NCBI GenBank assembly: GCA_021234155.1
Contig: JAJEKV010000004.1
Coordinates: 14,476,716 to 14,540,715, forward strand
Origin: Isoetes taiwanensis
Lineage: Eukaryota > Streptophyta > Lycopodiopsida > Isoetales > Isoetaceae
Direction: 5' to 3'
DNA length: 64,000 nucleotides
Position numbers and translations under genes: made by a program
Shown: positions 1 through 64,000 of the stretch, one piece after another
Layout: each line of letters begins with the position of its first letter
Position numbering within the stretch: the stretch's first letter is position 1
The notes under the pieces: model-generated
Databases searched by the model: none
The model's input: the letters and a program-made list of their open reading frames with translations, nothing else
Told to the model about the DNA's origin: nothing

Positions 1-1690
1 ACATCAATGGTCTATAATATGCCCAAAAATGGTGGACTATTTAGCGATAAACTTCATAATTGCTACAACCGTTGTCCTATGCGCAACATCAAAGGAAAGG
101 GGAACGTTTTGGTCCTTCAAATTCCAATAATTATTGTAAAAGATATGCCAATGGATTGAGTTCAAACTTCTTCCTTCTTATTTGATGCATTGAAGGCAGG
201 CAGCAACTTACTCATACAACTTATACAGACTCCATTCCTCTAGCAACTTACTCATACAACTTACTCATACAGACTCCATTCCTCTGTGTTGAGGAATTAA
301 AAGCCATAGGCTGTATAATTGCCATACGAAGGCATCACTCAGGCCTTGCTCATCAGATAATACTTTTATTGTCATGCAAGAGGTTTTTACTAAAGAATGC
401 ACTTGACACTTTTATTCATGGTATGCGCAGCTAAAACTGACGACACCACATTTAAACATCAATTTGCACAAATTACAGAGCAAACTTGGCAAATAACATG
501 TTGCTTCATGCTAAAGTGAGAATCTGAAATAAAACTTGCATGGCAAGTAAATCGCGTCTCAAATGCCAGGACGTCATTACTCATTCATTAATCCGTGATG
601 ACGGGAACTATGATCTTTCATATGATCCTAGCTAAGGCTGGGATAGAATTACGATAAATAGGCTCTAAGAAAACCCTGATTTACCTTTTTGGAGCATCTT
701 CTGATCTGACCATCTCCTAATCTAACCAAGCTCCAACTCCTGAACAACCTTGCCTCTAAAATGCAGTTTTAGAAGATCAAATGATACTGCAAAACTGAAA
801 ACGAATTGTATAATCTGGCAATTTGTAACCAGCTTTTTCCATGGAGGATAAATTCCTGCACTGCATAGAAAGTAATAAAAATATATCACAACATGAACAG
901 TGGCGTTTGCAAGAAGAGTAACAACCTGTAAAGACTGGGTAAACTGGAGCCAAATGGAAAAAAAATGCTTCATCTGCTATTCGACTCACCTGTGGCATGC
1001 ATAATTTTTAATAGCCACTTTCTGGAATTTGATGCTCGCCCCATGCTGTTAATTATTAAGACCTCTCGAAATTTAAAGATAGCATTCAGGACAATATCTG
1101 AGATTAATTGTAAAGGCGATACTTAACCTATTGCTTACTGATGACACAAGAGGCATGTGAAGAAACTATGCCAGAAGGATAGAAGCAAGACCGGAAGTAC
1201 ATGGATTTGCATTTTGGATTAGCGCTGGCCGCAGCTAGGGTTGAGCTTCAAAACACACATAGATACAGAATGCTTCAATAACGCCTACTTGGCGACTATC
1301 TGATTCCGACATGAATCCAAAGAAGGCATTTTAGAGCACAAAAAATGGCCACAACATAATCCTCTCTTCATTTCTCGCCAAGAAGAATCGGAACCTATTC
1401 TGACCTTCCCGAACCTACTTCTAGGATCTCGAGCTCCTAGAATCCGGAGCATACTGTAAGTTCTAGAACCACACCGTGAAGATTTAGAGCTTACGGGACA
1501 CCTGTCAAATCCCAAAAGGCTAATTTTTTATTTTCTTCCACGTATCAAGCCCTAACTAAGAAAAAATAAACTTACCAAAAATCACATTACCTAAGCTGCC
1601 CCCTTATCGTCCATATTACAATTATATATTAGAGATATGACATGTCATTCAAACATTAAGATTTGATGCTTTTACTTCTTAAAACTTTTT
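1..1690. other. No gene recognised; AT-rich intergenic sequence
   Basis: I see no open frame here with recognisable protein similarity; the longest frames (about 70-80 codons) have no motif and no neighbours that continue them. The only clear structure is a short tandem duplication near 202-284, in which a block around GCAACTTACTCATACAAC plus a following CAGACTCCATTCCTCT is present twice. It could be distal regulatory sequence or old transposon debris. Confidence 0.5.
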
Positions 1691-1697
1691 TTTTTAA

Positions 1698-2270
1698 GGC
1701 ATGCCATGAAAATGATGCCATTAATTGAGCTTCTATTCATTTCAAATTGATGGCATTATATGAGGTGTTATGCATTACTTGTTGCAACTCATGCTACTTA
1801 TAGGTGGCAATTTTATAGGCATTCCATGAGCATTTTTTTTTACCTTTTTTTATATTGTTTCCCACCCTATTTCCCCCTTGAAACATCAGGCCTGCCTCTT
1901 CTGTAAACAAGTATCAAATGAAAATCAAAGAATAGAATCTTGCCTCATATATGTTAAGACATTTATATAGATAGATAGATAAACAGATGGAATTTTTTTC
2001 TTGATGCATGTCATGAAAACGGTGCTATTAATTGCCCTTCCATCCACTGCAATTAGGCGGCATTATCTGAGGTGGCATGCATTAATTATTGCAATTTATG
2101 CTCCGTTAGGCGGCATTTTTATAGGCATTCCATTAGCTTTTCTTATTTATTTATTTTATCTTTTTTCCCACTCTACTTTTCCCTCGTGAAGCATCTTTTG
2201 TAAGCATCAAATGAAAAAACAAAGAATAGAATCTTTTCTCAGATAGATAGAGGGATAGATGTATAGTATT
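1698..2270 (+). repeat. Two-copy direct tandem duplication, about 290 bp per copy
   Basis: The block beginning near 1698 and the block beginning near 2003 share an ordered series of words: a start around ATGCCATGAAAA or ATGTCATGAAAA, then GGCATTAT, ATAGGCATTCCAT, a poly-T stretch, CCCACYCTA, and CAAAGAATAGAATCTT followed by a run of ATAG tetranucleotides. The copies differ at many positions, so the duplication is old. A 62-codon frame in the second copy has no counterpart in the first and is probably not a gene. No terminal inverted repeats were seen at the outer ends. Confidence 0.7.
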
Positions 2271-2674
2271 TTAACATTTGTGAGAAGCTGTAGCTTAAGG
2301 GACAATATACAACACATCAAGATGGGTTTTGACCCCACTATTGTACATGGGTTAAGTGTCCATTCAAAGAGGGGTTAACATTTGCACTACAACTAATAAA
2401 TTTTTAAGAAATTTTTAAATTTTAACATAACTGAATCATATGTGAACCACAACTTAACAAAACTAAATCTCATAAAAATTAACCCCCCCTTTAACTGCCA
2501 CGGGCCTAATGGACTTTTATAATGGGAATGGTGCGAACCCAATTAGCCTAAATTTTTTTAACTTAAACTAAATTTAACCCCATAGTGTAAACCCACTTTA
2601 AGTGATCCCCTAGTGTGAATCGACCCTAAGTGATCTTAGATTTGAAAGATATCATTTATGAAATATCTACCTTA

Positions 2675-3341
2675 GGGTACTTTCGCACTTGCCGTTAAGT
2701 TAGGATTCCGTTAAGGTTTTAACAGCATTGGCCGTCACACCACTAGTGAGGTTAGTCTTACATTAATTTTTTTTATTTAGCATTCTGTTAACTTTTTTAA
2801 CGTAAAAGTGTAAGGTTCAGACTAGTTTATGTTAAGTTAAGGGTCTATTCGCACCCGTGCTTAAGTTTAGTTAAGTTAATTTTTACCGTTAAGTTAAGTT
2901 AACACTAACCGGGTGATTGCCTTCACACCAAAGCTAGTTAAAAATTTTAGTTAGGCCAACTTAACGAAAAACCATTTCGCACTCGTTTAGTTAAAAAATT
3001 TGGTTAAAAAATAACTTAACTAGCTAACTAAATGCTTTCGAACATGTCTAGTTAAGTTAGCCAATAGCATAAAAAATTATAAGCACATTTAACTAAACTT
3101 AAAGTGACCTCTATGAGGTCATTTAACTTTTAGTGCTAATTTTTAATTTAGTCAACTTTTAGGTAATTTTGCTAACTTAACTGAACAAGGTGCGAAGACA
3201 AGTTTAGTTAGTGTTTTTGGTTAAAAAAGTTAACTAAATTCTTAACTATATTTCTTAACTATATGCTAACTTAACTAGTGGTGCGAATGTAAATCTAGTT
3301 AAAAACCATATTTTAACTTAACCGCGGGTGCGAATGTACCC
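2675..3341. mobile_element. MITE-like element with terminal inverted repeats and a TA target duplication
   Basis: The left end reads GGGTACTTTCGCACTTGC followed by CGTTAAGTTA; the right end, read on the minus strand, is GGGTACATTCGCACCCGC followed by GGTTAAGTTA. That is roughly a 28-bp terminal inverted repeat with few mismatches. TA lies directly outside both ends (2673-2674 and 3342-3343), the footprint of Tc1/mariner-like insertion, although a Harbinger-type TWA target is also possible. The interior has no coding capacity and is packed with TTAAGTTAA-like words and further copies of the terminal TTCGCAC word, so it is non-autonomous. One of the better-defined small elements in the window. 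Confidence 0.82.
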
Positions 3342-3422
3342 TAATAAATTTAACTCAAAGTTAACGGAAAATAAAAATTACACTAAAAAATAAAGCGACC
3401 TTCTGAGGTCCCTTTAACTTTA

Positions 3423-3606
3423 ATGGAACGAGCTATTGGAGTAGTCGAACTAGCGGCCATAGGTCAAGCACTGGAGGTCCTGTTAGAGATTGAGCGCATG
3501 GCAACAGAGGCCGTGGCTTTAATTTCTGGTCGGGGTAACTAGTGGGAGTCGTAGTAGGCCTGCTTCTTCACCGAAAGAAGCCGAGGATGAGGATCTGGAG
3601 CAGGTT
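3423..3606 (+). pseudogene. Coding-like exon remnant of unknown function
   Basis: A frame starting at an ATG at 3423 reads MERAIGVVELAAIGQALEV and then a Glu/Leu/Ile-rich helix before stopping after about 41 codons. Just past the stop another frame reads SGSRSRPASSPKEAEDEDLE up to a good splice-donor-like CAG|GT at about 3602-3603. The amino-acid bias in both frames suggests one ancestral exon broken by a frameshift. I do not recognise the family. It directly follows the MITE at 2675-3341. It may be related to the second coding-like scrap near 4630-4950, but nothing ties them together. Confidence 0.3.
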
Positions 3607-4629
3607 AGCAATTTTGAAATATTTCATGACTCCAGCGAACCTTTTTGTACAAAGACTAAAACTTACTGCTTTAATGGTCTTGTGACATCCAATTTATCTA
3701 TTTTCGCAATGATGCTGAAAGCAATTTCTCTCCAGATAAAATGCAGATAGATTTTGCAAGTTTTCAATTGATTTGGCACAAGACATGTGCACATGAGCTG
3801 AAAGCATACGTGGTGGTATTATTTACAACTGTGAGCAGTAGAGACAAGCTTGGATTTCAGTTACTAATTAGTGATGATAGGACTTAAGCCATTTGACTGT
3901 AGCTTGTTAAGCCCTATAGCATTAGTCCATTTGTTAAACATCTTGCATATTTTTTTTTGTCTGAGAAACTGGCTTTTGCCTTCACCATCTCTCTGTATCT
4001 GTATGTATCTGTATCACTAGCTATGTTGCTGGAGCTTCTCTCCTAAGCAGCTGTCGTTGCTTGTTTCTTATCCTTGTTCTTACTATCACTGCTGCCAGTG
4101 ATTATCCACAGATACCAACAGTCTTTACAATTTTAAGAACTTGACAAAGAAAAGAGCTAATTCAGGCTCTGATGCTTTTGTAGGTACTGCACTTGTACGT
4201 GGGACTTACGGTCTTGTAGGTGGCCATTACTATCTAAAACTAGTTGTATTTTAAAAGTGCATAAATTTTATCTTTGTTGTGACTTATCACAGTTTTGGTT
4301 TAGTTCATGCAATTAAAGGTCAACAAGCCCAAGCAGCATCTTAAATATCTGTTGCATCTTTGCCTAATACAAGTATTCACATGCTGTGACTTTGTCTATG
4401 GATTTGCAAAATTGATGATTTGCTAAAATTACATGGACCTGCATGTTGAGGTTATAGAGAAATTGGAGGTTCAGTGAAAGATCCAAGGTATTGATGCATT
4501 TTTTCATATTGCTTGCTGCATGTTCTGCTTTATTATGGCATTATCATCAGGTCCTGCCTATAGCTATTGCTCCTACATTATGGCTCCTCCATAATGCATG
4601 TTTATGTTATGCTGCTTGATACTCCTATC

Positions 4630-4955
4630 AGACATAAGGCAAGCACTTGCTGTCTTGGAAGCCCAACTTGATGCATTGCAAAGGGGGGATTCTACCAGTT
4701 CAAAAAATTTGTGAGAATCATTTAGAGTCTCTAATGAACTAAATGCCATTAATTTTGATGATATGAAGGATGATAAAAGTGAGCGGCCTATTGTTTTACT
4801 GAATGCAATAGCAGAAATAATTGTAGCAACTTTGAAATTGAGCTTTTTGAATATATTGAAGATACAGAGACTGACTGGGTGAGGATGAGTTCTCATAGGT
4901 GAAATGCTTAAGCTGCTTGGCAAACATGGGAAAAGGAGAAAGTTCTGATGGATAC
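4630..4955 (+). pseudogene. Coding-like remnant with in-frame stops
   Basis: One plus-strand frame reads RQALAVLEAQLDALQRG, then RPIVLLNAIAEIIVATLKL, then GEMLKLLGKHGKRRKF, with at least three stop codons between and within these blocks. The Leu/Ala/Ile-rich helical character and the dispersed stops look like a decayed helical-repeat or coiled-coil protein. The opposite-strand frame over 4573-4989 is open for 138 codons but looks like a mirror of this helical sequence. Family not recognised. Confidence 0.25.
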
Positions 4956-5100
4956 TTACAAACATAAAATGTTGATTGATTGCACCCAATGCTTATTTGA
5001 GTTCAATGTTCAAAAATTCATATTGGTTATCCTTTTGGTGAGCATATTTTTAGAAATGTCATCATACGTTAAGATTGGGCTTTCCTCTCTGCCTCTCTTT

Positions 5101-5216
5101 CTGTACCGTGTGTTTTTTTTGATAACATTGATGGGGAAGCTCTACCTTTGTATGCATGTGTACCGTGTGTTTTTTTTTATAACATTGATGGGGAAGCTCT
5201 ACCTTTGTATGCATGT
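5101..5216 (+). repeat. Tandem duplication, two 58-bp copies
   Basis: The unit GTACCGTGTGTTTTTTTT..AACATTGATGGGGAAGCTC..TTTGTATGCATGT occurs twice head to tail, nearly identical, so it is recent. The duplication makes short open frames on both strands look repetitive; they carry no recognisable motif. Confidence 0.9.
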
Positions 5217-6113
5217 GAAGGGGCTTGTCTGCAAATGAACAAGGCAAACCCAAAGTATAAACCAATACCCACAGAGCGAAATATTGCTCAACCAAATTGT
5301 TTTTGCTTCAATTCTAGCCAAAAACCAATAGAGACAAAATACCAAGCATTGTGATTTTTTTTGTAGTCTATTTGCTTGTAGTCTATTTGGTCTTAAGCTT
5401 TTTAGAGCATATCTACCTTTCAATCATGCTTGAAAAAATTAGTAACATCGTATGAAACGAATAATTTGTTATTTTTGGGCCAGAATAAGTTTTAAAACAT
5501 AGGACATGAACCTATTATGGCTGATAAAAAATGAGGGTGTGACCATCTCTTATTGCTTGGATGCTAGATTCAAGGCCAACAACCATATTTTTTAAAAGAG
5601 AGCATGACTTGCTTTTAGTTATCATACCTCTTTCTGGTGTCCACAAGGGAGTATACAGAGAAACAAAGTTATTATGAAACACACAATGTTATTATGGAGT
5701 CGCAAGCTCCCAGTTGTGAACACTATGACTTGAATAATATGGCAGGTAAAACTGCAATTTAACAGGTGTTCCTGAAATTTGATCCCTTCAGATTTAGACA
5801 GATGATACTAAAAAACTACAAACCAAAATGGTGAGGAAGAATAAAAATACATATGATCAAAAGATACGAGATCCGACTTGCCACAGAACCTCAACCTCGA
5901 TTATGTGACAAAATGAACTTCATAAACTGACATTCAACGAAAAACCATTATCCAGGCTTTTTATTCACAATTAATTAGGCTGGCTGTTCCTGTGGTCATA
6001 AAAGGAACGAGGACAACTGAAGTTGCATCCTTGGCAACAACATCAAGTTAGATGGCTTGGCACACAATGAATTGGTTAAGCTGCTAGGCTCCTGCTAAAA
6101 GCATAAAAAGCCT
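5217..6113. other. Intergenic, including the probable 3' UTR of the bHLH gene
   Basis: No coding sequence is recognised. The part next to 6113 lies directly downstream of the bHLH stop codon on the minus strand and should contain its 3' UTR and polyadenylation signals. Otherwise nothing is seen. Confidence 0.5.
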
Positions 6114-7184
6114 TTAGGCAACAGGGGGCCTTAGGACATGATCTTGAGAAGTGTCTACTGAAGCTGGTGGCATCCATTGCCACATGGCCATGCCTGGATA
6201 ACCAGGTAAAGGATTTGGCTTGCCTGATGCAGCCTGCGTTTGAGCATGAAATGCGGCTGCAGCAGCAGCATGAGCAGCTGCAGCATGCATTTGCATTGCT
6301 GCAGGGTGAGGCATAAAGGTTGGTGGAATAGAAACATTCTTAAGCTGTTGTTCCAATCGTTCCTTCTCTGCCTTCAACCTAAGTTTCTCATCCCGAAGTT
6401 CGTTCTTCTCAGTCTGCACCAAGGCACAGCATGGATAATAAACAAATAGTGCAGTTATAATAGTACTGTTAAGCTAATGATAAAATGGTACCTTCAATTC
6501 TTTTATGGAATCCCGCAATTGTTTGTTCGACTCTTTTAACTGCTGAGCTTCTGCACGAAGCTGTGTCAACACACGAACTGCATCACTCAATATTGTGGCT
6601 TTGTCTGCTTTTGGTGGTCGTCCTGGCTCCAATGCAGCAGATAGCTCTAGAAACCTGTGTTGAAATAATTACTAATTAAATATAGAATGTATAATAGTAT
6701 GAGAATAGTCTGTTTATACAACTTACTTGTCATTTAACCTATCCCTGCGCATTTTTTCGCGACATGCTTTGTTTCCAATCCCACTGCAAGATTCATCCCT
6801 AGACCTGTCAAAATGACAGGCCAACAAACACATTAGGTGGAAAAAACAGGCTAGAATAATAGTCTTGAAAATTTTCCTATGCATGCTTATTCTCCTAATA
6901 AAGATTATTACCTTTTGCGCGGGCAAGTTCTCTCAATGTCCTCTGACTCCCCCCTCAAGCAGCAATTGTCAACACTATACACAAGTGCACAAACTTAACA
7001 AAGAGTATGCATGCATTGATTTCTAACTCAAACCAGTTTATAACCAAAGATAAAAATACCTGCAGTCTACTTGATCAGATGGTGGATTGCACCAGAAAAA
7101 GGGACCAGAAGGCTGTGAAGAATCATCCTCCAAAAGATTATCCGCTAAAAACGTCATCCATTTCTGGTTTTGAGGGGAGGACAT
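6114..7184 (-). CDS. ILR3-like: bHLH transcription factor, group IVc (ILR3/bHLH105-like), complete
   Basis: Five exons on the minus strand join in frame: 7184-7060, 6974-6912, 6804-6727, 6654-6492 and 6413-6114 (729 bases, 242 residues plus stop). All four introns are GT-AG and 72-107 bases long. The start is an ATG giving MSSPQNQKW, resembling the N-terminus of Arabidopsis ILR3 (about 234 residues). Around residues 60-90 lies a CPRKR basic patch followed by the basic region NKACREKMRRDRLNDK, then the helix-loop-helix with LEPGRPPKADKATIL. A leucine-rich coiled coil follows (LKAEKERLEQQL), then an Ala/His-rich stretch and the conserved C-terminus PPASVDTSQDHVLRPPVA. Group IVc factors act in the nucleus as dimers that switch on iron-deficiency genes, and their C-terminal tail is implicated in recognition by BRUTUS-type E3 ligases. 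Function here is inferred from the family. No defect is visible. Confidence 0.95.
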
Positions 7185-9497
7185 GCTGCCCCCAAGCTCT
7201 TTCTACTTCTCACCAATATGTACACCCTGCCTTATAAGAACTTTGTGTTTTAGGTTCCTCAGCTTCAATTTATGATAAAGCCTTCAAAATGGACTCCAGA
7301 TGTGAACCAGGCTAAGAAAACTAGCTGCTCAAACTGGCATGCTAAAACCCCCTACCAACACTGCAAAATTTAAAATCCTGCAATGCCAAAATCCAGAACC
7401 CCAAAATCTTACAGAAGGGCTCCAAGGGACAGGGCGTTTGAGGATTCTTCACAGCAACAAGTTCGATGAAAAGCTGGACCCAAAAGGCCGTGTGCCTAAG
7501 GGTAAGATGATCTTCAGCTTCGGCTTCAAAAACGGAGGTGTCTGCGCGCGAAACTGAAATCCAAAACCGGATTGATGCAATCGGATGGATTTAAGGGGAG
7601 ATTTTGCACAGATTGAAGGCTCAAAGCATCGGACTGCCAGATCTTCTCTCCCTTGCAGGCGGCGACCTCTGCCACACGCGGAAGGCTAAGGAAGAAAAGG
7701 AACGCCGTCTTCTATTCCGCTAACACGGAGACGGAATATACCTGCCGATATTCTGTCAGGAGGTGCGTCCGCCTACACTGCCCTGAAACGGAGGTGCCTC
7801 CTAGAATATGCGAATATTCGCGGATGCAGCATACCATTAGGGACCAAGTAAAAGATAGATAGATAGTTGTTTTAATGTCACGAAGATGTGGGTTTTTTCT
7901 TGGCTCGTTCACTTGGGGTCGTTTATAAGGTACCCTCAGTGGGATGAGGCAAATCGTTCCCCCATGGCACTCTCTTGGGAAATTGAGATCCTCCAATCAG
8001 ACCCTCGGACTCGGGCTCTGATAATGCTCTCAGGATTGAGATGTGCCATGGCCTGGACCACCCATTATCGCACGACTCTGCTCCCTCTCGCAGTGTTGTT
8101 GCCGCCAGTGTCGTTGATAAAGTTATTCTTGCCGACTTTTAACCCTTGGCTGTCTTGTGGTCTACAAGAAAAGTGTGTCCATCTTCTGCCAAAAAATTGC
8201 TTTGTTTATGCTGCTGATCTCAAGCAGCTATCATTTTCGAAGGAAGAACTTGCCTCCGTTTATTTTTTTATGTTACTACAATCAGTTGATATTTGGAACA
8301 TACATATCTAGTGTATTTGTCCATGCAAAACACATGAGCGGTCGCACTCGTATACGTTACATGAACAGCTAATGTATTTTGTCCATGCAAAACACATGAA
8401 CGTCTTGGCATGGTCATGGTCTAGATATGTTATGCCACCACCTGTTCCTTTTGAATCCAATTACTCTAATTGGTCAATGGTTTAGTTGTGAATAGAGTCT
8501 TATGTTCGTATATAATAAGGTCTTTATAATTTGACTAGGGCACGTCTTAATAACAAAAGGGCACAATACTTAAAAACTTACCTACCAATTATAGGATCGT
8601 AGAATTGAATTAAATTAAATTGACTTTTTCCCTCGGCGAAAAATATACATGCAAGATCCTATGTTCTCAAGCTTGGATCTAAAGATGGTCTTACAAGAGA
8701 GAAACTGAAAGTTGCTACCAAAACTAACCAAAAGCACAATTAAGTACAAGGATTTACAATGAATTATTAGAGTGTTGCCCATTAGAAAGGTATGCTCCAT
8801 TGGCGTTGAAAAACTCATCCTCCTCCCCATTGGGATATAAAAGTGTTACTCTTCTTCAATCAAGCATGCCACTTTAATAAATCGACTGCCAATTGCAAAT
8901 TTGCTGACATCAAAATCTTCGTGTTCACAACAAGAAAAAAAGATCATCCCTCTAAGTTGGAAAAATATATACATTTGATAGAAGAATATGATTTTCCACT
9001 TGGGCACAATTGAATATATTTCAATCACGTTGAGATGCAGGCATCTGGTTTTTGCGGCATTGGGTTATTTATGTAACCATTCATTGTCTGTTGACAAATT
9101 TCACAATCTCATTCACAACGCCCTTCAACAGCGTTTTCAATATGAGATTTTGAGGGGAAATAAAAGTCCGTAAAACGTGGGTGTTTTCACAGGTGGACAG
9201 CCAGAAAACCATGAGTGATTCTCTGAGAACTAGTCCAGCATCTTTACTGAAGCTCTTATCGTCTGTAATGAGTGCATACATAACCAGAAAAAATGACAAC
9301 TTATGAGTCCATAAAATTCATTTCCATGTAACCAGATAAAGGTACAACTTTAGATTTGTACAACAGGAAAAAAATGGTTTATGTTACAAGTGTTAAAAGA
9401 AAAATTAAGTTACAAGCAGCTTAAGCCCAGCATTTCAATAACCTTCTTCACATGCTGTACTGTAGACCATCCAACCTTTTCCGCATTTCATGTTGGA
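7185..9497. other. Upstream region of the bHLH gene and unassigned sequence
   Basis: On the minus strand the first few hundred bases upstream of 7184 should be the 5' UTR and promoter of the bHLH gene. A 141-codon plus-strand frame at 7886-8311 has no recognisable motif. A short direct repeat around TGTATTTGTCCATGCAAAACACATGA occurs near 8313 and again near 8372. Between 8600 and 9300 minus-strand sequence could hold decayed downstream parts of the transposase-like gene, but no DDE signature was found. Confidence 0.4.
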
Positions 9498-11317
9498 TTA
9501 GGTTGTCTTTGGAACAGATCTTCTAAAGTCCTTAAAATTGTTAAAGCCAAGTCGATGCAACCATGATCTGGCAGTTTCTGTGGAAATTTTTCGATGCATG
9601 TTTGCGCTACAATCTGCTTCAATACCAGACTCATTCTGAGAGAAAAGATTAAGCATCAGACCAAGTTATTCAATTTTTCAAGAAAGAAAACAAGCAAGCA
9701 ATCTAAAACAACTTGCAACACATTTTTACAATTCAGCATGGTTTTATGGACATTGGAACATATGGAGAGCAATCGTGTATAAAAATACACACTATCCTAA
9801 ACCTCAACTTAAAGAATAAAATGTTCATCAATGAGAAAGTGAACTAGACGACCCAATTAATAGAAAGACAAGCAGTATGCTGTGACTTCACGGTCGCAAA
9901 TAAACATATACTGTATTGAAAAGGATACCACCAGCAACATTATGCTTGATGACCTATAACAATAGACTAGACTATGAACTATTTCATATCACTGGCAGCA
10001 TTGTAGCATTAATGCATACATGGCCATCTAGTCTTTCGCATTATTGACTCCTGTAAATGGCAGAGACACGTCCATATTGGAAACTCTATTTGCAACTAGT
10101 GTTCCCAAATAACTTGTAATCCCAAAACTGATGAGCAAGACACTGATGTTAGAATCTATTTAGAAACTTACCTGGATCTCAACAAGCAGTTCATTGTTAC
10201 AAAAATCGCGAAACATCTTTATAATAGATTCTTTACGCGGGGGATCACCCTTTTTTGGACAATTCTGTTCAATCCAAGCACGGGCTTTGTTTTGCAAATG
10301 TTCTGGCTGCAGCAGCCATTCTACCTTCACATGCTTCCCCTGCCAGAACACTCTATAAAATGTTGCACATTCTTTACAGCTTTGAAAAAGAATACCAACT
10401 CGAAAATGAGTCCAATTCATAATCCAAATAGGCCCTCAATCAAAATTACCTGCATGGACTCAGAGAAAGTACCATCTGCACGCCTTTCCCAGTCTTCTAC
10501 CCACTTTCTAGCTGTCTTTGCAGACACCCCTACAGATTCGCCTGCCTTTGAATAAGCTTCTGTAACCTAAGTAAGCGTGCATGCTACACATGTTTGTCAG
10601 GAACAAAAAAATTATTAAGTTCTATCTGCTTAACCCTTTGTTATAGCAAGTCTCCAATATACAAAGAAATTACTAAATGACTGATTTAACCGTTTGGTTA
10701 TATTTGCATGACTATCTGAATTGCACTAAATGGTTGATTCAACATGTTTAAGAGAAGCAAAGCACCTTACATAGGGAATCCGAAGATGATTGTGCCATGT
10801 ACTTATAGAACTCTGCAACACAAAAAAGCTTCCTAGACTTGAGAGGCAACTTGAGTACTAGCTGGAAAGATGATTCCCTTTCTTTCTGATAATGGGACCT
10901 TGGTTTACCAGGGCCCTTTTGTCTTCCTCTCTTTTTAGGTCCAACCCTTTCTTCCCCGCCACTGGCATCGGAAGCAGATGCCATTGTCTGCAAAGATAAA
11001 ACAGTAGAAGGGGCACAATCTGGCATAGACTGTGCAATATCAGGACCCATCATCATGAGGGGAAATTGTGGCAAACCAGATTGTGAATTCTCTGGGGCCA
11101 TCATCAAGAGGGAAAAACTCTGCATTGGCATGCCGGAATGGCCGTCATCCATTAAGATCGAATCCCCATGATCCACTGCTTCCAATCCATCCACACAGCT
11201 CGCCACAACCCCACTCTGTTCCCTATCGCTTAGCATTGTGACCTCATGCTCCCATGCAAGTTCCTCAGCTTGCTGGCGCTCGAGCTCCATGTCGGCCTGT
11301 AAATGCACTGTCTGCAT
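9498..11317 (-). CDS. Transposase-like protein, N-terminal HTH half with introns; catalytic half not found
   Basis: Exons 11317-10766, 10566-10450 and 10339-10172 join in frame across GT-AG introns. A fourth, less certain exon begins at 9635 and stops at 9498. Exon 1 encodes an acidic Met/Ser-rich region ending in a basic KKRGRQKGPGKPRSHYQKE patch. Exon 2 encodes a helix-turn-helix-like stretch (AGESVGVSAKTARKWVEDWE). Exon 3 reads GKHVKVEWLLQPEHLQNKAR through NNELLVEI, and exon 4 contains RKISTETARSWLHRLGF. This order resembles the pre-catalytic part of DDE transposases of the Tc1/pogo-like superfamily found in plants and fungi. A VDGHER-type motif and the DDE catalytic residues are absent or decayed after LGF. 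Either a transposon that lost its catalytic domain or a host gene keeping only the DNA-binding half. Family assignment is moderate. Confidence 0.6.
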
Positions 11318-11642
11318 CTCGGATCAACCGAATTTGCAGAATTGCAGCCCTAAATCAATTCATAACAGCATCGAGCTTTTAAATCGGGAGGAAAAAAACC
11401 CAGAAGCGGGTACTCTGGCGGCATCAAAACCTGATTCAAAATTGAATTTTTGAGAAAGATGTGGATTCAAATGGATATGACGGAAGAAACAGAGGCCAAA
11501 AAGGGCGCACCAGTTAGCTCTTCTCTGTGTCGATGGAATATGGCATTGCAGTGTGAACAGGGTTCATATTTTGTCGGGAATTTTCAAAAAAATAGCATCT
11601 GGAGGCGATGGTTCTAAGTACGCCCGATTTGGGTTGGCCTCC

Positions 11643-11828
11643 CATGGAAACCCTTCCGGGTTTTAGTGGAAACCCTTCCGGCTTTCCATGGAAACCCTTC
11701 CGGTTTTCCAGAAATTGAAAACCCGGAAGGGTTTCCACTAAAACCCGGAAGGGTTTCCATGGAAAGCCGAAAGGGTTTCCATATTGGAAAGCCGGAAGGG
11801 TTTCCATGGAAAGCCGGAAGGGTTTCCA
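11643..11828. repeat. Inverted array of a 14-bp word (foldback)
   Basis: The left part carries three copies of GGAAACCCTTCCGG spaced by about 28-30 bases. After a short centre (CCAGAAATTG) the right part carries five copies of the reverse complement CCGGAAGGGTTTCC. The linkers GTTTTAGT and CTTTCCAT are also mirrored, so the two halves could pair as a long imperfect hairpin. Each 14-mer also has internal GGAA/TTCC symmetry. Both strands are open across the array only because of the periodicity; no protein is implied. Confidence 0.9.
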
Positions 11829-11963
11829 CAAAATTATTTTTTTTTTTAAATATTTACACACGTGAGCTTTATGGCTCACGCCTTTCCACACGGACGCCCG
11901 ACATTAAGGCGCACGTCCATCGAGCGCACATCATTCAAATTTTGATCAAAATTTAAATTTTGA

Positions 11964-12095
11964 GTGGAAACCCTTCCCGATTTCCTTGCATGATGGAAAT
12001 TGGGAAGGGTTTCCACGGGAGGAAGGGTTTCCACAGGATGAGGAAAACAGGTTAGGTTTCCACATGAGGAGAAAAATAGGTTAGGTTTCCATATG
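11964..12095. repeat. Second, diverged copy of the CCGGAAGGGTTTCC-type array
   Basis: GTGGAAACCCTTCCCGATTT is followed by inverted GGGAAGGGTTTCCAC, then by degenerate GGAAGGGTTTCCAC, GGTTAGGTTTCCAC and GGTTAGGTTTCCAT copies. It lies about 140 bases inside the main array at 11643-11828 and looks like a decayed extension of it. Confidence 0.75.
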
Positions 12096-12099
12096 CAGT

Positions 12100-12924
12100 T
12101 AGAAACTCGATAGTGCGTACGTGTGAAGTTGCACTCTATTATGTTGCATCATGGCACTATGCTCTACCTAATCTCTATTGCATAACCTTTGTCTTTGTTA
12201 AATATTCTTCCGTCGTACATGCAAGAGACCAAAAGAAAAAAAGAAACAAACTTAAGTCAAAGCCACGTGGACGCCACAACTGGTTGCATCAACGCGCTCG
12301 CCATGTCCGTATGCAGTTCCGTCAACAATGTCGCCCAAGGAAAGTGATGTCCGAGGTACAGAGCTAGGCTTTTCTTATTGCCACGACCATTTACATAAGC
12401 AAAAAGAAGAACTAGAGATGCAATGAAAGGAAAAAAATTGCACTTTGAGTGCTTTTATTTGAGTGCTTTTTTTTGCCTTAAACCATTGGAAAAAAAAACC
12501 ACAACCATTGCATTGCACATGAATACAACCACAACCATTGCATTGCACGTGAATACAATGAAAATACAATTGCAATACAAAATTACGCATGAACACATGC
12601 AGCAATCTGAGGCGAAATACAACAGTACTAATTCTTGAGAGAATATGAAGACAAGAACTTGTACATTATAAGAGAAGATCCGATGCTATCCCTGACAACA
12701 TCTCAAGCACACTAACCGTGTGCACAACAAAACCACAATGTCGTTTACATCATAGGCACAAACACAAGACTATGCTGCCCCTGACTATGCTGCCCCTGAC
12801 AGCATGGCGACCAGCAAGGAGTCGTCTGTAACACAAGGCACTATTTACAGATCAAAACTGAGAAAATCAAAAGGAGAGCAACACTGGAAGACAAGTCCAG
12901 CCATCCCAAAGCGACCAGAGATCC
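12100..12924. other. No gene; small tandem repeats
   Basis: ACCACAACCATTGCATTGCA plus CATGAATACA occurs twice in tandem at about 12497-12555, and GACTATGCTGCCCCT twice at about 12768-12797. Nothing coding is recognised. The part next to 12925 would be the position of the missing 3' end of the glycosyltransferase remnant, but no matching sequence continues. Confidence 0.5.
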
Positions 12925-13319
12925 TCAGGTCTGCATAGTCCCAGGATGCCTAGCCGCCATGCGATCTAATGCATCCTGATCATGTTTATCCGGGAACCGA
13001 ATTCTAGAATCAAGCCAATACTTATAAAATCTGATAGTCCTCTCATTTGAAAGAACAAGAACAAAACCTCCATTGGCTATGTTATTTAATACCTCAGGAT
13101 TTCCATTAAATTGATCAGATGCCATTTCCAAATCTCAATCCGTCCAAAAGTGCAGAAATGGGTCACGAAGCCACAATTATCTGTATCTGTGAAAATAAAA
13201 TTATATCCCAATTCTAAAACGAGCTTCAACAATTCTATTCGTCTCCACATCATGCTCAGACAATCCGAGGTCATAAATTCCTTTTCTGCGGCAAAATCCG
13301 GGCCTGGTGTTTGAAGCAA
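12925..13319 (-). pseudogene. Nucleotide-diphospho-sugar transferase fragment (At4g15970/GT77-like)
   Basis: On the minus strand the frame reads EKEFMTSDCLSMMWRRIE and LGYNFIFTDTD, the hallmark of plant At4g15970-like glycosyltransferases (TDTD is the DxD sugar-nucleotide/metal motif). After a frameshift near 13172-13180 the next frame continues WLRDPFLHFWTD, a TGA stop at 13137-13135, then DLEMASDQFNGNPEVLNN, NGGFVLVLSNERTIRFYKYW and HDQDALDRMA. Family members go on to an FGGFC-type C-terminal block, which is missing here, as is the N-terminal half. The gene is therefore a fragment with a frameshift and a stop. These enzymes act in the Golgi. It sits inside the candidate gene-capture segment. 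Confidence 0.88.
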
Positions 13320-14099
13320 AAAACATAATTTATGAATGGATTAGCATCGCCCATATGCAGCAATTTTACTGATATAGGGCTTAAGGAGGATGATGACAGG
13401 ATCTCTTTATTGATATAGGGCTTCAGGTGATGATGTGGAGTGGCAGACTGATACATCTGTTGCAGCGGCTCAACAGCTGACTACGACGACTACTGAGATA
13501 GTTATGCTGAGTGTAGATGACGATGATGTAGTAGATTCTCCAAGGTCTGCATCTTTCAAAGAGAAAACTGGAAAATAAAGCGAGCAATCCAAATTTACCT
13601 GGCAATCGCTGCAGGGTTCTTTGTAATTCTTCGGCAATAGAACACGAGGAGTAGAATCGGAGCAGTAGAACAAATCAGTGTATTACCAAGAGCTTGAATC
13701 GATGCCGAAAATATGACAGCATGAAATGAAACCAAATGAAACCTGTAGGCAGAGCACAAAAATTAGCTTACTTTAAGCCAGGTTTTTTGTAACACTTGGG
13801 CAATAGAACACGAGCAATAGAATCAGAGCATCCAAAAATAGCTATAATGGACGAGATGGAGAAATTTGTCTAACCTTGTGCAGCTCGAAAACAGGCCCTC
13901 GTAAGATTTAAAACCCGCCTATGCCTCTGCCAATTTCAAACTTTAAGAAAACATTATAAATCAAAATTGCCTCTACCAACATCAAACTTGAAACAAACAT
14001 TGCAAATCAAAGCATTCTAAATCACAGCAAATCAATGCATTCTAAATTACACAGCATTCTAAAGTCTGGCCTGTAGGAAATGGGGGCCTCTGATCCTGC

Positions 14100-15210
14100 C
14101 CCCAATCAAGCAATAGGTTGGAAGGATCTATACCAGGATCACTAGGAAAACTTGTGAATTTGAGCTGGGCACTCCTGTTACACCAAAATTTTCTAACAGG
14201 AAGCTTTCCCATTGAACTTACAACTCTTACAAAGTTGAGCCAGCTGTACTTGAATGACAACATGCTCCGTGGACCACTTCCTCCAGAAATTGTACTAGCC
14301 TAAGAAGATTCTGGAAATTCTACTTTTGAATGCTTCCTGTTGCGTGCTAAGGCTGTAAGACAGGAACATTTGTATGTTTAAAACATGGATGAGCGGTTGC
14401 TATATTTATCGTTGGCAAATCGTACAGCTGATCAGTCCGCTTTTCTTGATATTTCCTATAATGATTTTCATGGATCCATCCCTTTTTACATGATTTCAAG
14501 ACCGGATTTGTTCTCTGTGATGCCGAAACAGGAAAACACCTGCAATCATGCTGGAGAAGAGAAAAACGAACTGAAATTGAAGAAAACCTGGACGATTTGT
14601 AATCAGTTGGGATCCTGTTGCTTTTTGCATTGCAATAGTCTTTCTATTTGCATGGTCACTGAGAAGGAAAAAGAAGATTTATCAAGGTGTAAGCATAATG
14701 ATTCTGCTTTCTTTCCTTCTGCCAAAGGCTCAAAAAATCCCAAGCATCCAAACCTCATCGAATATCTTTGAAACCAGCATCCAAACCTCATCTTTCTGCT
14801 AAACTCTGCTTAACCGGCTCTAGAATCCGTTTCTTAGATATGAAGTTTAACTGGTCTGCATTTGTCTGCGACAAAATCCGTAAGGAAATCTGTGCTATTA
14901 AGGAAGGGAAATACTGGAAATGCAAATCCGGCTCCATGCATCCATAAATTTGCATAGACAGCCTTAATCTCCCAAAATTCACATTAGAAGAATTAAAGGC
15001 TGCCACCAAAAATTTTAGCACAGAGAACATTATAGGATATGGGGGATGCAACCGACCTGCCTCTAATCCTGGCCTGCCTCTAATCCTGCCTCCCCCATAT
15101 CCTATGGAAATCCGACCAGCAAACAAAACAGATTTTGCAGCAAAATGGATCAAAAAGGAGCCAAGAATTTGCAGTATGTTCCTCGCTTACCTTTTGAAGC
15201 CGAACTGAAA
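14100..15210 (+). pseudogene. LRR receptor-like kinase fragment
   Basis: Three pieces lie in the right order. At about 14103-14302, leucine-rich repeats read NRLEGSIPGSLGKL, NFLTGSFPIELTTL and YLNDNMLRGPLPPEI. At about 14600-14690 another frame gives a membrane segment with a basic stop-transfer (VAFCIAIVFLFAWSLRRKKK) ending in a donor-like site. At about 14965-15047 the juxtamembrane/kinase start reads PKFTLEELKAATKNFSTENI then IGYGG, where the glycine-rich loop should continue but does not. Frames change between pieces and the rest of the kinase domain is absent, so no active kinase could be made. Intact relatives are plasma-membrane receptors. A 14-bp perfect inverted repeat interrupts the sequence right after the Gly loop (15032-15045 with 15092-15105). 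Confidence 0.85.
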
Positions 15211-15441
15211 CCGCCACAGAAAACCCTTCCGTGAATCCTAAATCCCCAAGTGAAACACTTCCTGGAATCCTAAATCGTCACGCTTCTTCCTGAATCGCCA
15301 CTCTCAGAAAAAAATCACCGGAGAGGTAGCTGAGAAAAAAAATATCTTTTCTGAAAAAGCTTCCTCAAAAATAGCGGTGTTCAGAATTTAATTCTATCAT
15401 TAAAGAATGGCGGATATCTTCCCCCAAAAAATTCTATTTTT

Positions 15442-15537
15442 AGTGGAAACCCTTCCGGGATTCTAATATGGAAACCCTTCCGGGGTTCAATGGAAAGCCG
15501 GAAGGGTTTCCACATAAAACCCCGGAAGGGTTTCCAT
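15442..15537. repeat. Third CCGGAAGGGTTTCC inverted array
   Basis: Two copies of GGAAACCCTTCCGG face two copies of CCGGAAGGGTTTCC around a centre at GGTTCAATGG, so this block can also fold back on itself. It is the same family as the array at 11643-11828, 3.6 kb away. The copies differ in the linkers (ATTCTAATAT, ACATAAAACC). Confidence 0.88.
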
Positions 15538-15645
15538 TAATTTATATAATAACCCCAATCGGGGGGAGATAGTGTGAGCGATCTGGAGGCGTCTTATTTA
15601 TTTTTACAGCGTAATAAATAGAAAAATAACACAAACAATAACACC

Positions 15646-16545
15646 AACGTCAAGGTAAGTGGGTCTAGGCTCCCGTCTGATTCAAGATCATTAAGAATAA
15701 AAATAGGCTGCACAAAACCTGTAGAATCCAGTCATTGCTTACCTTGACGTTATGTGGAATGGGAACGGGGGCGCCTTCGGGCAGGTAGGGCGGGGGCCAG
15801 GTAGCTACCGCCGGGATGGCGGGGGCGCCCGGGTAAGGGCCAGCCACCGCCCCCCATGCCCGTATACCGACTGCTCCCCACTCCACAACGTCAAGGAAAG
15901 ATCCGGCTTTATATGCAGGTTTCGAGCTTCAAATCCGGCTGTATGCTTCAAATCCGGCTGTATGCTTCAGATTTCGAGCTTCAAATCCGATCATATGCTT
16001 CAAATTTCAAGCTCAGATGATCCAGAGATGTTCAGGTTTTAAGCTCTTGCAGATTTCAAGCTCTTGAGATTTTGGGGATTTCAAGCTCTTGCGATGGTTT
16101 TTTGTATTTGGACTTGCCGATTTCAAGATTTCTTGTCGATTTCAAGCCGTTTTGAAGCTTTCTTGCCAATTTCCTGCTGATTTCAAGCTTCCTTGCGATG
16201 GTTTTAGGCTGTAGGCTCTTGCATATTCAACTACAGCGATGCTTTAGGTGTGCAGATTCAACTGCAGCGATGCTTTAGGTGTGCAGGTAACTGGGTCCAA
16301 CCGGTCGTCACAGAATGGTGTTGCGATTTGTCATTCTGGGATAGAATGGTTGCCACATGGCAGTCCACCATTGGAGCATAAACAAGAACGATGATCAACT
16401 TTCCTTGACGTAGTGGAAACAGAAAAGAGTCAAGCATTCTTGCCAGCCCATAACCTCCAGAATTCGGTCGCGCCCCAATGGCACTCCCGGATTCTACAGG
16501 TCAAGGGGTGGCAAGAATGCCCTCCCCCTTCCCATTCCACATCAT
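15646..16545. mobile_element. Cluster of nested inverted repeats, probably overlapping MITEs
   Basis: Three inverted pairs are visible. AACGTCAAGGTAAG at 15646-15659 pairs with CTTACCTTGACGTT at 15738-15751. TCCACAACGTCAAGGAAAG at 15882-15900 pairs with CTTTCCTTGACGTAGTGGA at 16399-16417 (one mismatch). ATGTGGAATGGGAA plus a G-run at about 15752-15771 pairs with a C-run plus TTCCCATTCCACAT at about 16521-16542. The interior of the middle pair is built of short degenerate tandem repeats such as CTTCAAATCCGGCTGTATG and GATTTCAAGCTCTTGC, and a 31-bp duplication (AACTRCAGCGATGCTTTAGG) near 16229-16288. No coding sequence. Which pair marks a real element end is not settled. Confidence 0.6.
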
Positions 16546-16700
16546 AACTGGCTTTTACAATATGTTGACGTGTCAGTCTGATTGTCAATAGTCCATGTGT
16601 CATAACTATAGGAAGAGTCGCATCCCTGTCATGCATATATGTATCCATTTTGATCAATACAAAGCCACTTATCTATTCTCCGTAATCTGCTTAGTTAAGA

Positions 16701-16713
16701 TGGTATCAGAGCC
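16701..16713 (+). other. Copia primer-binding site (initiator tRNA-Met type)
   Basis: TGGTATCAGAGCC matches the widespread plant Copia primer-binding site, complementary to the 3' end of cytosolic initiator methionine tRNA. It lies about 630 bases before the gag start at 17333, which fixes the orientation of the element and the position of the LTR end. Confidence 0.85.
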
Positions 16714-17332
16714 TAGTTCTAATGGCAAGTAAAGAAGCAAAGAAGTAGATTTGGAGGACCAAAATCAAGGCAAAACTTGCCTTGAAAAGAGTGAATCAAC
16801 GCCTCTTTTAGTGCAGATTGGAGAGTGCTTCTTCATCCTCTGCATCCAGAAGCAGCAAGCAAATCAGAAAATTTCAGAGTAGCAATCAGAGGGTTAGTGT
16901 GTTTCAAAGATTAACATTTCCACAACACTAAAATTGGTTGCAATAATAATTTCGCTACCCCTTATCTGATTGCTGTCCCTCAAACCCTAAATCTGTCGCT
17001 GCCCATAATACCTGATCCAAAACTCATCTTCAAAGCTATCTCCTTGGTCGCCAAATCCTTTGTTCTGCGCCATATCTACTTCTCTGACAAATCCTCTACA
17101 CCATATCTGCCAGTTTCGCAAATTCGCCCTATTTCGCCCTTCCACGTTGTTTCACCCTTCTGCCCTTTTGTCGACACTTGCCTTCTTTGCCCAATTTCCT
17201 TTAACAACAATTTTTTTTTATACCCCCAAATGTTCCTTGAAAAGATATAAAGGCAGATAGGAGCAATTGCCTTATAAATTCCTGACAAATATTAGGGCAG
17301 AGAGAAGCATTTGCCCAATCTACAACTTAAAC

Positions 17333-17580
17333 ATGGCCACAAATCATCCCGGGGTAGAAAAATTCCTCGAGAAATTCCTAGAAAAATTTACGGGGGGAAA
17401 TTACTATACATGGGCTTTGAAATTACAATTAATACTCATGCGAGAAGCAACTTGGCCGGTAGTAGATGGCACAGAAGCAAAGCCCAATGGCCCACAAAAA
17501 TTGATAGAATGGACTCGGAAGGATTACAAAGCTGTGACCACCATTGGGTTGGCTCTTCCTAAGAGAAACCATCTAGGATG
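17333..17580 (+). pseudogene. gag: Copia gag, N-terminal part
   Basis: From the ATG the frame reads MATNHPGVEKFL, then FTGGNYYTWALKLQLILMRE, LIEWTRKDYKAVTTIGLAL. The G-x-N-Y-x-x-W core with a following LMRE helix is typical of the plant Copia gag N-terminal region. A nine-base-level local duplication (FLEKFLEKF) is visible. Gag similarity stops at about 17563 and picks up again at about 20375 with the next gag segment, so the gene was interrupted by an insertion; a short stretch of gag (the AKEAW-type block) is missing at the junction. Confidence 0.85.
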
Positions 17581-17810
17581 CATGTCCAGAAAAACCACCT
17601 AGAGTTCGCATGTCCATATAAACCACCACACTTAGTTGTCCAGATAAACCACTAAGTTGCATGTCCAGAAAAACCACCAGACTTGTTTGTCTAGTAAAAC
17701 CATTAGACTTGTTTGTCCAGAAAAACCACTAAGACTTGTTTGTCCAAAGAGACCACCTGAGTTGCATGTCCAGAAAAACCACCAGACTTGTTTGTCCAGT
17801 AAATAACACC
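17575..17810 (+). repeat. Degenerate tandem repeat, about 27-29-bp unit
   Basis: Roughly eight to nine copies of a unit like TTGTTTGTCCAGAAAAACCA plus CCAGAC run head to tail directly after the point where gag similarity ends. This is probably the edge of the nested insertion. The sequence after 17810 (to about 18320) shows no coding potential. Confidence 0.8.
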
Positions 17811-18330
17811 AAATTTTGAAAAAAGGTCATGAGTAGTCATATCAGATATTGGGGACTCAGCTTAACACAAATATCGAGGGTTGGTGTCATAATTATATGG
17901 AATATAATATTTGAATTTGAAAAACAGGGGGAGAAATTAGAAGCAATGAGATAGGAAGTAGCATGACACAACTATATGGTTTGGAGGCATGGGAACCAGG
18001 AATATCTAAAAGCAAGTGGGAGAAACAGGAAAAAATATTTTGCCAGTGGCATTGCCAAGAATTCAAGGTTTGAACAAACACGCCATTGGCCACAATGATA
18101 TAGAGACAGTTAAGTACAAAAGCTTTAAACAATGCTGTTTTGGTATAAGTTTATACTGTCCTTAAGCTGAAAAAGTTCTTTTATGTAGAACATTGTTGAT
18201 ATTTTGGTATCTATTATTCTGTGCGATAAAGGGCACGTGGTACGCACGTGCTAAGGAGGATTCGGACAAAGAGAACGAAATAGAAGAATAGGAGGTTGAG
18301 GAAGAAGCGATCTTGCTTTCTAAAAGGAAA

Positions 18331-18487
18331 TCTTGGCATGTTAGAGCCTAGGTGGCATGTTTGAGCCACCTTGGCATGTTAGAGCCTAAATGGCATGTTT
18401 GTGCCACCTTGGCATGTGGAGCCTAGGTGGCGTGTTTGAGCCATCTTGGCATGTCTGATCCACCTTGGCATGTTGGAGCCTAGGTGT
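18331..18487 (+). repeat. Tandem repeat, 36-39-bp unit with internal palindrome
   Basis: Copies of CTTGGCATGTTAGAGCCTAG plus GTGGCATGTTTGAGCCAC start near 18331, 18370, 18408 and 18444, with a partial copy near 18463. Inside the unit GGTGGC(atgtttga)GCCACC forms a short hairpin. It lies within the nested insertion of the Copia element; the bases between 18490 and 18980 show nothing recognisable. Confidence 0.8.
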
Positions 18488-18984
18488 AATCTGAATCTCG
18501 GTCGTTACTCCCTCATACGGACGAACTACAAGAAGTGCCATTCCGATGAATCCAGGTTTCAATGACTTCATCTTCCTTTTCCATCATTTTGAATGTTGTT
18601 ATTTTGAATACAAGCCATCTCCAGAGGTTAAAAATATATAATGCTAGGACTTGCTTATCTTTAGATATATAAAAATCGTATGATCCCCAAATAGCAAATG
18701 ATGGATTTGAAAAAGAACAGGTTGTGAATGTTTAATTATGCCAAATGTGGCTTAGCACTAGAGGCTTGCAAATATTTTACAAGGTGGGGTTGCAAAAGAT
18801 CTATCCACTGGAAATACCATCTGCTGCTATCCTCAGGCCTAGTTGTGGTAGGGAAAGAAAATGTTGATTGTCTATATAGCAGGCTATTGTACCCCAAAAT
18901 TATATGGGTTTTCCTACCATCACATCATCACTTTCAGAATGACATGCTTAATAATATAAAAATGTCATAATGCATATGATTTGG

Positions 18985-20142
18985 TTTTGTATAGAATGTC
19001 AGCACCAACTGCCCATCGAACAACACTAAGGCTGCCTTCTTCCTCTGCAATTCAAGTTGAACAATGGAGAGAAATGGGCAGCATGATTGGGGGTTCAATC
19101 TCTGAAATTTGGACATTGGACGAACTTTTAATTCTTAACAATGCTAAGAAACAAGATTGGATGATTCAGAGGGATGGAACACCCCTCCAAAGAAGCCGCA
19201 ACAGCAATCAACAGTGGGAAATAGTAGCAGGGTAAGAATTAGAACATTGATTATTAATTTGTTTGTTACACATTTTCTTGAATGATTTTTCTTCATTGTT
19301 GCATAGGTATTATCGTCATGTAGGCATTTCCCGCACGTCCACTCAATGCAGATCATATTGGGATTGATATCATAAAGACTGAAAGAAGATCAATTCCTAC
19401 GAGAATAACATATCATCAGGGCATTCTTCGTATTGGAACATGAATGAACCACAGCATAGGGAGAAGGACTTGCCAAGAACATTTAATAAACAATTGTTTG
19501 ATGCAATGTAGAGCTGGCTAGGAGGTAGAGAAGCTTGCAATCCCCAAAATATCTTGACCGAGAACATGGCAGCATCTACGCCACGAAGTCAGCCTGTTTA
19601 TGGCTTCCCTCCAGGTTCACATTACACTCAACCACAAACCAATCAGCCAGAGAATGAGACTCAAAGCAATCAGCCAAAAAATGAGACTCAAAGCGATCAG
19701 CCACAAAATGAGACTCAAAGTAATCATGGTCAGCATTAATCTTTCGCAATTCATGGTACATATTTTTCTTTTGTTTACATGTTTTACATTTCATTTTCAA
19801 CCAGTTAGTAAGGAGAACACTCAGGACAGACAATCTAGTGGAAGAAAACGCAAGAGGAGAAGAGTAGATGCATTAGATGACATGTGCACAGCAGTGAGCT
19901 CGTTGTCCCAGAGTGTGGCTACAGCCATTTCAGAATCTTCAAAATTCATCTCGGTATCTCAAGTTGAAGCATTGAAACAAATTTCAGAAACCAAGATGGA
20001 AGCAATGAGAAAAATGCACAATGCTAGTCTCCAAGTAGAGATCCATGTTGCGAAAATACTTGCGGAAGCCCAAGTCGTTGAAGAAGTGATTTCAGAAACT
20101 GGCATTGTGTATGCAACAAAAACTGGCATTTTAATATATTGA
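18985..20142 (+). pseudogene. Trihelix / Myb-SANT-like (Myb_DNA-bind_4) gene remnant inside the Copia element
   Basis: Exon 1 (about 18985-19232) reads WTLDELLILNNAKKQDWMIQ and NSNQQWEIVAG up to a GTAAG donor. After an intron ending in TTGCATAG near 19306 the frame continues YYRHVGISRTSTQCRSYWD, KKINSYENNIS, SSYWNMNEPQHREKDLPRTF and LFDAM, with three stops (after WD, KD and DAM). The W...W..IA..., Q-C-R-x-x-W and D-Y-K-K-I pattern is that of the trihelix domain of plant nuclear DNA-binding proteins. It is followed by a Gln/Asn repeat (three copies of a QPxNETQSN-like unit) and, after another likely intron, a basic KRKRRRVDALDDM stretch and a long helix. Its position inside gag shows it came with the nested insertion. 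The stops make it non-functional as read. Confidence 0.7.
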
Positions 20143-20374
20143 TACAACAACCATTCTTTTAATATATTGATGACACAGTTCTTCAAAAAAAAAAAAAACT
20201 GGCATTTTATTTTTGGTTAATTTGCTTAAATTTTGGATTGAATGGTGTTGTTGTACAACAAGAATTACAACTTGAACACTACGCAAGTTTGTTTAAACAT
20301 TTCTTGTTTAATTAAGACTTTCTACCTATTCATAAAACAAGGTAATATGCAACACACCTTTAATTTTTCAGTTT

Positions 20375-20974
20375 TTGCTCTCTGACTTGTATGAGGAGCA
20401 TATGAATTTTGGTGAGTCAGAGTACCTGAGCAGGATTGGAAGTTTGGTGCTGCAATTGGCTAGAGTGAAGGCAGTCGTCTCTACAGAAGACCAGATAGCC
20501 GTTCTCTTAAAGAGACTAGCATCAGACTTTAAGGTAGCAATCACCACTTTGACAAATATTCCCAATCAATCTATGGAGACTTTAGTGGCAGCCCTTTTAG
20601 AAGAAGAAAGGAAGCTTAAGGGGGAAGGCAGTGTGAAGAATTCTGCCTTTGTTGCCCAAGAAGGAAGGAGAGGAACCAATAGGAACTTTGATCCCAATTA
20701 TCAACACCCTCAATTTTCTAGTAGCCCTCCATTCATGAAGAGAAGAGCAACTTCAAGCTCACCTAGGGGAAGAAGGGCGTCTTGTTTTAACTGTGGCAAG
20801 CCCGGATATCATGCGCAAGAGTGTAGAACGCGACCATCCAACAATATTCGAAGTCCTCCTTCCAGAAATTTTCGCAATGCTCATCGGTCAGGCCCCAATC
20901 GAGATAGTCAACATGGAGCGAAACTATTTATGGTTAGTACATCCGCCAATTTGAATTTTACTCCACTTAAATAA
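20375..20974 (+). pseudogene. gag: Copia gag, C-terminal part with zinc knuckle
   Basis: This frame reads ESEYLSRIGSLVLQLARVKA, LLKRLASDFKVAITTLTNI, MSETLV-like helix LVAALLEEERKL, then a Ser/Arg-rich linker and a CCHC zinc knuckle CFNCGKPGYHAQEC. The knuckle keeps all four metal ligands (C-x2-C-x4-H-x4-C). The frame ends in TAA right before the protease. It continues the gag gene interrupted at 17575. Confidence 0.92.
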
Positions 20975-20981
20975 ATATATT

Positions 20982-21329
20982 TGATTGGATTCGTGTGCCT
21001 CTCTCCATATGACCCCCTTTCGGGAACTCTTTGACACGCTAGAGCCGTCTGTTGATACGGAAGTATATGTTGGGAATAACTCTGCCCATAGAATTGAGGG
21101 GGAAGGGAATATAATGGTACAGTTGGGAGAATATGTCCATGTTATTCATAATGTGCACTATGTCCCTAGGTTGACCCATATCCTACTATCCATCGGCAAG
21201 ATTGCAGATGCGGGCATGCAAATCTTGTTTATACATAACAAACGCATGATTTATGATGAGTTAGGTGAAGTTCTGACAAATGGCACTCGTATGGATGGTT
21301 TATATCAGCTGGATGCTTGCACACAATAA
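20982..21329 (+). pseudogene. pol: Copia aspartic protease region
   Basis: The frame reads LDSCASLHMT, then VYVGNNSAHRIEGEGNIMVQ, VHYVPRLTHILLSIGKIADAG and TRMDGLYQLDA. In active Copia proteases the catalytic motif is D-S-G-A-S; here it is D-S-C-A-S, so the glycine of the active loop is lost. A TGA at 20982-20984 sits where Trp is usual, just upstream. Both changes indicate inactivity. Confidence 0.88.
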
Positions 21330-21366
21330 CCCCTTAGACTTGATTGTTAATCAAGAACATCCACCT

Positions 21367-22082
21367 TGAGACTTTGGTATGAGCGGTTTGGACATCTACA
21401 TCCCCAAGCCTTACATACTCTAGTACGAGAATATATTGTTGTTGATCTCCCTTATTTAGATGATACTAATTTGGAGTTTTGTGAGGCTTGTGTTATGGGC
21501 AAACAATGAAGACAATCTTTTCTAGTGGGAGGAGGCACAAGAGCGGAGCATGTGCTGGAATTGATTCATTCTGATGTATATGGGCCCATGCAGATGATGT
21601 CCATTGAAAATAAGAAATATATGATGACCTTCATTGACGATTTTTCCAAATTTATCACTGTTAGATTGTTGGCCCGAAAATCTGAAGTCTTTGATGCATT
21701 TCATGCTCAAGTGGAACATCAAACTGGCTGCCATATCCGGATGCTGCATAGTGATAATGGTGGAGAATATGTTTCTAATGAGTTTAAGAATTATTGTAGG
21801 GACTTGGGTATTCATCATCAATTGACCATCCGTTATACCCCTCAGCAGAATGGAATCGCTGAGGGAATGAATAGAACTTTATTGGAAACTGCTAGGACCG
21901 TGCTCAACCATGCTGGTCTACCTCATAAATTTTGGGGTGAAGCAGTAATGACCGTTGCCTATTTGGCAATAGACTTCCCACAAGTGCTTTGCGTGGTCAA
22001 ACCCCTTATCAAGGTTGGACTGGCCGGCAACCTATTAATCATTTGCGCATATTTGATTGCATTGCCTATGCACAATTTTTGA
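21367..22082 (+). pseudogene. pol: Copia integrase
   Basis: The zinc-binding HHCC region reads RFGHLHPQALHTLV and EFCEACVMGKQ, then a TGA, then the core. The catalytic triad is visible: first Asp in ELIHSDVYGPM, second Asp in MLHSDNGGEYVS, Glu in NGIAEGMNRTLLETAR, with the normal spacing. After AVMTVAYLA a frameshift near 21970-21990 moves into the next frame (TPYQGWTGRQPINHLRIFDC), which runs into the RT region. One stop and one frameshift inactivate an otherwise well-preserved domain. Confidence 0.92.
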
Positions 22083-23153
22083 ATGCTAAGAGAAAGAAGC
22101 TCAACATGAAAAGTGAGAAGTGTGTTCATATGGGATATTCTAGCGAGTCCAAGGCTTGTCGGTTGTTTTCTCTCACAATTAATACTTTGATCATTAGCCG
22201 TGATGTTGCCTTGAATGAGCTTTTATTTTATGGGGGAGCAAGTACATCAATCATGGGAAGACAATTTCTTGATATTGATTTATTGGATGACTGGTGTTCA
22301 GACTCTCAAGATGAAGACCTGATAGTTGCCCCAATAGCCCCAACCTCATCTTCTACTCTATCGTCTGTTGGGGCAGCCACTTCTTCTTTTGATATGACTG
22401 ATATTGAAGATCTTGAACAGGTAATCCAACATTCAAGTACTTACGCAGGTGTTACAAGACCTTCCAGAACAATCACGCCTACTCCGGATGGAAGCTTGAA
22501 GCCTCATCGTGGAATAACTCGATCTGGATGTGTGAGCTATCTTAGTCAAAAGCTATTGAAGCTCAATCTTCTAGCTCCAGATCTCATAAGCACGCTAGAG
22601 AACTCTTGGTTGCTGCCCCCACATGTTCAGGAACCCCTCAATGTTCATGAAGCATTGACTAGTCCTTTTGCACAAGAATGGAAACAAGCTATGGACGAAA
22701 AATATGAGTCTCTTATGAAGAACCAAACTTGGAAGCTTATTCCATTACCTCAGCCGCTTCAAGTGGTAAGCACAAAGTGGTTGTTCAAGGTTAAGAGAGA
22801 CGCCGCAGGTCAAATTCAGTGATATAAAGCCAGATTCGTAGCGCGTATTGCTGGTCTTCATTGAAACCTTCTTTCTAGTAGTTCGAATGTCCTCCATAAG
22901 GACTCTCTTGTTAATTGCAACTCAATTTAATTTAGAGGTACATCAAATGGACGTGCAAACGGCCTTCTTGCATGGTATTCTTCAAGAGGAAGTCTATGTT
23001 TCCCAACCCGAATGTTATATTGCACCAGGGCTGAGGAAAATTGATTACGCCAATCACCTCGAGCTTGGTTTGATCATATTAACACCTTCCTGGGTCAGCT
23101 TGGTTTTCAAAGTCGAACCATTGAAAGGAGCATCAAACATGTTAAAAAATTGA
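22083..23153 (+). pseudogene. pol: Copia integrase tail and reverse transcriptase, truncated before YVDD
   Basis: The frame from about 21989 continues KCVHMGYSSESKACRLFS (integrase C-terminal domain), then a Ser/Thr-rich linker, then the RT start EWKQAMDEKYESLMKNQTWK and VVSTKWLFKVKRD. A TGA follows GQIQ. The next frame has VVRMSSIRTLLLIATQFNLE, VHQMDVQTAFLHGILQEEVY and SQPECYIAPG. The catalytic Asp of the first palm motif (QMDVQTAFLHG) is present. Similarity ends near 23153, before YVDD and RNase H. Confidence 0.9.
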
Positions 23154-24271
23154 ACCATTAAATTAATCCCCCCCGGACCCCCCCAGTTGTTTTTGCTGAT
23201 ATTCGTGCAGGGCGTCCATATCTGTACGGAATAAATATAAATGTTTTACGAAATATGTATGAATGTTGTACGAAATGTGTATAGAAATATATCTGTACGG
23301 AATAAATATAAATGTTGTACGAATTATGTAATGTTGTACGAAATGTGTATAGAAATTAAAAAAAACAAAAACAAAGATGGCCTAGGGGTGTGCATGGGTC
23401 GAAAAATTTTTGGGTGGTTCTATATAACACGAGGTCCATACTTAGAAAATGTTGCAATGGAACCATATAGAAAATGGGTCATGGGGTATGAAATAATATT
23501 AATATAGTAAAGAACATGGGATACCGTATGTTGTAGAATACAACGAAGTATAAATATCCCTAGTCGAACCCACCGTCTTCTTTGGTAGGTTGCCGTGCAG
23601 CCTTGAATACCTTAGACCTAGAAATAAGTTTGTCCATTGGCAGCAAGTTAGTTTATTACAACTTGCAACTTTGATCTCGTGTGGAATAACCCTTGCCCAA
23701 CACGCACTTCACAGCTATACAATTATACAACTTGGCAAAACTTCAAAGCTTTCTTCAGGTGGATGCACATGACAAAGAGGCTTGTAAATTATGCTATGAG
23801 AGGTATACCCTTTTGTTCTTCTCTGAAGGACTAAAATACAAGCAAAAGCAACGAGATTCTAATGAACATAGTACTGGACTTTGCTGCCTGCATGAACACA
23901 GCTTGCTACTCGAGCATAATAAGCTATATCTATATGAATTGGGGATTTGTGAGTTCTAACTCTCATACAAACAAGCTAAACTGCAAATTTACCGTGAAGA
24001 TGAATGTTGTATGTCTCTTATATAAAAATACCTATATGGCCGCAAAAGAAAGTAAGCAATGTGCCATGCGTGGTGTTAAGTACTAAAGGGACTCAACATG
24101 CATGCATTGCATGGTATGCATGCACTGTGTACATGCCAAAACCATAGAATGGGAGTGCAAACTAACAAGAAATACAACACGCGCTCTATAAATACTGTTG
24201 ACATACCCTCACACAAATACAGCAACAGAATCATATGCAAACCATAGCAAAATAGTCGTATAATGGCATTA
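23154..24271. other. Unassigned sequence with a tandem duplication
   Basis: A C-rich run at about 23167-23185 follows the truncated RT. At about 23219-23357 a block containing CTGTACGGAATAAATATAAA and TGTTGTACGAAATGTGTATA is duplicated in tandem, about 67 bases per copy. From 23360 to 24271 there are only short frames without recognisable motifs; GCATGCATTGCATGGTATGC near 24100 is a small palindromic region. Confidence 0.5.
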
Positions 24272-26945
24272 CTCACACCTCTCAAAGGGATATTGCTAAC
24301 ACTTTTCATGATAAATTCAAGGATCTCTTTCAGTGTAAGCCTATTCCTTCCAATGATCTCCAGAATGCTAATGCTTTTAACTCTCTTATTAATATTATTC
24401 TTCCTTCTGCTTCTGATACTACAGATTCCTCTATGATCTCTATGCCTTCACAAGATGAAATCCTTAACATTCTTATTAGTTTCAGCAATGGGAAATCCCC
24501 TGGTCCAGATGGCCTTCCTGCTGAATTCTATGTTAAATTCTGGGATATTCTTAAAAATGATCTTACTTCTCTTGTGCATGCCTTCAGGAGTGCTGAACAT
24601 TTGCATCCTTCTATCTCTAGTGGTTTCATCTCCTTGATTCCCAAGATCGATCATCCTACCAAACTTCAAGACTGGCAGCCTATTTCTCTAACAAACACTA
24701 CTTATAAGTTCTGTGCTGAAATCATTGCTTCCAGGATTAAGAATTATCTTCAGAAGAATATCAGCCTTAATCAATCTGCTTTTCTTCCCAAAAGATATAT
24801 TCTGGTATGTGGCTATTATGGAGGGTCTCCATTGGAATAGGATCTCTAAGCAGAATTGTGTTCTTCTTAAACTAGACTTTAAATGGGCTTTTGATTCAGT
24901 GAGATGAGATTTTCTTGACTTTGCAATGTCTAAGGTTGGTTTCCTTCTCAAGCTAAAAAATCTCATTTTTTGTCTAAATTCTAGATCTAATTCAGCTGTT
25001 ATTATCAATGGTTCTCCATCTAGATTCTTCCCCCTTACTTGTGGTGTTAGGCAAGGCTTTCCTCTTGCTCCTTATCTTTTTCTATGAGTTGCTTACTAAA
25101 GCTATTTCTCATTTTCAGAGTCTTGGTCTTATTAAATGTCTTCAACTTCCTGAGTCCAATGAATTCCTTAGTATTCTTCAATATGTTGATGACTCCTATG
25201 GAGTTCTTTCTGAAAATTCTTAAGCAATTCTCAGCCGCTTCTGGTATCCAGCTTAACATTGACGAGCTTGATAGTTGGAGATACTACTCATCAAAGTTGG
25301 GCTGGTATTAAAGTTCTCTCCCCTCTTCAAACTACTAAATTGTTGAGTATGCCTCTATATTTGAATCATAGTATCAAAGGTCTGTGGGATCCTATTCTTT
25401 CTACAATCAAGAAGAAGCTGAATAGTTACAAGACTACTCTATCCCTTGCTGGTAGAACTGTAATTGCAAACTCAATCTTAGCGAGTGTAGCTCCTAAACT
25501 AATCCATCATGATCTGGAGAAAATTATACGAGGCTCCATCTGGAATGGTAAACATCAACTGGGCTCTATTTGTAGATCTAAGGTCTTAGGGGGCTTGGCT
25601 GCAAGAATTTATTTCTTCAAGCTCAATCCTTAGCAGGTAAGTTCATCTGGAAGGCCATTCATAGTAGTCAATCTCCTGCCTCCAAGTTCATTAGATACTG
25701 GATTCATAAAAGTCATCCTTATGGTCATCCTTCTATTCAGCATCTGCTTCCTCAATGTGCCTTTGTTAATCTTAAGCCTGCCACCAATATCTATCCTCTG
25801 ATGTGAAATTTAATTAACGCTTGAAATTCTCTCTCTCCAAACTATGCTTTTATTTCAAGAGACAAAGTTGATAGTGAAATGCCTATATTTTTTGGAATCC
25901 AATTCTTGTAGATCATGATTCCACTATGCTGGTTGTTCGACATCCAAAGATTTGCAATAAATGATGTGGACAGAATTATCTCTTGGACTAAGCTAAAAGA
26001 TCTCATTAGAGGCATCTCCTCGGATAAAAAATTCTTCTTCCATATTAAGAATCTCCTGTGTAATCTCTCTGCCAGTCCAGGGAATGGAGATTGGTCTATT
26101 GATGGCAATTTCTGACACAGGTTTCAGTTATATTAAAGATCTTTTCTTAAGGGATAGGATTATCTCTTGGACTAAGCTAAAAGAGCTCATTAGGGATACC
26201 TCCTCGGATAAAAAAGTCTTATTCCATATTAAGAATCTTCTGTGTAATCTCTCTGCCAGTCCAGGGAATGGAGATTGGTCTATTGATGGCAAGGTGGGAT
26301 ATAATGTGAGGACTGTGTATAATGCTCTCTCTGCTAATGTTACAAATTGTAAAACAATGACAAAGTAGCCAATCAATACTGATCAGCTTAATATCTTATT
26401 CTCCAATGTTTGGAACTTTTATTGTCCTTCCAGGATTTCTTATTTCATTTGGCTGATTGCTAATGGCAGTTTGAATAATCTTTATTCTTTATCAAGAAGG
26501 AATTCTAATATTTCGGCAAATTGTCCCATGCTCTGTGATAATGATGAAAATATGAGTCATATCTTTTTCTGCAATAAGCTAAACGGGTTTTGGTCTTGGT
26601 CAACTAACAAGTTTTGAATTTCTCATAATCGAGATCTTCTGTCTATTCTTCAATCTGATGACAAATTCACTAACACTATTATTCATTCTCACCTTTGGAA
26701 TATCTGGAAATCAAGAAGCCATGTTTTATATGGAGATAAAAGACTTTCTATTTTTTGGATTAAGCTGCATTTTCAATTTGACTTTGAAACTCTTGCTACT
26801 GCTCACAAAAAAATATTTGGTCCTAACTATGACAGGAAATGGGATTCATGTGGAGAGTACAGTGGTTGTTTTGATTTGTTTGCTTCAAATTTGAATGTAG
26901 TAGATTCTAACATCCTCTTTTATGATGATCCTAGAATATCTTGAG
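24272..26945 (+). mobile_element. 5'-truncated L1-type LINE, ORF2 from RT to the 3' zinc domain
   Basis: Similarity starts at SQRDIANTFHDKFKDLFQCK, just upstream of the RT. RT blocks follow in several frames: GKSPGPDGLPAEFYVKFW, QDWQPISLTNTTYKFCAEII, SLNQSAFLP, LLKLDFKWAFDSV, PLTCGVRQGFPLAPYLF, and YVDDS at the catalytic site (normally YADD or FADD in L1). Further on come a connection region and a C-terminal zinc-binding-type block (SRISYFIWLIANGSLNNL, CDNDENMSHIFFC). At least six frameshifts or stops are present. The missing 5' half (ORF1 and endonuclease) is typical of incomplete target-primed reverse transcription. Confidence 0.9.
25969..26292 (+). repeat. 140-bp direct duplication inside the LINE
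   Basis: The stretch encoding RIISWTKLKDLIR and LCNLSASPGNGDWSIDG appears twice, starting near 25969 and near 26153 (offset 184 bases). The copies are about 90% identical, with most differences in the middle. The repeat is not part of the LINE structure and is a local duplication after or during insertion. Confidence 0.88.
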
Positions 26946-27059
26946 TTCATGCGAGGACCAGAGAAGAGCAAGTTTGATGATCACTCTCCTTTTCGTGAAC
27001 CTTCAAGTGATACTATGTTTGAGAATAGTTTGGCTAATCAATGGAGTCATATATGATGA

Positions 27060-27666
27060 GCGCTGGCTACTTACATTACCAGAAGGACAGTGAGGACTTA
27101 TGGGCTGCCATTTTCTGTAGAGAGGTTGTTCAGATTCATTGCTTATGGTCGTTTCTGATCAACAATCATTTCAATCTAATTGAAAGACAACTATCAAGAT
27201 ATAGATCGATGTACTATAATCACAAGCAACTTGCAGATGTCTATGGATCACTGCTTTTACTCTTGGGAGGCCAGTGACCCTCTGCACCCGGAGCGGATGC
27301 GCTACCGAATTGCGTTGCACCTTGCTTGCTTGACCCCCTGAGAACAGAACCACTGACACGCTCTCATCTATCTATGTTCCATCTCCGTATCCCCCAACAA
27401 CATCAGAAGGGCCTTCTTTAATCCGAGGGCCTGATGAAGCCGGATTCGTAGCTCTTTTCTTGGCTCTGGCCGACAAATATGAACCTAATTTATTTGAGCC
27501 TATGTATAGGCCATTTATCTGGCAGGACGTTTTTCCATTCACACCAACAGCTATATATCACACCCACAACCCAATCAGTGAATCTAAAGTAAAGATCAAG
27601 TGTGAAGCAGGTTTCAGCCCACATCTCTTCCTTACACCAATTATATTTGCTCACCGGGATGCATGA
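27060..27666 (+). pseudogene. Coding remnant of unidentified protein
   Basis: Directly after the LINE, one frame reads MDHCFYSWEASDPLHPERMR then YRIALHLACLTP (about 27236-27341), stops, and continues after a one-base shift as ENRTTDTLSSIYVPSPYPPT, IRGPDEAGFVALFLALADKY, EPNLFEPMYRPFIWQDVF and NPISESKVKIKCEAGF, ending at 27666. The two blocks together are over 130 codons of unbiased, globular-looking sequence, so this is very likely real ancestral protein. A less certain upstream block (LPFSVERLFRFIAYGRF, about 27100-27150) may belong to it. I do not recognise the family. Confidence 0.45.
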
Positions 27667-29227
27667 GATATTTGAAGCCTTGACTGATGACAGGTTGGAG
27701 CTTCAGCTTCAAATTTAGGTAATTTATTTTGGTTCTTTAGGCTAGTGTCTTGACTTAAAGTTCTTGCCTTTGCTTAATCCACATTTTTTTTTCAAGCTTC
27801 AAGTACCATCATATTGAAATCGAGGATTTATTCTTTCTTCTCCATGTTCTTTACCAACAGAGGTATCGATTTTCAATCACATTTTCACATGAATGGCTTC
27901 TGCCGCTACTCCATTCCAGGTATTGCAAGATTCTATTTGGTCCACAAGTCAATTTGATGCAGGTTCACAAATCTAGGGCTTCTAGAACAGCTACATGTTA
28001 TGTTTCTTCCTGTAAGGTAGTGGCAAAAGGAGTGGGTTTCTTTTCAACAGATTCGAATGCTGTGAGTCTTTTGGTGTCCATAAACCTGAAAAAATTGCTA
28101 GGTTCTAATGATATTTGTTTCATCTTCTTGAACCCTTCATCTTTTGTTATTTATCTTTACTACAAGCATTTCCAAACATGGCTTTTTGCATTTATAAAAC
28201 TTGCGTTTTTGTGTGCATGTACGGATAGCAAGTGAAGTGCTACATAATGACTTTATAATAGCTTGCAAAGTTGTTTTTTGTAATTGAATAATATGATAAG
28301 CAATTTTAGAGCTGAAGGTTCTAAATGTTATAATGCTTTTTGAGCAATTTCATTGACAAAAGTATACAGGGCCAAACTATGGAGGCAAGCAATCAAATAA
28401 CAGATGCTGAAGTTCGGAGGGGGCAAGCAATCAAATAACAAATGCTGAAGTTTAGAGTGCATGCAATTAGATCAGGAATTACAATTTAATATATAGAAAG
28501 AATAAAGGATGAATATGCTGGATAATATACTATTGTTTCACACTGTATTAAATTGAGTTCTTAAAGATATGGTAGTATTACCTTCCCCTTACCAAGTGTT
28601 AGATCAATAATCAAGAATTTTTTTCGTATATTTAGGATTCAAGAGTTTTTGGCAGATAATTTCCTTGAAGGTCGTTCTTGCATGGCTCATTTCAGGTAAT
28701 ATACTTAATGGTTTGAAGCTGCAACTTATCTTTGATGAATGCACTTGAGATAGACTATGCTGCCGGTTCGAAATGGTGTCAAAACACCATGTTTAATCAG
28801 TCCCAGGAAGCATCAAAATACATGCTTTGGAATGTTTTGGGGGCATCAAATTACGAGCTCCTGAGTTCATGACCGCTTCGTTGTTTGTCACTGATGATTT
28901 ATATCTTACTATTTAAACCTGTTATGGGAAATCATTTCAACTTAAGCAACATTTTTTCTACTAAATATCAGCCTTTACAAATTTAATGACTATGTATTTC
29001 AAAATGCCAAGAGCATGAGTCTGTCTTGCATCTTCAAAGGCTTTTTAAATTATTGCATGTCTAAAATATATGGAGTTCTGATGTTTGGTCTGGTGCATTT
29101 CCTCTAATATAGGTCTGCATATTTGATGACATTTCCCTTACTAGAATGCTGTTACTTTACCGCTTTTGTAGTATAATAGTTTCTATGTGTATACACTTGG
29201 ACATTGTACAAAATTCTGACATTTTAG
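27667..29227. other. No gene recognised
   Basis: A short exon-like block near 28640-28697 (QEFLADNFLEGRSCMAHF, ending in a CAG|GTAAT donor-like site) is the only coding-like signal; it may be an upstream exon of the kinase remnant but this is not shown. Two near-identical 40-base blocks containing GCAAGCAATCAAATAACA lie at about 28384-28445. Confidence 0.4.
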
Positions 29228-29437
29228 GTTGCTTGTTGTATTCAAGATTCAGATCAGCTGGAGGATTTGATTTTTATGAAGACCACTCTAGCTCATAAAT
29301 TGCCTATGGGGGATGAAGGCTTTGTGGAATTTGTGGTATATTTATTAAAAATAAATCATGTAATCCGTCCTTCAGCAACAGCGGAGGCTCTTCAACATCC
29401 TTGGCTCTCTTATCCATATCAGCCCATTTCTTTCTAA
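29228..29437 (+). pseudogene. Protein kinase C-terminal exon (DYRK-like), isolated
   Basis: The block begins after an acceptor-like TTTTAG and reads SDQLEDLIFMKTTLAHKLPM, GDEGFVEFVVYLLKINHVIR, PSATAEALQHPWLSYPYQPI, SF and a TAA. The F-x-x-x-L-L-x-I-N-x-x-x-R-P-(S/T)-A-x-E-A-L-x-H-P-W-L pattern is the last helix of the kinase C-lobe, and the KKTTL..RLP lead-in with a Tyr-Pro-Tyr tail is most like plant DYRK-type dual-specificity kinases. No upstream kinase exons (VAIK, HRD, DFG) are recognised in the preceding 2 kb, so it may be a fragment or the end of a gene with long introns. The frame itself is open to a natural stop. Confidence 0.65.
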
Positions 29438-31138
29438 TGTTGGCATGCATTATGATCTTCATGGAAATATGAAAAGATTACCATTTCCCATTTTTATTTT
29501 TGGATTCTGGAGCAGACGCAGTACCGAGGCTTTTTTTTGGCTGATAGAAAGTATTTCTCTTTGAGCAGAGTTTTCTTTCCACCTCCCCTGAGCACCCTAT
29601 CTTCTGGAGTTGGGCTTGATTGAATGCCAGTAAGTTTTGCAAGGGATCATGCCATGCTTTGCTCTCGAACCTTTACACAGTATACATGGGGGTCTGATTG
29701 TTTGTACCAGTTTCCTTGCAGCACCAACGGGGGCTGCTTGCTTCTTCGCAAGCAAGATCGCCCAGCTTGCAAGATGTTTCCTGCTTTAAGAGCATTCTAT
29801 TGTTTTAAAATCAGGCGGATCTGGAAAACCACCATTTTTATATTAAGGCTGCCTATATGAGGTGCTTTATATAGGATGAGTTTAATTGTGCTTGCAGGCA
29901 GAGCTGCAGATTGTTGGCATAAGAGTTTCGGCAGCATGGGGCTCCAGTAGAAATGAAAGAGTCTTTAATTTTTCCTTTGCTTTTCATTATTTTCTTACTT
30001 ATAGAATTTTATTTGAGTTGAGCTATTTGGAATGCACACAAGTTGATCGTTGTACGAAATCAACATCATATAGTATTCTGCTTAAAATCTTATAGTATTT
30101 TGCAAATCTTGTTATACAGTATAGCAAATTTTGTACTTGCATACCCCACAAACGAGGAACTTTACGTACGGTTTAGATTAAGGAATAAGGGGTGAATATG
30201 CCTATCCAACAGCTCTCGTTGCCCGGAGTCACCCCCCGTGTGAATATGCACCCAAACCAAAGGGGGTTTAAGGGGGATTTTAATTTAAATGTGTTGGACC
30301 CAATGGTTGTGTTAATTAATGTCAATGGTAGTTATGTGTTGGTTGTTAATGTCAATGGTTGTTATGTGTTGGGGGATTTAATTTTTATATGTTGGATGCC
30401 TCATAATTGTATTTTGCACGTAACTAGAATTCATTTGAGGCTTTCATCTGTAGCTTTTGAATTTGATCACAATAAAGCAAATAGAACATAAGTAAAAGTT
30501 ACAATAAAGATAGAGCAGATTGATCCCATTATTCTGAAAGTTATAAAGTTTGCAATACAAAGAAAACCCCCTGTTATTATGCTACATATTGTTACTTCCG
30601 CTACAACTATTTCTCTTTCACAATGACACCATTGTTTATCAATCCATATGATTTTGGATGCTCCATCTCTAGCTTAAAGGTAATGCATGATTCACCTTCC
30701 TTCCTTCCTTCCTTATGGTTCGATTAAAGTTCCAAACCTACAATATAAATGCATTCTTGTGGCCACTGTTTGACTGATCTACGTGACATGGAAAAGGGCG
30801 TGGAATAATCCGCCTGTTGTGTGCATAAGAATCCGTTTGTTGATTGAAGCTAAAGGTCGGTCAATTATGAACAATTCGTGCCGGGGAATATCCAAGAGTT
30901 GGAAGCAAACATAGGGCCTAAACTCTAAACTTTTTGAATCTGCGACAAATCTTAGGAAGGAAACAAAAAGGGGTTTTGCAAAGACTACATTGTAGAATCG
31001 AGAAACCAATACCTTGTAAAAAAAAAATTATGCTAACTGAAGAAACATTAAAAAACAAATACCTTTGTAAGTGTGAGCAAAAAATCCATCTCGTGGTAGT
31101 AAAATCCACTCCGGCAATAAGAATCCAAGAGGGCAAGT
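29438..31138. other. No gene recognised; small tandem repeats
   Basis: A 32-base unit around GTTAATGTCAATGGTNGTTA plus TGTGTTGG is duplicated at about 30307-30373. A CTTCC run lies near 30695-30713. Open frames up to about 100 codons carry no motif. Confidence 0.5.
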
Positions 31139-31424
31139 ACACATGCACACATGCACATGCACTTGCACATGCACAATACACATGCACATGCACATGCACA
31201 ATACACATGCACATGCACATGCACTTGCACGCACATGCACATGCATGTGCACATGCACTTGCACGCACATGCACATGCATGTGCACATGCACAAATAAGA
31301 AGTGTTGATGCATACACATGCGCAGTGTTGATGCACAAACACTGCGCTGTGCATGTGCACATGCATGTGCATGTGTGTGCATGTGCATGTGCGTGCATGT
31401 GCATGTGTTCATGCACAAACACAT
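31139..31424. repeat. Inverted ACATGC / GCATGT hexamer array
   Basis: The left arm (about 31139-31292) is built of ACATGC units with ACTTGC, ACGC and ACAATAC variants; the right arm (about 31347-31424) is built of the reverse complement GCATGT with GTGTGC and GTGCGTGC variants; a unique spacer of about 55 bases separates them. The unit alternates purine and pyrimidine at every step. Long Cys/His/Met-rich frames on both strands exist only because of the periodicity and are not genes. Confidence 0.93.
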
Positions 31425-32484
31425 GCAGAGAAAGACAACAACCCTCAGATTGTTCCAACCAACAAAAATCAACGGCCCATAAAGGGTGCACTCTAGAAAT
31501 ACTATTTAGTACACCTACAACAACGAAATCATAGGAAAAAAAAAAAACCCCCTGTTATTGTGCTACATATTCAAGCTTATAACAATGTGATATTTCTCTT
31601 AACCAAATTAAAATGTACAGAAAAATGCAATATTTTGTCATATAACAAGAGTTATATTACATTTAGGCAATGAAATATTCCTAGGCATTGAGAAACGCCG
31701 AATATATCCCCCTAGAGTTCCAAGAATAGGCCACTGCTAGTCTCGCCTTTAGGTATTCCTTCCATCCAACACATCCAAATTTTCTCACAACCATAGACCC
31801 TCTCGCAAATGGATCTCATTAACTACCTCTAAATGCTCTTGCAAATGCGATCAAGTCAACTTAGCATCATATGCACAAATATTGCAAGAGCAAAATAACG
31901 TGGATGTCAACATTTGCTTATTTCCTTTGATGTGGATTGTCTCAGCAAACTCTGGGGCATTTTTCTAGTTGGATGGGTTTGAGTCGACCTTAACCCCGTT
32001 GATGGCCGTGCTTGTTTTGACTGGCATGGATTCAATCTGCAAGGTCATGACTGGTGTTACAACCTATTTCTGGTGTTTTGCCTTGCTATGACATGAATGT
32101 CTGATAGGATGCCTGACCTATTCCGGCACATGTTTATGTTCCTGATCAGGACATATGCTCGATTAGGACACTGAAATGGTTGTATAAGCACTTCTCCTGC
32201 AAACTATGTGGAAAACATGAGAAAAATAGTTTCAAGAATCTACAACAAGCCAATTTCTACGTGAATGTTGTTACCATCCAAATTTCCATACATTGACCAT
32301 TAAATAATCTGAATGCTAAGCATAAGCAAATGAAAACGAACAACGGTTTATTTCAACTTCTCCAAACTAGATCATATATACTGTCTTATAATACAGAGAT
32401 ATATGTAAAACACAGCAAACATTCTTTACTACTTTGGCATTCAAGATAAAATTTGATTTATTTTCAATGCATGTTGCCTAAGAG
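31425..32484. other. No gene recognised
   Basis: AT-rich sequence without recognisable coding or repeat structure. It ends where the minus-strand LINE at 32485 is cut off. Confidence 0.45.
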
Positions 32485-35400
32485 CTACTGCATAACAGAC
32501 TGATTTAGGCTGATATTTCTCTGCATAAAAATTTTAAGTCTAGAAGCAATGATCTTAGCACAAAGCTTATAGGTAATGTTGGTTAAAGAGATAGGCCTCC
32601 AGTCATGAAGATTGGTAGGATGATCAACTCTAGAGACCAAAGAGATGAAACCACTAGAGATAGATGGATGCAAATGCGCAGCCTTCAAGAAACCATGAAC
32701 AAGAGAAGTAAGATTATTTTTCAGGATATCCCAGAAATTAACATAGAATTCAGCAGGAAACCCATCTGGACTAGGAAATTTTCCATTACTGAAACTATTA
32801 AGAATTTTTTGAATTTCTTCCTGAGAAGGCAAAGAAGCTATAGAGCAGTCTATAGGAGGAAGAATAGTGTCAATGAGAGACTTAAAGGCATTTGCATTCT
32901 CAAGATCATTGAAGGGAATAGGTTTGCACTAAAAAAGGTCATTATATTTAAAATGAAAAGTATTAGCAATATACCTTTGACTAGTATGAATTAGGCCAGA
33001 CTCGTCCATATCCTTAGAAATAGAGTTTCTCAACAACCTGCCTTTTGCCACCCTAAAAAAAAAACTTTGTACTTCCATAATCCATTTCTATTGTATATTT
33101 GATTTTGCATCTAATAGCAGCACTCTTAGCTGCCATCTCTTCAATGTTTCTGATTTTCCTCTCTAAGATATCTTCCCCCATCTGCAAATTTGAGTTACAG
33201 GGATCATTTTGAAGCAGAGATCTAATTTCCTTCATATACCTAGACTGATGATCCTTAGCCATACGACTCTCCTCATGTTTAGATTTAGACCAATTCTTGA
33301 TCCAATTTTTGATTTTCTTTATCTTTAAATAAAAGTCTTTCATAGATAAAGAATTATTGTCCATGCCATTATTTTCCTCTGGATCCTTATAGAAACTCCT
33401 AAACTGAGAACATAACTTTTCATTGGTAAGAAGAGAAGCATTAAATTTGTGAGGAATATTTCCCATTCTTTGAATTTGAGTGATCTGAGAGGTATGAAGA
33501 AATTGAGGTTGATGATCAGATATTGAAGTACCCTCATAACTAGTAACAAAACTGTTATCCCACATAGAAGAAGAAGGATTGAAGACATAGAATTTATAAA
33601 GAGTACAATAAACCCTTGCATTATCCTTCTGCATATTAGACCAAGTGAAGGTTGAAGTAGAAAAGCAAACATGAATAAGATTATTATCAGAAATAAGGGC
33701 ATCCCAATTACTTTTTTCAGCTCTTGGCATATTGATCTTATTCCTTAATTTGAGATCCCAAGAAGGAGTATTGTTGAAATCTCCAGCCATAATCCAATTA
33801 TCAATACTTTGGGAGGAAAGCCAGTTGTTTATCTCATTCCAAATAGGTTCCCTATCTTTAGGGCTGGTAGAGATATAGATATTGATAATTCCAAAGGAAG
33901 AATTAGACACAGATAGAGTAACAGATTGCCACATTTTGGAAGGACTATTATAAAATGATGATGGTTAATATCTTTCTTCCAAATAATTGCTAAACCTCCA
34001 CTAGCCCCACAAGACCCAATCCAAATAGAGGAAGATCCAAGATAAGTCTAGTCTCCTAAATTACCACACTCAAAGGTAGGAAACTTCAACTCTTGAAGAA
34101 GGACGACATCAGCATTATAGAGCTTAATCTGAGCTATAGCTCGTCTCTTTTATAGAGGACCCTTAATTCCCCTTACATTCCAAGTGAAACCCGGACCGCT
34201 CTAATGCTAACTCCTTGATAAAAACCTTATCCAAAAATTCAGAAAATTGGCCTATATGCTGGTGATGACTTAGGAAGGTAGCTGGCCAAAAATCAGAATT
34301 TAATTTTGTGCTATGCATTAATTACGAATTTATGAATGCCTTGCTACTGCAAAAGCGGCCCTCGACTTCTAATTGCTACATCGGGAGGAGGGAAAATCCA
34401 AACTCCATTTCGTCAGTTCCCCTTGCTTCGCATTCCCAAGTGTAGCTTCTCGGCCATGTCTCAAGTGCAAAAGACTAAAACTCGGCCCTGAAAACGCGAA
34501 CCCTTCAAGAACCTGGCAACTTATAGGAGGCTCTATCCTTGTCAGATTCGACCAGGACCTTGCGCCGCGTCTTGAAATGGCCATATCACTTACCTTAATC
34601 TCTGGAGTCTCAGCAAGAAAGCCAATGTCATGTACTTGAGTCGAGATAATTTCCAATTCAGATTCACAATCTTGCTGCCTTTGCAAAATCTGGTTGACCT
34701 TACTATGAGAGTAAGAAACACCTTCTTGCAGAGAGGCCATTTGATCTACAACCTTATCTGAAACCTTGGGAGAATTTATGGAGCATTTCATCACAGGAGA
34801 ATCCAAGTCAATCAAAGAAGGCAAAGAGACAGAGGTCAAATTAGGAGGAATATCTGACTGGGTTGTTTGTATAGGAGGGATTATGAGAGAAAATAAATCA
34901 CACGGTGTGCTCATATCTAAACTAGCATCCTGCTCACCATTAGGTTAGACAATACATGATATGAGTTATAGCATTGCACACGTTGCTGAATCTCTATTGC
35001 TTCATGCTCCTTAGCAAGTTCACAATCTATTTCAGCACTACAAAACTCCTCAGGATTTTTAGGAGCTGCAATCTTATGGTTTTGCTGAGAATCTTTAGCT
35101 GAAGGCGAATCTGAGTTTGAGATCTTCTAAATAGAAGATTTCTTCATGTTCGTGGCTTGAAACTTAGTAATCAAAGGTTGCTTTGCTTTGTCTTGAATTT
35201 TTACATTTAATGACCCACTCTTACTATTATTCTTGATAGATTAGTCCAACGAAGTGTAAGAGCATTGACTTTTATCCTTTTGTTTAGCCTCCTTGATTAT
35301 CTTATTCAAGGTTAAACTTAAATTTTCTATAGCAGAAGTTGATTTATCTGGATCTTTACCTTTTCAATTGTAATAGCGCCTTTATTTCTCAAAGAGTGAT

Positions 35401-36674
35401 AACTGCCCTGATCATCCATCAGTCCCTTATCCATTTTTTGTTCTCTAGCTACCATCTGCTTTTGAATTCTCTTAAAGCTTCCATTAACTCTTGTCCATTT
35501 AAATTTCTCCCTTTCTGGCAGTTTAAAGAATTGATCCTCACTTCTAACATTAATATCCCCACTAGTACTCAGATGATTTTCCCTTAACGTGCATCTGCTC
35601 TGATTGCTTTTTTGAGAGGAACTGCTCACCAAGAGCTCTGTCTAGTATCAAACTTTCAAAAGAAGTTTTTTCCTCTAAATGAACAACTGCATCATCCATA
35701 TTGCAATTTGATCTACATTCAGAATACCAGAAATGTCTATGAAGACATTTTTTACATTGAGAAGGCAATCCAGACCATCTGAGGGTTAAAGAAGATTCTG
35801 AACCAAAGGCATCTTTGAAAGGAATAGATAGAGGGATATCTTTAGACAGATCCAATTGCATAAAAGATCTAGGAGGCCTTGAAGGAGAGTATTCAGTAGA
35901 AATATATGTGTCAATAGAGTTGAATAGGAGCGTGAATCATTCTTCATCCCAATATATAGGATTCAGCCCAAATAAGGATGTAGAGGCAATGGAAAGGTTG
36001 TTCATTTGCTTATTATCAAGTTTAGGATGCCACTTAAGAAAGGTGAGCTGGAAAGTCTCAAATATTAGAGGACCATAATTCAGAAAGAAATTGGCTGATC
36101 TCAGATTTCCACATTCAAACATGATATATGGAAAATTAAGCCAGTATACAGAATGGATAATAATTCCTTTGTGTAAATTAAGAACAATAGCCCAAAGTTT
36201 ATCCAATTGTAAGCCACATTTTTGAACCTTGACAATAACTGCAGACTGAGATAAAGCATCAATTTTGGAATGAACCATAGGAAGGTTTAAGGAAATACCA
36301 TTGTATATATTCAATTTACGCTAATGAAGATGAAGAGGCTTGGTCCGCTTGAGTCTCTCATCCAGAGCTGCGCCATAATGGATTTCTGGATGATCTCGGA
36401 AGACACCATAAGGAAATGGTCTCTGAGTAACTGGATTAATAGGATGCAACAAACCACGGTAGTCCGGATCAACAGAGAGATTGTCCCAACAGGGCTTTGT
36501 GAGAAATGGGACCCATAATATTCATTTCTTGGAGCAAATTGTCAAAATTGCCAAAAAGGACAGTATCCTCCTGATTTTCTTGAAAGGATTGAAATAGCAG
36601 TCGGAGGTCGGAAGCTTAGCAAAGGAGTGAAGAAATGACAAATTTTTAGGGTTTAAGAGGCTATTAGAATCCAT
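32485..36674 (-). mobile_element. L1-type LINE lacking its 3' half
   Basis: Read on the minus strand, ORF1 starts near 36674 (MDSNSLLNPKNLSFLHSF) and contains a DUF4283-like block (SAVIVKVQKCGLQLDKLW, VYWLNFPYIMFECGN) and a degenerate zinc knuckle (LRWSGLPSQCKKCLHRHFWY) near 35770-35720. The endonuclease follows at about 34200-33053, with GDFNNTPSWDLK and SDHQPQFL, the conserved APE Asn and Asp-His motifs. The RT start (FSNGKFPSPDGFPAEFY, HDWRPISLTNITYKLCA, NISLNQS) ends abruptly at 32485. Nothing of the RT palm, RNase H or 3' end is present. Because LINE insertions normally lose the 5' end, a later deletion or break is implied. Stops and frameshifts are common. It is related to but not the partner of the LINE at 24272. 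Confidence 0.88.
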
Positions 36675-37400
36675 AAGCAAAAAATATGGAGAAAACAACG
36701 ATCACACATGCAAAATTCAAAAAGATCCAACGAAATAGAAAAGGTGGAAAATGAAAAGCAGGGGAGAAGGAAACCATTGATTAGACTCTAATTTAATCAA
36801 CAGAGGTCAGAAAGCCATCTCAAATGTATCTGATTGTAATCAGTCAAACAAAAATTGTCAATCCAGAGACAACTAAGACGAATTCCCTTCAAATTGAGCC
36901 AAGTCTTATTGAGAGTATACTTCAACAAATATTTTGAATTCCGCCCATTTACAGTGAACTCAAAAAATACTAAAGGGAGCAATTCTACTTGATCCCACAA
37001 ATTCTTCCAACCAAGAATTTGTAATTTCAACTTCAAATTCCACCGTGCTAGGAACAAATAAAAAGATTATCTGGAAAAACTTGCTGAATGATTAATGAGT
37101 TCCAGAGTTCAGTAGTAGAACCCTTCAGAAAACCACAGGTAATTCTTGTTTTTCCCGTGAAAAAAATTGTGTCCATATGAAGTACCAATTCTAAAGAGAC
37201 AGGGAAATGCTGACCCTCTACAAGGGCAGCTGAATTAGTCCCAGAATTGGATCAACCAGAGGAGTTTAGAACACTCTCAAACTAAGAAGAGAGAAATTTG
37301 AATAGGACAAAAAATTCAAGAAAATAGGCGCTCAAGTTACGCGACCCCATCCATCCATGTTCATAAATGCAGCAGTGCTGAATATTGCACGTGACTTTAC
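36675..37400. other. Possible 5' leader of the minus-strand LINE
   Basis: An 86-codon minus-strand frame at 36797-37057 (LARWNLKLKLQILGWKNL..) may belong to the LINE leader or to another insertion. No other structure is recognised. Confidence 0.3.
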
Positions 37401-40400
37401 ACCATAGGATGTAAAGAGTATTAGGTTTGGTAGTAAATCATAATATACAAGAGCACATGGTGCAAGGGATTAATTTCCTAGATGTTGGTTAATTGCTTAT
37501 ATGACAGGATCATTTAAGAAGTCAAGTTCTTTAGCCATCATATTAATTGACAAGATCATTAGTGGATGATGTATATGAACTAACAAAGTAGTTGGCTAAA
37601 AGGATTGCCGGTTAGCACTAGAGAGGCTAGTGAAAGGGAACATGTTTTCACTATTTTAAGGGGTTCTTCTGGGAAGAGCACTTAAAATATTGCATGCAAG
37701 TTAAAAGCTGCAAGTTGATGATCCATGTCAAGCTAATAAGAGTTGTCTTAAGCATGGCTTAATATGATACATCTTATTACCCGGTATGTTCAAGCAGGGC
37801 TTGGGGTAAAATATATGGGTCACAATATATAAGTTGGGCTTGTATAAGTATTGTAGTAATACCCTAAATTAGAAAGTAAGATGTATATTATGCTTGGCAC
37901 TAATAATTGGGTCCTAGCTATGATTTTTCCCTGATATGGTTATTCATTTTCAAGAACTTTAAAAATCGCAGATAGCTAAAACCTAGTGATCTACAAGAAT
38001 CACGTTGTCCACTGAAAGTGATTTTCAAAGATTTGACTTCACTTTGACTAGAATTTTGTTTCTTGATTACCAATGTACTAATACGGAATATATCACATTT
38101 TAAACTATGGAATGGTTGTGGGCATCTTCTAGTTGCATTTTCTTATGTGGTTGCTACCTCCTTTGAAGCCCAAAGAATAGAGCCATCCTAGGGTTTAGAC
38201 CAAAGGGGGTCTTGTATTATTGAAATTCTGGGTTCTTTAGTAGACGTCATAGCTCTACGTAACCTTTTTATCCTGCTATTTGTAATGTGATGAATATTAT
38301 ACAGACTTGGGTATGGAAGTGCTTCAATTTAAAGTTGCAATTGACTTAGGTAAGTCATGTGATGCACAAGCAAACATAAGGGTTGTGCTATTGAGCAAAT
38401 TTGAGAATGACTGGAATTAGCTCTAAGTTAAAGCAAAAAAAGTAAGGCTATGCACAACAAGAACCTCTAATGAGAGTTCAGATATGGAGAACGTGGTGGT
38501 ATCATTTGGGAAGTGATGGATAACTAAGGTCCATGTAATTCCATAAGTTGTTCAGAGTCTTCAGGGCCAATTAGATGGAATTGCTTAACTTTTTGCATAA
38601 TATCAAACACATATATGGATGGACACCATATTGATCACTTATGATGCAATGGTCTTTAAGAGATCAATGATGCCTATTGAAAAGATCATTTTAAGGATGA
38701 CAAAGTCAAGTGACTTATGTAAAATGAGATAGTAGTTTTTGATGAGGAATCTACTGAGTACCTTAAAGTCATGATCTTTAGGAATCAATGTGGCATGTGT
38801 GGCATGAGCATAAGTACCTCATAAATTGAGCATGTAAGGGGCCTAGAATTCGTCTTTGCCAATGTGTTGGATTGGGGTTGCAAATCAAATTAGAATTTGA
38901 TGACGCATTACTTGGGGTGTTATGCTATGGAAGCCAGTTATAGTCAACTACTAAAGTTATTAGAATCTTTGACTCTATAAAAAAAAATGAGCGTGAACAT
39001 ATAATTAAGGGTTTTATTGCTCTATATTGTAAGGCAATGCCTTTGAGTTCTAGTGAGGTCTGACTAAGAACACCACCATACAATAATTAGGGAGGAGTCA
39101 AAACCTTTATAAGTAGGGCTTAGAGAGTGGTCAAAACTCCTAAGTATATCATCCAAGCTGAACATTATATGTGTTTTAAACTGGATGCATATAGTTTTAA
39201 AATTCACTTCCAAAAGCAAAAGATTGTTTGATTAGCTAACTTTCATTTTTTTTGGGGGTTGGGGGTTCTTTAGCCTTGTGAAAGAATAAGCAGGATAGAA
39301 TGCAATAGCATTATCAAATTTACCATATGGTGGCATGGGATATGTTTGATTAAGGTAAATTGCTTATTGTAAGCTTCCCTAAGGAAAAGGGTCACAAATT
39401 AAAAAAGATGAATGTGGGAACCCAAAATTGGTCATTTAAAGGGTTCACATAATACGGATATGTAGGTTGTTGGACTTAGGAAGAAAATCTTCCTAGAGGA
39501 ATGGCGTTAAGCTGACAGGGCCAGGCAATAGGCTGTCATGGAATAGCGAACAAAGCCCAAAAAGGGTAGAGTTTGAACCACCACTACTTGCTATCAAAGT
39601 AGTATAATGTATGTAAGGATTCTTGATAATGCTTGGAACAAGAAAATCAACTCTGGGAGTTGGGATAAAGAACCCAATTGGAATTCACGAATAGCCACAA
39701 TTGGTGTATTGACTGCTTAGGAAGCAAGGTCTCCAGAAATGCAGGAATATTCAATTCGCATTGGTTAGTGAATTCCCATGACTAGTATAAGGTACTTAGT
39801 TGCACTAAGTGTGAACTAATAGAGAAGCAAGACTTCCACTCTAGTCCAAACAGTTGGTAAACACGTCATAAAGAACCTAGGGCTCTTGACACAAGGATAG
39901 ATGCAAGATTCCAACTGAGTATTATAATACTAGTGACAAGGTAAGAACCTTAGGACCATTAGTCAAAGAGGCCCCGATATGCTGGGCTCAGGAAGGGTCA
40001 ATGAAAGACAGATTAGAACTGTGGAATAGATTAGGAGTGCACCCTATTCCACATAAGTCAACTCAAGAAAGCAATATTGTCAACGGATTGTGACAATACT
40101 CCTAGCCCTTAGCTCTGAGGTAACTCCTGGGGCGATTCTAGACACTCGCATTCGAAAGCTGTGAAATATGAGATGTTGTTGAGTACTTAACCTTGTGGCG
40201 AGGTCATTCACTCCCCGAGGCCACATGTAAGATTGAAGAGTACATGCAGCAAAATCCTCAGCTGACTCAACAAGTAGAATGTCTGCAAAGAATGAGATGA
40301 AACCATGGTCACGGAGTGACCCTGGGAACAGGTTTTCGAAGGGACTAGATGACGAAACCATGGTCACAGGATGGTCCAAGGAAAGGTTTTGAAATGGACT

Positions 40401-40990
40401 AGATAATGAAACCATGGCCACAAGTTGACCTAGGGAAAAGGTTTCGAAAGGGACTAAATGACGAAATCATGGTCACAAGGTGATCTAAGGAATGGGTTCC
40501 AAAACCGTATACTCCTATAATCCTTGGGGACCAAGGATTTGAAAGGGGGAGGCATGTTATGATTTTAATAAGAGGCTAAAATAAAAATCCTACCTAAGGT
40601 TATATTGGTCTTAAAATAAGGTGATGTGGCACCACCTGATTGGATGGGCCTTTTCGTTGATGTTTGAACGGCCTCCTTAGCTCAGAGATGGAAGTCGGAT
40701 GGGCTTAGCATTATGAATTAATTTGAGTCCTAGACTTTGCTAGTTAGCATTATTTTAGAATGTTTTCACAAAGAAAATGACTAAAATAAGTGGAATATAT
40801 TGAAAAGAAGTATAGTAATTTGGTTTCATATTTTCAGTTGGCCACACCATAGAAATTTTTGGGATGATGTTTGGGTTAGTTTAGCTAAATGCTAGAAAGT
40901 ATGAAGGGAAAAATGTGTACAGTTTAGCTAAACCACAGAAAGTTTTGGGATTCATATCGAGCAAGTTTAGCTAAAGTCATTCTGGCTAAT
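37400..40990 (+). mobile_element. Probable remnant of an LTR retrotransposon (gypsy-like), coding region decayed
   Basis: No open pol domains survive, but the right end has the layout of a Ty3/gypsy element: a 55-bp tandem array, then a purine run GAAAGGGGGAGG at 40541-40552, then CATGTTATGATTTTAATAAG, which looks like polypurine tract followed by the start of a 3' LTR (TG at 40555). The interior is 3 kb of sequence with stops in all frames and no other recognisable element, consistent with an old coding region. The left LTR was not found. Assignment rests on the polypurine tract context alone. Confidence 0.4.
40299..40515 (+). repeat. 55-bp tandem repeat, four copies
   Basis: GAAACCATGGTCACAGGATG plus a purine-rich remainder ending in GGACTAGATGAC repeats with starts at 40299, 40354, 40408 and 40463. 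It directly precedes the purine-rich tract at 40541. The 113-codon minus-strand frame over it (40080-40421) reflects the periodicity. Confidence 0.9.
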
Positions 40991-41334
40991 AAGAAATATG
41001 CGATTAGTAATTTATTCCCTGATGGGCTATGGTCGAAATGATCCCCATAGGATCTGAATCAACCCCAAGTAGTCCGAATTCTCATTTGTAGGTCTTGGTC
41101 TCCACGAAGAGCCAATCGATGGGAAATTTGGGGCCTTAATTAATAATGTATTCCATGCAGGAGCATGTTTAGTATGGCTGGAGGCTCTGGAATCTTCTGA
41201 ATCAATCTTCTGTGATTCACAGGAATCAAATCTGAGTCGAGGACTCTGTAGCATCGTGGTAGAATCAAGGATTCTGAAGGTAGAGACGGTAAATGCGATT
41301 TGTTGTGGTTCTGTTTAGCCAAGATCTGTTACAA

Positions 41335-42330
41335 TCACACATATTCAAGGTGTTGGTAGAGCCAGTACTTTTGTATAAAGTGGAAGTGTGGAGGCCATTG
41401 ATATCATTTGCCACTTGAAAGGACTTGGAATGGGTATAGAAGGCCTTCTGCGTGAGGACTTAGAGTCAAGTCCACGGTTCCATACCAAATTTACTTTGCA
41501 AAAGAGACCAACTTTTTCAAAGAGCTTCTCTGGAATGTCACATCATCTACTTTCAAATACTGATTAGCGTGGAAGACTCCCGTCTTTTGAACCTTGCCTA
41601 CACAATGGCCATGGATCCACAATGTCTTAAAGCCTGTTGGAAGAAGAAAGAAGCCACATGGTTATCTAGATGGAATGTACAGGTATAGAGATGCAGGTGC
41701 AGAACAACGAGGACTACAATTGCCTCAAACAATATCTGGATGCATGTTTTTTAAGTAAGCTTTGGAATAACAATGCTTTGGAGTTAGTAAAAACCTCCCA
41801 CTACAAAAGCTAGATTTTTTCTACGCTTGTAAGGGGCCTTGTAAGGGGCCGTAGGGATACTTGTTAAAATATTTGCCCACGAAAAATTGTAGAGCGATTG
41901 CATTACATATGAGCACATCACCTTAGACGTGCAGATGGGTCTGGGGAGAGTGAGAAAACAGAGTCTGCCAATGTTGTCAGTTGAGACTTATGAAGATGAG
42001 AGTCACATACTTCGGCATTATCCAACATTCTCACATATGCTGGCACGATATGAAGAGGTTGGTTGCTCCTAATAAACCGCTACATGTAATCATAAACATA
42101 ATGAGCACATTGTACACAGATGTCCAGGAGATAATGGGCATGAGGGCTCAATTGTGTCCTCGATCATTACATTGACAGAAAGAGCTGTAAAGCAGACTTA
42201 TTATTGTTACGGTTTTTCCCTGAAAAATCTTCTGGGCGGGGTTTTTTAAATCCTACACGGTAATAGCCTAACTGTTCTTTGTTGTTTGGGTCCCATAGGC
42301 CATCTCTTCATAGACAATAAAATTTAATCC
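41335..42330 (+). mobile_element. 5'-truncated LINE (family A), RT C-terminus and 3' tail
   Basis: The start reads VLVEPVLLYKVEVWRPLI-like sequence, homologous to LFRTLVEPVLLYGVEVWGPV in the copy at 62546-64000. Near 41990-42175 there is a histidine/cysteine block (HILRHYPTFSHMLARY) and the end PLHVIINIM, the family C-terminus. The family 3' tail follows at about 42215-42310: GGGGTTTTTTAAATCCT, then TTTGGGTCCCATAGGCC and AGACAATAAAA. Several stops. One of at least five copies of this family in the window. Confidence 0.7.
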
Positions 42331-43440
42331 AATTCTCTTTTATGGTTAAGAGTCCCTAAGCTCTAGAAGGCATCTAAGGCTACAATGATGAAGTATTGCA
42401 AATCTAGAGAATAGATGTGATGTATTAAAGCCATAGTTGGTTATGGCAAATTCTTGTGCCTCTTTCATTAAAATTCCTACATTTTTCTAACACATTTACT
42501 TAATGGACTCGACTCTCTGCTAAAGAAACAGAACATAGTATACTTTTGGTATAGAAACAATCACTTTAATTGTGGTAGTAGCATCATTGTTGGACAAAAA
42601 GAATTTCAAAGTTTGGATGATATGTCTGCCTTTGTGGCTCACATTTTCAACACAATAGCATGTTGTGATCTTTGGAAATGAAATGTTCTTACATCACTGG
42701 AATACTATTCATTATGTTGGAGGAGCAAAGGTATTTCACATTGAGAGGGAAACATAGTCGAACCTACAGAATTTGTGAGATTCCATTATCAACCAAAATC
42801 TCCATTTCATTGCCATTTGTTGAAGAAACTGATTAGAAACCATGACAGAGAGTAGCAGATTTATTGTAACAAATGCTGCAAAGACATGTGGATTGGTTGG
42901 TTGCCAATTTTATAACTTGGCCCTTTCTCTGTAATTTTTTACATATCTAGCTCCTAAGGACATTTAGATGTTCAAATGAGATACACATGCATAGACTATA
43001 GCAACTGCCATAAAGATTTAATGGAGTTCAATGCATGTGTATCTTTAGTAACTATGTAATGGTTGTTCTAACACTATTCCCTTCACATGTTTTGTAGGTG
43101 CATTGCAGAGGAGTTGTATTTATATAAGTGTCATAAACCAAACACTAAGCTAAAGAGCAATTGCAGGGGTAGATCAAATCTCGATGTCAATGTGTTCATA
43201 TTTCACTTATGGGGATTATTTTTGTCTATATCTTTCCCATATGCACTGCGGATTTTTATCCATGTCCATAAGTCGTTTAAATTTGTAGCCTTAATAGTTG
43301 CTAACCACATTTGTGGAGATCAGCTGCGATTTGACAGATCCTCATTTACAAATGAACTACATGCAGTTGGAAAGTCCATCTACAGTTGGAGAGTTCATTT
43401 CTCTGAAGAGTTCCATGGAAGCAAAAAATAAGATGCCAAC
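42331..43440. other. No gene recognised
   Basis: Frames of up to about 114 codons exist (for example 43087-43431) but carry no motif I recognise and have no support from neighbours. Confidence 0.4.
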
Positions 43441-43568
43441 ATCAAGCATTGTCATAACACAATTTTGATTGGACATACTTGACTGCCCTTGCTAATTCAA
43501 CCGATGAGATTAGATATTTCTGAATATGAGGTGGCACATATATTCGTGCAGTTGTTGGTGCCTCGAAC

Positions 43569-44003
43569 TTGGAGCCAAGCTTGATGGATGAAGCAGGGGG
43601 TCTGACCTCTGCTATTCTCCAAAGCTTGTTTCCCAATATGATTCTTCCACTCCAATCAACTATGATCATTAGAATTTGGATTTCTTCAGATTTTAGGGAC
43701 AGTGCTAGTATAGATTTTTTTAGATTTAGGAAAAACAGTGACAGGGATATCTTAGAAGTTCTTTCCTTCTTTACAAAAGGAGAGGCCTCAAGTAGAAAGG
43801 CCATGGTGGAACCCAAAGATCATGATCTGGTAAATCAAGAACATAAGGATTGGAAGTTGATCTTCAAGTTGGAGGAGAAGGGTAATCTTGCATGGCAGAA
43901 AATGCAAAATTTAACAGTCGCCTTCGGTATTATCAGAGATCAACATAAAGATGCTACTAAATGCATGGGTGTCAAGCAAGAAAGCCAGATCCTTGCTTGT
44001 TAA
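43569..44003 (+). pseudogene. Coding-like block left of an inserted LINE, unknown family
   Basis: The frame over 43569-44003 ends with a charged helical stretch (DLVNQEHKDWKLIFKLEEKG, NLAWQKMQNLTVAFGIIRDQ). The minus strand of its first half is open too (43442-43816), so the true coding strand is uncertain there. A similar charged helical block resumes at 46145-46315 after the LINE, suggesting one gene split by the insertion. Function unknown. Confidence 0.3.
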
Positions 44004-44029
44004 CAAGAAATCTTATGGCTGGCGGAGCA

Positions 44030-45985
44030 ATATTTATTTATTTATTTAACTAGCTCGCTTAGGACCCTGAAGAGAGCCATGGAGCCTGCAAATCATTACA
44101 ATCATAACTTTAGTAGTAAGGAACGGTGTGCATCCACCGCCCTTAAGTATAGACCCAAATCGAAATATGATAATGAAAATAAGGATCTGAAATCTTGAAC
44201 TTTGATTGTGTACTTCTCTCTTATTTCTGAATATGCTGGGCAGTAAGCAAACACATGATCTTCATTTTCTATACATTGCATAGCGCAGGCCTTGCAAGTC
44301 CTTTCCTCAATAGGGATTTTGTGCCATCTGCCTGTCTCAATAGCTAATCTATGGGAACTGGTTCTGTAACGTGCAATCACTTGTTTCAATGGTCTCGGGA
44401 TGTCCGAATCCAAGTATCCCTGGCTGCCCTGTTCTAGAGTCTGATTAATATAGGTCTTGTAATGATGCATCCGGCTACCAGGGGAGGACCATAAATTTTC
44501 ATTGGCCACTGAACTAGCGAGTCGTGCATCGATTTGTTCTCCCAGGCCGGTTTGCTTCCACATCACGCCCCATCTACCCCAATTCATCGGATCCCGATAC
44601 CATCCTTGCTTTGCTCCGAATTCACCATTCTTTGCATGGGATAATCTGTCCGGTGCACCTTTTTTCAACCTCGTTTACAAAATTGATGGCTTGGAACAAA
44701 GCCTCCACTTCAATGAGAAACCTGTTTCAAAAAGCAAGATTGCATATGGGATCTGGTATCTAGTGCCAAGCTCATGTTGAATGAAGGTTTTCTGCACGTT
44801 TTCAATTTGATTCCAAAGCTTTTTGGAGATATTCGGCCCCCAAATAGGTGAACCATAAAGGGTGACTGTTTGCACCAATGTTTTGAACAGAATCTTCTTC
44901 AATCCCCAATTATGTAATGCTGCCTTGGAACACCTGTATAACATACCGTATAGTGCAGATTTGCCGCCCGTGACTCCATTTTTGATGCATTCCTTCCAGT
45001 TAGGAAAAATCTATCCCTAAATATCTGTAACATTCTATTGTCTGCAACTCGCTTCCACCATACATGAATTTTGGCCGATCCCTAGTTCCAAAGATCATAA
45101 CCTTTGATTTTGAAAGATTTACTTTCATTTGTTTAGCAGCACTAAATGCTTCTAGGCTATCCAGGTGGCATTGTAAGACTTTCTCCTTGTTTGCCATCAA
45201 AGCCACATCATCTGCATACATAAGAAGTTGAACTATGTATGAACCGAGTGGTGTACCTGCTAAGGATCTCATTCTGAGCCATTCCTCAAGTTCATCTATG
45301 AATAAGCCAAACAAAGTGGGGGAAAGCGGGCATCCTTGGCGTACACCGATGGTGTTTTTGACCAAATCATTCACATCCCAGCTCAGTTTAATGAGTACCT
45401 CTGAGTACAAAAGTGAGATTGGCCTCTTATCTCGATGGGAACTCCGATGCGTGCCATTCGCTCACCTAGCTCTCTCCTGGAGACTGTATCAAATGCTTTG
45501 GAGAAGTCAATAAATGCAACGTACAGAGCACGGTTAGGGGCCTTTGCCTTTTCGACAAGCACTCTGAGAGCAAGGGCATGATCTAAAGTGTTATGCTCTC
45601 TGCAAAATCCTGCTTGGAAACCCGACCGTTTTTTGTTTTCTTCTGCCCAAGAACTAAGTTTCTTTTTCAACAAACTTCCCAGTATCTTAGCAAATGTGCT
45701 CCCAATCAATATGGTTCTGTAATTTGCTGCCTCTGTCTTGTCGCCCAACTTGTGAATAGGATGCACTCTATTGAGTTTCCAGTTGGCAGGAAGGCCTTCG
45801 TTCACGCTGCCATTCAACAAACGTGTCAGTGCTGCCCATGTTTTTTGCCCGCTCCATTTCACCAGCTCTATGCAAATGCCATCCAAATCATGTGCTTTAC
45901 CATTTGCCATCTCTGAAACTGCTTCTTGTACTTCTGCCTCTGTAAACAGTGAACCGTGAATGGTCAGAATTTGCATGCTATCAGA
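44030..45985 (-). mobile_element. Non-LTR retrotransposon, RT and C-terminal zinc region, with (TAAA)n tail
   Basis: On the minus strand: RT fingers VSEMANGKAHDLDGICIELV, LNRVHPIHKLGDKTEAANYR, palm AFIDFSKAFDTVSR, GVRQGCPLSPTLFGLFIDEL, catalytic YADDVALMANKEK, then VNLSKSKVMIFG, FKTLVQTVTLYGSPIWG, and a C-terminal Cys/His block CKACAMQCIENEDHVFAYC. The YADD site and first Asp are intact. Frameshifts lie near 45400, 45000 and 44670, so no full protein is made. The 3' end is a (TAAA)n microsatellite at about 44033-44049. No endonuclease is visible upstream, so it is 5'-truncated. It is related to, but distinct from, family A. Confidence 0.92.
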
Positions 45986-46144
45986 GACTACATGACTACA
46001 CCTAGTGATAGGGACTTAGTTTGAAATATGGTCCAAAAAATTCAAGAACTCGGTCTATTACTGTATCAAATGATCCGGGTTAAATAAGGCCATTCCAAGG
46101 ACGATTGCTGCAGTCTGAACAACCAAGCTTTCAAGAAATCAATG

Positions 46145-46315
46145 TCTGAGCCCCCTCAGGCAACCAAGGATCTTGCAGAAGAGTTAGAGCTCATGGAATG
46201 GAAATCAAAAGCCTCCATCCGACTGGTCCAGGTATATGAACGCACTGATGATCATAAAATAGTGGAGCTTAAGGCGAAATTAAAGGACACAGTTTCTCAG
46301 GTTGCTGCGGAATAA
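46145..46315 (+). pseudogene. Short charged helical coding block right of the LINE
   Basis: From the ATG at 46145 the frame reads MSEPPQATKDLAEELELMEW, KSKASIRLVQVYERTDDHKI and VELKAKLKDTVSQVAAE to a TAA, 57 residues. It resembles coiled-coil sequence and may be the continuation of the block ending near 44000, now separated by the LINE. No family is recognised. Confidence 0.3.
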
Positions 46316-46784
46316 CTGAAAAATATCAGTCATGATGCTATAGTTCAAAAACTTGAACCCACGAAAATCTGCATTATCAATGACACAAATGGCTAGTTCA
46401 ACCCCCGAAAAGCTATGAACTGTCCCTGCTCGAAATGTGCCAAAGTGACGAGTGCAAACTTGGACAAAACTTCGACGAGGATCTTTGATATTAGGCTTCA
46501 CTATAAAACTCTGGTCATGGGCAAATATGACAGACTGAATGGTACAATTTCTCTCTCTTTTAAATTCTTATGTGGTTGATGGTAGGGTCCTATAGTCTAA
46601 AATTAGTGAAAATGATTTAAATAATGTGAAAGGTTATATGGTTGACCTCCTTGCAATAAAGGACAATACTCTGAAGCTAAGTACCAGTGGAACCCTTATC
46701 CATCTTCCTCTTAATTGTTCTTAGTGGATGCAAAAAATTAGTTAAATAAGTCCATCGATATTCCCATTTTTTTCTATTCTCAAG

Positions 46785-48320
46785 ATGGAGAACAAGACTT
46801 TCCAGATTCTCCCCGAGAATAAAAATTATAAGAATATTATTTTAACTAAAAAAAATTCTAGTGTTGTTAATTGCCCTGCTTATATTATGAAATGGCATCC
46901 TTTATATACCCTGGGGACTATTCCTGTGTGGCCATCACCACATGGATATCTTGTCCAAACCTCCCCCCAGCCTTTTAGACTCATGGCTACCTAAAAGCTA
47001 TTGGTGATTGTCTTGGGGAGTTTATAGAAACAAATTTCCCCTTGGTTTGTACTTCAGAAGAGGTGGATTTGAATTGGGAGAAGCACATAAGCACAATGAC
47101 AGACTATGATACCTTCCTTGACATTAACTTTAAGTATTCTAAAATGCCTATCGGTACTTATAAAGATAAAGGTAAAGCTCCCATGCACAAACGATTTGGC
47201 CCTGCCCCAGTTAAAGAAAGCAACATGGATAAAGAAAACTATGTTGCAGGACAGTAATAAGGGAACCAAAATCAAAGAAGTTGAAACTCCCAAAGAAGTG
47301 AGCACTATGGAATCAAGGACCATGTCTCCTTCACAGGTGATTCTATTCTCCCTTTGATTATTCACCCCCTTATGGTAAACAATGGTAGCAATGAAAGTAA
47401 GACTCCCGGTTGATATTAGCAGACATCATAATGATATTCAATGCAAACCTATAATTGAATACATTAATAGTAAAGAGGGCTTTTGGGACTACTTCCATTA
47501 TCATAGCGATTTCTCTAACATTGAATACGATGAGCATCTAGTTAGTAAACGAGTGAAGATTGAAAGGTGGTTTCTTACAAGAACCAGAGACAATGTAAAA
47601 ATAGCAACCCTGAACCCGTAAGAAAAAGTTCAAGGGTCTTCAAGAAAACTCTCTTTCATGGATATTAATCTAAAATGCCTTGCTTGGACTCTCCAAGGCT
47701 TAACCTCGAATATCAAGTGTGATAGACTTAAGGTTTGCCTTTCATCTATTAATTTTGATATTGTTTTCTTCCAAGAGTATAAGCTATGATGACAACTTTG
47801 CGAGAATGATTTTTAATGCTCTTCCTTCTAATTTTAAGCTTTCCATTAAAGCAAATAATACTTCTGGAGATATTTCCATGCCTTCTGGCTGGGGACTTTA
47901 ACATGGTTACTTGTAGCTATATGAGCTAGCTAGAACTCAACCTAATATTTATAGTTGTTTTAATCACATATTAGATGATCATATCCATTGTCTTCATGAT
48001 AGATTTTATTTTAGTAAGAACCTTTGGAATCATAACAACAGGGTCTGCAATTTAAGTGGTTTTACTTTGTCTGGTCATTTCCCTCAACTTGAGCAGAACT
48101 GGACAAAGTTCCTCAACCTACTGGCCTACTTGGCTAAATGGACTGGTGGGTTAGGCTGCCAAACCCGGCTCAAGACTTGGGGCAGAAAAATTCACACTAA
48201 GGAAAAGCAAAAGCTTGATAATTTGAGGACTTAGTGACAGCAAACTCCCTTGGATCAACAGGATCAGATCAAAATTCAAATTGAAAGAGAGGAAATTAAG
48301 ATTGTTAAGGGCTGATAGCT
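46785..48320 (+). mobile_element. L1-type LINE fragment, ORF1 end and endonuclease start
   Basis: A DUF4283-like segment reads IMKWHPLYTLGTIPVWPSPH and, after a shift, AIGDCLGEFIETNFPLVC-like sequence (about 46880-47040), followed by a basic linker. The endonuclease start reads KCLAWTLQGLTSNIKCDRLK and INFDIVFFQEYKL at about 47670-47790, corresponding to the W-N-V-R-G-L and Q-E-T-K positions of APE, and a LAGDFN-like LGDFNMV appears near 47885. The rest decays, with an EREEIKIVKG helix near 48280-48310. No RT is left. Multiple stops. Confidence 0.65.
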
Positions 48321-49560
48321 AAAGCCAAGATCAAAGAATCAAAAGAGGATGAGAGAGAGATCTTATTCCAAGTATTTTTTTAATCAAAGCCTAAGGTAGA
48401 ATTAAAAGGAATCAGATCTACAGATTACGCCAGTATAGATCAATGACTGTCATTTGAGTTATTTTAAAGATGGTATGGAAATTGAGCATTCAAGCATTAA
48501 CTCATTGCCCACAACCACAACATGAAATGCACAAGGATCCAATTTCAACATCATTGTAGATACAAGAAGTCCTATACGACCTGTCTAATACATTATAGCC
48601 CTAAACCCTAGCATCTTTCACAAATCATTAATTTGGCTTGAATAATTCATCTAACACATATTTGTGGTATACAACCACTAAACTATATGTTACACGTCCG
48701 TAAAAACTGACCGGACTTATAGACCATTACGTCCCCAAAATATCTCTTTCCTAAGATTTGGGCGTAGGTGGGCTGGAAAAAGGGGGATTCCAATTTTTTT
48801 TCTCTATGGTCTGAGGCGTTCTTCCTTTTTACGGTTGCTCTTCATGGTCGGAAATAGCAGGTCTTGGCTTCACGGGGGCTGCTAAGAACATCCTGATGGA
48901 GGGGCCCGGACGGCTTGGCTCTGCCCAAATGGACCTGCGATGGCATGTTCAGCGACTTCTTGTTTCTTCTTGCTTCTGATTTTGGAGGGCAACTCCACCT
49001 TCACCTATTTCGGTTCTTCCCCTGTCTTCCCGATTGCAGATGGATCAGTTGGATGCACAGAATGTAGAAGCCGCTTTTGCTTGCCGCTTTTGCCATGAAG
49101 AGTTTTGTTTTAGGAAGCAGAGAATGAGGACTGGTTTTAGGTAGCGGAGAGGTTTCTTGAGCAAGCAGAGAGCCCTCTTATATCATCTTCGGTGCTTCGT
49201 TCCACTGGCCCGTGGATTTGGATTTGGGCTTTGGACTGGACTTTCGAATTGCTTGTAACAGATTGTGCAGCTTCTGCCGGCTTCTGGTCTAGTTGCAAAA
49301 ACAATTTCTTGCGTGGCAATGGTTCATGACACCGTATTTCCCATTCGCAAACGTATTTTTATACGTGTATGGGGCGTATGGGGAGCGTTGTGCTATACAA
49401 GGGGTGTGAGGTGTAAAATCCATGCCCTTGATTTAGCATATTCCAACGATTATGCCTTTATCCAATGCACAAAAAAAACATTAAAACTTGCAGACATTAT
49501 AGCAAACGATTATTATTGTAATTGATAAAATTGACGGGGCTGAAAAAATTAAGCCTTTGC
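48321..49560. other. No gene recognised; probable upstream region of the MORN gene
   Basis: Only short frames. A 60-codon minus-strand frame at 49137-49319 has no motif. GTCCGTAAAAACTGACCGGAC near 48695-48716 is a small palindrome. The part close to 49560 may contain the promoter of the MORN-repeat gene, since a splice-donor-like site at 49671 ends a GC-richer stretch. Confidence 0.4.
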
Positions 49561-50588
49561 GTTGCACCGTCGCCTCGCCGGTAAAAACGCAGCCCTAAAA
49601 CATCGTTGCCCTGTCATCTGCATTCTCCAACACCGGGCGCTTCAGCTTGTTTCACGCTTCAATCGTAGAGGTAAAAAAAATGTTTAGATTGATGCGTTTT
49701 CTAAGTTGATGTGTTTTCTAAGTGGAATGATTGCCGAAAGTATATATGCCTCCCTTAGCTTAATTCTTTCCGTTTCCATATCTGTACTTATTTACAGTCT
49801 TGTGAAACTCTTTAAACTTTACTATTGAAGGAGAAAATGGTATGATAGTGAGCATATCCAATATTACCTAGTGTACAGTCCAAGTTTTTAACAAACACTA
49901 TTTATTTGGGATTACCTCCAATTTTTACCATATGAAGCTGTTTATGTTGAGAACCAAAAGTAAAAGATGCAAGTGCATTCTGGAGCTGTAAAATCATCGT
50001 TGGAAAATACCAGAATACCTTGTAATCATTAAGCTTCTTTTCTGTTGCATGAAAGTGGAACTTGCAGATTTATATCCACATTTTTAACCTCATATAGAAA
50101 AGCTCAAATTAGCCATGGCATATAACTTAGATGATATGGATGCCGCTATGTTGATTATATATGCCATGTGCGGCAATATGTTTTATGTTGCCATTTATGT
50201 AGAGCTGAATGTCTGCCTTAGCTTAATTTTTTCTGTTTTCCAACAAAAGCGTCAGTTCTGTATTTGTTTACACAGATTATCCTGTACATACTAATGTTTT
50301 TCATTGCAGCATAAATCATTGGTTTCTTTAGCTTGTCTCATTTGACAGTGTTTGCTTTTTTGCAGAAGTTGATCCCGCAGCCACCTGCAAATGCTGAAAG
50401 CTTACCAATACGGGGTAAGAAACCACCTGTTATCTTAGTGAACTACATGTTTTTCAAATGCTCTTTAACCACTGGCTTTTGATACACAAACCTCTTCTTT
50501 GTGCATTCACAAGCCTCTTCTTTTTGCAGATCTTGAGCCTGCGGCAACCTGCTATTACTGAAAGCTTATCAAAACTTAAGAGTAAGAG
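49561..50588 (+). other. Possible noncoding leader exons of the MORN2-like gene
   Basis: Three exon-like blocks have good splice signals: one ending AATCGTAGAG|GTAAAA at 49670, one at 50366-50414 (TTTTTGCAG| ... CGGG|GTAAGA) and one at 50530-50588 (TTTTTGCAG| ... AAGAG|GTAAGAAG). They lack long open frames in phase with the downstream ATG and would be 5' UTR. Another such block may lie at about 52103-52151. The link to the MORN gene is inferred from orientation and distance only. Confidence 0.3.
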
Positions 50589-52515
50589 GTAAGAAGTAAA
50601 TTTTTTCAGCCTGCAATTTCTATTTAACCACCGGCTTTAGATATGCAAACCTCTTCTCTTGTGCATGAATCCCATTGCGCAACAATTGCTCAAGCTGCAA
50701 TTAAATGTCAGATATCTGTCTTATCCATTTTTCATAATATTTTGAGCAAAACTGTGCTCAATGTGCCCTCCAAAACTGACCCGTCTTTGCCATACATATC
50801 AATTGAACTGCAGATACTCGTTTTCCTTGATTTCGGCATGTATTTGCCTATTTGCAGTCACAATGAGATGGAAAATAAGCAAGGTTACACCATTTGTAAC
50901 CACCTGATTAATTACAGTTAAGTTATCAGAAGATGCATGTAAGCTCCTTTGGCACATATACTTTCAAATGCTTTGGATCAAATACCTGAGCTATGTTTAA
51001 GTTACATCCTGAGGAGCAATGTTGACACATATCAGATGTCAATGGAGGCAACGTAGAATGCAGCTTCTTAAAATTCAAAGAAGGATTTATAGCATTTATT
51101 TATTCATTGTCTTGCTGCTCTGTTATTTGCATATTTAGCAAGAAACATCTCATTTTCATTATTATTTGTATCCTATCTTTCTTGTACGATAGGGTCTGTG
51201 CATATGCTCAGTATAATAGGATGCCTCTGCATAGGCTTTCTCTAAACTAGTGACTAGACGGAGTATTATAGTTTGGCAGCTGCAATAGAATTGTCTTTTC
51301 TTACCTTTGCAAAGTTGCATGCATGGTGCTTGATAGATGGAGATATATCACAATTAAAAACTTGGATCATGCCTTCACTCGTTTACTACATGCACTTTCG
51401 TTTACTACATGCACTTGTGGAAGCAGCTAGACATGGACAGACAGGACCTTGGAAGGATGATACCATCTTTGTAGTCTTCTTCAGCTTTATTTGAATACTG
51501 AGAAGCTTAGCATATAAAGCAAGAATGTTGCCATTTAATGAGCTTTCGTTCAAAGGTTGCCATCAGTCTTCTCAGGGTTGGAAATGCACTAAAGACCAGC
51601 TACTAAAGTGGTCAATTTTTATAAGCAAATTTGCTGCCACGTTTAGAGCACTTATTAGCTGTAGTCTTGTGGAACAATGCGTTTAAAAGTTTTGATTTGA
51701 TGAAAGAAAGCATAACCGCAGCATGAATGAAATTCTATTTACCGCCTCAGTTGCATCATGAAACAATTGTCGTCAGCATTAATACATTGGTATTAGTGCC
51801 ATGTAAGAAAAGGTTGATGATGGTTAATCTGCCACATTTTATTTATTCGTTGTCGTACTTCTATCATATTCGGAAGTAGAATCTGCAAAATGCCTACAGG
51901 CCTTTCCTTCATAGATGTTAGCAGGTCAAAGTATCCAACTCTCTGTGTCTAGAGGCAAACATTTGTGGATTGTTAATATCTTCAAATTATAGGGCATTAG
52001 TGCATAATATGATTATTGAACATGTAGTTGAAAATGTGTGGTTACTTGTTTTGAAATAATTACTCTCTCATAGGATCCTTTCATCTGCTGGTTGTTTAAC
52101 AGGTATTGTACCAGAATTTCACATGCCTAAAAAGTGATTGTGCCTACGAGGTATGTATGGCATCTAGGTAAGGAGAACTAATATCATTTTTTTTTTTTTT
52201 ATATCCTCTATTTATAAAGAAGATGAAATCCATGTTAACTGTTAATACTTTTATTTAGTAAGTTGTAAATATATCACAGAATTTAGATGAGTCCTGGGCA
52301 CTGAAAGGGACTAGCCAGAGATCTTCAAACCACTGTGCCTGGATTCAATTGAATGAGAAAAGTTTACACCATCTATTGTCCATTATCTTGGAACATTTTT
52401 ATTGGGAGCGTCTCCTTCTTTTCAATGTGGATGGGACTTGGGGAAAAGAGCATAAAGAAATATTGTACTGTAGCAAGTGAAACGTGATTAATATTATATT
52501 GTATCTTGGCTGCAG
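50589..52515. other. Presumed leader introns; no gene recognised
   Basis: AT-rich sequence with short, motif-free frames. If the leader-exon model is right this is intronic. Confidence 0.35.
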
Positions 52516-52521
52516 ATAATT

Positions 52522-54875
52522 ATGTCAAAGAAAGGAGCTTCAGCCCCATCAAAGGGCAAAAGCAAGGATCCTTCTGGTTAGATAATTAATGCACTAATAG
52601 TTTAAAACACCTGGAAAGATGAATAATCCATTTTATTTGTGCTATCGTCTTTGCATTTTACATAGCAGATGTCATAGACTCTAATCAATGGGATGGGGAC
52701 TTATTCTATGTGGAAAAACAACGTTCTTTGCATTTTATATAGCAGATGTGGTAGACTCTAATCAACTTATGATAGTGTTGGGATGGGGATCTATTCCATG
52801 TGGAAACACAGTGCATGTGCATGTGTTTCTACAAAATCCCAATCCCAAAACTCTCATAAGTTGATTAGAGTCTACAACATCTGCGATGTAAAATGCAAAA
52901 GACCGTAGCACAATGTTTCATAACAAAATGCATGTGCTTTTACACCCTTCATCAGTCTAAAACACCACGCATGCACTTTACAACACCTTGAACGTGAGCA
53001 ACCCTGCTGCTTGAGGACTAGTTCAATATATGGTAAAGCACTTGCTTTCAAGTGGTCGTTCACTAATGGCTCATTTTTCAACGTGGCCTGAGAGCCATGG
53101 TATGGTTGGTCTTTATTCTCATCTACTTCAATTCTCAACCCACAACACAACTAAACACAATAGCTTACTACACGGGAAAGGATGCAATTTCAGTTGGACT
53201 CGTGACTCTTAGTTGCGTGCACGTGTGTGTGTGTAACAAAATGCAACAAATAGATATATAAATTTGCCCAACTACAATCATATTGTGATTGTAGCAACTT
53301 TTAAATCTAGAAGTGAACTTTAGTCGCATTCTACAGTTCATTCTGAATTTACCTTACATTATCTAGAGCCACCAAGGTTATATAAATGCAACTAACTGGT
53401 CTCCATGTTTTAAAATATTTTTCTACTTGACATTGTCGAGGCATCCATGCAGCGATAGCAGAAGGGGCCCCGCCATCGGGAGTAGTTGGAAGCCACAACA
53501 AGAGGGCGGTCAGGGGTAGCAAAATGGGCCCCGCAACCGGCAGTACCTAGTAGTCACAACAGGAGGGGCCCAGCGATCGGCGGTAGCCAGGAGCGGAAGT
53601 TGGGTGTTGACTCTGTGTTTGATTTTTGCTTCATGTTTAGTTTTAGAAGTCTCTGGCGAGATTGCTCTATTCTTGGCTCCTTCAATCTTTTTCCCTCCAT
53701 CTGCAGCTCCAAGAAGACCATGCTTTAGAGGTTTAGAAGCTGCGAACAATGCAAACAAATCCTGTTCACAGCTTTTCTTCCAGGTTTTGGAGCTCGATGG
53801 TTTTTTGCTACTGGGTGAGCAAAATGTTCATCCCAAGTTCCATTTCATGATGGACAAATGGGACACGTGGTGCTACGAGAACAAATATGGCGACCCAACT
53901 TCTATTTTATTTTCCAAGGATGTCCAATAAACAAAATAATTTTAATGTGCTTAAAGCTTCTTCATATGGAGTGATATAGTAATGGATATTGTAGTGACTT
54001 TCTTTGTCATGTACTATTGCAGCACTTACAGAATCAGTACGCACATTGGGAAAGTTTTATTACTCCAACAATGCGACTTATGGTATATGTCCTCTTATTT
54101 ACATGTACAAAATATTGTCTAACAACGATAAGTCAATGCATGCACAGAAGGGGAGTGGATTACATTGGATCCATCTGTTGTTCCAACAAGTAAACCAACT
54201 CCTCCAACTTTAGAGGCAAACACAATAGGTAACAATTGACTTCCTTAGATCCCTTTGTATTCAAAAATAAATTTGAATTAGGATGCCATTTTGGCCCACT
54301 TTTAATTTATTTTAATAGCGTATTCATACAATCGATCATTTTACTAACTTGAAATTTAATTTATATTATAGAAAAGCCAAGATATGTTCGTGATGGGAAG
54401 GGGGTCTATGTAGATGGAAATTATCGATATGAAGGTGATTGGATCAAGGATGTCATGCATGGACAAGGTAAAATCGATCTTTAGGGAAAAATATATAGTT
54501 CTCTTTTTGTTTAAAGTATATATAGTTCTCTTTTTGTTTAAGGTCTTGTTACTCCTTTTTTATAGGGAAATTTGAATATGCTAGTGGCGCCATGTACAAT
54601 GGCCAGTGGGATAATGGGAAGTACCATGGGAATGGAGCTTATAAGGCAAGCATTCGTGTCTTATGCTTATCTAAAAATTTTAATATCAAACTTGTATATC
54701 ACCAATCTAACTTCTAATAGTCAAATATTAGTGGGCTGATAATCGATCATACGTTGGAGAATGGAGAGAAAATCGAATGCATGGACAAGGAATTTATGTG
54801 GATAAAGAGGGCCATTCATGGACGGGGCAATTTTTTAATGGCATTGGCCCAGGTCTTAATTGTAAATTGGATTGA
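52522..54875 (+). CDS. MORN2-like: MORN repeat protein, MORN2-like, complete in six coding exons
   Basis: Exons 52522-52576, 54023-54082, 54148-54228, 54372-54467, 54566-54645 and 54732-54875 join in frame (516 bases, 171 residues plus stop). All introns end in AG; four start with GT and the fifth with GC. The ATG at 52522 gives MSKKGASAPSKGKSKDPS. Then come LTESVRTLGKFYYSNNATYE and at least four MORN units: YEGEW (across exons 2/3), YEGDWIKDVMHGQGKFEYAS, YNGQWDNGKYHGNGAYKWAD and YVGEWRENRMHGQGIYVDKE, ending GHSWTGQFFNGIGPGLNCKL then D and stop. The last three units and tail match animal MORN2 in order, including the W-(T/S)-G-(Q/N)-F and final K-L. MORN2 relatives are linked to cilia, flagella and germ cells. 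In a plant this points to motile sperm, by inference. No defect is visible. Confidence 0.88.
52648..52903. repeat. Foldback repeat in the first coding intron of the MORN2-like gene
   Basis: TTTGCATTTTATATAGCAGA plus TGTGGTAGACTCTAATCAAC and more (about 52722-52808) is inverted at about 52823-52903 around the loop AGTGCATGTGCAT. The arms are about 80-85 bases. A further direct copy of the left arm lies at about 52648-52721. It resembles a small MITE or hairpin element. Confidence 0.82.
53463..53593 (+). repeat. GC-rich tandem repeat, about 2.5 copies
   Basis: A unit like GGGGCCCCGCCATCGGGAGT then AG(T/C)..GGAAGCCACAACA repeats with variation near 53463, 53526 and 53564. It stands out from the AT-rich surroundings. 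The frame following it (53604-53930; LELDGFLLLGEQNVHPKFHF, MMDKWDTWCYENKYGDPTS) lies in the same intron and is open, but I do not recognise it. Confidence 0.7.
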
Positions 54876-55147
54876 CCCTTGTGATTTAACATAATTTTCA
54901 TCAAGTTGATGGTGATGGAATTTTAACCATAATGTGGATACTTTTCTAATTTCTATGTCAAGTTTTTCTTTCTTTTTTCTGTGATTTTATATGCTGCAAT
55001 CTTACAAGAACATGTTGATAATAGAAGTGCATGTTGATATATTCTCGGAAGATGCGCTTATACATACAAAAAAATTATTGCGACACCCACCGCGAAGATT
55101 TCTTTAATTCCAAACCTATAAGGTTGGACCAACTATTAATGTCTAAT

Positions 55148-55590
55148 GTATTAATAGAATAGAATAGAATAAAATAGATTTTTTATCGTCCACGAAGACC
55201 AATTGGCCTATGGGACCCAAAGAAAAAGAGGGCAACAAGCGTATTACTGTCAGGATTAAAAAAGCCACGCCCCGAAGGGTTTTCGAGGGAAAAATCTTAG
55301 CAATAATAAGTATGCTGGTACACTGTACAATTGTAAAGGACAATTTAGTACTGTCCCGGAGGCCACAACTGAGTCCGTGTATCTAGCCCCAACAAGCCCA
55401 CGGACACTGTATTCAATAACTCATGCAGCGGCTGGTCAGGCACAACTAACCAAACATACCATGCTCGGATATGGGCAAACGCTGGGCAGATCTGAAGGGC
55501 ATGACATTCATCTTCAATGACGCCTTCATGGCAACCTGACAAAGCCTATCCTCCCATGCTTCCCGAGTCCAACGCCTGCCTGCTTAGTAA
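55148..55590 (-). mobile_element. 5'-truncated LINE (family A), C-terminus and microsatellite tail
   Basis: On the minus strand the end of the protein reads CHEGVIEDECHALQICPAFA, then HELLNTVSVGLLGLDTRTQL and a stop at 55345. The Cys/His pattern C-x-x-x..H-A-x-x-x-C is the family zinc-binding block. The 3' tail follows (CGTGGCTTTTTTAATCCTGA, TTTGGGTCCCATAGGCCAAT, TGGTCTTCGTGGACGATAAA) and ends in a degenerate (ATTCT)n run at about 55152-55176. It lies 270 bases downstream of the MORN2-like stop codon in the opposite orientation. Confidence 0.85.
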
Positions 55591-58500
55591 TGGATTTATA
55601 TCTATTCGCAATAGTCGAGATAAATTTAGTATTAAAAACAATCTTTAATAAGGGATTGCATTTCATACTGCATTTTATCATAGATTTGCAAGGCTATAGC
55701 ATTTTTGTCATACTCTACAAATCTGACGATTGGTGCGCACCAAGACACCATGACTCTAATTGAGAGACACCGGGCATGATACTTTGAATTCCTTTTTTCA
55801 ATCTGTCCACCTTACTATAACAACCTCTTCTCTAGATTCTTCGCTCTCTGTAGCATTTGCCAGATTTAAGTATGTATCTTCGTCGGTAGAATCTAGACAA
55901 TTTTTTTTTTTATGGGCCAATCGTCAATCAGCATAACCTGTATCTAAGACACCTCTTGAACCTTTTCTTTTGCAATTTCACCTATACCAGACAAAGAAAT
56001 GAGTATAGGACTCTCCCTTGCAAATCTTTACGTTAGCTCTTTCCCATATGACAAATGTGTAATCATTAGCTCTTTCTGATATGATAAATGTGCAGTCATT
56101 CCCAAGATTAATCTAAGGATATTTTGAAGGGCTAGTTATCTAATGAACCAAACAACTGCTCTTATGAACGTTCTGCTTGCTTTTCACCGTATCTCCTCAT
56201 CACGCTTTTGCTTTAATAATTAAATGTGCATGTTCCTTGAAAATCTGGACCGCATTTAAGTGCCTTATCTTCCTTGAATCTTACGCTGTGCACTAAATTC
56301 ATGATGCCAATAAACACACTAAAAGGGTAGTTCCGTGATGGGCTCTTTAACATTGTTGCTCTAACAACTAATTCACGTGCCAGAGCAATCATAACTCTTC
56401 AACGAAGTGTTTTTTCAATTCCATGGTTGAAGTATACATTCCATGCCAAAACATGGATCCTAGCAACAATAATATCATACATAATTCATAACTATAATGA
56501 ACTTAACCCTTTGACCATAAAATATTATAAACTATAACACCCAGCTCAATCAGTGTGCATTTAACTAGCTTTTCCTTGTGAGCATTCCGAATATCTTTCC
56601 AGGCTTTTCAGTAAACAAATCCTAGCATAACAAACATAACGAACGTCATACGTAACGTAGTTATAGTTGGCAGCAATTTTATCATGTAATATATACTAAA
56701 GGGTTAAACTTTTTAAAGCTCTCTATAACTTTGAATCAAAAATGTGTAGCCAGCAAGCTGAATGGCAAAGATGATCATCTTGGACATGCAAATAATTTTC
56801 TGAAAATCCAAAGTATGATTATACACACCAATGCGAAAACTTAAGATGGCTGATTGAACAAATTTATTACAGGCCCATAACTGTGTTCAGGCAATGGCCT
56901 AATATAAAATAAGAGGCTTTGAAATCATCCATGTGTTGCCAAACATAGCAAAAAAAGAAAACAACTTGGACTGGATGGATGGGTATACAAAAGCAATAAA
57001 TTAATACATTTAATTATTTCCTAGGCATTCTCAGAACGTCTATGATTTTACAGTTCAAAATTTTGAAAAAGTTTGTCCCCTTAGCGGCCTTTTCGCAATT
57101 TCTTGTTACAAACCATGTTAAAATGTATACTGATTGCGTAATATACTTGTCCTTCATGCAACAATACCAAGATCAATTACTAAGCTAAGTATTGAAGTCC
57201 ATTTATATCTCAAATAACTCATAAATGATACATACGTGGCTAAGTTCAAAGGTCAAAGTTGACATAACATGCGAGGAGAGTCTATGACGAGAACGGGATG
57301 AAACGATGTCGAAGACGAAATCCCAATCGGGATTCGAATAAGGTTCCAGGTGGACACCAAGATATAAAGATTTTCTATACCATAATGAAAACATCAACTC
57401 CCTATGCCATACTAGCAAAACATAAACAGAATGCAAACAAGCTAAACATCATACACTTTAACAAACCCATAATGTATTTCTATTAACATGGCAAGACTTG
57501 TGGTGAAGCAAAGAAACTACACAATAATGATCGATTTAGTTGAGCTATCTCTAAGCATAGACAAGGGAAATGGCCTGTATATCTAGGGGACAATCGAGAA
57601 TAAGTCGAGATAATGTTCGAGATCAGGTTGATGGACATCCCAATCCATCGGAGAAATATGCTAGCCAAAGAGATGAATATAAAACAAATGGTAGCATATC
57701 AATAAAAACCAATGACAAAAACAACATCCAAGCACATTAGAACTATGGAAAAACGAGAATCGCGCGAGTCATGGTAACAAACTGCAATATGATATAAAGA
57801 ATCTCCCAAACCCTTGGGAACAATATCTACGTGCATGTGATAAAAAAAATGGGAGCAGGGACATCATCCAAATAGATTCACAATATGTTGTCAGAAAATA
57901 CTCCTAGCGATCAGAAGTCGTAGAAAAGGTTTCTACAATGCTAGTATACAATGAAAAAGTTTCCACCTTACCATCATGATTAAGTTGGTTGCCTCTTTCA
58001 GAAGCTAGAGAGCACAAATGTTCAATCACAACGTCAATGAGGAAAAAAGGTTCAATATAGCTATAGTAACTATGCAATGCAAAGGAGTCAAAACAAGTGC
58101 CTTATATAATATATCAATGCAAGAAAAAAAGATGTTACGAGTGAAAAAACACTGTGGGAGTATGAATCGAGCTAAAAATATCAATAAGAACCAGAACCAC
58201 GACCTATTGACATAATGGTTGTGAAGGAAAAAACTCTACAATGCAATGCTCTCTTAGGAAAACCCCCGAACTTGAAAGGAAAAGTTCGTGACACTGAAGG
58301 AGGCGATGGATGCATAAGCTAAAAGCATAAATACTTATAAAAAATGAAAAACCATGTATACTAGAACATTAGGCTATTGAGAAGAAACATGGGACTTCAT
58401 AGAATGCTAGAAAAAGGAGGAGTAATCGATGTTAGGAAATTAATTATACTAACAAACAATGTTGATTACTCGGGGTACCAATGAATACTATAGGATATTT

Positions 58501-60715
58501 GGGAATAAGAAAAGGAGTCAAAACAAATATAAGATAAATGTTAAAGAAATTAAAACCTAAGATAGAGCACATACAAGGCATCAAACAATGTAATATAAAA
58601 ACGAAAGAAATAAGGACTTAGGAAAATCGCAACTACTGATGAACATCGGACTGAATGTAGCATGCCTGAGAAGAGGATGACCACCAACGTTCATGACATT
58701 GGGAGAGACCATCGAGAACTCCCCTAGCTGGTGCGCTTCCCCGTCGGATTGAATGTTTACAGTATCGTGCTAATCCTATGGAGCGACATTCTTGGTCCAT
58801 GGAAACAGGAAACGAGATCTAGGACGAAAAAAGGAAACTAGGATAAGGTCACTATCGAGAATAGGTCCGAGGTCAAGTGAATGGCGGAGAAAGGGGTGTA
58901 AGCTAACGAGGCGAAAGAGAGAATATGATGTGAACTACCAAATAGGAGATGCATAATGAGGAGACAAAACATCCCAAAACCCATAGAGAAAAGATGCTAG
59001 CAAAATAGATGAACATAAAACAAATGATGGCATATCAACGAAAACAACATCCAGAGGGCGCGGATTGAGATCAGGGTGACAAACATGAGCAAGATCTATA
59101 TGGGAACTCCACTAGCTCCTTGTTGAGTTGAATGTCTATTGTATTGCATTGGGTCCAAGCTATGATAATGAACAATGATTAAGGTGCGCTAGGGATATTT
59201 TGGGGATAAAGCCTGAGGTCTGAATAATAACTAACATAAAAGATACCTAGGCAACATGCAGTACAACCTGATAATGAAGATACTGGCCCAACAACAATGT
59301 AGCTAAAAACATGGAACTAAGGCGATGTATGAAAAAACCATTTAAAAATATCTCCAAAGCGATAAAAATGGTAATGGCTAAAAAGAAAAGATGCCACAAG
59401 ACAAGTATCTATAGGCCAACAAATGTTTGAAAAAGATAGGAGACAACAACTTGGGAAAGGAATGCGTGCATCTAGGAATGGGCAAACCCCAATATGAAAT
59501 GCTCCTGAAGTGCTAAATGTAAAACCTATGGACAACCCTTAGATAAAAAAAGTGCAAAAAATGGAACTACCAAAACTATTTAGACATATGATCCAACACA
59601 CAAGTAGCTAGAAAAACCAAACTCTGTTATGAAATCTTATGAGTGCCCCAGATAACAAATCGATGGAATGCACATCCCCCATGATGAGCACAAGATATGA
59701 CTTTAAGGTACATAGGGAAAACCAACACACCCCCAAGACAACCGCCTTGTATGCCATGAAACAATGTAAAACAATGTTATTGTCATATCCAATGCGCGAA
59801 AATGATAATACCACCCACCCCATATAAAAGCTTTCTTCAATCTATATTGTTTCCTATGTTCTGACAAGAACCAGGTGGTCCGGATCAATCCTGTTATAAA
59901 GAATAGGCTAGAGGATCTTGGACCTGCTTAATCCATAGTAGTTGTAGAGCTAATATGCATCTTTCATGTTTGATTACGTTTGCAAATGCTTTTTAGAAAT
60001 TTTTGGTTGGAAAAAAAAGGTTTTATTCAAAAATACGATTTTTATGAGAGGTTCTTCTTAACCAAACCATTGTATGTAATATCTAAGTCACTAAAAATAG
60101 ACAAAGAAGAGAAGCACTAGAGAGTGAATGTCAATTGTTTCCATGCTCATAACTTGAGCTACAAAGATCAGATTCAGATGATCTTGGGCTCTTTGGAAAG
60201 CTTATATAGAAAGAGCTTTCTATTGACATATGATTTGACCTAGATATATCAACATATGCATCTGCTTTTGGTACTTTTCAATCCAGATATCTTTTGGCAA
60301 AGTATTTGATGGTAATATAGTTTTTATCACAACTTTTAAATTCGGACCCTTTGCTTTGAGTGTTTTTTTATTGCGTTGGAAAGCTCCTTTTGGGATCTTT
60401 CTAATTATGTATGATGTGATATTTAATTAAGTTTTTTGGGCGAAAATAGCAAATGTCCGAGTGGATTTGGTAGGGTTTCACACCCCACTAGTTGATTCTC
60501 TGTTCAGCTGATCATTCTGGTCATGTCCTTTGCCTTGCATCATTGTAGTGCAGTAAGCTTTTATGAAGATATTGAAGAGATGATGTTATTGTGGACGCGT
60601 CTTGTATCGAGAAAAAAAAACTGAAACTTTTTGTTTTGGTGTGTGCTATATTTGATGGTTTCTATGTTATTCATGAACTTGCCAAAGCTTTTTGATTTTT
60701 TTTTTCAAACCAAAA
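55591..60715. other. No gene recognised; internally repetitive transposon-like debris
   Basis: Long stretches of AT- and purine-rich sequence without open frames over about 80 codons. A word of about 50 bases (ATGCTAGCCAAAGAGATGAA plus TATAAAACAAATGGTAGCAT) recurs, diverged, at about 57658-57712 and 58990-59046. Words like CGAGAATAAGTCGAGATAAT and CGAGAATAGGTCCGAGGTCA recur around 57595 and 58857. This suggests an old duplicated element of unknown class. Confidence 0.45.
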
Positions 60716-60723
60716 AAATAACC

Positions 60724-60845
60724 TTTCGAGGCAGGGGTTTTTTAATCCTAGTAGTAATGATTGTACTAGCCCATTGTATGGGTCCCATGACCTATTGGTC
60801 TTCGTGGACGTTAAAAAAACTATTCTATTCTATTCTATTCTATTC
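60724..60845 (+). mobile_element. LINE family A tail only
   Basis: GGCAGGGGTTTTTTAATCCT, then TATGGGTCCCATGACCTATT, GGTCTTCGTGGACG and a clean (ATTCT)n run at 60820-60845. A severely 5'-truncated copy of the same LINE as at 55148-55590, here on the plus strand. The 72-codon frame over it is part of the tail. Confidence 0.85.
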
Positions 60846-62290
60846 ATAACATACCAAAGCAAAAAGTACAATGTATATAACACAACCTTTTTGTTATTTT
60901 TTTGTGGTTGCGTTATATGTGTTGATAATACATATAATGCAACCTTTTGAGTTCGAAAATATAATGCTTGCTTGCATATTAGAATACTTATCCTCTTCAA
61001 AACAACATGCTTTTATGATCATTTGCAACTTGGTGTAGGGTGTCTTGAAGAAGCAAAAAATGCAACATGCATGGAAAATCTTTTCCGAGATGACGAACTT
61101 CTTTAAGATGATTCATAAACCAGCAAGATAAGAGTCGAAATGTATTGCAGAAGCATTTATTTACTTAGAGGATTCATGTAAGAATAGAATATTATCTGTT
61201 TCTATTTGTTTTCTGCATACATATGACTGCTAGCAAGTATGACTGCTCTTCAATATGGATCTGCTTGCTTGCATGTATGACATATTTGCTGGATATTAGG
61301 CTCATTTAATGCATGCAGCGGGAAGCTTACAAATGATTGTGGATAATGGCAGGGGAGGGTGTCTATTGGCTGCGCACTTAAGCATAAAACTTATGTCGCA
61401 GTCAAATGAGCATCTTCCAAGCTATGGGGCCACAAGGCAATGTGAGCAACAAGATAGTAAACTTGGCAAGCTTTACACACCAAGTTGGCAATGCCAACTA
61501 ATCTTATGAAGTGTTGAAGTGGTGGGGGTAATGGTACCACCAAAGCTAAGATGGCAATCACATAGGCTAGGAGGTTAGCCATTTAAAGCTATAACACAGA
61601 ATTGTAAGGCAAGGACTGATTTTTTTCTCGTAATAAAGGCCAATCTTTCAAGTAACCCATTAAGAGCTCAAATGACCAAAGAGATTGCCAAAGAAAACTA
61701 ACAATGCTTGAAACTGCCTTGAATTGGAGAGTAGCAAGAGTATTTTCAATTTGAGTACAGGAAATGAAGAAAGTAGAGGATGAAGGAAGTTGTTGCTAAT
61801 AAAACATGAAGTAGGATTTGCCAATCATGGAATAAAAATAAAATGAAGGACTTTCAATCCTTGCAGCCATGATACAATTTCTATAATTAGACCAATCTCC
61901 CCATATTTAAAGATCCATATGCACCATACTTTTGGCCTTTGATTCACTTCCTTGACATCGTGTAAGGAGGCCGTTTAAAAGTCGCCCAAAGAAACCAATA
62001 TCCATGGTGGCAACAATGTAAATAAAATAGTCAGAATCCCAAATCTGTCACACTAAAATCTCTGATCAGAATCACACTTATAATTGCCTTCTATAAAGGA
62101 TAATATAATCTTTGCATTTAACGAATAGCCTTTTTTGCGTTTCGGTTCCTGTGGAACTTTGTTGTGGAACTCTGTGGCAACAACTTTAGATTTCTTCTCA
62201 GAGCTTATGTCATTGTACCAGGCATATAATTCCTTCTTGCCCACTAGATTCTCAAGGTGTAGCGTTTTAAAATTTTGTAAGTTACTCTAT
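60846..62290. other. No gene recognised
   Basis: Short frames only, without motifs. Nothing repetitive was recognised apart from an ATAATGCAACCTTTT-like word near 60880 and 60938. Confidence 0.45.
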
Positions 62291-62545
62291 ATGCAAGTTC
62301 GTTCTTCCAACTTTGCTTGGGATCCGGCCTCCGTGGGCTTGTTGGGATCATACTTCCAGGAGGTTATGGATACACGGACTCAGTTATGTCCTCCGGTACA
62401 GCATTGAATTGTCATATGCGATTGTACAGTATACCAGCATCCCTATTACTGCTAAGATTTTTCCCTCGAAAACCCTTCGGATCAGGGGTTTTTTAATCTT
62501 GACAGTAATAAGCTTGCTGCTCTCTCTTTGTTTGGGTCCCATAGG
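62291..62545 (+). mobile_element. LINE family A, C-terminus and tail, joined tail to tail with the next copy
   Basis: The frame ends VGLLGSYFQEVMDTRTQLCP then PVQH and a stop, as in the copy at 55345. The tail reads CAGGGGTTTTTTAATCTTGA and TTTGGGTCCCATAGG, then runs directly into (GGAA/GGAAGG)n at 62545-62565. The final GGCCNATTGG..GGACG part of the family tail is missing. Confidence 0.85.
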
Positions 62546-64000
62546 AAGGAAGGAAGGAAGGAAGGTTCTTTTATCGTCCGCGGAGGCCAATCGGCCTATG
62601 GGACCCAAATTACACGGGTGCAGCAAGCCCGTTGCTACCCAGATTAAAAAACCCCCCCCATAGGAGGGAAAAACCGTCGCAGCAACAAGCCTGCTGGCAG
62701 CTGTACAAATATACATATGCACATGAATTCCTGGCACCTCGGGTAGGCGCCCTGGGGCAGAGGTGAGTCCGCAGATCCAAAACCTCCTGGAGATAGGAGC
62801 CAAGAGATCGAATCGACGGCCGTGCATTGAGTAGCTCGTCGGCAGGCGCACTGTGTCGCACCAAGAGAATGTAGCGAGCCCGACCGCCTCTATAGGCCGG
62901 ACAGACTCGAAGGCATGGCTTTCATCCTCAACAACCCCCGCCAGAAAACACCGACAAAGCCTATCCCGGCGCAGCTCTCCAACCCAAATGACCCGTCTCA
63001 AGCCGAAGATGATGGGCCCCTGTTCGAATGGACGCGATGATCCTGTGCTTCTTCATGGGCAAACTGAGAACGCAGCTAGAGTTGTGGGCCTCGAACCAGG
63101 GTGGGGTTTATGTGTTGTTTGTAGTGTGCTACCTTTACCTGCTCCGCGAGCATGGTGGTCCCGTAGCTTCCCCGAAAAAACAAGAGTCCAAGTACCCCCT
63201 CGGCCTATCCCCACGGGCTGTCCTGTGCACTGGGCGCATCTATGTGCGTTCACGTTCCAAAGTCGCCCGACCATCGGGCTCTCTTGTCCTTCCAACAAGC
63301 CCTGAGTCATTGCGAGCTCATCGCCACAGCGTAAGCCAAGTGCATGAGCCGAGTGTCGCCCATGCTGGCCACCTTCTGGAAATAAACAATGTGTCTATCG
63401 AGGGCCTCATGTCTGCGGGGGGCATGAATCCCGTGTCCCCGCAACAAGATCTCATATGGAACGAGGGCTTGACCCCAAGTGCCCGTCAAAAATGCCTTCT
63501 GGACCTGCTCTAAGTCGTTCTAAGTCGCCAAAGACACCACTGGGCCCCACACCTCGACTCCATATAGAAGAACTGGCTCCACCAGCGTTCGGAACAAATG
63601 TGGACTGGTGGCCCCAATCATACAACTACTATACAAGACTATTGTTTTGCATTGCGCATAACGCCTTCCAACCCGCAAATCACCCGGCGGCTTAATGGAT
63701 GCATCCCAATACATTCGGGACGGAAATTCCACCCCCGTGCACTTGTAGCCGGTGTGACCTCTACCATCCGCCGATAAGTGAGCCGAGGTGCCTTTGGATG
63801 ACGGAGGAGGATATGAGGACCACCTTAGTCTTGGCCGGGTTGACACGCATGTCCGCCGCCTTCCGTAATGTGTCCGGGGCATCTAGGTGTGCCTGCATGC
63901 CCTCCGTGTATGGGCCAAGAGGTCCACATCATCCGCATAGATGAGCTGCCGGATGACCTGGTGCAAGAGCGTATACCGCCCCATTGGCGCCAAGCCGGGC
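62546..64000 (-). mobile_element. LINE family A, longest copy, RT C-terminal half, runs off the window
   Basis: From the window edge on the minus strand: VIRQLIYADDVDLLAHT (catalytic YADD), then MRVNPAKTKVVLISSSV, FRTLVEPVLLYGVEVWGPVV, QVQKAF-like sequence, VPYEILLRGHGIHAPRRHEA and VVEDESHAFES (zinc-binding block). The 3' tail ends CCATAGGCCGATTGGCCTCC, GCGGACGATAAAAGAACC and (TTCC)n at 62545-62565. It is GC-richer and less decayed than the other copies but still has frameshifts. The 5' part lies beyond 64000. Confidence 0.88.

What the first reader, a model, noticed from the sequence alone, without database searches (positions are those of the whole stretch)
52522..54875. Intact MORN2-like gene, assembled from six short exons, implying a plant with flagellate sperm
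Six exons of 55-144 bases join in frame with matching phases and give a 171-residue protein whose C-terminal three MORN units and tail follow animal MORN2. No single exon is long enough to be noticed by itself. MORN2 relatives serve cilia and flagella or male germ cells; flowering plants lack flagellate sperm, so retention here would fit a fern, lycophyte, bryophyte, cycad or Ginkgo.
Basis: partly seen in the sequence, partly recalled or inferred. Interest (0 to 1): 0.75.

Follow-up and report, generated by a model that had tools for sequence, protein, structure and literature searches.

The report
Lycophyte sperm-flagellum gene FAP227 (MORN2)
This is an ordinary, intact-looking plant copy of a small gene whose protein, in green algae and mouse sperm, is part of the central machinery that controls flagellar beating, and it fits a spore-bearing plant with swimming sperm.

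Summary
Six exons (52522-54875, + strand) splice in frame to 171 aa plus TGA; four introns are GT-AG, the fifth GC-AG. Exon 1 is plausible but not proven.

Among solved structures the best match is not animal MORN2 but Chlamydomonas FAP227: 159.6 bits over residues 25-170, 77 of 143 aligned residues identical, ending at the same C-terminal tail. FAP227 sits in the PF6 complex of the C1a/C1e arms of the central apparatus. Mouse MORN2 sits in the same arms, modelled with CFAP119; I infer one family.

Searched back, FAP227 hits this locus first in the window's own genome. That genome also holds FAP119-like, radial-spoke, IFT46 and dynein heavy-chain exons. Its size (1,658.26 Mb) matches the Isoetes taiwanensis assembly (1,658.30 Mb), a lycophyte.

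Loss in conifers and angiosperms and expression in sperm cells could not be tested. New member of a known kind, modest interest.

The parts
52522..52576 (+). Exon 1 (proposed): start codon and lysine-rich N-terminus, phase 1 donor CTG|gttaga
   Evidence: Frame and splice sites; not covered by homology; one of 87 candidate first exons within 4 kb by a crude rule
54023..54082 (+). Exon 2: N-terminal half MORN unit (GKFYYSNNATYEG)
   Evidence: Matches FAP227
54148..54228 (+). Exon 3: proline-rich linker
   Evidence: Aligned through to the FAP227 linker with an 8-residue gap
54372..54467 (+). Exon 4: VRDGKGVY motif and first full MORN unit
   Evidence: Pfam MORN and FAP227 alignment
54566..54645 (+). 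Exon 5: second MORN unit; GC-AG intron follows
   Evidence: junction continuous in the FAP227 alignment
54732..54875 (+). Exon 6: third MORN unit, FAP227/MORN2-type tail GQFFNGIGPGLNCKLD and TGA stop
   Evidence: Tail query: only FAP227 and mouse MORN2, of 19 rows, align to residue 38 of 39
52577..54022 (+). Intron 1 (1446 nt), with an inverted-repeat element (52650-52899) and a dispersed repeat (53775-53912)
   Evidence: Repeats
55168..55173 (+). First AATAAA downstream of the stop (possible poly(A) signal)
   Evidence: Pattern only; it lies in a dispersed repeat (about 55153-55200)

Best explanation
The gene is the lycophyte (probably Isoetes taiwanensis) orthologue of Chlamydomonas FAP227 and animal MORN2, with no second copy found. 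Shown here: an open six-exon gene, homology from the half MORN unit to the tail, best matches both ways within the sets searched, and other axonemal gene matches in the same genome. Inferred from the algal and mouse structures: copies of this small MORN-repeat protein (two per complex in the alga) bind a CFAP119/FAP119-family protein and, with PF6/SPAG17 and DPY30, form the outer part of the C1a and C1e arms of the central pair, facing the radial spokes. There it would help pass mechanical signals from the central apparatus to the spokes and so to the dyneins of the swimming sperm, and it should be expressed mainly in developing sperm.
For: Match to FAP227 of 159.6 bits, next best 109.5. Tail query: FAP227 65.1 bits in total; only FAP227 and mouse MORN2, of 19 rows, align to residue 38 of 39. 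All-against-all of seven sequences: this protein and FAP227 are mutual best (170 bits), and mouse MORN2's best is this protein (79.7), then FAP227 (78.2), ahead of four MORN arrays of the same genome (38.9-56.2). FAP227 against the genome hits this locus first. FAP227 in the PF6 complex. MORN2 in mouse C1a/C1e, CFAP119-MORN2 complex modelled, PDB 9IJJ. Axoneme-gene matches in the genome: FAP119-type CLAMP exons, Radial_spoke, dynein MT stalk on 8 contigs, Radial_spoke_3, IFT46.
Against: No transcript, expression or localisation data. Exon 1 is not supported by homology. Against the whole protein mouse MORN2 (71.7 bits) is no better than radial spoke head 1 (73.6), and this protein scores 83.2 with one PIP5K-like array against 79.7 with the MORN2 piece. 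With FAP227 itself as query, MORN2 (71.5 bits) ranks below apicomplexan MORN1 (up to 123.5, several repeats summed), FAP266 (78.1), FAP207 (76.7) and one junctophilin (71.6). So the tie to MORN2 rests on the tail, MORN2's own best scores and published position. MORN arrays align in several registers, so best-hit tests are less clean than usual. FAP227's second-best place in the genome is a contiguous frame at C912 with 50.0 bits against 68.1. CFAP54_N gave no match, which the tool says is uninformative. PF6, FAP305/SPATA17 and DPY30 were not searched for.
Confidence: 0.9

Rival explanations
1. It is a different axonemal MORN protein, such as radial spoke head 1 (RSPH1/RSP1) or RSP10, and not the central-apparatus protein.
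For: Radial spoke head 1 homologue chains match at 71.1-73.6 bits, level with mouse MORN2.
Against: FAP227 scores 159.6 bits and its alignment covers the half unit, linker, three units and tail. With the tail query, radial spoke head 1 chains align only to residue 29 or 33 of 39.
Confidence: 0.03
2. It is a non-flagellar plant MORN protein (PIP5K-type, MRF1-like or TIC100-like; names recalled) or a fragment of one.
For: Other MORN loci of the same genome match at up to 49 bits per stretch and up to 83.2 bits as whole arrays; such types are present in flowering plants (recalled).
Against: FAP227 scores 170 bits in the same comparison. I saw no such tail in the frames of L004, L006, L007, L011 and L012 printed. 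TIC100 scores 21.2 bits. This gene's frame ends one residue after the shared tail.
Confidence: 0.03
3. It is a FAP227 orthologue that has lost its flagellar role or is starting to decay.
For: Exon 1 is uncertain, intron 5 has a GC donor, and repeats lie in intron 1.
Against: The frame is open throughout, 77 of 143 aligned residues are identical to the alga, no second copy of the exons was found, and partner-family and axoneme gene matches are present.
Confidence: 0.04

Closest known systems
Chlamydomonas reinhardtii FAP227 (PDB 7N6G, 7SQC)
   Same: Length (173 vs 171), N-terminal half MORN unit, proline-rich linker, VRxGKGVY motif, three MORN units, GQFFNGxGPGLxCxL tail
   Different: 66 of 143 aligned residues differ; 8 residues fewer in the linker; N-terminus before the half unit not aligned
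Animal MORN2 (mouse chain in PDB 9IJJ, 152 aa)
   Same: Three MORN units and a PGLxxKL tail; located in the C1a and C1e arms
   Different: 41.7% identity over 84 columns; match begins at residue 72 of this protein, so the half unit and linker were not matched; the overall score is no better than that of radial spoke head 1
Radial spoke head 1 (RSPH1)
   Same: Axonemal MORN-repeat protein
   Different: Less than half the score of FAP227; tail not shared
PIP5K-like MORN arrays in the same genome (C1034, C941, C1073; name recalled)
   Same: MORN repeat units
   Different: Long single-exon frames, seven MORN stretches in the one scanned (L004); no FAP227-type tail seen

Membership tests
FAP227/MORN2 central-apparatus family | Homology over half unit, linker, three MORN units and C-terminal tail | tested here: met
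   77 of 143 aligned residues identical to FAP227; the first 24 residues do not align
FAP227/MORN2 central-apparatus family | Family-type tail ending PGLxxxL | tested here: met
   of 19 rows only FAP227 and mouse MORN2 align to residue 38 of 39
FAP227/MORN2 central-apparatus family | Reciprocal best match with FAP227 | tested here: met
   PDB chains, own genome and a 7-sequence set only; no other plant proteomes
FAP227/MORN2 central-apparatus family | Reciprocal best match with animal MORN2 | tested here: inconclusive
   MORN2's best in the 7-sequence set is this protein, but this protein's scores with MORN2 are level with RSPH1 and a PIP5K-like array
FAP227/MORN2 central-apparatus family | Partner FAP119/CFAP119 present in the genome | tested here: met
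   Three CLAMP loci, two of the three matches with stops inside the matched stretch; a stop-free exon peptide of one matches FAP119, E 3.3e-10; intact genes not shown
FAP227/MORN2 central-apparatus family | Partners PF6/SPAG17 and DPY30 present | not tested
   No search made
FAP227/MORN2 central-apparatus family | Location on C1a/C1e arms of the axoneme | not testable with these tools
   Needs tagging or cryo-electron tomography of sperm
FAP227/MORN2 central-apparatus family | Absent from plants without flagella | not testable with these tools
   No other plant genomes held
Radial spoke head 1 | Best match to RSPH1 | tested here: not met
   73.6 bits at most against 159.6 for FAP227
Plant PIP5K-like and other non-flagellar MORN proteins | Better match to these than to FAP227 | tested here: not met
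   At most 83.2 bits against 170; TIC100 21.2 bits

The most novel reading that the evidence does not exclude
The algal-type antenna (FAP119 with FAP227, N-terminal half unit included) was kept in the land-plant lineage for as long as sperm swam and then lost, so that a single short MORN gene with the PGLxxxL tail marks flagellate sperm across land plants, and the lycophyte central pair keeps the spoke-facing C1a/C1e machinery of algae.
Probability: 0.6. Interest if true: 0.4.

Novelty: new member of a known kind. Interest (0 to 1): 0.3.

Why it matters
It gives a precise name and a testable position in the axoneme to a small multi-exon plant gene whose exons are too short to stand out singly. 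It links algal FAP227 and animal MORN2 through a plant sequence that both score best or near best against in the small set compared. If the pattern holds in other plants, it is a marker for tracking loss of the central apparatus when plants gave up swimming sperm. The result is expected rather than surprising.

Tried and rejected
Rejected: radial spoke head 1 and PIP5K-like identity. Rejected: chance assembly of exons. Considered, not decided: other first exons.

Led nowhere: literature searches for MORN2 with 'land plants' (0 papers), Isoetes with '1.66 Gb', MORN with antheridia and axonem-, C1a-18 with PF6 (the name C1a-18 for FAP227 is recalled). A six-term search counted 2,692 papers; of the five listed, none held MORN2 or C1a-18. 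FAP227 occurs in 3 papers, one of them unrelated by title. MORN2 with 'central apparatus': 1 paper; MORN2 with Chlamydomonas: 4 papers, that one among them. CFAP54_N gave no match in the genome and rang in no control, so it says nothing. The passages of a sperm review held nothing on MORN or Isoetes. No tRNA in the window. L013, L015 and L016, other MORN loci fetched, were looked at only by eye and not classified.

Full report
OBSERVATION. I rebuilt the gene from the raw window by script. The six exons lie at 52522-52576, 54023-54082, 54148-54228, 54372-54467, 54566-54645 and 54732-54875. They join to 516 nt, one frame of 171 residues ending in TGA. Introns are 1446, 65, 143, 98 and 86 nt, 60-76% A+T. 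All five acceptors end in AG. Four donors are GT; intron 5 starts with GC after AAG (AAG|GCAAGC), a recognised minor type (GC-AG; recalled).

IS IT MORE THAN CHANCE? Yes. Pfam finds three MORN stretches (60.6 bits, E 7.4e-17). Against all PDB chains the protein's best match, of 29 distinct sequences at E<=0.01, is FAP227 of Chlamydomonas, E 6.4e-46, 159.6 bits, residues 25-170 against 20-173. My own alignment gives 77 identities in 143 aligned positions (53.8%; BLASTP 51.0% over 151 columns with gaps), score 432, against a maximum of 70 in 500 residue shuffles. Homology runs across the exon 2/3, 3/4, 4/5 and 5/6 junctions, so those splice choices are fixed by it. Without splicing, FAP227 searched against the 1.66-Gb genome ranks exon 6 of this locus first (68.1 bits, E 9.0e-16; 14 matches listed, two of them in this gene).

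WEAK POINT. Exon 1 lies before the aligned region. By a crude rule (ATG, open frame, GT donor in phase 1) 87 first exons are possible within 4 kb upstream of exon 2, the proposed one included. The proposed one has an in-frame stop ten codons upstream and a lysine-rich start; it is plausible, not proven. The N-terminal 81 residues alone match FAP227 best, weakly (27.7 bits, E 2.1e-5), and that match begins at residue 25.

WHAT IT IS. The protein has a half MORN unit, a proline-rich linker, a VRDGKGVY motif, three MORN units and the tail GQFFNGIGPGLNCKLD. FAP227 has a counterpart of each of these. With the 39-residue tail region alone as query, FAP227 scores 65.1 bits in total; of 19 rows only FAP227 and mouse MORN2 (PDB 9IJJ) align to residue 38. 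Mouse MORN2 scores 39.0 in total, with a 25.7-bit tail stretch, the best single stretch after FAP227's 56.6 among the five alignments shown; 14 rows were not shown as alignments. Two apicomplexan-type MORN1 chains score 41.6 and 39.1 in total by adding several repeats, none reaching the tail's end. In a set of seven sequences (this protein, FAP227, mouse MORN2 67-150, four MORN arrays of the same genome) this protein and FAP227 are each other's best (170 bits) and mouse MORN2's best is this protein (79.7), then FAP227 (78.2), then 56.2 or less for the arrays.

RESULTS AGAINST. The tie to MORN2 is looser than the tie to FAP227. In one search mouse MORN2 (71.7) is no better than radial spoke head 1 (73.6). 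In one search this protein scores 83.2 with a PIP5K-like array of the same genome, 79.7 with the 84-residue MORN2 piece. In one search FAP227 as query ranks MORN2 (71.5) below apicomplexan MORN1 (up to 123.5), FAP266 (78.1), FAP207 (76.7) and one junctophilin (71.6). These rivals gain from summed repeats; the tail and the published position are what single out MORN2.

PUBLISHED POSITION. The paper of PDB 7N6G (PMC9113940; passages read) places two FAP227 copies in the PF6 complex (PF6, FAP114, FAP119, 2x FAP227, 2x DPY30), present in C1a and C1e, at the outer surface of the central apparatus where it can meet the radial spokes; its Extended Data legend names an antennas-like FAP114-FAP119-(FAP227)2 sub-complex. 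A review (PMC6678824; passage read) lists FAP227 in C1a. The paper of 9IJJ (PMC12297659; passages read) says C1a and C1e of mouse sperm share components such as SPAG17, MORN2, CFAP119 and DPY30 and that a CFAP119-MORN2 complex was modelled. None of the passages I read says in words that MORN2 is the FAP227 orthologue; that is my inference from position and sequence.

THE GENOME. The window lies in a 1,658,258,908-base genome of 1110 contigs. The Isoetes taiwanensis paper (PMC8566536; passages read) reports 1658.30 Mb in 204 scaffolds and 909 unplaced contigs. This makes I. taiwanensis the likely source; it is inference, not a name given by a tool. Isoetes is a lycophyte (abstract start), and lycophytes have flagellated sperm (PMC9023351, passage). 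The genome holds other flagellar gene matches: Radial_spoke (4 exon matches at one locus, best E 1.9e-36), dynein heavy-chain MT stalk (13 matches on 8 contigs), Radial_spoke_3 (3 matches at one locus), IFT46 (6 matches on 4 contigs), CLAMP (3 matches on 3 contigs, two with stops inside the matched stretch). A stop-free exon peptide of one CLAMP locus matches FAP119 (42.9 bits, E 3.3e-10) and CFAP119 (22.1 bits), so the direct partner family is there. CFAP54_N gave nothing, which the tool marks as uninformative.

COPY NUMBER. The protein search lists 17 matches; four belong to this locus and 13 to other MORN loci at 49 bits or less. The DNA of the gene gives 42 matches: itself, and repeats in intron 1 and after the stop; none of the others touches an exon. 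Only 40 of 958 candidates were scored there, and counts are lower bounds by the tool's own statement, so single copy is likely, not proven.

A better match to a non-flagellar MORN protein was looked for in PDB chains and in four arrays read from this genome; none beat FAP227. Other plant proteomes could not be searched. The Cycas study (PMC9023351; passages read) says most flagellar genes occur in Cycas, fewer in Ginkgo, while Gnetum, conifers and angiosperms lost many; its main text does not mention MORN.

MECHANISM (inferred). As in algae and mouse, the protein would bind the CFAP119-type subunit in C1a/C1e and form part of the surface that meets the radial spokes, tuning dynein activity during beating. 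Shown: gene, homology, genome context. Not shown: expression, binding, location, phenotype.

VERDICT. A correct and useful observation, sharpened from 'MORN2-like' to FAP227/MORN2. New member of a known family, expected in a lycophyte; interest modest. Searches of the open library listed no paper that I could recognise as being about this gene in a land plant, but only five of 2,692 were listed, the library lacks most subscription journals, and the species' own gene annotation was not examined.

Noticed in passing
L009, L010 (G000 C941:668376 and C1036:1136904) and C1065:3016728: Three FAP119/CLAMP-like loci; L009 and L010 are 85.5% alike over 2.4 kb of DNA, so the partner gene seems to have been duplicated as a segment; whether each copy is intact was not settled.
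   Followed up: partly
L014 (G000 C491:83300-84700), ORF 412-903: A separate MORN exon whose best PDB match is FAP266, a chain of structure 7SQC (56.9 bits; apicomplexan-type MORN1 follows at 54.9); possibly a second flagellar MORN gene.
   Followed up: partly
window 52650-52899: Inverted-repeat element in intron 1: arms of 64 nt, 91% complementary, and an outer pair of 39 nt, 92%.
   Followed up: no
window 55153-55200: Part of a high-copy dispersed repeat just after the gene, 90-98% alike at many places in the genome.
   Followed up: no
window 20336-22822 (+): Copia-type retrotransposon remains: gag, integrase core and SH3-like domains.
   Followed up: no
window 24256-24840 (+) and 45383-46015 (-): Reverse-transcriptase matches, below the Pfam cut-off in the first and above it in the second.
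   Followed up: no
window 6114-6473 (-): ORF resembling the C-terminal part of an ILR3-type plant bHLH factor (recalled; no Pfam match).
   Followed up: no
G000 C1100, C1033, C168, C135: IFT46 domain matches at four places: three matches close together on C1100 and one on each of the others, that on C135 with three stops inside; perhaps one gene plus partial copies.
   Followed up: no
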